A stretch of 57,559 nt of DNA from Deltaproteobacteria bacterium (GTDB lineage: Bacteria; Bacillota; Desulfotomaculia; Desulfotomaculales; JAGUVT01), in NCBI GenBank assembly GCA_020062745.1, contig JAGUVT010000033.1:1-57559 (forward strand), given 5' to 3'. The notes under the pieces are model-generated. The model did no database searches and was not told the origin of the DNA. It worked only from the letters and a program-made list of their open reading frames with translations. The first letter of the stretch is position 1. Each line of letters opens with the position of its first letter. This document shows positions 1 through 57,559 of this stretch, piece after piece. Both the position numbers and the translations under genes were made by a program.

Positions 1-1020
1 ATGACCGGTCATAGACTTTGTTGAACTGATGGCCATCTTCTTTGCCGCATTTCCAAAAATCTTTTTAATAGCCAGATTTTCAGCTTTATCACCTAACGGA
101 GTAGAAGTGGCATGAGCGTTAATGTAGTCTACCGCCGGGGGTTCCAATCCGGCATCTCTCAAAGCTTCCTGAATAGCATTGGCCGCCCCGCCCCCTTCCG
201 GGTCGGGGGCGGTAACATGATAAGCATCGCAGGTGCAGCCGTAACCGCTAACTTCAGCATAAACCCTGGCCTTCCGGTTAAGAGCATGCTCCATGGTTTC
301 CAATACAATAACTGCTGCTCCTTCACCGACCACAAAACCGTCCCGTCTGGCATCAAAAGGCCTGCTGGCCTCCTGCGGCCGGTCATTTCGCGTGGACATG
401 GCCTTCATGGCGCAAAATCCCGCCATTCCCAGCGGCGTAATCGGCGCTTCGGCGCCACCTGTAATCATTACTTCGGCATGACCCCATTGGAGCAGCTTAA
501 AAGCTTCACCGATAGCACCGGCACTGGAAGCACAGGCCGTTACGCTGGTTGTATTAGGCCCCCTTAAACGGTAATTAATGGCAATCTGTCCGGCGCCGAT
601 ATTGGCGATCATCATCGGTACGAAAAAAGGGCTGACCCGGCCCGGACCTTTCTCGAAAAGGATTCTGGCCTGTTCTTCCAAAGTCTCAATGCCGCCGATA
701 CCGGTGCCCAGGGCTACCCCCACCCGGTCCCGATCCAATTTCTCTATGTCAATAGCAGCGTCCTCCAAAGCCATCCGGCTAGCCGCCATTGCAAACTGGG
801 CAAAGCGATCCATCCGTCTTGCTTCTTTTTTATCGATATATTGGAGCGGATCAAAATCAACAACTTCGCCTGCCATTTGGGTACTGAAAAGGGATGGGTC
901 AAATTTTGTGATCCGTCTGATGCCGGAAACCCCGCCAGTCAAAGAAGCCCAGAACGGCTCTATGCCGGTACCTACCGGGGAGACGACACCAAGGCCGGTG
1001 ACCACAACCCGTTTGCGCAA
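1..1020 (-). CDS. fabF: 3-oxoacyl-ACP synthase II (FabF), C-terminus runs off the window
   Basis: Manual minus-strand translation from TTG at 1020 (RBS AGGAGGT just upstream): LRKRVVVTGLGVVSPVGTGIEPFW..., ...NTTSVTACASSAGAIGEAFKLLQ..., INAHATSTPLGD. Open to the window edge, so absent from the ORF track. Confidence 0.95.
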   Translation of the reverse strand, partial: MRKRVVVTGLGVVSPVGTGIEPFWASLTGGVSGIRRITKFDPSLFSTQMAGEVVDFDPLQYIDKKEARRMDRFAQFAMAASRMALEDAAIDIEKLDRDRVGVALGTGIGGIETLEEQARILFEKGPGRVSPFFVPMMIANIGAGQIAINYRLRGPNTTSVTACASSAGAIGEAFKLLQWGHAEVMITGGAEAPITPLGMAGFCAMKAMSTRNDRPQEASRPFDARRDGFVVGEGAAVIVLETMEHALNRKARVYAEVSGYGCTCDAYHVTAPDPEGGGAANAIQEALRDAGLEPPAVDYINAHATSTPLGDKAENLAIKKIFGNAAKKMAISSTKSMTGH

Positions 1021-1073
1021 GAAAACACCTCCTAAAAAGCCTTCCGCTTATTGCTGATAGCCGATTGCTTAAA

Positions 1074-1316
1074 TTACTGGCGTTCCTGGATATATTTAAT
1101 CGCCTCGCCCACTGTACGAATCTTCTCGGCTTCCTCATCAGGGATTTCCATTTCAAATTCCTCTTCCAGAGCCATTACCAGTTCTACAATATCTAAAGAG
1201 TCAGCCCCTAAATCGTCAACAAAGGATGACTCCATTGTTACCTCTTCTGCTTCAACTCCCAACTGCTCAACAACGATTGTTTTTACCCGATCGAACAACG
1301 TCATGCGTTTAATCAC
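1074..1316 (-). CDS. acpP: Acyl carrier protein
   Basis: 80 aa with the [21 protein letters not shown] phosphopantetheine motif; lies in a fab cluster. Confidence 0.97.
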
Positions 1317-1342
1317 CCCCTTTTCAGGTTCTTTTTTAAAAT

Positions 1343-2116
1343 TTAACTACACGTCATCCCCCCGTCCACGGCGATGGTTTGTCCGGTAATATAGCCAGCA
1401 GCGTCACTGGCCAAGAAAGCTGCCAGTTCGGCTACTTCTTCCGGCCGGCCAAATCTCCCAACAGGAACCTGATTCAAAATCTTTTCCTTTGTAATGTCCG
1501 GTAAATCATCGGTCATATCAGTGGTAATCGGTCCAGGTGCTATAGCATTAACCGTAATTTGGCGGGAACCCAGTTCTTTTGCCATAGCCCTGGTAAAACC
1601 AATCAATCCGGCCTTGGCGGCACAGTAATTGGCCTGACCGCTATTGCCCGTTATACCGGCTACCGAGCTGATATTGATAATACGGCCGTTATGTTTCTTA
1701 ATCATACTACGGGCAACCGCTTTGGTGCAATTAAAAACACCGCTCAGATTTACCGCCAGCACGCCATCCCAATCATCTTCCTTGAGCCGTAGAAGTAAAT
1801 TATCTTTCCTGATCCCGGCATTATTAACCAGAATATCAATGCTGCCGAATTCCGCCAGAGATGCTTTCACCATAGCTTCCACCTGGGCCGCATCAGTTAC
1901 ATCAGCCTGGAAAACCAGGACACTGCGGCCCATGGAACGGATTGCTTCCGCCACTGAAGCGGCAGAATCAGCCCGCCCGGCAAAATTAACAACCACATTT
2001 GCTCCTTTCCGGGCCAGAGTTAAGGCAATCGCCCGGCCGATACCCCGGGATCCCCCGGTAACAATAGCAGTTTTACCACTAAGAAACATTTTAGCCAACC
2101 TCCCCGACAAGCGCAA
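1343..2116 (-). CDS. fabG: 3-oxoacyl-ACP reductase (SDR family)
   Basis: [16 protein letters not shown], YxxxK (YCAAKAGL) motifs; [15 protein letters not shown]-terminus. Confidence 0.97.
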
Positions 2117-3029
2117 GCACTTCCTTTAAAGATTCCTGGTCTTCTACATTTAAAACTTCGGCCCCCCGGCAAATTTTTTTAACCAGGCCGCTTAAGACCC
2201 GGCCCGGCCCCACTTCGATAAAAGTCCCTATACCTGCGCCAGCCAAACGCAATATGCTTTCCTCCCAGCGGACCGGGTTATACACCTGCTGGATCAAGGC
2301 CTTACGCACCTCATCCGCATTCCGGACGAAATCAGCGTTAACATTAGCCACTACCGGAATAACCGGATCGCTTATTAAAACAGAAGTCAGGCCGGCGGCC
2401 AGTTTTTCTCCCGCCGGCTGCATCAAAGTGGAATGGAAAGGCGCACTGACTGCAAGCATTACACAGCGCCTGGCGCCGGCTTTTTTCGCTAAGGCCAGCG
2501 CTTCCTGTAAAGCTGCTGTTTCTCCGGCAATAACCACCTAGCCCGGACAATTGAAGTTTACCGCCTCCACCACTCCCGCTGCTGAGGCCTGCCGGCATAT
2601 GGCCTCCAGTTCTGCCGCCGAAAGCCCCATCACAGCCGCCATACCGCCCTGACCGACAGGGACTGCTTCCTGCATGTAGCGGCCGCGTTTTTGCACCAAC
2701 CGCACTGCATCTGCACAGGACAAAGACCCGGCTGCCACCAGAGCCGTATATTCACCCAGGCTGTGGCCGGCTACGGCAGCCGGCTTGAGCCCCGCCCGGG
2801 TTAAAACGGCAAGACAGGCCAGGCTCGCGGCCAGTACGGCCGGTTGGGTATTAACCGTCTGATTTAATTCCTCCGCCGGCCCCGTAAAACACAAATCGGT
2901 AATAGAAAAACCCAGAGCCTGATCAGCTTCTGCAAAAACCGCCCGGGCTTCCGGGTAGCGCGTATAAAATTCACGCCCCATACCGGCATATTGAGATCCC
3001 TGTCCGGGGAAAATAAAAGCTGCATGCAT
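2091..3029 (-). pseudogene. fabD: Malonyl-CoA:ACP transacylase interrupted by an in-frame TAG at 2538-2540
   Basis: ORFs 2538..3029 (MHAAFIFPGQGSQYAGMG...GHSLGEYTAL...NFNCPG*) and 2091..2537 (VVIAGE...) are in the same frame, separated by one TAG where FabD proteins have Gln (NFNSPGQVVIAG). Confidence 0.9.
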
Positions 3030-3032
3030 TTT

Positions 3033-3992
3033 TTACCTCACCACCAGCCGGTTTAATTTTTCAATTATCTGCCCGGCTTCGGCTACTATCTCCCTTATAA
3101 TCTCCCCGGCAGGCTGGATCTGCCGGACCATCGCCGACACCTGGCCGGCCATCACCGTACCGTGCTCCACATCACCGTCGATCATGGCGGCTTTGAGACT
3201 GCCGATCCCTAAATTTTCAATTTCTTCCGCCGGTGCTCCCTTTTCTTCCATTTCCATGTACGTCTTACTCAGCTTGTTATACAGAGCCCGCACCGGGTGA
3301 CCGGTCGAAGTGCCGGTTACCACCGTGTCCCGGTCCCTGGCCTTAATAATTGCCTCCTTTACTCTGGGATGAATGGTACATTCCGCTGCACACATAAAGC
3401 GGGTACCCATCTGCACTCCCGCCGCTCCCAGGGCCAGGGCGGCGGCCAACCCCCGCCCGTCAAAAATACCGCCGGCAGCAATCACCGGCAACTCAACAGC
3501 GTCAACAATCTGAGGCACCAAAGCCATGGTGGTCAGTTCGCCGATATGCCCTCCCGACTCCAGACCCTCGGCAATCAAGGCGTCAACTCCCGTACGGGCC
3601 AGGCGCCGGGCCAGGGCAACCGAGGAAACCACCGGTATAACCTTAACTCCTGCGGCCTGCAAGTCCGGCACGTACCGGCCGGGGTTCCCCGCCCCGGTGG
3701 TAACCAGCGCCACCCGCTCTTTCCGCACAAGTTCAATCACTTCTTCTACAAAAGGCGACCGCAGCATTACGTTTACGCCAAAAGGTTTTCCGGTAAGCCG
3801 GCGGGTCAAGCGGACCTGTTCTTCCACCCAGGCCGCCGGAGCCGTCCCCGAACCGATAATACCGATGCCGCCGGCTTCAGATACTGCCGCTGCCAGCTCA
3901 GCAGTGGATACCCACGCCATGCCTCCCTGAATAACCGGGTAGTCAATACCTAAAAGTTCACCCAACCCGGTACGGATTAAACGGTTACTCAT
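3033..3992 (-). CDS. fabK: Enoyl-ACP reductase II (FMN-dependent, FabK / nitronate monooxygenase-like)
   Basis: GIDYPVIQGGMAWVSTAELAAAVSEAGG...; position within the fab operon. Confidence 0.93.
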   Translation of the reverse strand: MSNRLIRTGLGELLGIDYPVIQGGMAWVSTAELAAAVSEAGGIGIIGSGTAPAAWVEEQVRLTRRLTGKPFGVNVMLRSPFVEEVIELVRKERVALVTTGAGNPGRYVPDLQAAGVKVIPVVSSVALARRLARTGVDALIAEGLESGGHIGELTTMALVPQIVDAVELPVIAAGGIFDGRGLAAALALGAAGVQMGTRFMCAAECTIHPRVKEAIIKARDRDTVVTGTSTGHPVRALYNKLSKTYMEMEEKGAPAEEIENLGIGSLKAAMIDGDVEHGTVMAGQVSAMVRQIQPAGEIIREIVAEAGQIIEKLNRLVVR

Positions 3993-4007
3993 AAATAAAC
4001 CTCCAGC

Positions 4008-5015
4008 TCAGTTTTTACCGTCGGGCCACTTTATTACCAGCGCGCCCCAGGTTAAACCGGTGCCAAAACTGACGATTACAATAAGATCCCCGCCCTTGAT
4101 CCGGCCCTCCTGCAAGGCTTCATGCAGGGCCAGGGGAATTGAAGCAGTGGAAGTATTGCCGTAGCAATCAACGTTGACCATCACTTTTTCCATGGGCAGG
4201 TTCAGCCGTCTGGCAGCAGCCTCAATAATACGAATATTGGCCTGGTGGGGCACTAAAAAGTCTATGTCCGACTGATTAAAGCCGGCCATCGTCAGCACTT
4301 CCAAAGCAGCCTCCCCTAACGTCCGGACGGCAAATTTAAATATTTCCCGCCCGTTCATAGTGGCATAATGCAATTTTTTGTCCACCGTTTCCTGGCTGGT
4401 GGGCATTCGCGACCCACCGGCCGGCAGCGTCAAAAACGGCGCCCCGGCGCCATCGGCCCAGAGACGGAAAGCCAGGATACCGCTGCTGCTCGCTACCGGC
4501 CTTAAAACCGCCGCTCCGGCGCCGTCCCCGAAGAGCACACAAATGTTGCGATCCTGATAGTTAATCACCCGGGAGAGAGTTTCCGCCCCGATCACCAAAA
4601 CGGTGCGGTAAGCCCCGGTAGCGATAAACTGGCTGCTTAAACCGACGCCGTAAACGAAACCGGTACACCCGGCGACCAGGTCGAAAGCAGCCGCCCTCCT
4701 GGCTCCCAGACGCTCCTGAACCAAGCAGGCAGTAGCGGGGAAAGTCATGTCCGCCGTGTTGGTGCAAACAATAATCAAGTCTACTTCCAGAGGATCCACT
4801 CCGGCGTCGGCCAGAGCACGCTCACCGGCAATCACAGCCAGGTCGGAAGTGGCCTGCTCCGGTTCAGCAATACGCCTTTCCCTGATGCCGGTTCTTTCTA
4901 TAATCCAATCATTAGAAACATCTACTATTTTTTCCAGATCAGCGTTAGTCAGTACCCCCTCCGGCACATAAGTCCCCATTCCGACTATCCCCGCATTCAT
5001 TAAATCCCTGCTCAC
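4008..5015 (-). CDS. fabH: 3-oxoacyl-ACP synthase III
   Basis: GTYVPEGVLTNADLEK, AFDLVAGCTGFVYG, VPHQANIRIIEAAA, NVDCYGNTSTAS motifs. Confidence 0.96.
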   Translation of the reverse strand: MSRDLMNAGIVGMGTYVPEGVLTNADLEKIVDVSNDWIIERTGIRERRIAEPEQATSDLAVIAGERALADAGVDPLEVDLIIVCTNTADMTFPATACLVQERLGARRAAAFDLVAGCTGFVYGVGLSSQFIATGAYRTVLVIGAETLSRVINYQDRNICVLFGDGAGAAVLRPVASSSGILAFRLWADGAGAPFLTLPAGGSRMPTSQETVDKKLHYATMNGREIFKFAVRTLGEAALEVLTMAGFNQSDIDFLVPHQANIRIIEAAARRLNLPMEKVMVNVDCYGNTSTASIPLALHEALQEGRIKGGDLIVIVSFGTGLTWGALVIKWPDGKN

Positions 5016-6024
5016 TACTTGCTTCCAGCCCCCTTATTTTGAAAATTTCCGTACAATTCTGAATAGCCTCCACCAGCCGGTTTTCCACCGATTCACGGGC
5101 CAGCCGGATCGCATTTTTGATTGCCTTTTCCTTAGAACTGCCGTGACAAATAATCGCCACGCCGTTCACACCCAACAGCGGAGCCCCTCCGTACTCGGCA
5201 TAATCCAGACGCCTGCGGAAATTCCGCAAGGCATACAGGGCAACGGCTGTTCCCAACCTGGCCAACCAGTTTCTGGCTATCTCTTCCTTAAACATTTTGA
5301 ATAAAGCAGCAACCATTCCCTCCCCTGTTTTCAAAACGATGTTACCGACAAAACCGTCACAAACCACAACATCCACGGTACCCTGGAAAATATCGCGGCC
5401 CTCTACATTGCCGGTAAAATTCAAGCCGGAATTTTTTAACAAAGGAAAAACCGACAGAGTAAGTTCATTACCCTTGGTCTCTTCCTCCCCCACGCTCAAA
5501 AGCCCCACCTTCGGGGCGGAAATAGCCAGAATCTTCTGAGCGTAAAGATACCCCATCAGCCCGAACTGAAGGAGTTGATGCGGTTTACAATCAACATTTG
5601 CCCCGGCATCAAGCAAAACGGTAAAGCCCTTTTCATTCGGCAACACACTGGCAATCGCAGGCCGGTCCACGCCTTTGATCCTTCCCACCTGCAACAAGGC
5701 TGCCGCCATGGCCGCCCCCGTGCTTCCGGCTGAAACAAAAGCCTGGGCCGAACCTTCCTTAACCAGCCTGGCAGCCATCACAACTGAAGAATTCTGCTTC
5801 CGCCGTACCGCTACCGCCGGGGGTTCCCCCATTTCGATTACTTCCGGAGCATGCAAAATATCAACCAGGCTGTTGCAATTGTCTCCACCCATTCCGGAAC
5901 GCACCTGCTTCTCGTTTCCCACAAGAATGATCTCTAAGCCGTATTCCCGCGCTGCTGCCAGGGAGCCCTTGATAATTTCACCGGGAGCATAATCACCACC
6001 CATAGCATCCACAGCAATTCTCAC
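4945..6024 (-). CDS. plsX: Phosphate acyltransferase PlsX
   Basis: VRIAVDAMGGDYAPGEIIKG (GTG start after a GGGGT RBS), VVCDGFVGNIVLKTGEG; 3' end overlaps the fabH start. Confidence 0.94.
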   Translation of the reverse strand: MRIAVDAMGGDYAPGEIIKGSLAAAREYGLEIILVGNEKQVRSGMGGDNCNSLVDILHAPEVIEMGEPPAVAVRRKQNSSVVMAARLVKEGSAQAFVSAGSTGAAMAAALLQVGRIKGVDRPAIASVLPNEKGFTVLLDAGANVDCKPHQLLQFGLMGYLYAQKILAISAPKVGLLSVGEEETKGNELTLSVFPLLKNSGLNFTGNVEGRDIFQGTVDVVVCDGFVGNIVLKTGEGMVAALFKMFKEEIARNWLARLGTAVALYALRNFRRRLDYAEYGGAPLLGVNGVAIICHGSSKEKAIKNAIRLARESVENRLVEAIQNCTEIFKIRGLEASSEQGFNECGDSRNGDLCAGGGTD

Positions 6025-6165
6025 TACGGTTTTACCCCTTCCGGTTCCAGCTTTACGCAACTAAAGACAGTATAAAAGACCTGACATCATTTTGCAAGTT
6101 AATGGAAAAAAAATAAGCTTTAAACGTCTGCGCCAAAGCTCATCTTAAAAAAACATATTTCCTTA

Positions 6166-6342
6166 TTATTTCGCAGTAACGACCTCTCTACCCTTATAGT
6201 AACCACACTCCGGACATAACTGGTGAGGTTTAATTAAAGCATGACACTGTCCGCATGGCGCTAAAACCGGAGCTGTAAGATTCTTGTTGGCCTGCCGCTG
6301 TTTCTTGCGCTGCTTTGATGTTCTCCTCTTCGGTACTCCCAT
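6166..6342 (-). CDS. rpmF: 50S ribosomal protein L32
   Basis: 58 aa, below the ORF-track cutoff: MGVPKRRTSKQRKKQRQANKNLTAPVLAPCGQCHALIKPHQLCPECGYYKGREVVTAK. Confidence 0.95.
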   Translation of the reverse strand: MGVPKRRTSKQRKKQRQANKNLTAPVLAPCGQCHALIKPHQLCPECGYYKGREVVTAK

Positions 6343-6343
6343 T

Positions 6344-6868
6344 TCATTGCCCCCTGTTGTTTTTTAATAAATCTTTCAATCCCGCCAGGCGGGAATAAGA
6401 GTTTTCCCTGTCGGCACAACGGCAAACATTTTTATTGAGATTGACCCCGCACTGCCGGCACAGGCCCAGGCATTCCTGCCGGCACACTACTTTCATCGGC
6501 AGGCTTATTAATATACTTCTTCGCACTTCCGGAGCCAAATCAATAACATCGCCATTAAACGGCACCGCTTCTTCGCCGGTGCCGGCTTTCCCCTGCACGG
6601 CGGGATAATAAGTCTCAACCATTGGCGCCGTGAAGGAATAATCAAAAAGTTCCAGGCAACGGTTGCAGTTAAACTTCAAGTTTCCGGTAATGTTCCCCTC
6701 CACCTGAAACAATCCATCTCCATTAAAAACCGCCACCTTAACCATCACCGGGCCGGTAAAGACGTTTTTCTCACCGAGATGTTCCAGCGGAGGTAATTCA
6801 GAACTTAAATTAAAGTATACCAACTCACCGGGCCGCCGTTTCAATTCAGCCACATTTATCTGCAGCAT
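6344..6868 (-). CDS. YceD/DUF177 family protein
   Basis: CNRCLELFDYSF...CLGLCRQCGVNLNKNVCRC cysteine pattern; immediately upstream of rpmF. Confidence 0.9.
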   Translation of the reverse strand: MLQINVAELKRRPGELVYFNLSSELPPLEHLGEKNVFTGPVMVKVAVFNGDGLFQVEGNITGNLKFNCNRCLELFDYSFTAPMVETYYPAVQGKAGTGEEAVPFNGDVIDLAPEVRRSILISLPMKVVCRQECLGLCRQCGVNLNKNVCRCADRENSYSRLAGLKDLLKNNRGQ

Positions 6869-7008
6869 TTACCATGTCTCCCGTCTTACTAACAGTGAGT
6901 ATTATATTAGACGCTTAAGGCGTTGTCAACATTTTTCAAATTAGCGGTCAGCAGTTCTTCTAACCGGCATGATGGTGTCCATATAATTATTACAGCTATT
7001 CCAATAAG

Positions 7009-8250
7009 GTGGTAACGCTTTTGCAGATGAAAGAACCAACCAAAATACTATGGGCCTTAGGCTTAGTATTATTTACGGCCGCCATGATCGCTTATCCCCG
7101 GACGGTATTTGAAGGGGCCGTCACCGGGTTAAATACCTGGTGGAACATCGTATTTCCATCCTTGCTGCCGTTTTTTATTGCTTCGGAGTTACTTCTCAAT
7201 TTCGGTATTGTCCACTTTATGGGGATATTACTGGAGCCGGTAATGCGTCCCCTTTTTAATGTTCCGGGAAGCGGCTCTTTCGTTATGGCCGTCGGTTACA
7301 CCAGCGGCTACCCGATTGGCGCCATGGTTACCGCCCGTCTCCGCTCCCAGGGACTGTGCACCAGAACCGAAGCCGAAAGGCTGATGGCTTTTACCAACAA
7401 TTCCAGTCCCCTGTTCATGCTGGTAGCAGTAGCCGTGGGAATGTTCAACAACCCTGATCTGGGAATTCTAATAGCCGGCGCCCACTACCTTTCTAATTTA
7501 ACTTTAGGTCTGCTCATGAGCTTCAACAGCCGGAAAAATGACAAACCCGCCCTGCCTTCACCCCAAATGAGTGGAAATCTGGTCCGCCTGGCCTTCCGGG
7601 AAATGTTCCTGATCCTGCGCCAGGAGCGCCGCCCGGCCGGCAAGATTATGAGCGAAGCAATAAAAAACGCCATTGCCAGCCTGCTGAACATCGGCGGCTT
7701 CATTATTCTTTTTGCAGTTATGATCAGACTTTTAACGGCACTTGGCGGCATAAAATGCCTGGCCGGTTTTTTGGGCATTTTCCTTTTGCCGCTGGGTTTT
7801 GACCCGGCCATCTTGCCTGCTTTAAGCAGCGGTTTTTTTGAAATGACCATCGGAAGTAAACAGGCCAGCGAAGCAGCGGTTCCCTTAATTCAGCAGGTAA
7901 CCGCCGTGGGAATGATCCTGGCCTGGAGCGGCTTATCGGTACACGCCCAGGCTGCCAACATGATTGCCGATACTGACATCAGGATGTTCCCTTACGTAAT
8001 CGCCCGGATCATCCACACTATTCTGGCCGGGCTATACACCTTCCTCTTCTGTAAATTTGCTTTCCCCCTGGCCGAACCGGCCCAACCTGCCCTGGCCCCT
8101 TCCATTTCACTGCTTGCTGCCAGCTACACCCTGACCAGCCTGCAGCTTTGCCTCCACTTCCTCATCGCCCTGGGCGCCATCATTCTCCTGGCCATAACTA
8201 TGCATTCATTCAACAGCTTAAGACTCTACTTCTGGCGCGTACCCAGATAA
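7009..8250 (+). CDS. ylbJ: Sporulation integral membrane protein YlbJ
   Basis: 413 aa polytopic membrane protein; ...FPSLLPFFIASELLLNFGIVHFMG... and GYTSGYPIGAMVTARLR typical of YlbJ. Confidence 0.88.
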   Translation: MVTLLQMKEPTKILWALGLVLFTAAMIAYPRTVFEGAVTGLNTWWNIVFPSLLPFFIASELLLNFGIVHFMGILLEPVMRPLFNVPGSGSFVMAVGYTSGYPIGAMVTARLRSQGLCTRTEAERLMAFTNNSSPLFMLVAVAVGMFNNPDLGILIAGAHYLSNLTLGLLMSFNSRKNDKPALPSPQMSGNLVRLAFREMFLILRQERRPAGKIMSEAIKNAIASLLNIGGFIILFAVMIRLLTALGGIKCLAGFLGIFLLPLGFDPAILPALSSGFFEMTIGSKQASEAAVPLIQQVTAVGMILAWSGLSVHAQAANMIADTDIRMFPYVIARIIHTILAGLYTFLFCKFAFPLAEPAQPALAPSISLLAASYTLTSLQLCLHFLIALGAIILLAITMHSFNSLRLYFWRVPR

Positions 8251-8353
8251 ATATGGTAAATAATTGCCCGAACCGGCCTCCTGTGATATGATCGTTTTGA
8301 ATAATCTTGCCCTGCATCTGGAAATTCTAAGACGCAAGGAAGGTGAACAAAAC

Positions 8354-10455
8354 TTGAACGCATTGGCCGGTTTTTTCCGCCCTAAAGCAGTTGCCGTTAT
8401 TGGCGCCTCCCGGTCACCCGGTAAAATCGGCAATGCTATCGTAAAAAATATCCTGGGCCACCTTTATCCGGGCAGAGTTTTCCCGGTCAACCCAAAAGAA
8501 ACAGAAATCGAAGGCCTGCCCTGCTACCAAAATATAGGGGCCGTTCCGGAACCGGTAGACCAGGCCATAATTTCCGTGCCGGCGGCAAAAGTCCTGGCCG
8601 CAGCAGAAGAATGCGGCAAGAGCGGGGTAAAATTTCTGACGGTAATCAGCGCCGGTTTTAAGGAAACCGGCAAACATGGTCTGGAACTGGAGCGCCGCCT
8701 GGTGGAAATCTGCCGGCGGTATAACATGCGCATGCTGGGACCAAACTGCGTCGGGTTCATGGATACCCATATACCGATCAACGCCTCTTTTGCCGCCGGT
8801 TTCCCGCTCCAAGGAGAAATTGCCTTTATCTCTCAAAGCGGCGCCATGGTGCTGGCCATCCTGGACTGGAGCCATGCGGCCGGGATCGGCTTCAGTAAAT
8901 TTGTCAGCCTGGGCAACAAAGCCGACCTGACCGAAACTCATTTTATCGAAAACGCTGCTGCAGACCCCAATACTAAAGTAATCTTATGCTATATTGAAGA
9001 TGTTGAAAACGGCCGCCATTTCCTGGAGGCAGCCGGTCAGGCCGCACATAAAAAACCGGTTATCATCCTCAAGTCCGGTACCAGCCAGGCCGGGCCAGGG
9101 CGGCTTCTTCACACACCGGCGCCCTGGCCGGCAGCGACCTGGCTTACGAAACCGCCTTTCGCCAGTGCGGGCTGATCCGGGCCCGAAGCATGAGTGAACT
9201 ATTCGATCTGGCCGTGGCCTTCGCCAGCCAGCCGGTTCCAGGCGAGGGAAGGGTAGCCATCGTGACCAACTCCGGCGGGCCGGGCATTATGGCTACCGAC
9301 GCGGTTGAATCAAAGCATTTACAAATGGCCCGCTTCAAAAAAGAAACTATCACCGCCCTGCATGGTCATCTGCCGGCTGAAGCAAACATTTACAACCCGG
9401 TGGACGTACTGGGAGACGCCGGACCGGACCGGTACCGCTTTGCCCTGGCCAGTGTGCTGGCCGACGAAAACGTCGACAGCGTCGTGGTACTGGTTTGCCC
9501 TACAGCGGTAACCAGACCGTTAGAAACGGCCCGGGCCATGATTGAAATGCACCAGGTCCAACCGGACAAGCCCATGCTGGCTGCCTTTATGGGCGGAGCA
9601 AAACTGGCGGAAGGAACCCGCCTGCTTACCCAATCCGGTGTTCCCTGTTTTACTTTTCCGGAACCGGCCATTACCTCCATCAGCGGTCTGGTAGACTACG
9701 CCCGCCTCAGGACCCGCCCGGCCAGCCCGGAAATATTTCATTTCAATGACGTGGATAGAAAAACAGTACAATCGATTTTCACGCGGGTAAAAAAAGATAA
9801 CCGCCTGGTGCTGCTGGGCAGCGAAGCGGCAAAAGTTGCTGCGGCATACGGAATCCACGCCGCTCATACCGTTTTGGCCACCCAACCGGAAGAGGCGGCG
9901 GCAAAAGCAGAAACCATCGGTTATCCGGTGGTGCTGAAAGTAGCCTCGCCAAAAATATTGCATAAAACAGATCTGGGCGGGGTTAAGATGGGGCTGGATA
10001 CGCCGGACAAAGTAATTGCCGGTTTTATTGAGATCATGGAAAACGTTCACCGCTACATGCCCCAGGCGGCAGTATACGGCATAGAAGTACAGAAAATGAT
10101 GCCCAAAGGGATCGAGTTAATCATTGGAATGAGCAGGGACGTCCAGTTCGGGCCGTTGATTGCCTTCGGTCTGGGCGGAATTTACGTAAACCTGATAAAA
10201 GACGTGTCCTTCCGTCTGGCCCACCGTCTAACGAAACAGGAAATCAAAGATATGATTGCTGAAACGAAGGCCTTTACCCTGCTCCGCGGCTATCGGGGGG
10301 AAAAACCAGCCGACATAAACGCCATTGTCGAAGTAATTGGCCGGGTAGCCAGCCTGGCCACAGACTTTCCGGAAATGGCCGAAATGGACATTAATCCCTT
10401 GTTTGCCTATAACAGCGGGGTTTGCGCCCTGGACCTTAAAATAACCATAGAGTGA
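8354..10455 (+). pseudogene. ADP-forming acetyl/acyl-CoA synthetase (fused alpha/beta), frameshifted near 9092-9094
   Basis: ORF 8264..9175 (FFRPKAVAVIGASRSPGKIGNA) and ORF 9190..10455 (ATP-grasp half). Adding one G near 9092 restores GTSQAGARAASSHTGALAGSDLAYETAFRQCGLIRARSMSELFDLA. Confidence 0.88.
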
Positions 10456-10466
10456 GGTGGATAACA

Positions 10467-11519
10467 TTGAAAAGTCTTTATATCATGGGAACGGCCGGAA
10501 GCGGCAAAACCAGCATTGCCCTGGGACTGGCTTTAAAGTTTAAACAGGAAGGCTTTACCGTCGCCTACTTTAAACCGGTAAGCAACAAAGCAGGAGGCGC
10601 CGCCGGCGCCGACGAGGATGCCCTTCTGATGCAAAAAGTTTTACAGATGGAGCACTCTCTGGATACCATTGTTCCTTTTTCCATCGGACCGTCTTACCTC
10701 TCCTGGCACAGGCACAACCATGAATACCTGAAAGATATCCGGGAAGCGCATGAAAAAATCGCCTCTGGAGTAGAAATCTTAATCATCGGCGGAACCAGTT
10801 CCCCCCACCTGATGGGATGCCTCGGGCTGGACGCCGTCAGCCTGGCCCACGAATTTGGTTCTACAGCCATTTTCATGGTGCGTATTGAAAACGACTTCAG
10901 CCTGGACCAGACGATTTTTTTCAACCGCTACCTTGAGTACAAAAAAGTACCCCTGGCGGGAAATATTTTTTCTAATGTACCGCGCCCGCTGCTGGCCAAA
11001 ACGGAAGGCATCTACCAGCCTGTCTTAGCCGGGCACGGCTACCGGACCCTGGGTATAATTCCTGCTCATCCGGAAATAACCGCCCCCACAGTTAAAGAAT
11101 ACTTAGAAGCGCTGGGGGGTGAAATCCTGGCCGGAGCGGAAAAGCTGGACCGCATTGTCGAAAACGTGGTTATCGGAGCCATGACCATTGAAAGCGCCCT
11201 GGTTTATTTCAGACGATCCCCCAATAAGGCGGTAATCACCGGCGGCGACCGGTCGGAGGTAGCCATGGCCGCCCTGGAGACCAGCACTTCAGCCTTAATT
11301 TTAACCGGCGGACTCTATCCCGATGTCAAAGTAATATCTCGTGCCGACGAAAAAAATATCCCGGTAATCCTGGTTCATAATGATACTTATTCCACTATCG
11401 AAAAACTGGCGTCAGTCACCCGCCGGATCAGAGCCGCTGACGAACGGGCAATCAAATTAACGGTAGAAAATATTGAAAAATACTGCGACTGGCGCAGTAT
11501 CCTCAAGTCATTGCCGTAA
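10467..11519 (+). CDS. Phosphotransacetylase-N-terminal-like / DRTGG-domain AAA protein (BioD-like P-loop)
   Basis: SLYIMGTAGSGKTSIALGLALKFKQEG P-loop; VVIGAMTIESALVYFRRSPNKAVITGGDRSE DRTGG-like region; TTG start behind GAGGTGG. Confidence 0.75.
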   Translation: MKSLYIMGTAGSGKTSIALGLALKFKQEGFTVAYFKPVSNKAGGAAGADEDALLMQKVLQMEHSLDTIVPFSIGPSYLSWHRHNHEYLKDIREAHEKIASGVEILIIGGTSSPHLMGCLGLDAVSLAHEFGSTAIFMVRIENDFSLDQTIFFNRYLEYKKVPLAGNIFSNVPRPLLAKTEGIYQPVLAGHGYRTLGIIPAHPEITAPTVKEYLEALGGEILAGAEKLDRIVENVVIGAMTIESALVYFRRSPNKAVITGGDRSEVAMAALETSTSALILTGGLYPDVKVISRADEKNIPVILVHNDTYSTIEKLASVTRRIRAADERAIKLTVENIEKYCDWRSILKSLP

Positions 11520-11520
11520 A

Positions 11521-11988
11521 TTACTTCATTTCTTTCAGTTCGTCACGGCCTTGCTGGATTTGCTCCATTACCCTGGCAGTGTTCTCGGCCAGGCTTTTTA
11601 ATACATCGTCAGCATAAGCCCGTGCTCCGTCCCGTATCTCCTGGGCTATTGTTTTAGCCTTATTAATAATTTCTTCCGCCACCATTCGAGCCTGACGGGC
11701 CACTTCACTTTCTTCGGCCTGTTTCTCTATTTCTTTCTGAGCGTCCTCTAAGACGCGCTCCGCTTCCCGCTTGGAATCAGCTATTACCTTTTCCCGCTCC
11801 TGAATAATCCACTTGGCCTGACGAATCTCATCGGGCATGGTTGTCCGAATGCGATCCATAAAATCGAGCAGACGGTCCTCATCTACCAGCACCTTTCTGG
11901 TCATCGGAATCCTGGCACAATTTTCAATCAGTTCTTCCATCTCATTAAGTAAACTTAAAAGATCCAACTTAATTCTATCCCTCCTCAA
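11521..11988 (-). CDS. Coiled-coil protein resembling ATP synthase b/E subunits, function unknown
   Basis: 155 aa, charged helical region WIIQEREKVIADSKREAERVLEDAQKEIEKQ. Confidence 0.6.
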   Translation of the reverse strand: MRRDRIKLDLLSLLNEMEELIENCARIPMTRKVLVDEDRLLDFMDRIRTTMPDEIRQAKWIIQEREKVIADSKREAERVLEDAQKEIEKQAEESEVARQARMVAEEIINKAKTIAQEIRDGARAYADDVLKSLAENTARVMEQIQQGRDELKEMK

Positions 11989-12475
11989 ACACCCGGTAGT
12001 CTTTAAATTTCTCTTTCAACTTCTGCTCCACCAGCGGCGGCACTAATTCCCGCACGCAGCCGCCGTAAGAGGCCACCTCCTTTACCGCACTGGAACTGAT
12101 AAACGATAATTCCGCCTTGGTCATTAAAAAAACTGTTTCCACTTCACAGACCAGCTTTTTATTGGTAAGGGCCATCCGGAATTCATTTTCAAAGTCGGAA
12201 ATTACCCGCAAGCCCTTCATAATAGCCTGTGCCTTCCGCTCAACAGCATAGTTAACGGTTAAACCGGAAAAAGAATCAACCTCAACATTGGGATACCCGG
12301 CCAGCACTCCCTTCAAAATATCCACCCGCTCCTGGATGGTAAAAAGAGGCTGTTTAACGGGATTACGGGAAACCGCCACAATAACCTTGTCAAAAATATG
12401 AGCGGCCCGCCCGATAATATCCAGGTGTCCGTTGGTAACCGGGTCAAAACTACCGGGGCAGATGACCGTCCGCAA
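11975..12475 (-). CDS. coaD: Phosphopantetheine adenylyltransferase
   Basis: LRTVICPGSFDPVTNGHLDIIGRAA; TTG start at 12475 after GGAGGAG; the track ORF is over-extended to 12571. Confidence 0.95.
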   Translation of the reverse strand: MRTVICPGSFDPVTNGHLDIIGRAAHIFDKVIVAVSRNPVKQPLFTIQERVDILKGVLAGYPNVEVDSFSGLTVNYAVERKAQAIMKGLRVISDFENEFRMALTNKKLVCEVETVFLMTKAELSFISSSAVKEVASYGGCVRELVPPLVEQKLKEKFKDYRVFEEG

Positions 12476-12512
12476 AATTCTCCTCCTCCAGTCAGTAGTC
12501 GGTATTCGGTAG

Positions 12513-13061
12513 TCATTTTTTATTTTCATAAAAAGAAAGCAACGTATCCCCATACCTTTCCTGCCGGACAAGCCCCAAGCAGGCCACTTCCGGAGGCAGT
12601 ACCGTATACTTACTGCTTTCTACCACCACCATTCCATCCGGCCTTACTAAATTATAGCGAGCTACAGCACTCAGCGTACTGTTCTCAAATCCCCTGTCAT
12701 AAGGCGGGTCCATAAAAACCAGATCAAAGCAGTCATCTTGCAAAAAAGGCAGGGACTTCAATACATCCCGGTTGATCAGCACGGCCTTTTCCGTAAAACC
12801 GATATTTCTAAGGTTGTTGTTAAGCAAGCGCATATGGTGAAAATTTTTTTCGATAAAAACTACCTTTAAAGCCCCCCGGCTTAAGGCTTCAATGCCAATA
12901 CCGCCGCTTCCGGCAAATAAATCTAAAAACAAACTGCCCGGCACCCGGTCGGCCAGAATGTTAAAAAGAGCTTCTTTTACGCGGCCGGCAGTAGGGCGGA
13001 CAGCCCCGCCGGAAGGCACTTTAAGTCTTCTTCTCCCGGCAATGCCAGCAATTACCCGCAA
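12513..13061 (-). CDS. rsmD: 16S rRNA (guanine966-N2)-methyltransferase RsmD
   Basis: MRVIAGIAGRRRLKVPSGG..RPT..RVKEALFNIL, LFAGSGGIGIEALSRGA, FMDPPYDRG. Confidence 0.95.
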   Translation of the reverse strand: MRVIAGIAGRRRLKVPSGGAVRPTAGRVKEALFNILADRVPGSLFLDLFAGSGGIGIEALSRGALKVVFIEKNFHHMRLLNNNLRNIGFTEKAVLINRDVLKSLPFLQDDCFDLVFMDPPYDRGFENSTLSAVARYNLVRPDGMVVVESSKYTVLPPEVACLGLVRQERYGDTLLSFYENKK

Positions 13062-13301
13062 ATTGCCGTACCTCCCACTACACTTGCAATATTATAACAC
13101 ACGACATCCAAAAAATCGATTTTTTTTCACAAATATTCTGTATAAACCCGCAACCAGAGGACAACCTAATTTATGTGAAGAATACAGAAGTCAGAATCCA
13201 GGAACCAGTAGAAAAGAAACTGGAAAGATAAAGTTTTCGTCTTCACTTCTTCTGACTACTGACTACTGACTTCTTTCTTTTCCGGGAGGCGTAAAAAGGA
13301 A

Positions 13302-14288
13302 TTGCTTCTAGAACTATACCGCACATTTGGCATAAACTTGGACCTGGCTTTAGAAGCTCAGGAAATTGTCCGCGGTGAAACCGGCCGGGAAATACCCGGC
13401 GTTATCGTCAACCGGGAAAGCCGCCCCCATGCCTCAGTAACCACCGTCTCCATAGTAGATCAGGCAGCCGAGAAAACAATGGGCAAGCCGCCCGGGAACT
13501 ATATCACCATTGAAGCGCCCGTGATCAGGGAAAACAACCGCCCGGCCCAACAGCAGGTCGCCGCAATCCTGGCCGAAAAACTCGCCTCACTGCTGCACCT
13601 GTCCGGGGAGGCCGCTGTTTTGCTGATCGGATTGGGAAACTGGCACGCCACGCCGGATGCCCTGGGGCCGAGGGTAATCGATTACAGCATGGTCACCCGC
13701 CACCTTTTCCAGTACGCACCGCAGGAATTAAAAGAAGGAATGCGCCCGGTCAGCGCCCTGGCGCCGGGCGTGTTGGGCATTACCGGTATCGAAACAGCAG
13801 AAATCATCAAGGGAGTGATTGAAAAAACCCGGCCGGACCTGGTCATTGCTATCGATTCGCTGGCCGCCCGCAACGTTGGCCGCATTGCCACCACCATTCA
13901 AATCGCCGACACCGGCATCAGCCCCGGCTCCGGCACGGGCAACCAGCGGACCGGAATTAATCAGGAGAGCATGGGCGTGCCGGTTATTGCCATCGGAGTC
14001 CCGACCGTAGTGCACGCAGCCGTGATTGCCCAGGACACAATCGACCGTTTCCGGGAGCAGTTAAAAACTCTCTCTCATTTAAAACATCAGGACTATGATA
14101 ATTTGAGCCCGGAGTTCATCCGCCCGGCAATCGAAGAAGTGCTGCAGCCGTTCGCCGGAAACTTAATGGTTACTCCTAAAGAAATTGATACCCTGATCAT
14201 GCACACTGCCAGAATTATTGCCGGCGGGATATCAATGGCCCTGCATCCTTCCATCAAACTGGAGGACTATAACAATTACCTGAATTGA
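13302..14288 (+). CDS. gpr: Germination protease GPR
   Basis: RTDLALEA-like start (NLDLALEAQEIVRG), GLGNWHATPDALGPRV, DSLAARNVGRIATTIQIADTGISPGSGTGN. Confidence 0.95.
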   Translation: MLLELYRTFGINLDLALEAQEIVRGETGREIPGVIVNRESRPHASVTTVSIVDQAAEKTMGKPPGNYITIEAPVIRENNRPAQQQVAAILAEKLASLLHLSGEAAVLLIGLGNWHATPDALGPRVIDYSMVTRHLFQYAPQELKEGMRPVSALAPGVLGITGIETAEIIKGVIEKTRPDLVIAIDSLAARNVGRIATTIQIADTGISPGSGTGNQRTGINQESMGVPVIAIGVPTVVHAAVIAQDTIDRFREQLKTLSHLKHQDYDNLSPEFIRPAIEEVLQPFAGNLMVTPKEIDTLIMHTARIIAGGISMALHPSIKLEDYNNYLN

Positions 14289-14296
14289 CAAGGGGA

Positions 14297-14320
14297 CAAG
14301 CGGAGAAAACTCTCCGCTTG
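14297..14320. terminator. Hairpin between convergent gpr and SASP genes (no U-tract)
   Basis: Perfect 10-bp stem CAAGCGGAGA-AAAC-TCTCCGCTTG. Confidence 0.5.
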
Positions 14321-14389
14321 CTGGAAGCGGGGTTGACCAATCTTGGTAAACTCAAAAGCAGCATTTTTAAGGATTGGTATTAACATCGG

Positions 14390-14614
14390 TTACTTTGGAA
14401 TACTTCCCTGCGCCAGGCTTTGCTCGTAAGCAGCAATCATCTTTTTTACCATGTTTCCCCCGATAGATCCATTCACACGGGAAGGAAGGTCTCCCATGTA
14501 ACTGCCCTGAGGGACAGAGATACCCAGTTCCCGGGCAGTTTCCCATTTGAAGGCATCAAGGGCCTGGCGTGCCTGGGGAATTAAAACCTGGTTAGTCCTT
14601 TGACCTTGCGCCAT
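14390..14614 (-). CDS. Alpha/beta-type small acid-soluble spore protein
   Basis: 74 aa; ALDAFKWETARELGISVPQGSYMGDLPSRVNGSIGGNMVKKMI. Confidence 0.95.
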   Translation of the reverse strand: MAQGQRTNQVLIPQARQALDAFKWETARELGISVPQGSYMGDLPSRVNGSIGGNMVKKMIAAYEQSLAQGSIPK

Positions 14615-14964
14615 TTAATTTCACCTCCTTTTATATCCTTGACGCTAGTATGAGCACCGGCAAAAAAGTTTATGCTAGAACATATTCCCTTATCAACAGT
14701 CTTAAAAAATACTTTTTATAATGTTTACAAAAGTCTAAATATATATTAAACTGATTAATAAAAAGCAGCCAGCAGTCAACTAAATAATTCCCAACTAATC
14801 AACAAATTACTATTTTTTAGCATAACTGACAAAGGGGGCGGTACAGGCTTAAAACCTTAAATTAAGGGGGGAGGAACAACATTTTTTATTATGTGATAGT
14901 TTTAACAAAAATTCCCGTCAGGTCGATCGGGTAGAAAAAAATTTTTAAAAAAAGGAGATAAAGA

Positions 14965-15579
14965 ATGTCTCAAACATATCATTACCTGGTACGCAGGTTA
15001 CACTCATTTGCCGGAATTTTCCCGGTCGGTATCTTTCTGCTGATGCATTTATTCATTAATTCCTTTGCCTTGAGGGGGGAAGCGGCTTATAACCGGGCGG
15101 TAGGCTTCGTGAACAACATACCCGGCCTCGTTTACCTGGAAATTCTCTTAATCGGCGTGCCAATCGCCTTCCATGCCTTATACGGGCTATGGGTAACTTA
15201 CGTAACAAAAACCAGCATATTCCAGTATTACTATTTCCGCAATTGGATGTTCTACCTGCAGCGTCTTACCGCTGTAATCACCTTAATCTTCGTGGTCTGG
15301 CACGTCTGGGTGCTGCGCATCGTCAGAGTCTTCACTGGCACGGAAATGACCTTCCTGACGGTACAGGCGTGGCTTGCCAATCCCCTTTATCTGACCTTCT
15401 ACATAATCGGCCTGCTGGCCGCAGTCTATCACTTCAGCAACGGCCTGTGGTCCTTCCTGGTCACCTGGGGGATTACCATCGGTCCGGAATCGCAGCGTTT
15501 AACCCTGTACGTCTGTACCGTAATATTCATACTTCTGGGCATAGCCGGTATTAATAGCGTATACGCTTTTATCCGCTAA
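14965..15579 (+). CDS. sdhC: Succinate dehydrogenase/fumarate reductase cytochrome b subunit
   Basis: Five-helix membrane protein, YLVRRLHSFAGIFPVGIFLLMHLFINSFA; upstream of sdhA and sdhB. Confidence 0.92.
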   Translation: MSQTYHYLVRRLHSFAGIFPVGIFLLMHLFINSFALRGEAAYNRAVGFVNNIPGLVYLEILLIGVPIAFHALYGLWVTYVTKTSIFQYYYFRNWMFYLQRLTAVITLIFVVWHVWVLRIVRVFTGTEMTFLTVQAWLANPLYLTFYIIGLLAAVYHFSNGLWSFLVTWGITIGPESQRLTLYVCTVIFILLGIAGINSVYAFIR

Positions 15580-15612
15580 CTTTCAGGAAAAAGCAGGTAA
15601 GGAGGTAAGTGA

Positions 15613-17415
15613 ATGAAAATTGTTATTGTCGGCGGCGGCCTGGCCGGCTTGCTGGCTACCATAAGAGCCTGTGAAAAAGGAGCAGATGTTGATCTGATTT
15701 CTTTTGTTCCGGTAAAACGGTCGCACTCCGTTTGCGCTCAAGGCGGGATTAACGGCGCCGTAAACACCAAGGGGGAAGGCGATTCCCCCTGGAACCATTT
15801 TGACGACACTCTGCTGGGCGGAGATTACCTGGCCAACCAGCCGCCGGTGCTGGGCATGTGCGAGGCCGCCCCGAAAATCATTTATCTAATGGACCGCATG
15901 GGAGTCATGTTTACCCGCACCGGCGAAGGACTGCTGGACTTTCGCCGTTTCGGCGGTACCCTGGTGCACCGCACCGCCTTTTCCGGCAGCACCACCGGCC
16001 AGCAGTTGCTCTACGGTCTGGATGAGCAGGTGCGGCGCTGGGAAGTGGAAGGCAAAGTGAAAAAATATGAAGAGTGGGACTTCCTTTCGGCCGTAGTCGA
16101 CGAGGACGGCACCTGCCGCGGCTGCGTGGCTCAGGACATGAAAACAATGGAAATAAGGGCTTTCCCCTCCGACGCGGTGATCATGTGCACCGGCGGCATC
16201 GGAGCCATCTTCGGCAGAACCACCAACTCCGTGATCAACACCGGCAGCCCGCTCAGCTCCCTTTACCAGCAGGGGGTTTACTACGCTAACCCGGAGATGA
16301 TTCAAGTCCACCCCACTTCCATTCCCGGCGATGATAAATGCCGGCTGATTTCAGAAGGAGTGCGCGGCGACGGCGGCCGCCTGTGGGTCCCCAAAGACGG
16401 CAAGCCCTGGTACTTTATGGAAGAATGGTACCCCGCCTACGGCAACCTGGTTTCCCGGGACGTGGCCAGCAGGGGTATTTACAAAGTGTGCCGGGAACTG
16501 AAGATGGGCCTCGACGGTAAAGACATGGTTTACCTGGATGTCACCCATTTGGACCCGGAATGGATCGAGAAAAGACAGCACGGTGTACTGGAAATCTACC
16601 GCAAGTTTGCCGGCGAAGAACCGACAAAAGTACCGATGAAGGTCTTCCCGGCCATGCACTACACCATGGGCGGCATGTGGGTGGACTACGACCAGATGAC
16701 CAACATCCCGGGTCTCTTCGCCGCCGGTGAATGCGAATACCAGTATCACGGCGCCAACCGGCTGGGGGCGAATTCGCTGATCTCCTGCCTGTACGGCGGC
16801 ATGGTGGCCGGCGACAAGGTGCTGGAATACGGGAAAAAGCTGAAGAAAAACACCGCCGATGTCTCCGGCAAGATCTTCGAGGCCGAAGTGGCCCGCCAGA
16901 AAGAAAAGGCGGACAAGATTTACCAACTGAACGGCACGGAAAACCCCTACAAACTAAAAGACATTTTAAATGAATACATGACCAATAACGTAACCGTAAT
17001 CCGCTATGAAAAAACAATGAAAGAAACAGACGAAAAAATCCAGGAATTAATGGCGCGCTACAAGAATATCGGCGTCTGCGACACCGGCGGCTGGTCCAAC
17101 CGGACGGCCGTGTTCATCCGGCATTTGTGGAACATGTTCGAACTCTCCCGGGCCATTACCGGGGGCGCCCTGCTGCGCAAGGAAAGCCGGGGAGCCCACT
17201 ATATGCCCGAATACCCCGACCGGGACGACGAAAACTGGCTGAAAACAATCAAGGCCAAATGGACGCCGGACGGGCCGGAGTTCAGCCTGGAAGACATAGA
17301 CCTGTCTTTAATCAAGCCCAGGGTGAGGCGTTACGACGTGCGTAAAGACGAGGTCATGAAAGAAGAAGAAAAAGAAGAGAAAAAAGAAGCAGCAGCGACG
17401 GCAGAAGAAAAATAA
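15613..17415 (+). CDS. sdhA: Succinate dehydrogenase/fumarate reductase flavoprotein subunit
   Basis: IVGGGLAGLLATIRA, HSVCAQGGINGAVNTKGEGDS, YTMGGMWVDYDQMTNIPGLFAAGEC. Confidence 0.97.
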   Translation: MKIVIVGGGLAGLLATIRACEKGADVDLISFVPVKRSHSVCAQGGINGAVNTKGEGDSPWNHFDDTLLGGDYLANQPPVLGMCEAAPKIIYLMDRMGVMFTRTGEGLLDFRRFGGTLVHRTAFSGSTTGQQLLYGLDEQVRRWEVEGKVKKYEEWDFLSAVVDEDGTCRGCVAQDMKTMEIRAFPSDAVIMCTGGIGAIFGRTTNSVINTGSPLSSLYQQGVYYANPEMIQVHPTSIPGDDKCRLISEGVRGDGGRLWVPKDGKPWYFMEEWYPAYGNLVSRDVASRGIYKVCRELKMGLDGKDMVYLDVTHLDPEWIEKRQHGVLEIYRKFAGEEPTKVPMKVFPAMHYTMGGMWVDYDQMTNIPGLFAAGECEYQYHGANRLGANSLISCLYGGMVAGDKVLEYGKKLKKNTADVSGKIFEAEVARQKEKADKIYQLNGTENPYKLKDILNEYMTNNVTVIRYEKTMKETDEKIQELMARYKNIGVCDTGGWSNRTAVFIRHLWNMFELSRAITGGALLRKESRGAHYMPEYPDRDDENWLKTIKAKWTPDGPEFSLEDIDLSLIKPRVRRYDVRKDEVMKEEEKEEKKEAAATAEEK

Positions 17416-17445
17416 TTGGTCAGGAGGAGGCGAAAAGCAAGGATC

Positions 17446-18225
17446 ATGAGCGAAATTTTAGTAAAAATAAAGCGCCAGGACGGCCCGAAGTCCAAATCCT
17501 ATTGGGAAGAATTTAAAGTCCCGCTGAAAACCAATATGAATGTGATCTCAATACTTATGGAAATCCAAAAGAACCCGGTAAACGCCAAAGGGCAGCAAAC
17601 CGTTCCGGTAGTGTGGGACTGCAACTGTCTGGAAGAAGTCTGCGGCGCCTGCACCATGGTTATAAACGGGGTGCCCAGGCAGGCCTGCGCCGCCCTGGTC
17701 AAAGACTTGAAACAGCCGATAGTTTTAAGGCCTTTAACCAAGTTTCCGGTGGTAAGGGATTTAATGGTAGACCGGAACGTAATGTTTGAAAACTTGAAAA
17801 AAATCCAGGGCTGGATTCCCATTGACGGAACCTACGACCTGGGGCCGGGACCCAGGATAGCTCCCGCCAGGCGGGACGAAGCCTATCCCATAGCCACCTG
17901 CATGACCTGCGGCTGCTGCATGGAAGCCTGCCCCAACGTCAACAGCAGGACCACCTACATCGGCCCGGCGGCCATAGCGCAGGCAAAACTCTTCAACACC
18001 CACCCCACCGGGGCCATGAACAAGGAAGAGCGGCTGGACGCCGTCGCCGGCGACGGTGGTATCGTGGACTGCGGCAACGCCCAGAACTGCGAACGGGTAT
18101 GCCCGAAACTTATCCCGCTGGTCTCCATCATCGCCGAAATGAACCGGGAAACAGTTTTCCGCGGCTTCACCCGCTGGCTCAAAGGCAAGCCGCAAAAAGC
18201 CGCCTTCGACGAACCCATCGGCTAA
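17446..18225 (+). CDS. sdhB: Succinate dehydrogenase/fumarate reductase iron-sulfur subunit
   Basis: CNCLEEVCGACTMVING, CMTCGCCMEACPNV, NAQNCERVCPK clusters; ATG at 17446. Confidence 0.95.
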   Translation: MSEILVKIKRQDGPKSKSYWEEFKVPLKTNMNVISILMEIQKNPVNAKGQQTVPVVWDCNCLEEVCGACTMVINGVPRQACAALVKDLKQPIVLRPLTKFPVVRDLMVDRNVMFENLKKIQGWIPIDGTYDLGPGPRIAPARRDEAYPIATCMTCGCCMEACPNVNSRTTYIGPAAIAQAKLFNTHPTGAMNKEERLDAVAGDGGIVDCGNAQNCERVCPKLIPLVSIIAEMNRETVFRGFTRWLKGKPQKAAFDEPIG

Positions 18226-18249
18226 GACACACAGTGACACATGTTGTTT

Positions 18250-18279
18250 AAACCCCCTCCAACGCAAAGGGGGTTTTTT
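18250..18279 (+). terminator. Rho-independent terminator after sdhCAB
   Basis: AACCCCCT-ccaacgcaa-AGGGGGTT followed by TTTT. Confidence 0.85.
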
Positions 18280-18329
18280 GTTGAAGCGGCACTGTGTGAA
18301 CCATACTCCAACCGGTGACAGTCACCGGT

Positions 18330-18980
18330 TCAGAAGGTAGATTCAATCTCATCCCGCCCGGTTTCCACGACGGGGTCTTCGGTGTACATCCGGTACAAGG
18401 CATTGATGCCCAAGCGAAAGTTGGCGTCCCTTACGGCCATGGGAACGAGAAAAGCATCAACCAGCCACCAGAAGACAAGCACCCATTTGACCAGGGATGA
18501 TATGAACATGACGGCAAAGAACAAAGACATCAGCCCGGCCCGCCAGTAGTGCCCAAGGTAGTAGCGGTGTCCGCCGCCAAGCCCGGTAAACAGCCACAGC
18601 ACCCAGGCGCCGGGCAGGCTTCTGCCCCGTACGGCCAGCTCGCCCCGCACCACTTTTGCCTCTTCTTCCGTAAGCTCCACAAACTTTTCCGGCCGGGACT
18701 GCCAGGCGACGGCCAGGGCGCCGCCTGCAACCCCCAGCACGTCGCCCGCAATCAGGCCGCCCTGAGAACCGGCAAAGGAAATAACCGACAGGACCATGAT
18801 AGAGACGCCCAGCGCAGTGTGCGCCTGCGGGTAAAATAGAAGCAGGAGAGCCAGCACCCACATCAAAAGGCCGACGGCCATGCCCATATTCAACATATGC
18901 GCTCCCACCCGAAACATCGCCGCACCGCCGATAAGGGTAAAAACAGCAGCGGCGACGGGCCGCTGCGCATGACTGAACAT
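18330..18980 (-). CDS. TM2-domain membrane protein with DUF6114-like N-terminal half (paralog of 20640..21383)
   Basis: WLFTGLGGGHRYYLGHYWRAGLMSLFFA...WWLVDAFLVPMAVRDANFRLG (TM2); N-half LLLFYPQAHTALGVSIMVLSVISFAGSQGGLIAGDVLGVAGGALAVAWQ. Confidence 0.8.
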   Translation of the reverse strand: MFSHAQRPVAAAVFTLIGGAAMFRVGAHMLNMGMAVGLLMWVLALLLLFYPQAHTALGVSIMVLSVISFAGSQGGLIAGDVLGVAGGALAVAWQSRPEKFVELTEEEAKVVRGELAVRGRSLPGAWVLWLFTGLGGGHRYYLGHYWRAGLMSLFFAVMFISSLVKWVLVFWWLVDAFLVPMAVRDANFRLGINALYRMYTEDPVVETGRDEIESTF

Positions 18981-19126
18981 GTCTATTAAATACCTCTTCT
19001 TATCACAGGCAATATACTGATCACAATTTATGCCGGGACGCTCTTGTTGGTGTGCCCCAATCCTTTAAAACAGCTACAATAAATATTTACCTGCCTGCTT
19101 AAATATCCAAACCGCCCCCGAATAAA

Positions 19127-19161
19127 CAAAAAAAGAGCGGGGATTTACCCCATTCTTTTTG
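19127..19161 (-). terminator. Terminator-like hairpin
   Basis: AAAAAGAGCGGGG-attta-CCCCATTCTTTTT. Confidence 0.55.
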
Positions 19162-19193
19162 TAGTATTTCTATATCAAATTTCACCAGCCGTT

Positions 19194-19784
19194 TCATTCC
19201 GTAAAAATTTCTTTTAAATTTATTTCCAGTCCGTCGAAAACGCCCACCCCTACCTTATCATTCCGCGCATATATTTCAGCCCTTCCATACTTAGTGTACC
19301 CTGCCAGCTTATAGACCATTACAATTTCATCTGCCGGATGGACTATCCAGTACTCCTTTACTCCATGCCTTTCATACAAAGCCAGTTTCTCTATATAATC
19401 CATTGATGCCGTTGACGGAGAAACAATTTCGACGACTAAATCCGGGCTGCCCTTGCAACCTTTGTCGTCCAGCTTGGACTTGTCGCAGACCACAACCAGA
19501 TCCGGTTGAACGACCGTTTTTATCTCCTCATCCTTTTCATCTCCCTCGGGCAGCCTTACATCAAACGGAGCTCCGTAGACTTCACAATCTTTGCCTTTTA
19601 AAAAATTATAAAACTCGCTCAACAGCGCCGCCAATACTTTCTGATGCCTCCTGGACGGCGCCGGAGCCATACCATAGGCAACTCCGCCTATCAACTCCCA
19701 CCTTTCTGAATCAGGCCAGTTCAAGTAATCTTTGTAGCTGTATTTTTTATCTTCTCTCTTTTCAGGGTACATCATCAATGTCAT
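19194..19784 (-). CDS. Uma2 family (DUF820) restriction-endonuclease-like protein
   Basis: RWELIGGVAYGMAPAPSRRHQKVLAALLSEFYNFLK...VVQPDLVVVCDKSKLDDKGCKGSPDLVVEIVSPSTA. Confidence 0.92.
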   Translation of the reverse strand: MTLMMYPEKREDKKYSYKDYLNWPDSERWELIGGVAYGMAPAPSRRHQKVLAALLSEFYNFLKGKDCEVYGAPFDVRLPEGDEKDEEIKTVVQPDLVVVCDKSKLDDKGCKGSPDLVVEIVSPSTASMDYIEKLALYERHGVKEYWIVHPADEIVMVYKLAGYTKYGRAEIYARNDKVGVGVFDGLEINLKEIFTE

Positions 19785-19924
19785 CCCCGTTTTACTTCCG
19801 GATAAACAATATTAAGCCATATCCTGCTAATTTATAGTTTACCACAAACCATCACTTTACAAAACACCCCTGTGAAAGCAAAGCCCGGGTTGTATTCCCG
19901 GGTTGCTTGTATATATCTTTCATT

Positions 19925-20227
19925 TCATCTAAGTGTTTCTTTAAGCAACTGGCGCCCATGCCCTACAAACATTATTAATATCTGATTTTGCTCCTCTGTA
20001 AAATTATAAATAACCCGATAATTACCTACTAAAATCTCTCGATATAGTAAATTGGACAACTCAGGCACTACACGACCCATTTGTGGGAAATATGTAAGTT
20101 TTGAAACTGCACTTTGAATGTTTTCGACTTGTATCCGGGCATATTGAATCGAATCCCTGGCTATAAATGAATAAATCTCCTGCAAATCGTTGAGTGCCCG
20201 TAATGTCCATTTTATTTTCCGAACCAC
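19925..20227 (-). CDS. Type II toxin, RelE/ParE superfamily
   Basis: KIKWTLRALNDLQEIYSFIARDSIQYARIQVENI...LLYREILVGNYRVIYNF. Confidence 0.9.
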   Translation of the reverse strand: MVRKIKWTLRALNDLQEIYSFIARDSIQYARIQVENIQSAVSKLTYFPQMGRVVPELSNLLYREILVGNYRVIYNFTEEQNQILIMFVGHGRQLLKETLR

Positions 20228-20400
20228 TCAGAAGTCTCCCTGACTACTTCCTCATGTGAGACAAGTCGGCCCTCACGAACATCCTTTTCTGCAGCCTCGA
20301 TTTTCTGCCTGAGATAAAGCCGGTACATAACCTCATCGATGTCTACTTCCTCCGGCAAATCCTTTATCAGTTCAAGAATTTGCTGTTTAGCAATAATCAT
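20212..20400 (-). CDS. Cognate antitoxin (RelB/ParD-like), overlapping the toxin start
   Basis: 62 aa, 16-nt overlap with the toxin ORF; LYLRQKIEAAEKDVREGRLVSHEEVVRETSEWFGK. Confidence 0.85.
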   Translation of the reverse strand: MIIAKQQILELIKDLPEEVDIDEVMYRLYLRQKIEAAEKDVREGRLVSHEEVVRETSEWFGK

Positions 20401-20520
20401 AAATACCCTCCTTTCTAAAGTTGAGAACTGCGTGGTACTGAATATCTAATTATCTATATAATACAACATAACAGCAAGCCAGGTAAACTGATTTTATTTA
20501 ATTCTGTCAAAGAAACAAAA

Positions 20521-20550
20521 AAGCGGGAGAGGAATGCTCCCGCTTCTTAT
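20521..20550. terminator. Terminator-like hairpin
   Basis: AAGCGGGAG-aggaatg-CTCCCGCTT. Confidence 0.5.
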
Positions 20551-20618
20551 ATCATCATAAACGATGACGGCTGATTACCTATAGATTGCTTCGCTGTACT
20601 CGCAATGACAATAAAGGC

Positions 20619-20643
20619 GTGACAGAGAACCGTCCCCTGTCAC
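20619..20643. repeat. Dispersed repeat, copy A: GTGACAGAGAACCGTCCCCTGTCAC
   Basis: 21 nt identical in inverse orientation to 33017..33036; overlaps the stop codon of the TM2 gene. Confidence 0.75.
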
Positions 20644-21383
20644 AGTCCGACGCTTTCGGCTTCGGTTTCGACGACGGCGCCTTCGGTGTGCATCTGCTTC
20701 AGGGAGAGGATGCCGAGGCGGAAGTTGGCGTCTTTAACGGCCATCGGGAGCAGGAAGGCGTCCACCAGCCACCAGATGATCAGAATAAGGGGAACACCCA
20801 GGGCCAGCACAAGCATGATGATGTCCTTCGGCTGCGGGCGCACGATCAGCAGCACGCGGTAGCCCGCCGCGATCGCAAAGAACAGAGACATCAGGCCGGC
20901 CCGCCAGTAGTGGCCCGTGTAGTAGCGGTGGCCGCCGCCAAGGCCGGTGAAGAGCCACAGCGCCCAGGCGGCGGGCAGGCTTTTGCCCCGTCCGGCCAGC
21001 TCGCCCTGCACTACTTGCGCTTCCTCCTCCGTAAGCTCCACTTTCTTTTCCGGCTGGGGCTGCCAGGCGATGGCCAGGGCGCCGCCGATAATGCCCAGCA
21101 CACTGCCGACAATTAAACCGCCCAGGGCGCCGACGAAGGAAAAGACCGACAGGGCGATGATGAAGACGCCCAGCACGGTGTGCGCCTGCGGGTAAAACAG
21201 GAGCAACAGCGCCAGCACCCACACCAGAAGGCCGATGGCCATGCCGAGCATGGTGGTGGCCGTATTGGAAAAGAAAATGAGCTTCAGCATCTGCGCCCCG
21301 ACCCAGAGCATCGCCGCGCCGCCGAAGAAGGTAAAAATAGCAGCGGCGGTGGGCCGCTGCTTATGACTGAACATATCTTTCAA
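20640..21383 (-). CDS. TM2-domain membrane protein with DUF6114-like N-terminal half
   Basis: LLLFYPQAHTVLGVFIIALSVFSFVGALGGLIVGSVLGIIGGALAIAWQPQPE plus TM2 region WLFTGLGGGHRYYTGHYWRAGLMSLFFA...WWLVDAFLLP. Confidence 0.8.
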   Translation of the reverse strand: MKDMFSHKQRPTAAAIFTFFGGAAMLWVGAQMLKLIFFSNTATTMLGMAIGLLVWVLALLLLFYPQAHTVLGVFIIALSVFSFVGALGGLIVGSVLGIIGGALAIAWQPQPEKKVELTEEEAQVVQGELAGRGKSLPAAWALWLFTGLGGGHRYYTGHYWRAGLMSLFFAIAAGYRVLLIVRPQPKDIIMLVLALGVPLILIIWWLVDAFLLPMAVKDANFRLGILSLKQMHTEGAVVETEAESVGL

Positions 21384-21475
21384 AACACCTCTTCTTTTAA
21401 AAATAATTGTTTAAATAAAAAGGGAACCGGGCAATACATAAAACGGGCTTAACTTAATTCATGTCTCAAGCAAGA

Positions 21476-22390
21476 TTAGCTCTGCGGCAAAGTGTCAAGC
21501 GGATCCGCCGGCAGAGGTGTGTTAGCAGGCATTTCCGTAGTCTCGTCGGTGTCGGTCGGGTCGACGATAATCCGCAGCCGCATGGCCGGGATGGAAATGT
21601 TGCCCGCATAGAGCATATGGGTGTTGATGGTCGCGTTGGTCAGCTTCATGTCGTAACTGCTATCGGTCAGAGAACCCGCGTCATCAGCATAAATACCATC
21701 CGGGTCGGCGGAGATGTAGACGTCAGGAATGATTTCCGTCGACTGGTTGCCAGGCGTACCCGGATCGAGGTCTACGCCCTTGGCCAGCGGCTGGCGCAGG
21801 TAGTTGGTGTCGGTCTGCCCGGGTGTCTTGGGCCCAAACGGCAGAGGCAGCCCGGTGTTCTGGCTCGGGCCCTGCTCGTCGACCAGCAGGCCGTGGAAGT
21901 CTGCAACGTCCGCCACCAGGCCGTCGATATTCAGGGTCAGGTAGCCGCCGGTAACGGGAGTGCCCAGGTCGCCGCCCTTGATCCAAACTCTTACCTTGTC
22001 GAAGGGTAGCGCGATGGCGCTCAGCCCCTGGATGTCCTTGGTCAGGGTCAGGTCGGTGATCACAGCGCCCTTCAAGGTGACGATGCCCAGCGGGTAGGTG
22101 TCCTGCTTCTCCGTGCCGTCACCCCAGTCGCTATTCGAATACTGCGCATAAACATCACTCAGCGTGTAGCTGGTGTCGTTGGTCGTCAAACCGAGCAGGA
22201 AGCCGCCGCCCAGGATCTGATCGGCGTAAATGTCGAAGCCGCCGATGCCGGTAATCGGGAAGGCGAAGGCGATGCCCGAAAGGATGAACGCGGCAATGAT
22301 CATGGCCAGCACCAGGAAGCCGGCGAGAAAAGAAATCATGAAACGCTTGCGGTGAAAATAACTGCCCGCCACTAGAGTCATTATTCTCAT
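21476..22390 (-). CDS. Membrane-anchored extracytoplasmic protein, uncharacterised (DUF6230-like)
   Basis: N-terminal TM (FMISFLAGFLVLAMIIAAFILSGIAFAFPI), then a beta-rich ectodomain GGFDIYADQILGGGFLLGL...; paralogous to 22814..24103. Confidence 0.7.
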   Translation of the reverse strand: MRIMTLVAGSYFHRKRFMISFLAGFLVLAMIIAAFILSGIAFAFPITGIGGFDIYADQILGGGFLLGLTTNDTSYTLSDVYAQYSNSDWGDGTEKQDTYPLGIVTLKGAVITDLTLTKDIQGLSAIALPFDKVRVWIKGGDLGTPVTGGYLTLNIDGLVADVADFHGLLVDEQGPSQNTGLPLPFGPKTPGQTDTNYLRQPLAKGVDLDPGTPGNQSTEIIPDVYISADPDGIYADDAGSLTDSSYDMKLTNATINTHMLYAGNISIPAMRLRIIVDPTDTDETTEMPANTPLPADPLDTLPQS

Positions 22391-22628
22391 TACCTCCTTT
22401 TTTTTAGCTGTCAGCTATTAGCTGAAAGCTGTTAGCTGTGAGAGAAAAGGTAACACAATCTAATCATCTAATCTACTTTTAATCTGCTTTTGCCCGTTTG
22501 TCTGCCCGGTTCCCATAACTGGAAATACTGTCAGTGGTTTTTTGTTAATCACCCCTTTCAAGCAAACGATAGAAGGGAAAAAACATATTCTTTCTCCCGG
22601 ATTCTTCATTTGTAATCAGTCAGCTAAA

Positions 22629-22711
22629 TAAAAAACGCAACCAAAACCAATTCATCGGCCGGTTGCACCACTTTCTCCGTGCGGTATAAGGCGCCCATAT
22701 ACTAACCGCAC
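22629..22711 (-). terminator. Two-hairpin element ending in a U-tract, between the two ectodomain-protein genes
   Basis: Minus strand: GTGCGGT...TACCGCAC hairpin, then GCAACC...GGTTGC hairpin followed by GTTTTTT. Confidence 0.5.
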
Positions 22712-22813
22712 TTCTTCGAATCCGAATGTTCAATTAAAACGTAATATATTTCTGATAATTTGTCAAGTCCTATTTTTCAGAAAATTTATGATTAAAGAAT
22801 TATCCTTCCACTG

Positions 22814-24103
22814 CTACGGATTGATCACCAGCCTGATCCGCACCTTCTGTAAAGTGAAGGTGTCGGCCGTGACGGTGTGGGCGTTGAAGCGGAAGTCGGT
22901 CATTTCAAAAATATTCGAACTGTTATAGAGGTAAACCGGATCTACTGTGGCGTAGTTGTCGGAATAATAAACATTGCCTTGAACAGTGGTACCGCGCAGG
23001 CCGCTGGCCAGAATCGTCAGGTTTTCCGCGGAAGAAGCGGGTGTAGCCCCGTCGGACCTGATCCACAGGCGGATCTTGTTTATGGGGCTGCCGTAGTCCA
23101 CGTCCCTGGTGAAGATGAGATCGTTAGTAAATTCAGGGGCGGCAAAGTCGAATCCGGCCATGTCGTAGGTGTCCTGCTCGGCAGTGTCGGCGCTGGCGGG
23201 GTACTGCTGGAAGTACACCGATTCAACCACCCGGGAGGAAGCCACGGCAAAGCCGCCGACGCCGGGAATGGGGAACACGTCGTCGCCGGGTAAGGACTCG
23301 CTCGAGGTTTTCTCAGGCACTTCCCGGCTTTCCGTCGGGTCGATGATGAAACGGAAGCGCATGTTGGGAATGGAAAGACCGCCCGCATAGAGCATATGCG
23401 TATTGATCTGCGGGGCGGTCAGGATCAATTCGTCGGTGTAGAGGTTGTCCGGATCGGCGCTGATATAGACGCTGTTTATCACCGGGTTGCCGTGGCGCAG
23501 ATAATTGGTGCCGCCGTCGTCGGTGAAGGGGTAAGGCAGCCCGCCGGAAGCCGCGGCCGGGCCGTTTTCATCCACTACCAGTTTCTTTAAGTCAATGGTT
23601 CTCGCCGCCACGCCGGTGATGTTCAGGGTAAGGTAGTCGCCGGTGGCCGGGGTGCCGCCGTCGCCGCCCCGGATCCAGAACCGTACGGCGTCGAAAGGCA
23701 GGCCGATGGTGCTCAAGCCCCTGATGTCCTTGGCAAAGGTCAGGTTGGTGGCGGCGGCCCTCTTCAACACCACCAGCAGCACCGGGTACCTGTCGGCCTT
23801 TTTCGTCCCGCCGGGCCATTCGCCGGTGGCGTAAACGTCATTTAAGGAAGGCGAAGTGTCGCTTGTGGTCAGGGCCATTAAAAAGCCGTCGCCGACGATC
23901 TGGTCGGCGTAGACGACGCCGCCGCCGATGTTCGCTATGGGAAAGGCAAAGCCGGCGGCGGCCAGGATCAGAAAAAAGACAAGCAAACACAGCAAACCGC
24001 CGGCGGCGGCGATGAGAAAACGTTTCCGGTTAAAGTTGCCGACTGCCGCCACGATAAAAACCCCCCTGCCGTTCTTCAACAATACCTCAACCGCCATTAT
24101 CAC
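22814..24103 (-). CDS. Membrane-anchored extracytoplasmic protein with two tandem ectodomain repeats, uncharacterised (DUF6230-like)
   Basis: TM segment FLIAAAGGLLCLLVFFLILAAAGFAFPI; repeat units end ...INTHMLYAGGLSIPNMRFRFIIDP and ...FNAHTVTADTFTLQKVRIRLVINP. Confidence 0.7.
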   Translation of the reverse strand: MIMAVEVLLKNGRGVFIVAAVGNFNRKRFLIAAAGGLLCLLVFFLILAAAGFAFPIANIGGGVVYADQIVGDGFLMALTTSDTSPSLNDVYATGEWPGGTKKADRYPVLLVVLKRAAATNLTFAKDIRGLSTIGLPFDAVRFWIRGGDGGTPATGDYLTLNITGVAARTIDLKKLVVDENGPAAASGGLPYPFTDDGGTNYLRHGNPVINSVYISADPDNLYTDELILTAPQINTHMLYAGGLSIPNMRFRFIIDPTESREVPEKTSSESLPGDDVFPIPGVGGFAVASSRVVESVYFQQYPASADTAEQDTYDMAGFDFAAPEFTNDLIFTRDVDYGSPINKIRLWIRSDGATPASSAENLTILASGLRGTTVQGNVYYSDNYATVDPVYLYNSSNIFEMTDFRFNAHTVTADTFTLQKVRIRLVINP

Positions 24104-24345
24104 CGTTCCTTTTTTTTATTTCAATTTCCATTTTAAGCCGGAAAACATTCACTAGCTCGTCGAACATCCCGTTTTCTCCATTACAGTACCATATTTTTTA
24201 GAGCTTGTCTATCATTTATCGCAAAATTCTTATAAATAACAGATGGAATTTTTTTGTGAGGCATGATTGTCTAATAGCTTATAGCTTTTAAGCCGGTTTT
24301 GGTATAAAATAAAGTTTGTCAATTACTTAACGGAGGTATTATTAA

Positions 24346-24966
24346 ATGAAAGTACTGGCTTTAAACGGCAGCCACCGCAAAGGGAAGAATACCGCCGCCA
24401 TGCTGCGCCTGGCGCTGGCGGAGGTGGAGGCGGCGGGCATCGAAACGGAACTGATCGAGATCACCGACTTAAACATCCGCCCCTGCCTTTCCTGCAACCA
24501 CTGCCTGCAGCAGCCGGCCTGCCGCATCACCGGCGACGACATGGCCCGGCTGGCGGAAAAAATGCTGGCGGCGCAGGGGATAGTGCTGGGCAGCCCGGTG
24601 TATTTCGGCAACGTCACCGGCCTTCTAAAGATTTTTATGGACCGCACCCGCTGGATGCACATGACCGCCAACCTTTTGGAGGGAAAAATCGGGGCCGCCG
24701 TGGCCCACGCCGGGCTGCGCAACGGCGGCCAGGAGATGACGCTTTTGATCCTGGAGCGGTTTTTGAAGGCGCAGGGTCTGTTTGTAGTGGACGACCGGGA
24801 GCCTGAAGGCGGGATCTACAACGTGGGCGCCGCCGGCAGCCTGTATGCCGGGCTGGAGAACGGCGCCGTCCGCTGGCGCCGGAATGTGACGGAAGACGCG
24901 CTGGCAGTGCATTCCTGCCGCCAGTTGGGGCGAAACCTGGCCAAAAAGGTGCAGGAGCTTATTTAA
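24346..24966 (+). CDS. NADPH-dependent FMN reductase / flavodoxin-like protein
   Basis: MKVLALNGSHRKGKNTAAMLRLAL...CLSCNHCLQQPACRITGDDM...GSPVYFGNVTGLLKIFMDR. Confidence 0.92.
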   Translation: MKVLALNGSHRKGKNTAAMLRLALAEVEAAGIETELIEITDLNIRPCLSCNHCLQQPACRITGDDMARLAEKMLAAQGIVLGSPVYFGNVTGLLKIFMDRTRWMHMTANLLEGKIGAAVAHAGLRNGGQEMTLLILERFLKAQGLFVVDDREPEGGIYNVGAAGSLYAGLENGAVRWRRNVTEDALAVHSCRQLGRNLAKKVQELI

Positions 24967-24980
24967 GCCCCAATTGTATT

Positions 24981-25139
24981 CTAATCAGTGCGCAAAGGCT
25001 TAAGCTTGATCTCCGTATGACGGGGAACAGGAGCCTTTTTCCCGTTTTCAGGATTCACATACAGATCATGCCTTTTACCGTGGCGCCTCAAGTAGCAACC
25101 GGCATCCATCAGTTCTTTGATCAGTTCGCGTCGCTTCAT
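24981..25139 (-). CDS. hicA: HicA-type toxin
   Basis: 52 aa, missed by the track: MKRRELIKELMDAGCYLRRHGKRHDLYVNPENGKKAPVPRHTEIKLKPLRTD. Confidence 0.9.
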   Translation of the reverse strand: MKRRELIKELMDAGCYLRRHGKRHDLYVNPENGKKAPVPRHTEIKLKPLRTD

Positions 25140-25354
25140 ACCTCTATCTCTATATCTTCCGCTTGAGTTTCAACGTGCGGCAAAATCTCATCTTCAATCA
25201 TCAAATGATAAGCATCCCGGATGTTTTCTTTTAGTTCTAGAAGGGACTCGCCCTGGCTGAACACACCGGGGATTTCTCTTAACTTCCCGATATACCAGCC
25301 ATCGTCAATCCAATATTCCAGCGTAAAACGCCTCAACATAAACCATACCCCCAA
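25136..25354 (-). CDS. hicB: HicB-type antitoxin
   Basis: FTLEYWIDDGWYIGKLREIPGVFSQGESLLELKENIRDAYHLMIED; ATGA overlap with hicA. Confidence 0.88.
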   Translation of the reverse strand: MGVWFMLRRFTLEYWIDDGWYIGKLREIPGVFSQGESLLELKENIRDAYHLMIEDEILPHVETQAEDIEIEV

Positions 25355-25505
25355 ACGCTAATGTTTTTAAGCAGAATCAGCATTCATTTATCAATTATAG
25401 TAACATAATACGGCATAAGTGACAACGACTACCTCAAATTACAACCAGAATCATTGCATGGGTATCCGACAGATGTTATAATGCGACCGGCATCATTTTT
25501 TTCAG

Positions 25506-27566
25506 CTACCCGACGCCGAGGTAGTTTTCGGCTTTGCCGAAGCGGGCTTCGGCTTCCGGCATTAAAAGCCGGCTTTCCGGCTTCTGTAAAAACCGGTCTT
25601 CTTCCACCCAACGCTGCGCTTCGGCCCGGGCCAGATGGAGCAACTCCCAGTCCCGCAGGAGGTCGGCTATTTTAAAGTCGGGCAGGCCGGACTGGCGGGT
25701 GCCGCAGAATTCCCCCGGCCCGCGCAGGCGTAAGTCCTCTTCGGCCAGGGCGAAGCCGTCGCCGGTGCCGGTCATGGCCAGCAGGCGGGCTTTCGCTTCT
25801 TCGGTGCCGGGATTGGATACCAGGATACAGTATGACTGGTGGGCGCTTCGCCCCACCCGGCCCCGCAACTGGTGCAGTTGGGCCAGGCCGAAGCGGTCGG
25901 CGTCTAAAATCACCATCACCGCGGCGCCTGGCACATCCACCCCCACCTCGATGACGGTGGTGGACACCAGAACATCGATCTCCCTCCGGCGAAACGCCGC
26001 CATTACCGCTTCCTTCTCATCGGCCTTCAGACGCCCGTGCAGAAGGCCCACCCGGTAATTCTCAAGCTCTTTTTCGCTTAAAGACGCCGCCAGTTCCACG
26101 GCGGCCTGGATGTCCATCTTCTCCGATTCTTCCACCAGGGGGCAGACGATATACGCCTGCCGCCCCTGCCCCACCTGTTCTTCAATCAACCGGTACACCC
26201 GCCCCAGTTGCCGCCGCGAAACCGCGTAGGTCTTTACCGGCCGCCGGCCCGGCGGCAGTTCGTCAATCACCGAAATGTCCAGGTCGCCGTAAAGGGTAAG
26301 GGCCAGGGTGCGCGGTATGGGGGTGGCGGTCATCACCAGGGTGTCCGGCAGGCGGCCCTTATACTGCAGCACGGCCCGCTGGCGCACGCCGAAGCGGTGC
26401 TGCTCGTCAATCACGGCCAGGGCCAGGTTTTTGAATGCCACCCCTTCCTGAATCAGGGCATGGGTGCCCACCACCACCGGACACGCGCCGGCCCGCACCT
26501 GCTCCAGTAGTTCTTCCCGTTCCTGCCGGCGGGTGCTGCCGGTGAGCAAACAAACCGGCACGCCCAAGTCCGCAAAAGACTTCTTTAAGTTCAGGTAGTG
26601 CTGCTCGGCCAGGATTTCCGTAGGCGCCATCAGCGCCCCCTGCAGGCCGCCGTCCACCGCCTTAAGCAGGGCCAGGGCGCAGATCACCGTTTTGCCCGAC
26701 CCGACATCGCCCTGCAGAAGCCGGCACATGGGAGCCGGTTCTGCCATATCGCCGGAAATCTCGGCCCACACCCTTTCCTGGGCGGCCGTCAGGGAATACG
26801 GCAATTGTTTCAGAAAACGTTTCACCAGAAGGCCGCCGCCCCGGTAATGGAAAGGTTTCTTTTGCCGCTCCACGCCCTGCCGGCGGGCGGCCAGAAGCAG
26901 TTGGAAGAGAAACAGCTCTTCAAAAATGAAGCGCCGCCTGGCCTGTCCGGCATCTTCCATGGTATCCGGAAAATGCGCCTGGAACAGGGCCCGCTCCCGG
27001 GGCATCAGAGAGTGGTTTTCCAGCAGCGATGCCGGCAATAATTCCGCCACCCGGCCCGCTATGCTGTCCAGGGCCGCCTTCACCACCGACCGGAGCAGGC
27101 GCTGGTTCAACTGCCCGGTGAGCGGGTAGACGGGCACGATTCGCCCGGCGTGAAGCAGCCGGTCTTCCCCGTCGTCCAGTTCGTAATCCTCCACCTTTAA
27201 CTGGGTGGCACCGAAGCCTTTCTCTATTTTGCCGGTCAGCAGCACCGGCGCGCCGGGCGGCAGGTTTTTCTTCACATAGGGCTGGTTGTACCAGACGGCG
27301 TAGAAAATATTCATACCGTCGTTTACGGCCAGTTTGGTAATGGTCAGCCCGCGCCTGGGTTTAAGATCCTGGCCGGCCAGGACAGTGCCCCGGACGGTGG
27401 CCGTCTCCCCCTGGCCGTAGGCGGAAACCGGCAGCAAACGGCTGCGGTCGTCGTAGCGGCGGGGAAAGTGGTAAAGCAGGTCCGCCACCGTGTTGATGCC
27501 CAGCTTCTGCAAAGCCGCCGCCCGCCGGGGACCGACCATCTTCAGGTAGCGCACGGAATTATGCAT
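25506..27566 (-). CDS. recG: ATP-dependent DNA helicase RecG
   Basis: LLQGDVGSGKTVICALALL, DEQHRFGVRQR, VMTATPIPRTLALTLYGDLD, QLRGRVGRSAHQSYC. Confidence 0.97.
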   Translation of the reverse strand: MHNSVRYLKMVGPRRAAALQKLGINTVADLLYHFPRRYDDRSRLLPVSAYGQGETATVRGTVLAGQDLKPRRGLTITKLAVNDGMNIFYAVWYNQPYVKKNLPPGAPVLLTGKIEKGFGATQLKVEDYELDDGEDRLLHAGRIVPVYPLTGQLNQRLLRSVVKAALDSIAGRVAELLPASLLENHSLMPRERALFQAHFPDTMEDAGQARRRFIFEELFLFQLLLAARRQGVERQKKPFHYRGGGLLVKRFLKQLPYSLTAAQERVWAEISGDMAEPAPMCRLLQGDVGSGKTVICALALLKAVDGGLQGALMAPTEILAEQHYLNLKKSFADLGVPVCLLTGSTRRQEREELLEQVRAGACPVVVGTHALIQEGVAFKNLALAVIDEQHRFGVRQRAVLQYKGRLPDTLVMTATPIPRTLALTLYGDLDISVIDELPPGRRPVKTYAVSRRQLGRVYRLIEEQVGQGRQAYIVCPLVEESEKMDIQAAVELAASLSEKELENYRVGLLHGRLKADEKEAVMAAFRRREIDVLVSTTVIEVGVDVPGAAVMVILDADRFGLAQLHQLRGRVGRSAHQSYCILVSNPGTEEAKARLLAMTGTGDGFALAEEDLRLRGPGEFCGTRQSGLPDFKIADLLRDWELLHLARAEAQRWVEEDRFLQKPESRLLMPEAEARFGKAENYLGVG

Positions 27567-27796
27567 TAAAAACCTCCGGCGGCTGCGACCTCAAATTCTG
27601 ATAGTTCACGAGCATAACTAAGGCAGGCAGTAATTTGTTCCTTAGTGAGGTCGGGAAATTCTTCTATGATTTCATCAACGCCTTTTCCTGCTGCCAAATA
27701 CCCTAAAACAAGACTAACTGGAATTCTGGTCCCTTTAATACGAGGCTTGCCCCTTAACACATCCGGTGTGCTTATAATATGAATCTTCCAGTCCAT
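27566..27796 (-). CDS. DUF433 (VapB-like antitoxin) protein
   Basis: DVLRGKPRIKGTRIPVSLVLGYLAAGKGVDEIIEEFPDLTKEQITACLSYARE; TAATG overlap with recG. Confidence 0.9.
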   Translation of the reverse strand: MDWKIHIISTPDVLRGKPRIKGTRIPVSLVLGYLAAGKGVDEIIEEFPDLTKEQITACLSYARELSEFEVAAAGGF

Positions 27797-28030
27797 ACAT
27801 TATCCTCCTTTCATAAGCTTACTATTGCTAAAAGCACCTTTTGCTACCCTGTAATATAACATAAATACGGTATAAATAACAACGTTTGCCGGATGCTGAT
27901 ATTTATTATTTGCTTTTGTACAACAAGAACGGCTTGCGGTAAACCGGGACTTCTGCTAGAATAGACAGGTGGCAATTCGGTAGTCGGTAGTCGGTAGAAA
28001 AACTGACAGCTTATTCGCGGAGGTGTAAGT

Positions 28031-28222
28031 ATGGCCAGAAAATGTGCCGTTTGCGGCAAAGGGGTAACGGTCGGAATCAAGTTGAGCCACTCGCATATCC
28101 GGACCAAGCGGGTTTGGGTTCCCAATCTGCAGCGGATTAAAATCATTCTCAACGGCGCGCCGAGGAAGGTTTCCGTATGTACTTCCTGTATCAGGAGCGG
28201 CCGGGTTAAACGGGCTATATAG
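28031..28222 (+). CDS. rpmB: 50S ribosomal protein L28
   Basis: MARKCAVCGKGVTVGIKLSHSHIRTKRVWVPNLQ. Confidence 0.96.
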   Translation: MARKCAVCGKGVTVGIKLSHSHIRTKRVWVPNLQRIKIILNGAPRKVSVCTSCIRSGRVKRAI

Positions 28223-28224
28223 TT

Positions 28225-29271
28225 TTAAGTTGTCTCATGTTTTACCTGCTGCAGGCGGGGGCTGGGCGTGCGGCCGGGTATGCGCCCGCGCTTGGCCACA
28301 GGCCGTCCGTTTACTTCTTTTAAATCCATGGTCATGTCAATCGGCGGCGCTCCGGAAATATAACTGCCCACGCCGAACACATCGGCGCCGGCGGCCAGCA
28401 GGCCGGTAATGCGTTCCGGGGTCAGGCCGCCCGATACCAGAATCTGCACGTGCGCAAAGCCCGCCTGATCCAACCGCACCCGCAGTTCTCTGACCAGGCC
28501 GGCCGTTACCCCGCCCCGCTCGCCGGGAGTATCCAGGCGGACACCGGCCAGTTTTTCTTTTAAAACTGCGGCCACCCGCAGCGATTCCTCCACCTCGTCC
28601 TTAAAGGTGTCCACCAGGATGATGGTGGGAGCGTCGGGCGGCATTATCCGCTGGTAGGTCTGAGCCACCGGTAAAGTGTCGCCGACAATCAAAATGACGG
28701 CGTGGGGCACGGTGCCCACCGGCTCCCGGCCGGCAAGCTTGGCTCCCAGGACGCAACTGGCCCCGTCCGCGCCGCCTGCAATCGCCGCCCGTTCCATTAC
28801 CGGCGCCACTGCCGGATGCACGTGGCGCGCCCCGAAACAAATCACCTGCTTCGACCCCGCCGCCTCCTTGCAGCGACGGGCCGCCGCGGCCCACCCGCTG
28901 GAGCTGGCCAGGATGCCCAAAACAGCCGTCTCGTAAATGCCGAAATCATCATACGGCCCGGCCAGCCTCATTACCACTTCTTTTTCTGCAAAAGGCTCCC
29001 CTTCCGGCAGGGACCAGATTTCCACGGGCAGCCCGGCTAATAAATTCTTGCACTCTTCCACGCCGGCCAGAATCCCCGCCCGGCCGGCAAATATTTCCGC
29101 CGTCACGGGCGTTTTCTGCAGACCCAGGTGCGTCAATATTTCCCGTGTTTTGATAAAATAAATGTCGGTGGTAAGACCCCGGATAATCTCCTCACTGCTG
29201 GCGGAAAAAAGCCTGCCCGCCGGAGAAATTTTTATTCCGGCCACTTCTCCCAGCGATTTAATCTGTTCCAT
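28225..29271 (-). CDS. Nicotinate phosphoribosyltransferase family protein
   Basis: TDIYFIKTREILTHLG, GARHVHPAVAPVMERAAIAGGADGASCVLGAKL, LVSGGLTPERITGLLAAGADVFGVGSYIS. Confidence 0.87.
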   Translation of the reverse strand: MEQIKSLGEVAGIKISPAGRLFSASSEEIIRGLTTDIYFIKTREILTHLGLQKTPVTAEIFAGRAGILAGVEECKNLLAGLPVEIWSLPEGEPFAEKEVVMRLAGPYDDFGIYETAVLGILASSSGWAAAARRCKEAAGSKQVICFGARHVHPAVAPVMERAAIAGGADGASCVLGAKLAGREPVGTVPHAVILIVGDTLPVAQTYQRIMPPDAPTIILVDTFKDEVEESLRVAAVLKEKLAGVRLDTPGERGGVTAGLVRELRVRLDQAGFAHVQILVSGGLTPERITGLLAAGADVFGVGSYISGAPPIDMTMDLKEVNGRPVAKRGRIPGRTPSPRLQQVKHETT

Positions 29272-29272
29272 G

Positions 29273-29743
29273 CTAGCCCTCAAATTTTTTGAGCAGGTTG
29301 GCCATTTCAATGGCCGTTACGGCGGCGTCCCAGCCCTTGTTGCCGGCTTTGGTGCCGGCGCGTTCGATAGCCTGTTCAATGGTTTCGGTGGTAATTACTC
29401 CGAATATAACCGGAACACCGCTGTCCAGGCCGATTTTAGCTATTCCTTTGGACACTTCGGCGGCAATGTAATCAAAATGGGGGGTGGAGCCGCGTATTAC
29501 GGCGCCCAGGCAGATAACCGCATCATAACAGCGGGTGTCCACCATTTTTTTGGCTGCCAGCGGAATCTCAAAAGAGCCCGGCACCCAGGCAACAGCGATA
29601 TCCTGATCCGCCACGCCGTGCCGGTTAAGGGCGTCTAAAGCCCCGCTCACCAGCTTGTTGGTAATAAACTCGTTAAACCGGCCGGCCACCAGGCCGAAGC
29701 GCAAGCCCTGGCCCAGCAGGTGGCCCTCAAACAGTTTCGGCAT
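29273..29743 (-). CDS. ribH: 6,7-dimethyl-8-ribityllumazine synthase
   Basis: [45 protein letters not shown] at 29743. Confidence 0.96.
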
Positions 29744-29780
29744 AAGTACAACCACTCCTTTGCAATAAGCTATAAACCGA

Positions 29781-30986
29781 CTACTGACCACCGATATTAA
29801 GCAGGTGACCCAGCTTATTTTTCTTGGTGGCAAGGTAAAAACTGTTGCATATGCCCGGACTGGTTTCAATCGGAACCCGTTCCACCACCTGCAGTCCGTG
29901 ACCCTCCAGGCCGGCAATTTTACGGGGGTTGTTGGTCATCAAGCGAATTTTTTTCAGCCCCAGGTCGGCCAGAATCTGGGCGCCGATGCCGTAATCCCTG
30001 AGATCGGCGGCAAAGCCCAGCGCCTCGTTGGCCTCAACGGTATCTTTACCCTGATCCTGCAGTTTGTAGGCACGTATTTTATTCAATAAGCCGATCCCCC
30101 GCCCTTCCTGGCGCATGTAAAGCAATACCCCCGTGCCTTCGTCAGCGATCATTTTCATCGCCCGGGCCAGTTGTTCCCCGCAGTCGCAGCGGGTGGAACT
30201 GAAAACATCGCCGGTCAGGCATTCGGAATGTACCCGTACCAGGGGTGCCTCCATCTGATCCAGGGCGCCCCGGACCAGCGCCAGGTGTCCTTTGCCGTCC
30301 AGGATGCTTTCATACGCTACGGCAGTAAACTCGCCGTATTTAGTCGGCAGCCGGGCCGTATCCACCTGCCGGATCAGGCGTTCGGTACGCCGCCGGTACT
30401 GAATCAGATCGGCAATGGTGATGATTTTTAAGTCATGCTTCTGAACAAACTGCATCAACTCGGGTACCCGGGCCATGGTGCCGTCTTCCTTCATGATTTC
30501 ACAGATTACACCGGCCGGGTAGAGACCGGCCAGCCTGGCCAGATCTACCGCTGCTTCAGTATGGCCGGCCCGTCTCAAAACACCCCCTTCTTTGGCCCTC
30601 AAAGGAAAAATGTGGCCGGGACGGCGCAGGTCGGACGGCCTGGTTTCCGGATTGATCACAGCCCGCACGGTAGCAGCCCGTTCGTGGGCGGAGATGCCGG
30701 TAGTGGTATTTTTGGCGTCTATCGAAATGGTAAAAGCTGTATTGTGGGAATCGGTATTATGGGGAACCATGTCGGGCAATTCCAGTTCATCCAGACGCTT
30801 GCCGATAACAGGCAGGCAGATCAGGCCGCGCCCGTGACCGGCCATGAAGTTTATTGCTTCCGGAGTTACCTTTTCGGCAGCCATAATCAGGTCGCCTTCA
30901 TTTTCCCGGTCCTCGTCATCCACCGCCACCAGCATCCTGCCCTGACGGATTTCTTCAATTGCTTCTTCAATGGTGCTGAATTTCAT
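29781..30986 (-). CDS. ribBA: Bifunctional DHBP synthase / GTP cyclohydrolase II
   Basis: [61 protein letters not shown]. Confidence 0.97.
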
Positions 30987-31016
30987 TATTTCTCGCCACG
31001 CTTTCCAAAAATTTTA

Positions 31017-31037
31017 GCCACAGAGGACACAGAGAAA
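31017..31037. repeat. AGCCACAGAGRACACAGAGAA dispersed motif, copy 1
   Basis: Near-identical to 46554..46574. Confidence 0.6.
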
Positions 31038-31164
31038 TATTTTAGAGAATTCAGGAGTCAGTAGCCAGAATTCAGAATAACTATAAGCTATAAGCCGTCA
31101 GCAAAAACCTGGGGAATCGATTTCTCTTTATTTTACTGAAAGCTGATTGCTGACGGCTTAAGAA

Positions 31165-31815
31165 TCAGGCAAAGCCGTGCTCGGCCAGAAAATCCAGGGT
31201 GATTTTCGATTCCCTTCCGGTTTCCTGCCGGCCGCCCAGAAACTTTTCCACGTACTTGCCGATAATATCGGATTCCAGGTTAACCGTATGGCCGATCTTT
31301 TTATGGCCTAAAGTAGTGTTGCGGGCAGTATGCGGAATCAGCGATACTGAAAACTGCCCGCCGGCAACTTCCACCACCGTCAGGCTGATGCCGTCCACGG
31401 CCACCGACCCCTTTTCGATCAGGTAACGGGTTACTGCCGCCGGCGCCTGAATGGTTACGACAACCGCGATATCATGCTTCTCCTGCCGCACAATGGTACC
31501 GGTGCCGTCGATATGACCGCTGACCAGATGCCCGCCCAGCCGTTCTCCCAAACGCAGAGACCGCTCCAGGTTCACAAAAGAACCCGGTTTTAGCCGGCCC
31601 AAATCGGTTCTGGCAAGGGTTTCGGCCATAACATCGGCGGTAAAGCCCCGGTCGGAAAAAGCAGTAGCCGTCAGACAGACGCCATTAACCGCAATGCTGT
31701 CTCCCACCCGCATATCTTCCAGTATATTACGGGCGCCGATAACCAGTTGCGCCGAATCGGCGCCCCGGTTTATTTTTTGCAGTATACCCAGTTCTTCAAT
31801 TATACCGGTAAACAT
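31165..31815 (-). CDS. ribE: Riboflavin synthase alpha chain
   Basis: MFTGIIEELGILQKI..., duplicated lumazine-binding domain; ATG at 31815. Confidence 0.96.
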   Translation of the reverse strand: MFTGIIEELGILQKINRGADSAQLVIGARNILEDMRVGDSIAVNGVCLTATAFSDRGFTADVMAETLARTDLGRLKPGSFVNLERSLRLGERLGGHLVSGHIDGTGTIVRQEKHDIAVVVTIQAPAAVTRYLIEKGSVAVDGISLTVVEVAGGQFSVSLIPHTARNTTLGHKKIGHTVNLESDIIGKYVEKFLGGRQETGRESKITLDFLAEHGFA

Positions 31816-32936
31816 AATCCACTCCGTTGAAAGCAATCGTTAAGGTACTGGAGAAACGCGCCGCCGGCAATATAACCTTCGATACAGATGTCCGCTCCGA
31901 ATCTGTTGACCGTTACCTGCTCCAATAAAACCGCCTGATCGGGCTCGTCTACTCCGGCGCCGCCGACCGGACCGGGAGCAGTCCGCCCGCCGATAATACG
32001 CGGCGCCACAAACCACACTACTTTATCCACTATACCGGCCGCCAGGGCCGAGCCGTGCACTTCGGCCCCTCCCTCGATGAGGACGCTGGTAATCCCCTGC
32101 CGGCCTAATTCTTTCATCAGTTCTTTTAGATCCACCCGCGGGCCGTCGCCGGCCGCCAGCGTCTGCGCCCCGGCCTGCCTTAAAGCAGCCAGCCTTTCGG
32201 CCGGAGCAGCTGTGGTAGCAACAATAATTGTCCGGGCTGCCGAATGCCGGCCGAGTACCCTTGCTTCCAAAGGGGTACGGGCCGTACTGTCCAGAACAAT
32301 CCGCACCGGGTCCCGGCCGCCGCCGTCCGGCAGGCGGGCGGTCAGCAACGGGTCGTCGGCCAGCACGGTGCCTGCTCCGACCATAATGGCATCGTACCAG
32401 TCCCGCAACTGATGGCCGTAAGACCGGGCCGCCGGCCCGGTAATCCAGCGGGATTTACCCGTGCGGGTAGCAATCCTGCCGTCCAGGCTCATAGCCGCCT
32501 TGGCCACTACAAAAGGCATTTTAGTAGTAATGTACTTGATAAAAACTTCATTCAGCCCGGCTGCCTCCGCTGCCAGTACGCCGACGGTAACCGCCAGCCC
32601 CGCCCCGCGCAGGCGTTCAATTCCCCTGCCGGCCACCAGCGGGTTGGGGTCTTTCATCGCTACCACTACTCTTTTTACTCCGGCTGAAATGACCAGTTCG
32701 GTACAGGGGCCGGTGCGTCCATGGTGGCAGCAGGGTTCCAGGTTAACGTACAGGGTAGCGCTTCTGGACGCTTCGCCGGCGGCGTGCAAGGCCAGAACTT
32801 CGGCATGGGGCTCACCGGCACGGGCATGGTAGCCCTCGCCAATCACCCGATCGTCCCTGACCACCACTGCTCCCACCATCGGGTTCGGGCTGGTACGGCC
32901 GCGCGCCCGGGCCGCCAGGTCCAACGCCATCTGCAT
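31800..32936 (-). CDS. ribD: Bifunctional riboflavin deaminase/reductase (start uncertain)
   Basis: MALDLAARARGRTSPNPMVGAVVV, HAEVLAL, LEPCCHHGRTGPCTELV; the track ORF extends to 33068 through a dispersed repeat. Confidence 0.93.
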   Translation of the reverse strand: MQMALDLAARARGRTSPNPMVGAVVVRDDRVIGEGYHARAGEPHAEVLALHAAGEASRSATLYVNLEPCCHHGRTGPCTELVISAGVKRVVVAMKDPNPLVAGRGIERLRGAGLAVTVGVLAAEAAGLNEVFIKYITTKMPFVVAKAAMSLDGRIATRTGKSRWITGPAARSYGHQLRDWYDAIMVGAGTVLADDPLLTARLPDGGGRDPVRIVLDSTARTPLEARVLGRHSAARTIIVATTAAPAERLAALRQAGAQTLAAGDGPRVDLKELMKELGRQGITSVLIEGGAEVHGSALAAGIVDKVVWFVAPRIIGGRTAPGPVGGAGVDEPDQAVLLEQVTVNRFGADICIEGYIAGGAFLQYLNDCFQRSGLCLPV

Positions 32937-33016
32937 ATAGTGCCGGTCTAAAGCACGGTCACCGGTAATCAATCCGAGAAAGACCACCTTTTCATCATAA
33001 CGAGCCAGTAACGAGC

Positions 33017-33036
33017 CAGGGGACGGTTCTCTGTCA
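33017..33036. repeat. Dispersed repeat, copy B (inverse of 20619..20643)
   Basis: CAGGGGACGGTTCTCTGTCAC. Confidence 0.7.
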
Positions 33037-33204
33037 CACTCCTGGTTATTGCTAACAGACAGGGGCAATTAATTTTCAGGATAGTAGCAGGATAGTAGAA
33101 AGAAGAAAAGGTGCTTTTCTTTTCTACTGGCTCCTGGACTCTGACTTCTGTATTCTGATCTTATGATACACGTGCAAACAAACTTTATCAAATTTTTTTG
33201 ACCG

Positions 33205-33336
33205 CTATTTTTTGCCTTTTATTTCTTTCGGCTCCTTGTTCAGCTTGTCCTTGGCCGCCCCGCAGTTTTTACACTTGCCCGGTTTGCAGCGGGCCTCCAG
33301 CGCCGCTCCGCACTCCGCACATTTCCACACCGCCAC
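33205..33336 (-). CDS. Small RCKP-type rubredoxin-like zinc-ribbon protein
   Basis: 43 aa from GTG: VAVWKCAECGAALEARCKPGKCKNCGAAKDKLNKEPKEIKGKK; two CxxC pairs and RCKP. Confidence 0.75.
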   Translation of the reverse strand: MAVWKCAECGAALEARCKPGKCKNCGAAKDKLNKEPKEIKGKK

Positions 33337-33440
33337 CTCGTCTCACCCCCAACGAAAATTTTGCCATAGAGAATTCAGAAGTCAGAAGGCAGAATCCAGT
33401 AAAAAAGAAAAGTCAACAAGGAGCTTTTATTTCCTTCTTT

Positions 33441-34100
33441 CTACCCACTGCCCACTGATTTTCTCAGTGCCTCTACCGCCCGGGCAATGTCGGGAGCACC
33501 GAAAATAGCCTTGCCGGCCACCAGCACGGTACCGCCGGCGGCTATTATGTCCGGCGCCACCGCCGGATTGACTCCCCCGTCTACCTGGATTTCAGCATCA
33601 ACTCCGCATTCCATAAGCATATTTTTAATCCGCCTGATTTTAGGCAGCACTGCCGGAATAAATTCCTGGCCGCCGAAGCCGGGGTTCACCGTCATCACCA
33701 GCACCAGGTCAACCAGATGTAAAACATGCTCCACGGCGGCCGGCGGCGTGGCCGGGTTTAAAGCCACCCCGGCCAGGGCCCCTTTCTCTTTTATGTGGGA
33801 CAGGGTCCGGTGCAGGTGCCGGCAGGCTTCAACGTGTACCGTTACTATATCGGCACCGGCGGCAATAAATCTTTCCACGTACCGGTCCGGCTCTTCAATC
33901 ATTAAATGAACATCGAAACAAAGACAACTCCTGGTCCGCAGGGATTCGATCACCGGCGGTCCGACGGTGATATTGGGCACAAAACAGCCGTCCATTACAT
34001 CAATGTGCAGGTACTCCACCCCGGCTCTCTCCGCTTTTTCAATATCCGTCAGGAGTGCGGCAAAATCAGCCGACAACAGGGAGGGAGCAAGTTTAATCAA
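33441..34100 (-). CDS. rpe: Ribulose-phosphate 3-epimerase
   Basis: KLAPSLLSADFA, HIDVMDGCFVPNITVGP, MTVNPGFGGQEFI. Confidence 0.97.
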   Translation of the reverse strand: MIKLAPSLLSADFAALLTDIEKAERAGVEYLHIDVMDGCFVPNITVGPPVIESLRTRSCLCFDVHLMIEEPDRYVERFIAAGADIVTVHVEACRHLHRTLSHIKEKGALAGVALNPATPPAAVEHVLHLVDLVLVMTVNPGFGGQEFIPAVLPKIRRIKNMLMECGVDAEIQVDGGVNPAVAPDIIAAGGTVLVAGKAIFGAPDIARAVEALRKSVGSG

Positions 34101-34984
34101 AAGGATCTCCTCTTTTCTTTCAATTCTTGTAAAAAGCCCAGGTAATTCTGGTAACGCAGGATATCAATTTCACCGTCGTCCACCGCTTCTTTTACAGCAC
34201 AGTCCGGCTCTTTAAAATGAAGGCAGCCGGCAAAACGACAGGCCGGGCGGTACCTGTTCATTTCGGGAAAAAAATCAGACAATTGTTCGGGTTTAAGCAA
34301 CGGTAAATCTAAGTTGGAAAAACCGGGCGTATCGGCTACCAGGCCGCCGTTTTCCAGGAGAAGCAGTTCAACATGCCTGGTGGTATGCCTGCCGCGCTTT
34401 ATTTTTGCACTTATTTCTCCTATCTGTAGAGACAGACCGGGTTGCATAAAATTCAACAGGCTGGACTTGCCGACGCCGGAAGGGCCGGCAAAAACCGAAA
34501 CCTGTTGTTCCAGCGCCCCGGCGAGGGCATCGATACCGGCGCCGGTTTTGGCACTGGTAGCTATAACCTGGTAACCTGCCAGCCGGTAGCGTGACAGCCA
34601 TTGATCCCGGCCGCTGTCGCTTAAGTCCAGCTTGTTAAAGCAGATCTGGATTCTTACTCCTTCTGCTGCAGCCAGAACCAAAAGGCGATCCAGCAACCAG
34701 GGATTTGGCTCCGGCTCTTTAAAGGCAAAAACAATTACCGCCTGGTCCACGTTGGCTATGGGAGGACGGAAAAAAACCGACCGGCGGGGCAGAACTTTTT
34801 CAATAACGCCCGCCAGACCGTGCCGCCAACGCACCTGCACCCGGTCTCCCACCAGAATCTGCTGCTTTTCCAGGCGCAGGCGGCCCCGCAGGGAACATTC
34901 CCATACGTCCGGCCCGACTCGTACGTAATAATAACCCCCGTAAGCTTTGATTATAAACCCTTCATGAAAATCCCCGCTAACCAA
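34097..34984 (-). CDS. rsgA: Ribosome small subunit-dependent GTPase RsgA
   Basis: FAGPSGVGKSSLLN, ADTPGFSNLDLP, CRFAGCLHFKEPDCAVKEAV; TTG start overlapping the pknB stop. Confidence 0.95.
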   Translation of the reverse strand: MVSGDFHEGFIIKAYGGYYYVRVGPDVWECSLRGRLRLEKQQILVGDRVQVRWRHGLAGVIEKVLPRRSVFFRPPIANVDQAVIVFAFKEPEPNPWLLDRLLVLAAAEGVRIQICFNKLDLSDSGRDQWLSRYRLAGYQVIATSAKTGAGIDALAGALEQQVSVFAGPSGVGKSSLLNFMQPGLSLQIGEISAKIKRGRHTTRHVELLLLENGGLVADTPGFSNLDLPLLKPEQLSDFFPEMNRYRPACRFAGCLHFKEPDCAVKEAVDDGEIDILRYQNYLGFLQELKEKRRSF

Positions 34985-36827
34985 AAGTCTGTTCACCAGC
35001 CAGTTTGTTGTCGATAAAAACCTGTATGGTCGCCTTTCCGTAGTATGGCACTTCCTTGAACACTCTTTCTCCTGAAGAATACGTGTCAACGTGGGCTACG
35101 GTACTTCCCCGCACGTCTTTTACCACAATCTTCAGTTCATGATCATTTCGATCAGCCGGTATCAGAGCTTCTATCCGGGCCAGCCGTTTGGCCGGACCGG
35201 GCCCGTCGCTGACTGTGATCCGGACCACAGTCCCTTCCTGCACTTCCGCCTTCGGTTTAGGCTCCTGTTTGACTACCTGGCCGGGCAAATAATCTCTGCT
35301 GGGTATTTTACTGATTTCATCGCTTAAAACCAGTTTTATCTTTGACAGTTCCTCCCGTGCTTTTTCTATCGTCAGGCCGGTTAAATCGGGTACGGTATGG
35401 GTAACCGGCGGCGGGCCTTTGCTCACGGTTATCGCTATTTTGCTGCCCTTGGCAGCCTGAGTTTTCGGCCTGGGTTCCTGGGCCATTACCATGCCGGCGG
35501 CATATTCACTGCTATAGTCCTGCTGCACCGGTTCGCTGACAACAAATTCGTTGCGTCCGATCAGCAGCCGGGCCTCAGCTTCCGTAAGACCGACAACATC
35601 GGGCACAGTACGGTAATCCGGTCCCAGGCTGACCACCAGTGCCACCGGCCGGGTTGCTTTAACTTTGTTACCAGCCGGCGGTTCCTGTGAAATAACACGA
35701 TCCTTGAGTACTGTCGGATGGTTGGCATAAGAAACCGAGATCCGCTCCAGGCTGTAACTTTTCAATATATTCCTGGCGTCAACCTCAGTCTTGCCTTCCA
35801 CTTGCGGCACTGATACTTCCGGCACATTTAAATACAACTGCAGAGCGGCAAACGCACCGCCAAAAAGAATAAGCATAATCAATACCGCCCACAGCCATTT
35901 ATAAGAACGTTTTTTCACTTTTTTTACCCAGGTCAGTTCTTTCCCTACGGACATCAACCTGGTAGCAAATTCATCGCGCCCAATTACTCTCGTAACGTCA
36001 GCCGTCCAGCCGTTTTGCAGAACATTCAGACCAGCCCTCATCTCGCCTGCTGTCTGGTAGCGGTCGCCAGGTTTTTTGGCCATAGCCCGGCCGATTACCT
36101 TATCCACATCCGGTGATACGGCCGGATTTAAACTGGAAGGCGGCACCGGACTGGTCTGAATATGCTTTAAAGCGATACTGACGGGTGTATCGCCATGAAA
36201 AGGAAGAACGCCGGTCACCATTTCATAAAGCACTACCCCGAGGGAATAAAGATCCGACGTTGGACCGGCCATTTCCCCGCGGGCCTGCTCGGGTGACAGG
36301 TAATGCACCGAGCCGACGATAGCGTCGGTCTGGGTCATGGTAGCCGCTGTGGACTCCCTGGCAATGCCGAAATCGGTAAGTTTTGCCCGGCCGCTCCTGG
36401 TAATTAATATATTATGAGGTTTGATGTCCCGGTGCACAATGCCGTTCTCGTGGGCATGCTCCAGGGCATCACAAATCTGTCCGGCGAACTCTAGGGCCTG
36501 CAGAACCGGAACGGTTCCCTGCTTTCTGATCAAGTTCTTGAGATTGTCCCCATCCACAAATTCCATCACCAGGTAATAGGTTTCATTCTCTTCACCAACA
36601 TCGTAAATGCTCACTATGTTGGGGTGAGAGAGCCTGGCGACGGCCTGCGCTTCCCGCCGGAAGCGACTGACGAAGTCTTCATCGGAAGTAAATTCGGAAC
36701 GCAGCACCTTGATGGTAACCAGGCGGTTCAAAAGGGTATCCTGCCCTTTATAAACAACGGCCATGCCGCCTCCGCCAAGCTGTTCCAGAATTTTATAGCG
36801 TTTTCCCAAAAGCGTACCGATCATCAT
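34977..36827 (-). CDS. pknB: Ser/Thr protein kinase with three PASTA domains
   Basis: MMIGTLLGKRYKILEQLGGGGMAVVYKG, HRDIKPHNIL, DFGIARE; TM segment followed by PASTA repeats. Confidence 0.96.
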   Translation of the reverse strand: MMIGTLLGKRYKILEQLGGGGMAVVYKGQDTLLNRLVTIKVLRSEFTSDEDFVSRFRREAQAVARLSHPNIVSIYDVGEENETYYLVMEFVDGDNLKNLIRKQGTVPVLQALEFAGQICDALEHAHENGIVHRDIKPHNILITRSGRAKLTDFGIARESTAATMTQTDAIVGSVHYLSPEQARGEMAGPTSDLYSLGVVLYEMVTGVLPFHGDTPVSIALKHIQTSPVPPSSLNPAVSPDVDKVIGRAMAKKPGDRYQTAGEMRAGLNVLQNGWTADVTRVIGRDEFATRLMSVGKELTWVKKVKKRSYKWLWAVLIMLILFGGAFAALQLYLNVPEVSVPQVEGKTEVDARNILKSYSLERISVSYANHPTVLKDRVISQEPPAGNKVKATRPVALVVSLGPDYRTVPDVVGLTEAEARLLIGRNEFVVSEPVQQDYSSEYAAGMVMAQEPRPKTQAAKGSKIAITVSKGPPPVTHTVPDLTGLTIEKAREELSKIKLVLSDEISKIPSRDYLPGQVVKQEPKPKAEVQEGTVVRITVSDGPGPAKRLARIEALIPADRNDHELKIVVKDVRGSTVAHVDTYSSGERVFKEVPYYGKATIQVFIDNKLAGEQTFG

Positions 36828-38209
36828 CTCACTCCTAACGCCCTTTTCAGCAGTCCGGCAGCCAGCGGAGCGGCTACAGCCCCGCCGGCGCCAGCGTTTT
36901 CCAGCACTACCGCCACCACCAGTTGCGGTTCTTCCGCCGGGGCAAAACCCACAAACCAAGCATGGGTTTTTCCATGCGGATTCTGAGCCGAACCGGTTTT
37001 GCCGGCCACGGCTACGCCGGGAACCGCGGCCGCCCTGGCCGTACCGTACTGCACGGCGGCCTTCATACCCTCCCGGATTACCCCGGCCGCCGGCGGCGTT
37101 GTTGCCGTCAGCCAGGGCTGAGGGGCAGCCTGCTGCAGCAACTCGCCCGAAGCGCTCCTTACCTTTTCTACCAGGTAAGGACGCATAATTATACCCCGAT
37201 TGGCAATACCTGCCGTTGCCAGGGCCATCTGGAGCGGCGTAACCAGCACTTCCCCCTGTCCGATAGCGCTGCCGGCCAGCTCAGTACCTTTAAGCCGGCC
37301 CGGCAAGGCCAGGGTGCTGGTTCTTACCGCCAGTTCCAAAGGCGGTTCCTTTCCCAAACCGAAGGAACGCGCCGTCTGATAAAAATCAGCAGTTCCCAGT
37401 TCCAGACCCAAAGCAGCAAAAGTGGTGTTACAGGAAACAGCCAGCGCTTCCTCAAAATAAACCTCACCATGAACAGCCGTATCATTCAGTTTATATCCTT
37501 CTACCGCCAGGTAACCGGGACAGTTAAAAGTCCGCTCCGCCACCCCCGGTAAATTTACCAGGGCGCCGGCGGCAGTGACCAGTTTAAAGGTCGACCCGGG
37601 CGGATAAGCCCCCTGAACAGCCCGGTTCAACAATGGTTTCGCCTCGTTTTCAAGCAAACGCGGCCAGTTATCGTCCAACCGGTTCGGGTCGAAGGCAGGA
37701 GCCGAGGCCAGCACCCGCACCGCTCCGCTGCGGGGGTCCAGAACTACTACGGCGCCCCGGTAACCATCCAGCATCGCAAAAGCCGCCTTCTGCAAATCAG
37801 CATCAAGGGTCAGCACCAGGTCGTTGCCGGTCTGCTCTTTACCCAGAAGCCGGTCAAACGTGTTTTTAAATTTTCCGAGGTCATCCTTCCCCAACAGGTA
37901 GCGGTCATATGCCGATTCCAGGCCGGTTCTCCCATAACGGCCCGATACAAAGCCGACCACCTGGGCAAAATCCGCCCCCCTGGGATAAATTCTCTTATCC
38001 CCGGCAAATCCGGTTTCGGCCAGAACCACTCCTTTAGCGTCATAAATAGTGCCCCGCTTAATTTTTGCCTCGTACTCGGCCAGCCGCGGATTCCGCTGAT
38101 GAGCGGCTAAAGCCGGCCCCCAGCCAACTTGCAGATAAGAAAGATAGAAAACCAGCGCCAGAAAACAGCCAAGCAGCAAATACCATACTTTTAAAATATT
38201 CTGTCTCAT
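36824..38209 (-). CDS. Penicillin-binding protein (PbpA/FtsI-like transpeptidase)
   Basis: GAYPPGSTFKLVTAAGAL (SxxK), SCN, KTGSAQNPHGKTHAWFVGFAP. Confidence 0.94.
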   Translation of the reverse strand: MRQNILKVWYLLLGCFLALVFYLSYLQVGWGPALAAHQRNPRLAEYEAKIKRGTIYDAKGVVLAETGFAGDKRIYPRGADFAQVVGFVSGRYGRTGLESAYDRYLLGKDDLGKFKNTFDRLLGKEQTGNDLVLTLDADLQKAAFAMLDGYRGAVVVLDPRSGAVRVLASAPAFDPNRLDDNWPRLLENEAKPLLNRAVQGAYPPGSTFKLVTAAGALVNLPGVAERTFNCPGYLAVEGYKLNDTAVHGEVYFEEALAVSCNTTFAALGLELGTADFYQTARSFGLGKEPPLELAVRTSTLALPGRLKGTELAGSAIGQGEVLVTPLQMALATAGIANRGIIMRPYLVEKVRSASGELLQQAAPQPWLTATTPPAAGVIREGMKAAVQYGTARAAAVPGVAVAGKTGSAQNPHGKTHAWFVGFAPAEEPQLVVAVVLENAGAGGAVAAPLAAGLLKRALGVR

Positions 38210-39474
38210 ATCTTTTTACCGGCCTCGTGCGAAACATTCAACAACAGCCCCAGCAAGATAAAATTGGCCACCAGCGAACTGCCGCCGTAACTGATAAAGG
38301 GAAGAGTCACCCCGGTCAGGGGCAAAAGCCTGGTCACTCCGCCGATAATCACAAAGGCCTGCAAGCCCAGCAGGGAAGTCAGGCCGGCCGCCAGCAGAGC
38401 GGCAAAGTCATCACGCGCTCTTAAAGCAATCCTTATACCCAGAAATACGAAAGAAACAAAAAGCAGGATTATCCCTATACCCCCAAGCAAGCCCATCTCT
38501 TCACCGACGGCGGCAAAGATAAAATCCGTATGCACCGCCGGAATAAAGCCCGGGTAGCCCTGCCCGAGGCCGGCGCCGGCCATGCCGCCGGAACCGAGGG
38601 CAAACAGGGACTGGGTTACCTGGTAGCCGGCGGTATCAAGAAAACGCCAGGGATTCAACCAGACCTCAATCCTCATCCGGACATGCTCAAACAGGAAGTA
38701 AGAAGCCAAAGCCCCTCCCAGGAACAATCCGGCGCCGGACAACACATAAAAAAACCGGGCCGTAGCCACGTAAATCATGGCTAAAAAGGCGCCGTAGTAA
38801 ATAAGCGCAGTACCGAGATCGTTTTGAAAAATCAACAAGATCAAGGAAACACCCCACATCGCCAGCAAGGGCCCCCACTCTTGCGGGCCGGGCAGGGCCA
38901 GAAAGCCCAGGCTTTTGCTCCCAACAGCCAGAATAGCCCTGTTTTCCGCCAGGAAACCGGCTAAAAACAAGATCACCAGAATTTTTACGAACTCCGACGG
39001 CTGTAATTGAAAAATGCCAAAATCCAGCCAGCTCCTCGAGCCCCCCCGCTCGACGCCGAAAAATATCGGCAAGATCAGAAAAACCGCACCCGCCAGGGCG
39101 TAAATATACTTATAGTCACTTAAAAAGCGCATATCGGCAAGCAGACGGGTAGTCAGCACCAGAGCCGCAAGCCCGGCCGCCAGCCAGACAAGCTGACGCA
39201 GACCGGCTGCCGGATCCAGGCGAAAGAGAAAAATCAGGCCGGTGGCAACCAGTACGGCGGTAACAGGTAACAAAAAGCCGTCACCGTAATAGCAACTTGC
39301 CTGCCAGAAGACGCTTACCAGCAAAAAAGCCGTCAGCACGGACAGACCGGTAAGCCCGGCGATGAGAGCGTTTACCGCCGAAATATCCGGGTAAAGAATA
39401 ACCGCGCCGGTCAACAGGTAGCCGCCGGCAATTAAAAGCAAATACCTTTCCTGTCGCCGCAGCAGGTGAACCAT
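38206..39474 (-). CDS. FtsW/RodA/SpoVE family SEDS protein
   Basis: Polytopic; LDFGIFQLQPSEFVKILVILFLAG, QNDLGTALIYYGAF, PFISYGGSSLVANFILLGLLLNVS. Confidence 0.94.
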   Translation of the reverse strand: MVHLLRRQERYLLLIAGGYLLTGAVILYPDISAVNALIAGLTGLSVLTAFLLVSVFWQASCYYGDGFLLPVTAVLVATGLIFLFRLDPAAGLRQLVWLAAGLAALVLTTRLLADMRFLSDYKYIYALAGAVFLILPIFFGVERGGSRSWLDFGIFQLQPSEFVKILVILFLAGFLAENRAILAVGSKSLGFLALPGPQEWGPLLAMWGVSLILLIFQNDLGTALIYYGAFLAMIYVATARFFYVLSGAGLFLGGALASYFLFEHVRMRIEVWLNPWRFLDTAGYQVTQSLFALGSGGMAGAGLGQGYPGFIPAVHTDFIFAAVGEEMGLLGGIGIILLFVSFVFLGIRIALRARDDFAALLAAGLTSLLGLQAFVIIGGVTRLLPLTGVTLPFISYGGSSLVANFILLGLLLNVSHEAGKKI

Positions 39475-39486
39475 AACAAAACTCCT

Positions 39487-40200
39487 TTAAAATTCTACCA
39501 GAACAATGGTTATATTGTCGGCGCCGCCGCGATCCAAAGCCTCCCTTAACAGATTTCCGGCGCCTTCTTCGAGACCCGGAGCGGATTTCAACAGGGCCAG
39601 AATCTCTTCTTTGCGCAAGTAAGCAGTTAAACCGTCGGTACAGAGCAACAGCAGATCACGCGGCATGATCCCGATCCGCCGCAGGTCAACCGCAACAACC
39701 GGTTCGGCGCCCAACGCCCTGGTTAAAACATTGCGTTGCGGGTGAAAACAGGCCTGCTCCCGGCTGATCCCTCCGTTTTTTACCAGTTCATGAACAAGCG
39801 TATGATCTTCGGTCAACTGAATAATAGTCTCTTCCCGGATCAGGTAGGCCCTGCTGTCGCCTACGTGAGCAGAAAACAATTCTTCATCCTGTTTTAAACA
39901 AACGGTAACGGTAGTGCCCATACCACGCCATTCCGGTTTGCGCCGGGCGGCCTGCAAAACAGCTTCATTTGCTTCTTTTACGGCGTCAAGCAGTTCCGGC
40001 GACGGGTCATTTGTTTTGGGCAAACGCTTTTTCAACACCTGCTCGATAACCTGCAGCGCCAGCCGGCTGGCCACTTCACCGGCCTGATGGCCCCCCATGC
40101 CGTCAGCCACGGCAAACAGTTCTATTTCCGGGCATACGCACAGGCTGTCCTCATTTATCAAACGGGTAAGCCCGACGTCAGTTACCTGGGTCCACCTCAT
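39487..40200 (-). CDS. prpC: PP2C-type protein phosphatase
   Basis: TDVGLTRLINEDSL, AVADGMGGHQAGEVAS, HVGDSRAYLI, LLLCTDGLTAYL, GGADNITIVLVE. Confidence 0.95.
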   Translation of the reverse strand: MRWTQVTDVGLTRLINEDSLCVCPEIELFAVADGMGGHQAGEVASRLALQVIEQVLKKRLPKTNDPSPELLDAVKEANEAVLQAARRKPEWRGMGTTVTVCLKQDEELFSAHVGDSRAYLIREETIIQLTEDHTLVHELVKNGGISREQACFHPQRNVLTRALGAEPVVAVDLRRIGIMPRDLLLLCTDGLTAYLRKEEILALLKSAPGLEEGAGNLLREALDRGGADNITIVLVEF

Positions 40201-40666
40201 GCCCCCACCCCGTAAACTGAAAAATAACCTTTCCGATTCTAATCCGGTCCCCTTCCGACAGGGCCACCGGTTGTTTTACCAGAGTATCATTTATATAGGT
40301 GCCGTTTGCGCTGCCCAAATCCTCCAGCCAGTACCGGTCTTTGTTTCTTATTATCCTGGCGTGATGTTTGGAAACAAAGTCATCCGGAATAATTATTTCA
40401 CTCTCGCCGCTCCGGCCCAGCGTCGTCCCGGCGCCCAACTCAAAGGCGTCGCCCGGTTTAAAGGCCGGAACGGCGCCGTCCAGCACCACTATCGCACCGT
40501 CCTTGAAGCAAGCGGGCCCGCCCGGTACTGCCGGAACCTCCCCGGCGGCTCCAACTTTCGCCAGGGCTTTCAGGTCACGGACCATCCAGCGTACCAGGTA
40601 AAAAATAAAAAGGTAAAGCAGCAAGAGAAAAAAATACCGCAAAAATACCAAAACTATCGCCGGCAC
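40178..40666 (-). CDS. FHA-domain membrane protein (FhaB-like)
   Basis: N-terminal TM; LGRSGESEIIIPDDFVSKHHARI, LGSANGTYINDTLV. Confidence 0.92.
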   Translation of the reverse strand: MPAIVLVFLRYFFLLLLYLFIFYLVRWMVRDLKALAKVGAAGEVPAVPGGPACFKDGAIVVLDGAVPAFKPGDAFELGAGTTLGRSGESEIIIPDDFVSKHHARIIRNKDRYWLEDLGSANGTYINDTLVKQPVALSEGDRIRIGKVIFQFTGWGHEVDPGN

Positions 40667-40668
40667 CC

Positions 40669-41450
40669 TTATTCCACCTCAAAGGTACAAACTGTGGTTC
40701 CCAGCGCAATGGTGTCTCCCGGCCGGAGCATTTTTCTGCCTATTTTACCGCCGTTTATCCTGGTTCCGTTGGTGCTGTGCAGATCGGTCAGAAAAAACCG
40801 GTCTCCTTCCCGTTCCAGCCTGGCATGACGCCTGGACACGCTGCCGTCGCTGAAAACAACGGCGCAGTCTTCCTGCCTGCCGAAGACGGCCGGAAAATCC
40901 TTCAAAACAAAGGACTTTCCCCGCTCCGGTCCGGCCGTAATCACCAGCCGGACAGCAACTGCCGGAATTTGTCGATCCGCGCTTGGTTCTTTTAAAACCT
41001 TAAAATGACGGGTTTGTTCAAAAGTTCCGGTGGTTTCCACGACGCCGGTTTCCGGCCGGGACTCTTCCGGCGCCAATTCCCCAAACCCTGCTTCCACCCG
41101 TATCTTACCCGGCGCCAGCTTTTCGTCCCGGGCCAACGAAACCATCGCTGCCCCCGTCAGGGTAAACCTTTTTCGCCGGCTTTTTTTTCTACATAATCAC
41201 CCAGCTCTCTGGCCAGCAAAGCAGAAAAGCCGGATACGGCTTCCCAGTCCGCGGGGCTTAAATATACGGTAAATTCATTGGGCACATAAACTTTGCTGAC
41301 GCTTACCCGCCGCTGATCGCGCATGGCCCGGCCCAGCTTTTTAGCAATTTCCACCGGCTGGATTATCCCGCCGAATTTATCTTTAAAAAAACCTTCAATA
41401 TATTTTTCGAGGTTGCCTTCCAAACCGGAGAGCATGCCCATAGAATTCAC
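40669..41450 (-). pseudogene. FhaA-like protein (DUF3662 + FHA), frameshifted near 41164-41166
   Basis: ORF 41157..41450 (DUF3662: LEGNLEKYIEGFFKDKFGGIIQPVEIAKKLGRAM) and ORF 40669..41145 (FHA). One extra T in coding GGTTTACC restores KGFTLTGAAMVSLARDEKL. Confidence 0.85.
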
Positions 41451-41495
41451 CCAAACTTTATCTTTCCCTTTTTTTTCTACATAATTATTCTCCGT

Positions 41496-42857
41496 TTATA
41501 CATCCGATCCCTTTTTTTGCAGGCGGGCAATAAAAAACCCGTCCGTACCGTGAATATGCGGCAGCAGCTGGATATAACCGCGGGCCAGGCAACCTTCGCC
41601 GTAATCCAGCGATCCGGGTAAAAACCGGCGCAAATCCGTCATCTCAAATTCCGGGCGCCGGTTTAAAAAACGTCTTACCTGGTCGTGGTTTTCTTCCCGG
41701 TTAATGGTGCAGGTGCTGTAAACCAGTACCCCGCCGGGGCGCAGGCAGTCTGAAACCCGGTCCAGGATCTCGCCCTGCAGGCGGACGAGCGCCGGCAGTT
41801 CCCGGGAACGCCAGCGGGCATCCGGACGACGGCGCAAAACCCCCAGGCCGGAACATGGAGCATCCACCAGCGCGTAGTCGGCCCAGTGTTTGAAATCTCC
41901 AGGCAGGTCCCGGGCGTCGGCGGACAAACACTTGACTATTGTGACGCCCAGTCGGCGGCAGTTGTCCTGAATCAGGGACAGCTTGTGGGGATGAATGTCC
42001 GCCGCCAGAATTTCCCCACGGTTTCCCATCAACTGGGCCAGGTGAGTGGTTTTGCTCCCCGGCGCGCTGCAGGCGTCCAGCACCCTGGTCCCCGGCGCGG
42101 GCGCCAGGGCGCGGCCGGCCAGTATTGAACCCTCGTCCTGCATTAAAAATAAGCCTTCTTGAAAAAAAGATAATTGCTTTATAGAATGAAAACCGTCGAT
42201 AATCAAGCCTTCCGGGGCAAAAGCCGTCTCCGCAACGGCCAGGTCTTCTTCTGCCAGGCGGCCAGCCAGTTCAGCCCTGGTTATTTTCAGGGTATTGGCG
42301 CGCGCCGTATTCGGCGCCGGCTGGTTATTGGCTTGACAGAGCCGGATAGTACCCTCTTCCCCGAATTGATCCAGCCACCGTTCCACCAGCCAGGACGGAT
42401 GGGAATAACGTAAGGAGATATGCGCAACAAGGTCTTCCGTCCGCTCCGGGAAACGGATTTCATTCATGCCGCGGGCGACGTTGCGCAGCACCCCGTTTAC
42501 AAACTGAACCGCTCCGCCCCGGCCGTATTTCCTGGCCAGTCCGGCTCCTTCATTGCAGGCAGCGGACGGCGGCACCCGGTCCATGAACAGCAACTGGTAA
42601 ACCCCGAGCCGCAAAATATTGCGCACCCAAACCGTCTGGGCCGAAAGAGGCTTTTTTAAAAAACGGCTGAGCACCCAGTCCAGTGTGTTTAAGGAACGCA
42701 ATGCGCCGTAAGCCAGTTCCGTGGCAAAGGCCCGGTCGAGTTTAGCGGGCCGGTATTTTTCTAAAACACGGTTAAGCGCCGGGCCGGCATAAGCCCCTTC
42801 CTCCTCCACGGCCTTCAATACCTGCAGGGCCATATCCCTGGCGGTTATTTCTGGCAT
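41496..42857 (-). CDS. rsmB: 16S rRNA (cytosine967-C5)-methyltransferase
   Basis: DACSAPGSKTTHLAQLM, DAPCSGLGVLRRRPD, YSTCTINREEN; N-terminal NusB-like domain. Confidence 0.96.
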   Translation of the reverse strand: MPEITARDMALQVLKAVEEEGAYAGPALNRVLEKYRPAKLDRAFATELAYGALRSLNTLDWVLSRFLKKPLSAQTVWVRNILRLGVYQLLFMDRVPPSAACNEGAGLARKYGRGGAVQFVNGVLRNVARGMNEIRFPERTEDLVAHISLRYSHPSWLVERWLDQFGEEGTIRLCQANNQPAPNTARANTLKITRAELAGRLAEEDLAVAETAFAPEGLIIDGFHSIKQLSFFQEGLFLMQDEGSILAGRALAPAPGTRVLDACSAPGSKTTHLAQLMGNRGEILAADIHPHKLSLIQDNCRRLGVTIVKCLSADARDLPGDFKHWADYALVDAPCSGLGVLRRRPDARWRSRELPALVRLQGEILDRVSDCLRPGGVLVYSTCTINREENHDQVRRFLNRRPEFEMTDLRRFLPGSLDYGEGCLARGYIQLLPHIHGTDGFFIARLQKKGSDV

Positions 42858-43804
42858 GGCGCCTTCCCCAAAACAGTGCCTTCGGCGATCACCCTGCCCC
42901 GCAAAAAAGCAGTTGCCGTCATCCGGCGGGCCCCCTGCAACTGCAGTTCAACAACCCGGACCTGTCCCCGCCCGGTCTGAATTAAGACACCGGAGCGCTG
43001 GTTTGCCGACAGCACCTGGCCGGGAACAGCCGTTTCCTGCTTTCCGTCTTCAGAAACTATTTCCGCCCGCCAGATTTTTAAAAACCTGTCCCCCCAAAAG
43101 GCGGCCGCCCCCGGCCAGGGGTCCATTCCCCGGACATGGTTGTAGACGGAGCGGGCCGAACCATTCCAGTTTATCAGCTCATCGTCCCTGTCAAGCGGCG
43201 GCGCATAGGTGGCCAGGCGTCCGTCCTGCGGGATGCGCGGCGCCCGGCCTGCTTCAATCAGGGCCAGGGTCTCCGCCAGTACCTGCGCTCCCAGACCGGC
43301 CAAACGATCATGAACCAGTCCCACATTATCTTTTTCCCCAATCGGTATCGCCTTCTGCAAGATCATATCGCCGGTATCCAGCCCTTCATCCATGAACATG
43401 GTGGTTATCCCGGTCTCCTTTTCGCCATTCATTACCGCCCGGTGAATCGGCGCAGCGCCGCGGTAGCGGGGCAGGAGGGAAGCATGTACATTAACGCACC
43501 CGTAAGCCGGCAGGCGCAAGATTTCCGCCGGCAGGATCCGGCCGAAGGCCGCCACTACCACCAGATGGGGGGACAGATCCGGCCAGAAATCAATAATTTC
43601 CGCTATTCTGCCCGGCTGGTATACCGCCAAACCATGAGCATCAGCAACCTTCTTAACTGGAGAGGGCAAGGTCTTCCCGCCTCTTCCCTTCGGCCGGTCC
43701 GGCCGGGTAACCACCCCCACCACCCGGTAATCACCGCCTAACAACACCTGTAAGGAGGGAACGGCAAAATCAGGGGTGCCCATAAATAAGATGCGCATGT
43801 TCAA
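42845..43804 (-). CDS. fmt: Methionyl-tRNA formyltransferase
   Basis: [50 protein letters not shown]. Confidence 0.97.
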
Positions 43805-44286
43805 TCATCCCGGTTTACTGCGGTATTTTTCTCGCTTTTTCTAATGTTGGCAGCCTTTTCCACAAAAAGAATGCCTTCCAGATGATCAATTTCGTGTTGC
43901 AAGATCCTGGCCAGAAACCCTTCCGCTCCTATTTGAACGGTCTCTCCCTGACGGTTAAGGCCGACTACTTCTACCGTATAAGCCCTCCGGACATCACCAA
44001 AAACACCGGGAATACTCAAACACCCCTCGACGTCCACATCTTCTCCGGCCGTGTGAACAATTTCCGGGTTTATTAATTCAATTAATCCTTCCCTGCTATG
44101 CACTACGACCACCCTTTTAGACACCCCAATCTGGGGCGCGGCCAGGCCCACCCCATTACTGCCGTACATGGTATCGGCCATGTTATCCAGTAACTTATGG
44201 ATATTGGGAGTAATTTTCGGCACCGCTCTGGCTTTTTCTTTCAAAATACCGGTGCCGATCTCAACAATCTTGTAAACCGCCAACAT
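43801..44286 (-). CDS. def: Peptide deformylase
   Basis: [35 protein letters not shown]. Confidence 0.97.
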
Positions 44287-44295
44287 TCTTCCCCC

Positions 44296-46542
44296 CTATG
44301 ACATCCCTAACGGGTCGATATCTACATGCACCAGCAGGTCGCGGGATTTAACAACCTTTTCAAAACCGTCCAGGCCGGTTTTTATCACTGCTCTCAAGGA
44401 ATCAGCGAAAGTTCCCCTTAAAATCAGTTGCCAGCGGTATTTTTCTTTAAGCCGGCTTAAAGGCGCCGGCGCCGGCCCCAGGACATCCACGCTTTCCTGC
44501 CGCTCGCCGGCTGCCTGCTGCAGGCGTTCCGCCAGGATTGCCGCCCACTGTTTGACCAAATCCTGGCGTTCGTGAGCCAGCAACACCCGCGCCAGCCTGG
44601 TAAAAGGAGGATAGTTCATGGAGCGGCGGATTTTTATTTCGCTTTCATAAAACTGCTCATAGTCATGACTGCTGGCGGCAATAATACAATAGTGTTCCGG
44701 GCAATAGGTCTGAACCACCACCTCCCCGGGCCATTCTCCCCGCCCGGCCCGGCCGGCGACCTGAGTTAAAAGCTGAAAGGTGCGCTCGCCGGCCCGGAAC
44801 TCCGGCATATGCAGGGTGGCATCGGCATTGATCACCCCGACCAGGGTCACCCGGTGAATATCCAACCCTTTGGCGATCATCTGGGTGCCGATTAAGATAT
44901 CGGCTTCACCGGAACAAAACCTGGCCAGAATATCCCGGTGAGCGTTCTTGTATGCGGTGGTGTCACTATCCATCCGCAGCAGGCGGGCTCGCGGAAAAAG
45001 CAACCGCACTTCTTCTTCTACTTTCTGCGTGCCGACCCCAAAGTGGCGGATATACCGGCTTTTACATTTCGGGCAAAAGTCCGGCAAGGTCTCAACATAA
45101 TTGCAGTAATGGCAGCGCAGGTGGCCGCTTATATGGTAGGTCAGGGAAATATCGCAGCGCGGGCACTTTAAAACCAGGCCGCACTCCCGGCAAACTACAA
45201 AGGTGGCAAACCCGCGCCGGTTCAAAAAAAGAATGGCCTGCTCCCCCTTGCCCAGGCGCTCTTCAATGGCAGTTTTTAAGGCCCGGCTGAAAATACCGCG
45301 GTTTCCCTCCTGCAGTTCTTGGCGCAAATCAACCACCCGTACCCCGGGAAGCTTACGTCCGTCCACCCTCCCGCCGAGTTTTAAAAGCCGGTAATCGCCG
45401 GCTAAAGCCTTATGATAAGATTCCAGCGATGGGGTGGCGCTGCCCAAAACCAGTACCGCACCGGATAACTTCGCCCTCTTTTCAGCAACATCCCGGGCGT
45501 GGTAGCGCAAATGATCCTCCTGCTTATAAGAGGTCTCGTGTTCCTCATCGATAACAATCAGCCCGAGGTCGGCCAGCGGCGCAAATACCGCCGAGCGAGT
45601 GCCCAGGACAACCGGCGCCTCACCCCTTTCTATGCGCCGCCATTCATCATATCTTTCCCGGTCGGTCAATTTGCTATGTAACAAAGCTACCCGCTCCCCG
45701 AAACGCTCTTGAAAAAGCCGGACCATCTGGGGAGTCAAAGCTATCTCCGGGACCAGGGCCATAGCCTGCCGGCCCAGTTCCATCGCCCTGGCAATTGCCT
45801 CCAGGTAGACTGACGTCTTGCCGCTGCCGGTTATACCATGCAAGAGAAAGGTTTCCGGCCTGTTTCCGGAAAGGGCCGCCTCTATCTCTTGCAAAGCCGC
45901 CGCCTGTTCATCATTCAACTGGAAAGTTTGCGGCAGGCCGGCAAAATGGCGTTTGTGCGCATGGTTTTCGACATTTTTTAGCCAGCCCCTGGCCACCAGG
46001 GCGTCTACCGTGGAGCAGGAAACGTCCGCCGCAGCCGCCAGCTCACGGCGCGATAAGCCCGGACAGGCCAGAGCCAGGCGCATAACCGCCGCCTGCCGGT
46101 GGGCACGCTTACGCTTCGACAGGAAAACGGCCGCTTCTTCAGCCGTTATGCCCGGCCAGAGACTCATTGTCCCGGCCTTTTTTTTCCCGTTCCGGATGCG
46201 CAGGCGCGGGGCGATAATCCACTGCAGCGCCCTGGCGGTGGTGCTCAGGTAATATTCCGCCAGCCAGCGGGCCAACTCAAGCAGGTCCGGTGAAAATACC
46301 GGTTCTTTGTCTTTAATGGCAACGATCTCTTTAATCCTGACATCCGGGGCGGGTTCGGAAAAACCGACCACATACCCGTTTACCTGCCTCGCACCGAGAG
46401 GAACCAGCACGTAGCAGCCAAAGCAGATATCTTCCCTCATCCCGGCGGGAACAGCGTAATGGAAGACATGATCCATTTCCCGGACTGGAATATCAACAAT
46501 CACTTCGGCATAAGAGCCGGTTTCGGACATAACACCCTCCAT
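44296..46542 (-). CDS. priA: Primosomal protein N' (replication restart helicase)
   Basis: LHGITGSGKTSVYLEAIA, DEEHETSYKQED, paired CxxC zinc motifs CRECGLVLKCPRCDISL, GTQMIAKGLDI. Confidence 0.97.
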   Translation of the reverse strand: MEGVMSETGSYAEVIVDIPVREMDHVFHYAVPAGMREDICFGCYVLVPLGARQVNGYVVGFSEPAPDVRIKEIVAIKDKEPVFSPDLLELARWLAEYYLSTTARALQWIIAPRLRIRNGKKKAGTMSLWPGITAEEAAVFLSKRKRAHRQAAVMRLALACPGLSRRELAAAADVSCSTVDALVARGWLKNVENHAHKRHFAGLPQTFQLNDEQAAALQEIEAALSGNRPETFLLHGITGSGKTSVYLEAIARAMELGRQAMALVPEIALTPQMVRLFQERFGERVALLHSKLTDRERYDEWRRIERGEAPVVLGTRSAVFAPLADLGLIVIDEEHETSYKQEDHLRYHARDVAEKRAKLSGAVLVLGSATPSLESYHKALAGDYRLLKLGGRVDGRKLPGVRVVDLRQELQEGNRGIFSRALKTAIEERLGKGEQAILFLNRRGFATFVVCRECGLVLKCPRCDISLTYHISGHLRCHYCNYVETLPDFCPKCKSRYIRHFGVGTQKVEEEVRLLFPRARLLRMDSDTTAYKNAHRDILARFCSGEADILIGTQMIAKGLDIHRVTLVGVINADATLHMPEFRAGERTFQLLTQVAGRAGRGEWPGEVVVQTYCPEHYCIIAASSHDYEQFYESEIKIRRSMNYPPFTRLARVLLAHERQDLVKQWAAILAERLQQAAGERQESVDVLGPAPAPLSRLKEKYRWQLILRGTFADSLRAVIKTGLDGFEKVVKSRDLLVHVDIDPLGMS

Positions 46543-46553
46543 TGAAAATTATC

Positions 46554-46574
46554 AGCCACAGAGAACACAGAGAA
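46554..46574. repeat. AGCCACAGAGRACACAGAGAA dispersed motif, copy 2
   Basis: Near-identical to 31017..31037. Confidence 0.6.
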
Positions 46575-46837
46575 TTCCTATAAGTATTGCTTAGGAAAAG
46601 AAACCGCCCGCCATACAAAAATGAGCTTTTTTAAAAAGTTTCTTTGCTGAATAATTATCTTCCCTGGGATAATTATAACAAAAAGCAATCTTCCTGTGAA
46701 CAGCGCCTGAATTTTCATAAGCCGCTGGAGGTATTTAACAACAGGGGTCGAATTCTCATTAAGGGGTTATTAAAAACCCACCAGCGGCTATTTGTGCTTA
46801 CGGTCGATAACTGAAATCTGTCAATCATGTACCCGTA

Positions 46838-47923
46838 ATGATTAAAAATAGTTTACAGGGGGTTTTGATGATGAACAGGACGGGACTGGTTTACGACCCG
46901 CTCTACCTGCAACACGATACCGGTTCCCACCCGGAGCGGGCCGAACGTTTGGTCCGGATTTTAAACCTGCTGCAAGAAGACGGCATATATGAACGGCTGA
47001 CGCAAATTGCGCCCCGGCCGGCCACGATAGATGAAATCGGCATGGCGCATGCGCCCGGCTACATTGAAAAGGTACGGTCTTTTGCCGAACGGGGCGGGGG
47101 CACCTTTACCGAAGATACCGCCGGCTCGACCGAAACATACCGGGCCGCCCTGCTTGCCGCCGGCGGCGTGCTGGCCGCCATCGATGCGCTGATGGACGGA
47201 AAGATCGAAAACGCCTTTGCCCTGGTACGTCCGCCGGGTCATCATGCCACGCCGGCGGCTGGAATGGGCTTTTGCTTTTTCAACAACGTTGCCGTCGGCG
47301 CCCGTTATGCCATCCAAAAATACGGGTTGAAGCGGGTGTTGATAGTGGACTGGGACGTCCATCACGGAAACGGCACCGAGGCGGTGTTTTACTCCGATCC
47401 CGCCGTGCTCTACTTTTCCGTCCACCGCAGCTATATCTACCCCGGCACCGGCTGGCCGGAAAACATCGGGGAAGAAGACGGAAAAGGATTTAATATCAAC
47501 GTCCCGCTCCCGGCCGGTACCGGCAACAGAGGTTACGAACAGGTTTTCAGCCGGATTTTACAGCCGGTGGCCCTTTCCTACCAGCCGGAGCTGGTCCTGA
47601 TCTCGGCCGGTCAGGATGCCCATCATCTTGATCCTTTGGGCGGAATGTCACTGACCGAAAGAGGTTACCGTAAAATGACTGAACAGGTGCTGGAAATTGC
47701 CGGGAAATGCTGTAACGGCAGGGCAGTGGCCGCCCTGGAGGGAGGCTACAGCCTGGAAGGGTTGAGCAAAAGTGTGCTGGCCATAATCAGCGCGATGGAA
47801 GGCCGACCCTTCCCCGGTGTAGAAGACAATTTCGTTAACAAAACCTGCCAGTTTGCCCGCGTACAAGAAATAATCGGTACGGTAAGCGGCATACTCGGCC
47901 GGTACTGGCCGGTTCTAATTTAG
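46838..47923 (+). CDS. Histone deacetylase superfamily protein (AcuC/HDAC-like)
   Basis: RPPGHHATPAAGMGFCFFNNVAVGARYA, VDWDVHHGNGTEAVFYSDP, SAGQDAHHLDPLGG. Confidence 0.95.
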   Translation: MIKNSLQGVLMMNRTGLVYDPLYLQHDTGSHPERAERLVRILNLLQEDGIYERLTQIAPRPATIDEIGMAHAPGYIEKVRSFAERGGGTFTEDTAGSTETYRAALLAAGGVLAAIDALMDGKIENAFALVRPPGHHATPAAGMGFCFFNNVAVGARYAIQKYGLKRVLIVDWDVHHGNGTEAVFYSDPAVLYFSVHRSYIYPGTGWPENIGEEDGKGFNINVPLPAGTGNRGYEQVFSRILQPVALSYQPELVLISAGQDAHHLDPLGGMSLTERGYRKMTEQVLEIAGKCCNGRAVAALEGGYSLEGLSKSVLAIISAMEGRPFPGVEDNFVNKTCQFARVQEIIGTVSGILGRYWPVLI

Positions 47924-47965
47924 CTATCAGCAATCAGCTTATAAGCTATCCTGAAAATTACTCTT

Positions 47966-48051
47966 TGTCATTGCGAGCGAAGCGAAGCAATCCCATACTT
48001 GCGAATCTTGCCTTTGAGATTGCTTCGTCGTTTCACTCCTCGCAATGACAA
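47966..48051. repeat. Inverted-repeat intergenic element (TTGTCATTGCGAG...CTCGCAATGACAA)
   Basis: 13-nt perfect terminal inverted repeats with inner GAAGCAATC...GATTGCTTC arms. Confidence 0.85.
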
Positions 48052-48116
48052 TAAGAAGACATTTACTGATTATTGGGGGATAAACGGAAAAAGAGGCATA
48101 CAAAAGGAGGGTTTAA

Positions 48117-48821
48117 ATGGCAAACGCGAAAATTAAATGGCTGAGTCACGCCGGGTTCCAGATTACTGCCGAAAGCGGCAGGGTAATTATCATCGACCCC
48201 TGGTTTGAGGGAAACCCGCTGGCCCCATGCAGCGCCAACGATATTGCCAAAGCCGACCTGGTGCTGGTCACCCACGACCACTTCGACCATGCCGGAAACG
48301 CAGCCGAAATCGTTAAAAAAACGGGCGCCACCCTGATTGCAAATGTCGAAACCGCCAACCGCCTGAAAGAAGAAGCCGGTGTGGCGGCCGAAAATATTGT
48401 CTATTACGGCTTCGGCATGAACATCGGCGGGACAGCGGAGGTCAACGGCATCTCTGTCACCATGACGCAGGCTTTTCACTCCTCGGGAACCGGGGCTCCG
48501 TGCGGCTATATCATCAAGCTGGAAAACGGGTTCACCATTTACCACGCCGGTGATACCAGCATCTTCCGGAGCATGAAGACCTGGGGCGAGCTTTACCCGC
48601 TCGACCTGGCCCTGCTGCCTGTTGGGGGCGTCTTTACCATGGACCCGCACCAGGCGGTAAGAGCAGTCAAGCTTCTGGGAGCAAAAAAAGTAATTCCCAT
48701 GCATTACAAAACTTTTCCCATTTTACTACAGGATGCGTCAGTTTTTACGGAGCAAGTCAAAAAGGAAGTGCCGGAAGTGGAAGTTATCGTGCTCGAACCC
48801 GGCCAGGAGTGCAGCATTTAA
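48117..48821 (+). CDS. UPF0173 metal-dependent hydrolase (metallo-beta-lactamase fold)
   Basis: KIKWLSHAGFQITAESGRVIIIDPWFEGNP, VTHDHFDHAGNA, YHAGDTSIF, PMHYKTFP. Confidence 0.95.
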   Translation: MANAKIKWLSHAGFQITAESGRVIIIDPWFEGNPLAPCSANDIAKADLVLVTHDHFDHAGNAAEIVKKTGATLIANVETANRLKEEAGVAAENIVYYGFGMNIGGTAEVNGISVTMTQAFHSSGTGAPCGYIIKLENGFTIYHAGDTSIFRSMKTWGELYPLDLALLPVGGVFTMDPHQAVRAVKLLGAKKVIPMHYKTFPILLQDASVFTEQVKKEVPEVEVIVLEPGQECSI

Positions 48822-48878
48822 CAAAAGAAGGCCAACATCGCTCACGGGATACTTTACAAACAATTACGATGCCCCTTT

Positions 48879-49004
48879 TTACGAAGATCCCCCTTTTTTT
48901 TTAGCCAGATATTCATCCAGGCCCAATTCTCTGGCAGTTTCCCACTTCAGCCGGCGCAAATTCCGCTTGCTGCGCAGCCGGCTATTGTCCTTTTTGCGGC
49001 CCAT
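48879..49004 (-). CDS. 41-aa SASP-like mini-protein
   Basis: MGRKKDNSRLRSKRNLRRLKWETARELGLDEYLAKKKGGSS; shares KWETARELG with the SASP at 14390..14614. Confidence 0.5.
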   Translation of the reverse strand: MGRKKDNSRLRSKRNLRRLKWETARELGLDEYLAKKKGGSS

Positions 49005-49054
49005 TAAATCACCCCGCAATTATCATTCCTCCTCATTGCCGGAGATATGTATGA

Positions 49055-49837
49055 TTACTTTTGGATTCCGGCCTTAATTTCTCCGGCCAGGGCGGGTAAA
49101 ATTTCTCCGCTTTTGCCGCGCAGGCTGACATCGCACAAAGGGGTAAGCGCTGTTTTATAAGGATCGACTTCAATCAAAACGCCGCCCTTCCTTTTCACCA
49201 TCTGGGGGAAACCGGCAGCCGGGAAAACAAAAGCAGAAGTGCCTACCGACAGAATACAATCGCACCGCCCTACTTCTTCCCGGCACTTATCAAGCACATC
49301 AACCGGGATGGGCTCCCCGAACAAAACCCCGTCTGTTTTTATCACTCCGTTACATTTGGGGCAAGCCGGCGGCAGTATTTCCAATGATATTTCCCCTAAA
49401 GGAAATCGCGAGTTGCACTTAAGGCACCTGAGCAAAGTTATATTACCGTGGATTTCCGCTACGTTCCTGCTGCCGGCAGCCCGGTGCAGGTTGTCAACGT
49501 TCTGGGTAATCAGGCACTTTAAAACGCCACATTCCTCCAATTCGGCCAGGGCATAATGACCGGGGTTCGGTTTGGCATTAAACAGAGTTTCGATAAAACC
49601 AGGCGGAAAAGCCTCTCTGTTGACCAGTTTTTCCCACGATGCTTTCGGATCGGCCAAAAATCTCTGGTAGCCGTCCAGCGGCGGTTCGCCGTGTTCCGTC
49701 CACAAACCGTCCGGTCCGCGATAAGGCCTGATACCGCTTTCCACCGATACCCCGGCGCCGGTCAAACCAACAGCATAACCGGCTTTAAGCAGTAAGCCGG
49801 CTGCCTTTCCGATGGCTTTCTTCAGTTCCTCTTGCAC
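49055..49837 (-). CDS. NAD-dependent protein deacetylase (sirtuin)
   Basis: GLTGAGVSVESGIRPYRGPDGLW, TQNVDNLHRAAGS, EIHGN, paired CxxC. Confidence 0.96.
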   Translation of the reverse strand: MQEELKKAIGKAAGLLLKAGYAVGLTGAGVSVESGIRPYRGPDGLWTEHGEPPLDGYQRFLADPKASWEKLVNREAFPPGFIETLFNAKPNPGHYALAELEECGVLKCLITQNVDNLHRAAGSRNVAEIHGNITLLRCLKCNSRFPLGEISLEILPPACPKCNGVIKTDGVLFGEPIPVDVLDKCREEVGRCDCILSVGTSAFVFPAAGFPQMVKRKGGVLIEVDPYKTALTPLCDVSLRGKSGEILPALAGEIKAGIQK

Positions 49838-49878
49838 CCTCTTTAGCCTCCTTTTTGTACTATTTTCCTGATTAATGA

Positions 49879-51036
49879 TTACTGACTACTGTCTCCTGCT
49901 ATTTGTTCTTCCGGTGATAAACCAACGGTGATCCCTTTTTCCCGCCTGAGTTCCTCAATTTGCTTGAGAGGGCGCTCGAGTTGGAGACGTCTGGTAGAGC
50001 TGAGCAGGTTAAACTCTTTTTGCGCCTCATCAATTTTTTTGCCCATTTTTTCAAAACTTCTCAGAAACGCTTCCCACTGTTTGTTGAAAGCGGCAAGAAG
50101 CAACAATACTTCGGCGGTTGTCTGTTCCAGGCTGAAATTATCCATAGCCTGTCTGATAGTGACCAGGATGGCATAAAGGGTGACGGGTGAACAAAGAATT
50201 ACCTTGCTCTTTAGCGCCTCGTCGAGGATGGCACGGTCGTTTTCATGAATAAAAGAGTAAACTTGCTCATTGGGGATGAAAACAATAACGTAATCAACTG
50301 TTTTTTCTTCCGGGCAGATGTAATCTCGGCCAGTCACCTCCCTGATCCTGGCCCTTACATCTTTTAAAAACTGGTTTTTACATTCTTCCCGGGCGTCCCT
50401 GCTTTCCGTTTCCAGGTAGCGCAGGTAGTTATCGAGGGGAAATTTTACGTCCATATTCACTTTTCGGTCTTTTGGCAAAAGGAAAGTGTAATCGGGGCGG
50501 TTGCCGGAAGTTTCAAGCGTTTTTTGCTTCAGATAATTTATCCCTTCAATAAATCCGGTCAGGTTTAAAATATCTTCAGCCATCCGTTCGCCCCACTGGC
50601 CGCGGGCTTTTTTATCGGCCAGGGCAGCCCGCAGTTGGCCGGCAGTTTCCTGCAGCCTGGCTGTTTGTTCAGCCGAATTTCTCAACTGGGCAGCCAGTTC
50701 AGCAAACTTATGCTCCCGGTCTTTCTCAAAGTTTCTGACCAGATCCTTTACTTTTTCCATCTCACCGGCCATTATTTGCAGGGTTTGATCAATCAGCTTC
50801 TTTTTCCCTTCCAGTTCTTTTTCTCCCGCCTGGGCCTGAACTTTGAGAGTTTCGCCGGCAAGCTTAAGGAATTGTTCGGTGTTTTTCGACAATGCCTCCA
50901 GCGACAGGGCTGAAAATGATTCTTTTAGTTTTTCTGTGATCAGCTCTTTTTCTTTGCGCTGCCAGTAGTAAAAAATCAAAACAATCAATAACCCAACAAC
51001 AAGCCCCGCTAAAAACCGCTCCATGCCCCGGCCCAC
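49879..51036 (-). CDS. rmuC: DNA recombination protein RmuC
   Basis: N-terminal TM, coiled coil, KKARGQWGERMAEDILNLTGFIEGINYLKQ, DVKFPLDNYLRYLE. Confidence 0.94.
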   Translation of the reverse strand: MGRGMERFLAGLVVGLLIVLIFYYWQRKEKELITEKLKESFSALSLEALSKNTEQFLKLAGETLKVQAQAGEKELEGKKKLIDQTLQIMAGEMEKVKDLVRNFEKDREHKFAELAAQLRNSAEQTARLQETAGQLRAALADKKARGQWGERMAEDILNLTGFIEGINYLKQKTLETSGNRPDYTFLLPKDRKVNMDVKFPLDNYLRYLETESRDAREECKNQFLKDVRARIREVTGRDYICPEEKTVDYVIVFIPNEQVYSFIHENDRAILDEALKSKVILCSPVTLYAILVTIRQAMDNFSLEQTTAEVLLLLAAFNKQWEAFLRSFEKMGKKIDEAQKEFNLLSSTRRLQLERPLKQIEELRREKGITVGLSPEEQIAGDSSQ

Positions 51037-51199
51037 CTTTTAGTAAAATATTTTCCAACTCAATATATCACGATCCGGCTGGTTTTAAAATACTTTTAGG
51101 ATTTCAACTTATTTTAAAGGAATCAAACGATAATCGGAGAACCTTTTGAATAATCAGGACAGGAGACGAAATAATAATGAGATGCGAGGGGATTAGTGA

Positions 51200-54100
51200 T
51201 TGCAGCCGTTTCATAAAAAACCTTACGTAGTGCATAACCTGCCGGGCCGGGCACGGGTTGAAGTGCCGCTTCTGAAAAGAAATGCCGGCTTTTTAAATAA
51301 ACTCTCAGACCAACTGGCGCGCCTGCCTGGCGTACGGAAAGTTAAAGGAAGCGTTGTTTCAGGCAGGGTGTTGGTATATTTCGCGCATTCTTTTTTAGAT
51401 TGCCGACATCTTCTGGATGAAATTACCCGCATTCAGGAGGACTTTATTTTTAAATTCGCCCCTTTCGATGTTATCAACGGAGCATATGAAAATAATTATC
51501 CGGCGAAAAAAAACATGGAGCCGGAAGATCTGCCGCTGAAACGCCAACTCTTTAATGTTACGTTCGGAGGGGCGGTACTGGCCTCCTTGAGTATAAAACG
51601 CTATACCAGAGGCGCTTCCACGCTGGCCGGCTCGCCCGTGCTTTTTAACCTGGCAACAGCAACAGCCATCATTACCGGTTATCCGGTAATCCGAAGCGGC
51701 TTAAAAAACCTCTCCATCCGGAAACAAATAAACTTCGACCTGCTCATCAGTGCTTTGAGCCTGAGTACGCTGGTTTTAAGAGAAAGTATCCCGGGGCTCT
51801 TTTTAATCTGGCTGGTTAATTTCAACAGCCTGCTCCAGTCGCTGCTGCTGGCCGGTGCACACCATCTCATAAAAAAACAGATGTCTTTTTCCAGCCGGAA
51901 ACAGGCGCCTGCCGACGGTTCTGCCAACAAAGAATTCCTTCCTGCAAGCTCTAAAGAGATACAAATCAATTTACCTGAACCGGCATTGTTATACGGCAGC
52001 CGAATGGTACCCGTAGCGGCAGGATTTTCCGTCTTAAACGGCCTTTTTACCCGGGACTTAAGCCGGAGCCTGGCCATGCTGCTGGCAGCCGCACCGGGAC
52101 CGGCGGGACTGGCCCGCCCGTCCGTCTTGTCTGCCGGACTGGCCGCGGCCCGCCGGGCAGGGGCGTTGATCCTGAACCCGGGGGCTTTAATCCGCCTGTC
52201 CCTGGCTGACACCCTCCTGCTTGAAAACAGTTGGGGGCTGTCGGCTGTAGTACAAGTCGCCAGTTTTTATACCTTTGCCGGCAACAACGATGATGAAGTT
52301 ATAAGGCTAATCCATCTGGCCCTCAAGCAAGAAGAACACCCGTTAGCCAATCTCTTTATTCCCGGAGATAAAGCGGCGCAGGAAATAATAATGGAAATCA
52401 GTCAAATAAATGTCCCGGGCATGGTCGGAACAGCCGGCGGCGAGGAAATTGTCATCGGCGGCGCAAAGTTTATGCGGTCAAACAAGATCAATATCACTTC
52501 CGGCGCGTTAAAAGCACGCCGGATGATCACTTTGGGGGAAACCCCGCTTTTTGTGGGCAAAAACGGCAAGTTGGCCGCACTGGTGGGAATCAGTTACCGG
52601 CTGACCCAAGACACAAGCCGCTCTTTGGAGAAATTAATCATAAAGGGCATCCGGATCGTCGTTCTTACTGAAGAAAGCGATTTTTACCTGCCCTTCAGCC
52701 GGGAAACAGGCCTGGCGGTAATGTCCTTCCAGGAAGGAGAAAACCTGCTGACATCAGCCGGCAGAGCCGGGAAAACAATAGTACTCGCCTGCGAGGGACA
52801 AAAGCCGGGGCTTCTGACAAAGTCCGATCTGGTAATTACTTCCCATGAGCCTGCGGTTTGCCGTCCCGACATAATTCTCACCCGGCCTGATTTAAATGCT
52901 CTGGAGCAGCTTTTTACCATCGGTTTTGCCGCAATGCAGAAAGAAAGACAAAATGTCGGCCTGACCGCTGTTTTTAACGCATTCGGCCTGCTTCTAGGCG
53001 CTTCAGGGCGCCTGGCGCCGGTACCGGCTTCATTATACAACAACCTGATCAGTATTCTGGTTTTGCTAAATTCTTATCGCCTGTTATTCTTTTCAGCAGG
53101 CAAACCGCAGATTAGTTCCGTTCCCCAATACCCCGTTCATCACCAGCAGCTTTATGCCTTAGACCAGAAAAGCGATGCTGAGCAAAGCCTGCTGCCGGCC
53201 GGCCTCTCCAACTGGCACTCTCTGGAATCAAAAGAGGTGCTGCGGATTTTAAAAACCATAGAAAAAGAAGGCCTGGCGCAAGAAGAAGCTGACACGCGCC
53301 TGGCCCTTTATGGCCCAAACCGGCTCCCGGTTGTTGCCCCATCCGGCTTTATGCCGCGCCTGCTCAATCAGTTTAAAAACTTTCTCGTCCAGAGCCTCCT
53401 GGGCTCCAGTTTTATCTGTTTTTTTCTGGGCGAGTTTGCCGACTCCCTGGCTATTCTAACCATCCTGCTGTTTAACGCCATGATCGGAGCCATGCAGGAA
53501 CAACGCGCTGAAAGCGCTCTCAATGCGCTAAAGAAAATTAGCGTCCCTCTGGCGCGGGTTAAAAGAGACGGGCAATGGCAGCGCATACCGTCATTTTTAC
53601 TGGTGCCGGGGGATATCATCTTACTGGAAACAGGGGACGGCGTTCCGGCAGACGCGCGGGTGCTCAAGGCTATTTCTTTCCAGGTCAATGAATCCACCTT
53701 AACCGGCGAAGCATATCCGGTAAGCAAGGATAATTCAATCGCTCCCGATTGCGTAACTTTAATTGACTGCCCCAATCTGGTTTTCATGGGTACGGCGGTA
53801 AGTCACGGCTGGGCCAGGGCAGTGGTGACGGCTACCGGCACGCAAACAGAACTGGGTAAAATTGCCGGCATGTTAAAAAATGATAAAGCCGGACCCACCG
53901 CCCTCCAGCGCAACCTGTCCGCGGCAGGCAGAAAAGTGCTGGCCGGTTCCCTGGCCGCGAGCGGACTTTTGGGTCTGGCCGGAATTATGCGCAAAGAACC
54001 GCCTTTTGCCATGTTCCTCACCGGTATCAGTCTGGCCGTAGCGGCCATTCCCGAAGGACTGCCGGCCATTGTCACCATGACCATGGCTGCCGGCGTGCAC

Positions 54101-55897
54101 CGGATGGCCAGAGAAAAAGCCGTGGTGCGCACGCTGCCGGCAGTAGAAAACATCGGCGGGGTGACGGTAATTTGCACCGATAAAACCGGAACCCTCACCA
54201 GAAACGAACAAATTGTGCAAATGGTTGCCTGTGCCGACGGAGGCTGCTGGCAGCGCAGCAAGGAAGGCGAATTTTTGCCTGAAGATACGCCGGGCGACAG
54301 AAAAACACTATTTTTGGTCTTTGCCGCCGGAGTCCTGGCCAGTAACGCCTGGCGCGAACAGGGGGAGATAACAGGCGATTCTCTGGAAAAAGCTATTTTT
54401 TCGGCAGCGGCGGCCGGCGGCCTGGACGCAGCCAGGCTGCGCCGTGATTTCCAGCGAATAGCGGAAAACCCGTTCGATGCCGAGCGGCGTTACATGAGCG
54501 CTGTCTACCGGCGGCGCTCCACCGGTGAACACTTTTCTTTTCTAAAAGGCGCTCCGGAAGTAGTGCTGGAGTTATGTTCAAGTTACTTCAAGCCCATCGG
54601 CGCGGTTCCCCTGGACGAGCCGGCCCGCCGGTGGTTTTACAGCGTTAATTCCCGGATGGCCGGGTCCGCCCTGCGGGTACTGGCAGTAGCCTACCGCCCC
54701 CTGGATCATGCTGCGGAAAACCAGTCCGCAGCAGAAAACAACCTGGCCCTTCTCGGCCTGGTGGGCATATACGATCCGCCACGGCACGAAGTGCGGGAAG
54801 CCGTCAAAAAGTGTCAAAACGCCGGGGTCAAGGTGGTCATGATCAGCGGGGACCACTGCAACACCGCCCTGGCCGTGGGCCGTGAACTGGGCCTGGTTCA
54901 TACCGGCGGCAGAGTGCTCACGGGAACGGAAATGGAAAATTTAAACGACGAGCAGTTGGCAGAGACAGTCCGGGATGTACGTATATTTGCCCGGGTACTG
55001 CCGGCACACAAGCTTCGCCTGATAAAAGCCTTCCAACAGCGGGGTGAAAGGGTAGCCATGATTGGGGACGGGGTGAACGACGCCCCGGCGGTAAAGCAAG
55101 CCGACATCGGCATTGCCATGGGCATTTCGGGAACAGATGTCACCAAAGAAGCCGCGGATATAATTCTGGCGGATGATAATTTTGCCACGGTAGTCGCAGC
55201 TGTACAACAGGGCCGGGGAATTTACGACAATGTGCGGAGGTCCGTCCAATACCTGCTGGCCACCAATATGGGGGAAATATTACTGGTGCTTTTTTCCGTA
55301 ATCGCCGGCCTGCCTTTACCTTTGCTGCCCATTCAACTGCTGTGGCTCAACCTTTTGGGCGACAGCTTCCCGGCGCTCGGCTTGAGCCTTGATCCGCCAG
55401 ATAGAGCCCTGATGGACAGGCCGCCGCGCGACCCCGGAAGCAGTTTCTTCGACCGCGATTACATATCGAAGATCAAAACACGGGGGTTGTCCATCAGCAT
55501 CGCGGGGCTCGGCGCATACTGGTGGGGTTTAAAAAACAGGGGTCTGGAGCCGGCGCGCACCATTGCCCTCTCTTCTTTGACCATCAGCCAGTTGCTGTAC
55601 GCTTTAGACTGCCGCCAAAACCGTAGTGGGGAAAAGGCGGGCAAGCGCCTGACCGGAGGAGCAACGGCTTTATCCGGCGGATTGCTGCTGGCAGCCCTTT
55701 ACCTTCCCCCGGCCGCAAGAATTTTTAAAACTGTTCCCCTGGGACCGGGAGACTGGCTGCCGGTTGTCTTAAGCGCCTGGATGTCTAATGCTTTAGATAA
55801 ATTTATGCGCATGATCAAAACTTCTGCACCTCCGTTATCAAACACCGCTGAAGATGGCACAATAAATTTAAACGTTTTGGGTATAAGCAGTCACTAG
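51200..55897 (+). CDS. Giant P-type cation ATPase: HMA-like N-terminus, degenerate P1B-like half, active P2-type (Ca/Mg-like) half
   Basis: 1565 aa. Active half has IPEGLPAIVTMTMAAG, DKTGTLTRNE, STLTGEAYPVS, MIGDGVNDAPAVKQADIGIAMG. First half has LAAAPGPAGLARPSVLSAGLAAARRAGALILNPGALIRLSLADTLLLENSWG. Confidence 0.93.
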   Translation: MQPFHKKPYVVHNLPGRARVEVPLLKRNAGFLNKLSDQLARLPGVRKVKGSVVSGRVLVYFAHSFLDCRHLLDEITRIQEDFIFKFAPFDVINGAYENNYPAKKNMEPEDLPLKRQLFNVTFGGAVLASLSIKRYTRGASTLAGSPVLFNLATATAIITGYPVIRSGLKNLSIRKQINFDLLISALSLSTLVLRESIPGLFLIWLVNFNSLLQSLLLAGAHHLIKKQMSFSSRKQAPADGSANKEFLPASSKEIQINLPEPALLYGSRMVPVAAGFSVLNGLFTRDLSRSLAMLLAAAPGPAGLARPSVLSAGLAAARRAGALILNPGALIRLSLADTLLLENSWGLSAVVQVASFYTFAGNNDDEVIRLIHLALKQEEHPLANLFIPGDKAAQEIIMEISQINVPGMVGTAGGEEIVIGGAKFMRSNKINITSGALKARRMITLGETPLFVGKNGKLAALVGISYRLTQDTSRSLEKLIIKGIRIVVLTEESDFYLPFSRETGLAVMSFQEGENLLTSAGRAGKTIVLACEGQKPGLLTKSDLVITSHEPAVCRPDIILTRPDLNALEQLFTIGFAAMQKERQNVGLTAVFNAFGLLLGASGRLAPVPASLYNNLISILVLLNSYRLLFFSAGKPQISSVPQYPVHHQQLYALDQKSDAEQSLLPAGLSNWHSLESKEVLRILKTIEKEGLAQEEADTRLALYGPNRLPVVAPSGFMPRLLNQFKNFLVQSLLGSSFICFFLGEFADSLAILTILLFNAMIGAMQEQRAESALNALKKISVPLARVKRDGQWQRIPSFLLVPGDIILLETGDGVPADARVLKAISFQVNESTLTGEAYPVSKDNSIAPDCVTLIDCPNLVFMGTAVSHGWARAVVTATGTQTELGKIAGMLKNDKAGPTALQRNLSAAGRKVLAGSLAASGLLGLAGIMRKEPPFAMFLTGISLAVAAIPEGLPAIVTMTMAAGVHRMAREKAVVRTLPAVENIGGVTVICTDKTGTLTRNEQIVQMVACADGGCWQRSKEGEFLPEDTPGDRKTLFLVFAAGVLASNAWREQGEITGDSLEKAIFSAAAAGGLDAARLRRDFQRIAENPFDAERRYMSAVYRRRSTGEHFSFLKGAPEVVLELCSSYFKPIGAVPLDEPARRWFYSVNSRMAGSALRVLAVAYRPLDHAAENQSAAENNLALLGLVGIYDPPRHEVREAVKKCQNAGVKVVMISGDHCNTALAVGRELGLVHTGGRVLTGTEMENLNDEQLAETVRDVRIFARVLPAHKLRLIKAFQQRGERVAMIGDGVNDAPAVKQADIGIAMGISGTDVTKEAADIILADDNFATVVAAVQQGRGIYDNVRRSVQYLLATNMGEILLVLFSVIAGLPLPLLPIQLLWLNLLGDSFPALGLSLDPPDRALMDRPPRDPGSSFFDRDYISKIKTRGLSISIAGLGAYWWGLKNRGLEPARTIALSSLTISQLLYALDCRQNRSGEKAGKRLTGGATALSGGLLLAALYLPPAARIFKTVPLGPGDWLPVVLSAWMSNALDKFMRMIKTSAPPLSNTAEDGTINLNVLGISSH

Positions 55898-55947
55898 GAT
55901 TAATACTCCATTAAGACGGATCAAAGTTAAAAAATGCCGCATGATCC

Positions 55948-55986
55948 AAAAACCCGTCATTTTTCATTGAAAGGACGGGTTTTTTA
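55948..55986 (+). terminator. Rho-independent terminator after the P-type ATPase gene
   Basis: AAAACCCGTC...GACGGGTTTTTT. Confidence 0.85.
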
Positions 55987-56110
55987 ACATTATTTAACCT
56001 AAATTTTAAATTCACTTCATATTATCTTAACAAATAAGTATTAACCTATACAAGGTGCATTTCAGTAATAAATTTACTTGCTGAAAAAAACATAACCGGG
56101 GTGATTAATT

Positions 56111-56791
56111 TTGCCTTTTGCCGGCTTAAAAAATCCATCTCCCTCCGTTTTCCGGCAAGCACCGCCTCAGCGCCTGCACGTTGTTGTAACCGGAGAGGCT
56201 TTTGCCGTTACGATTGTCGAGAAAGGACAGCAGGCCATCAGGCAGGTGATAGAAGATTATTTTCAAGAGAAAGAAAACGAAATTCCCGCTCTTTCCCAAA
56301 AGATCCTTAACCGGCAGATCTCTTTAAAGGAAGCGATCAATTTTCTTTGCGGCCGGCCGGTTATAAGGGAGGCAACCGTCCGGGCGACAGAACAGGTAAA
56401 ACAGCAGTTTCACCTCACCTGCCTGCAGGCGGACGATTTTCCCAGTTGCCTGCCGGCAATCTATACTGCCGGCTCTGAAATAGCAAGTCTTTTGAAAAAT
56501 TTCCGGGCCGAAAAAAGTTTTTCACTGGCCGGTTCCTGGTGTTACGAATCCGGCCTGGAAAAACTTTTGCCGCTCGGCTTGATAAACAATTACGCGGCAG
56601 AGAGTCTATGGCATTATCTGTGTGAACCGTTTGCTTTTAACTATGATGCCGAACTGGAGAAAAAGCTGACCGGACTTTTACAAACCGTAAAAGCCCGGCT
56701 AAGCCACGATCTGAGCCATGCCTTCGCCCAAAATATTTACATGGCTTTTGAAGAGTTCCAGGAGCAACAGGCAGAAGCCCTGGCAGGTTAA
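56111..56791 (+). CDS. Hypothetical protein, 226 aa
   Basis: Intact ORF from TTG, helical composition, no family recognised. Confidence 0.7.
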   Translation: MPFAGLKNPSPSVFRQAPPQRLHVVVTGEAFAVTIVEKGQQAIRQVIEDYFQEKENEIPALSQKILNRQISLKEAINFLCGRPVIREATVRATEQVKQQFHLTCLQADDFPSCLPAIYTAGSEIASLLKNFRAEKSFSLAGSWCYESGLEKLLPLGLINNYAAESLWHYLCEPFAFNYDAELEKKLTGLLQTVKARLSHDLSHAFAQNIYMAFEEFQEQQAEALAG

Positions 56792-56799
56792 AGAAACGA

Positions 56800-57288
56800 C
56801 TAAACTCCTTCCTCGCCGCCGGAAGAATTACCCTGGAAAGTCTTATCACTTCTTTCCATGCCGGACTTTTTCTCCGCTGCTTTATGCTCAGCGCCGCCGG
56901 CGGAATCTAGATCTTTTTTAGCTTCTTCTATTAAATTACTAACTTTTCCTTTAACACGCCCAATATTCCCTTTCACTCTATCGGCCACGTCAATCCCTTT
57001 TTTAATTAATTCCACCTCTGCCCTGCGGGCCTTTTGTTGCAGGCTTCCCTCTTCGTCCGTTCGTTCTCTTTTTACCTCTTCGACCAGCTCCGCCCAATTA
57101 TCATTTACTTTCCGGGAAAGCTCTTTTGCCCCGTCGCCGACCACCAGCGCCCCTTTTACCGCGCTGACGGCCAAACCACGCAGACTTCTGCGAACCAGGG
57201 GCAAACCGGCCGTTCCGACAAGCACACCGGCTATCAAAAGACCCCACGGCGAAACTCTCCCTATTAATTCAGGCCGTAACCACCTCAT
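56800..57288 (-). CDS. Hypothetical membrane-anchored coiled-coil protein (DUF5132-like N-terminus)
   Basis: Short N-terminal hydrophobic segment SPWGLLIAGVLVGTAGLPLVRRSLRGLAVSAVKGALVVGDGAKEL, then a charged helical tail. Confidence 0.6.
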   Translation of the reverse strand: MRWLRPELIGRVSPWGLLIAGVLVGTAGLPLVRRSLRGLAVSAVKGALVVGDGAKELSRKVNDNWAELVEEVKRERTDEEGSLQQKARRAEVELIKKGIDVADRVKGNIGRVKGKVSNLIEEAKKDLDSAGGAEHKAAEKKSGMERSDKTFQGNSSGGEEGV

Positions 57289-57423
57289 TTTAACCCACCC
57301 CTTTTAAAAATTTTATTTTAATAATATAACCGATCCAGATATTTTTCATCCAACCCGCTTCACTTACGAAATCTCAGCGCGGCTAAATTTTATAAAATAT
57401 TTGCTTCCCATTACATTAGAATA

Positions 57424-57453
57424 GCGGTTTCTCGGACGAGAACCCGCTTTTTT
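57424..57453 (+). terminator. Terminator-like hairpin with T-tract
   Basis: GCGGTTTCTCG-gac-GAGAACCCGC-TTTTTT. Confidence 0.65.
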
Positions 57454-57472
57454 CATAAGAAGCAGTGAACTC

Positions 57473-57559
57473 GTTCAGCTTAAGCTGAACATCGGGGCTT
57501 CAGATGGGGATTCTACCCCATCTGAAGTGAAAAGAGGAACCCCCACTTATAGAAGTGGG
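57473..57559. repeat. Cluster of three palindromes at the window end; possible transposon end or structured RNA
   Basis: GTTCAGCTTAAGCTGAAC; CTTCAGATGGGG-attcta-CCCCATCTGAAG; CCCCCACTT-atag-AAGTGGG (truncated). Confidence 0.6.

Follow-up and report, generated by a model that had tools for sequence, protein, structure and literature searches.

Four minus-strand genes in a stretch of DNA from a clostridia-like bacterium (57,559 nucleotides, referred to in its entirety as the window) encode what is, judged by sequence, a variant of the DUF6230-DUF6114 envelope module: two membrane-anchored ectodomain proteins (P0001 and P0002) and two membrane partners (P0003 and P0004), each carrying an extra TM2 segment. 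We know of no function for either DUF6230 or DUF6114. The pair itself is a known, if uncharacterised, pair of families; what is new is the fusion of DUF6114 with TM2, the tandem ectodomain of P0001 and the wider module found in relatives. An earlier, sequence-only reading of this DNA had called the module undescribed, which is right only in part, since annotations of the pair already exist in Actinobacteria (Rhodococcus) and the novelty lies in the TM2 fusion and the tandem ectodomain. A survey of genomes now ties DUF6230 and DUF6114 together across bacteria and archaea and names a likely third partner, a fusion of DUF6114 with an acyl-CoA ligase offers a functional lead, and the pair becomes testable in Streptomyces or Bacillus-like strains. 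The one paper found that mentions DUF6230 does so solely as a promoter source (PMC12835213).

The three co-directional minus-strand genes that the sequence-only reading had proposed (P0001, P0002 and P0003) are all present as open reading frames at the positions given in Table 1, and the 92 bp that it placed between P0002 and P0003 is exact. P0002 lies directly upstream of P0003 on the same strand, and these two genes constitute the DUF6230-DUF6114 pair of the window. P0001 is separated from P0002 by 423 bp; it may therefore be a separate unit, and whether the two share a transcript is uncertain. The sequence-only reading had overlooked a further complete DUF6230 domain in P0001 and the entire P0004 gene, a paralogue of P0003 that has no DUF6230 neighbour. 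P0001 and P0002 are likewise paralogues (47% identical). P0001 is 429 residues long when read from its GTG, with an ATG two codons further in as the alternative start. P0003 has 247 residues if read from a TTG; its likely start, to judge from the MFSH with which its paralogue P0004 begins, is the ATG at 21374.

Two features of the surroundings are recorded here for completeness. An Uma2-family gene and a ParE-type toxin gene (19194-20400 of the window) separate P0004 from P0003, and a short ORF upstream of the ParE-type toxin gene may be its antitoxin. A 25-bp dispersed palindromic repeat, GTGACAGGGGACGGTTCTCTGTCAC, occurs in the window at 20619-20643 and 33013-33037; the genome holds six copies (allowing up to 2 mismatches), one of which overlaps the end of P0003.

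Table 1. Features of the module, in window coordinates, with the evidence for each assignment
Feature	Position	Strand	Evidence
P0001, TM-anchored protein with two DUF6230 domains	22814..24103	(-)	Pfam match below cut-off; HMM built without window sequences
P0001, predicted TM helix (aa 29-47)	23963..24019	(-)	Hydropathy 2.91 over 19 residues
P0001, ectodomain 1, DUF6230 (~aa 49-270)	23294..23959	(-)	47 bits with TM helix removed
P0001, ectodomain 2, DUF6230 (aa 277-427)	22823..23275	(-)	iE 2e-8; 34.7 bits alone
P0002, TM-anchored DUF6230 protein, 304 aa	21476..22390	(-)	HMM 110 bits, E 7e-33; AlphaFold2 helix then strands
P0003, DUF6114-TM2 fusion membrane protein	20640..21383	(-)	Pfam DUF6114 E 3.7e-19; TM2 E 2.3e-5
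P0003, DUF6114 domain (aa 8-108)	21060..21362	(-)	Pfam profile match; 72.4 bits in a separate search
P0003, TM2 domain core (aa 133-174)	20862..20987	(-)	Pfam TM2; tblastn to annotated TM2 proteins
P0004, second DUF6114-TM2 fusion	18330..18980	(-)	63% identity to P0003; DUF6114 43.4 bits, TM2 20.8 bits
Terminator-like hairpin after P0003	20518..20548	(-)	12-pair stem, T-rich tail; consensus match only

The DUF6114 character claimed for the N-terminal half of the third gene product is secure at the level of Pfam (PF19609, cut-off 27.9 bits): P0003 scores 69.8 bits and P0004 43.4 bits. The proposed fusion with TM2 (PF05154, cut-off 27.9 bits) fares less uniformly, its DUF6114 part standing and its TM2 part giving scores that straddle the cut-off in P0003 (24.9 bits by hmmscan, 28.6 bits in a six-frame search) and stay below it in P0004 (20.8 and 24.6 bits, respectively). 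Residues 114-217 of P0003 do match annotated TM2 proteins on plasmids by tblastn. Among 113 genomes of its class, the DUF6114-TM2 fusion was found solely in the genome from which the window comes, and a pattern scan of genome contigs found no relatives of it; that scan is not exhaustive, because it demands near-exact short stretches. The AlphaFold2 model of P0003 is all helical, with DUF6114 as four helices and the TM2 part at lower confidence, and it gave no significant match in a PDB fold search. The model did align with a 134-residue chain, probably p22phox, from the human phagocyte NADPH oxidase (8gz3_A) at a probability of 0.98 and a TM score of 0.58, but with an E value of 1.2, and the alignment was therefore set aside as a generic four-helix match.

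Assignment of the ectodomain proteins takes a longer path. The Pfam model of DUF6230 (PF19741, cut-off 27.5 bits) finds P0001 at 22.9 bits (E 1.1e-4) and does not match P0002, so that neither protein would be assigned to the family by the Pfam cut-off alone. An intermediate HMM built from twelve DUF6230 proteins from outside the window gives 110 bits for P0002 and 99 bits for P0001 (over two domains), and matched 0 of 1000 shuffled sequences. The ectodomains continue to score against this HMM with their TM helices removed: 78 bits for P0002 and 47 and 34.7 bits for the two domains of P0001. The intermediates on another contig of the same genome (C84) and in two other genomes (G166 and G116) themselves score 32-40 bits with the Pfam model, above its cut-off, and P0002 matches the C84 protein at E 1.9e-11. 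A direct comparison of profiles, made with three sequences from Actinobacteria, gave no significant result (hhalign probability 1.7, E 0.029), and the actinobacterial link thus runs via the intermediates. It is this comparison, and the silence of the Pfam model on P0002, that would speak for mere convergence of a hydrophobic N-terminus and a beta-rich sequence in proteins unrelated to DUF6230; the scores of the TM-free ectodomains, the shuffled sequences and the clear DUF6114 gene adjoining the ectodomain genes make that explanation very improbable. The resemblance to DUF6230 noticed at the outset is accordingly well founded through intermediates, and by these profiles P0001 and P0002 belong to the family. 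Two other matches were discarded: that of P0002 in genome G018 is to an unrelated lysozyme-like protein (judged by eye) and a weak DUF6230 match in G267 sits in a giant repeat protein.

Each ectodomain protein has one strong N-terminal TM helix (residues 19-37 of P0002 by hydropathy). The AlphaFold2 model of P0002 consists of one helix (14-41) followed by about 10 beta strands (mean pLDDT 59.9, best blocks 75-87) so that, as a prediction, the suggested plan of a TM helix followed by a beta-rich ectodomain agrees with the model and with the hydropathy of both proteins. A PDB fold search with that model, of mean pLDDT 59.9, gave no significant match (best E 0.41), a sequence search of the PDB returned no relatives and no solved DUF6230 relative was found.

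Among 398 Bacillota genomes, DUF6114 is found above cut-off in the genome of the window and in seven others. All seven carry a DUF6230 match as well, which exceeds its cut-off in six and falls just short of it in one; the overlap extends to 3 of 3 genera (P ~1e-6 at genus level, without correction for relatedness between genera). The window's own genome carries another copy of the pair on contig C84 (locus L016), where the gene for a 195-residue DUF6230 protein (32 bits, which passes the cut-off) directly precedes a DUF6114 gene (62.5 bits). The same arrangement is present in G166 and G116, with both members above their Pfam cut-offs, in G162, in 16 Bacillaceae loci and in five archaeal genomes or plasmids (loci L040, L057, L058 and L074-L076: Natronococcus, two Natrinema and a further two archaea); DUF6230 also directly precedes DUF6114 in Rhodococcus, Streptantibioticus and Nonomuraea. 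In three genomes of one genus (G120, G204 and G290) DUF6114 sits far from DUF6230. The adjacency that had been taken as conserved therefore holds in most relatives and fails in these three, and none of the refuting outcomes that had been named in advance, such as absent profile similarity or lost adjacency, came up. Beside the C84 pair lie genes for two secreted Cu_amine_oxidN1 proteins (L016 4182-5114 and 6889-7752) with long Gly-Val-Asp repeats such as GGIVGDVVGTVDGAT.

In relatives, the pair frequently has company. Downstream of it, 15 of the 16 Bacillaceae loci encode a secreted protein with a DUF6230-like domain (iE ~2e-9 to 9e-15); the remaining locus, L052, is truncated, with a length of 5017 bases. 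A third gene with such a domain is also present on C84 (L016 8864-9976, iE 5e-11) and in G166 (iE 5e-10). In examples from Mesobacillus and Cytobacillus, 11-residue repeats come after this domain; their hydrophobicity period, 3.65-3.70, is near the 11/3 of an amphipathic helix. In a Neobacillus example the repeats are less regular. Natrinema has a secreted 11-residue-repeat protein downstream with a lag-11 self-identity of 0.46 (the range for the Mesobacillus, Cytobacillus and Natrinema examples being 0.25-0.46), and Natronococcus has one in which the repeats are recognized by eye. No DUF6230 domain is detectable by HMM in these haloarchaeal third proteins or in the third gene of Streptantibioticus (L061). 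In a second haloarchaeal module (L086 of G544, 4716-6875), a secreted Thr/Glu-rich protein is encoded upstream of DUF6230 and not downstream of DUF6114. The window has no secreted third protein beside its pair. The repeat proteins draw apolipoprotein, apolipophorin and phasin matches, all below Pfam cut-offs; amphipathic helices of low complexity readily draw matches of this kind, which are therefore no more than suggestive. Amphipathic repeats are also known from spacers and coiled coils.

The three genomes in which DUF6114 is far from DUF6230 provide a different kind of clue. In each (loci L082-L084), DUF6114 is the N-terminal part of an 870-873-residue frame, the rest of which is an AMP-binding acyl-CoA ligase (Pfam E 9e-108 and 6e-109 in the two of the three that were tested). 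An ABC1-type kinase gene lies immediately upstream of this fusion, and one also adjoins the set of DUF6230, DUF6114 and third gene in G166. The fusion probably represents one evolutionary event in one genus. Near the Natronococcus module there are genes for an acyl-CoA ligase, some 3 kb distant and on the opposite strand, and an SDR protein, and in Streptantibioticus a NAD_binding_4 protein (fatty-acyl-reductase type) is encoded upstream of DUF6230. The Bacillaceae loci that were read have no lipid gene nearby, and the link to lipids consequently rests mainly on the one fusion event.

What the module does can be argued in several ways. Our preference, held tentatively as a hypothesis with some contextual support, is for an envelope complex of single-membrane cells that works outside the membrane and handles acyl lipids or some other hydrophobic ligand. 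DUF6114 would sit in the cytoplasmic membrane and outward-facing DUF6230 domains would dock on it; the docked pair would bind its ligand, stabilise it or pass it between membrane and outer envelope. A lipid-surface or spacer element would be supplied by the secreted partner, with its 11-residue amphipathic repeats; in the window, the second domain of P0001 may substitute for the DUF6230 domain of that partner, and DUF6114 may gain additional membrane contacts from the TM2 hairpin. Such a complex is favoured by the family profiles, by the joint occurrence of the two families in Bacillota genomes, by their adjacency in the majority of loci and by the secreted third protein that most of the loci read encode. 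The DUF6114-acyl-CoA ligase frame of three genomes, the NAD_binding_4 protein of Streptantibioticus, the amphipathic repeats and the sub-threshold apolipoprotein and phasin matches point to lipids. Against this explanation as a whole count the probable single origin of the fusion, the Bacillaceae loci devoid of lipid genes, the composition-prone and sub-cut-off nature of the apolipoprotein-type matches, the missing repeat protein in the window, the ectodomain without a fold match, the distance of DUF6114 from DUF6230 in G120, G204 and G290 and the position of the Natronococcus ligase.

The lipid-handling complex is not clearly ahead of a structural envelope system, to which we would assign a comparably modest likelihood and in which DUF6230 proteins would be surface or wall-layer subunits, DUF6114 would anchor them in the membrane or assist their assembly, and a spacer crossing the envelope would be formed by the secreted repeat protein, with no ligand carried. 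The duplication and variable length of the ectodomains are consistent with a structural role, as are the location of the Bacillaceae loci outside any metabolic cluster and the repeat-rich secreted Cu_amine_oxidN1 neighbours of the C84 module, but fusion to an acyl-CoA ligase is unexpected for a pure anchor. Haloarchaea also carry the module and have no peptidoglycan, so a role tied strictly to the wall would not apply throughout. Rather improbable is a sensing or regulatory complex, in which a signal from the envelope would be picked up by the DUF6230 ectodomain and relayed by DUF6114, alone or together with TM2: pairing of a single-TM ectodomain protein with a polytopic one, and an ABC1 atypical kinase gene adjacent in one genus, would suit it, but the window proteins have short N-terminal tails and no cytoplasmic signalling domain. 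Defence and phage origins were rejected, there being no PADLOC match for the former and, for the latter, no DUF6114 among phage records and only two PHROGs (of unknown function) that match just the TM2 part.

To return to lipid handling, its most inclusive form is more doubtful than its core. It would have Bacillota, Actinomycetota and haloarchaea share an unrecognised module, composed of an anchored DUF6230 protein, DUF6114 in the membrane and a secreted partner with amphipathic repeats. In single-membrane cells this module would move acyl lipids, or hold them, on the outer side of the membrane, and the window would be a derived form with TM2 built into the membrane component. We regard that combination, composition and lipid role taken jointly, as somewhat unlikely.

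Comparison with known systems places the window genes beside the Actinomycetota PF19741/PF19609 pair, exemplified by Rhodococcus plasmids pRaL13f and pR8L1. The gene order is common to both (a TM-plus-ectodomain gene followed by one for a multi-helix protein) and there is profile-level similarity between the proteins. In contrast, the window ectodomains are longer, one of them being tandem, and its DUF6114 proteins carry a C-terminal TM2 and are present in two copies. The Bacillaceae module (Mesobacillus, Cytobacillus, Neobacillus) has the two families adjacent and in the same order as the window; unlike the window, it includes a third, secreted protein in which repeats accompany a DUF6230-like domain, and it is devoid of TM2. 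The haloarchaeal module (Natronococcus, Natrinema) also keeps this order (DUF6230 at 38.7 bits and DUF6114 at 90.9 bits in Natronococcus) and differs in its repeat-rich third protein, without a detectable DUF6230 domain, and in lacking TM2. With TM2 proteins (PF05154) the window shares the GxGGGHRYYxG motif and the two-helix pattern, here as the C-terminal part of a DUF6114 protein and with scores around the Pfam cut-off. The DUF6114-ligase fusion of G120, G204 and G290, finally, resembles the window fusion in having DUF6114 at its N-terminal end; its partner is an AMP-binding enzyme, whereas that in the window is TM2.
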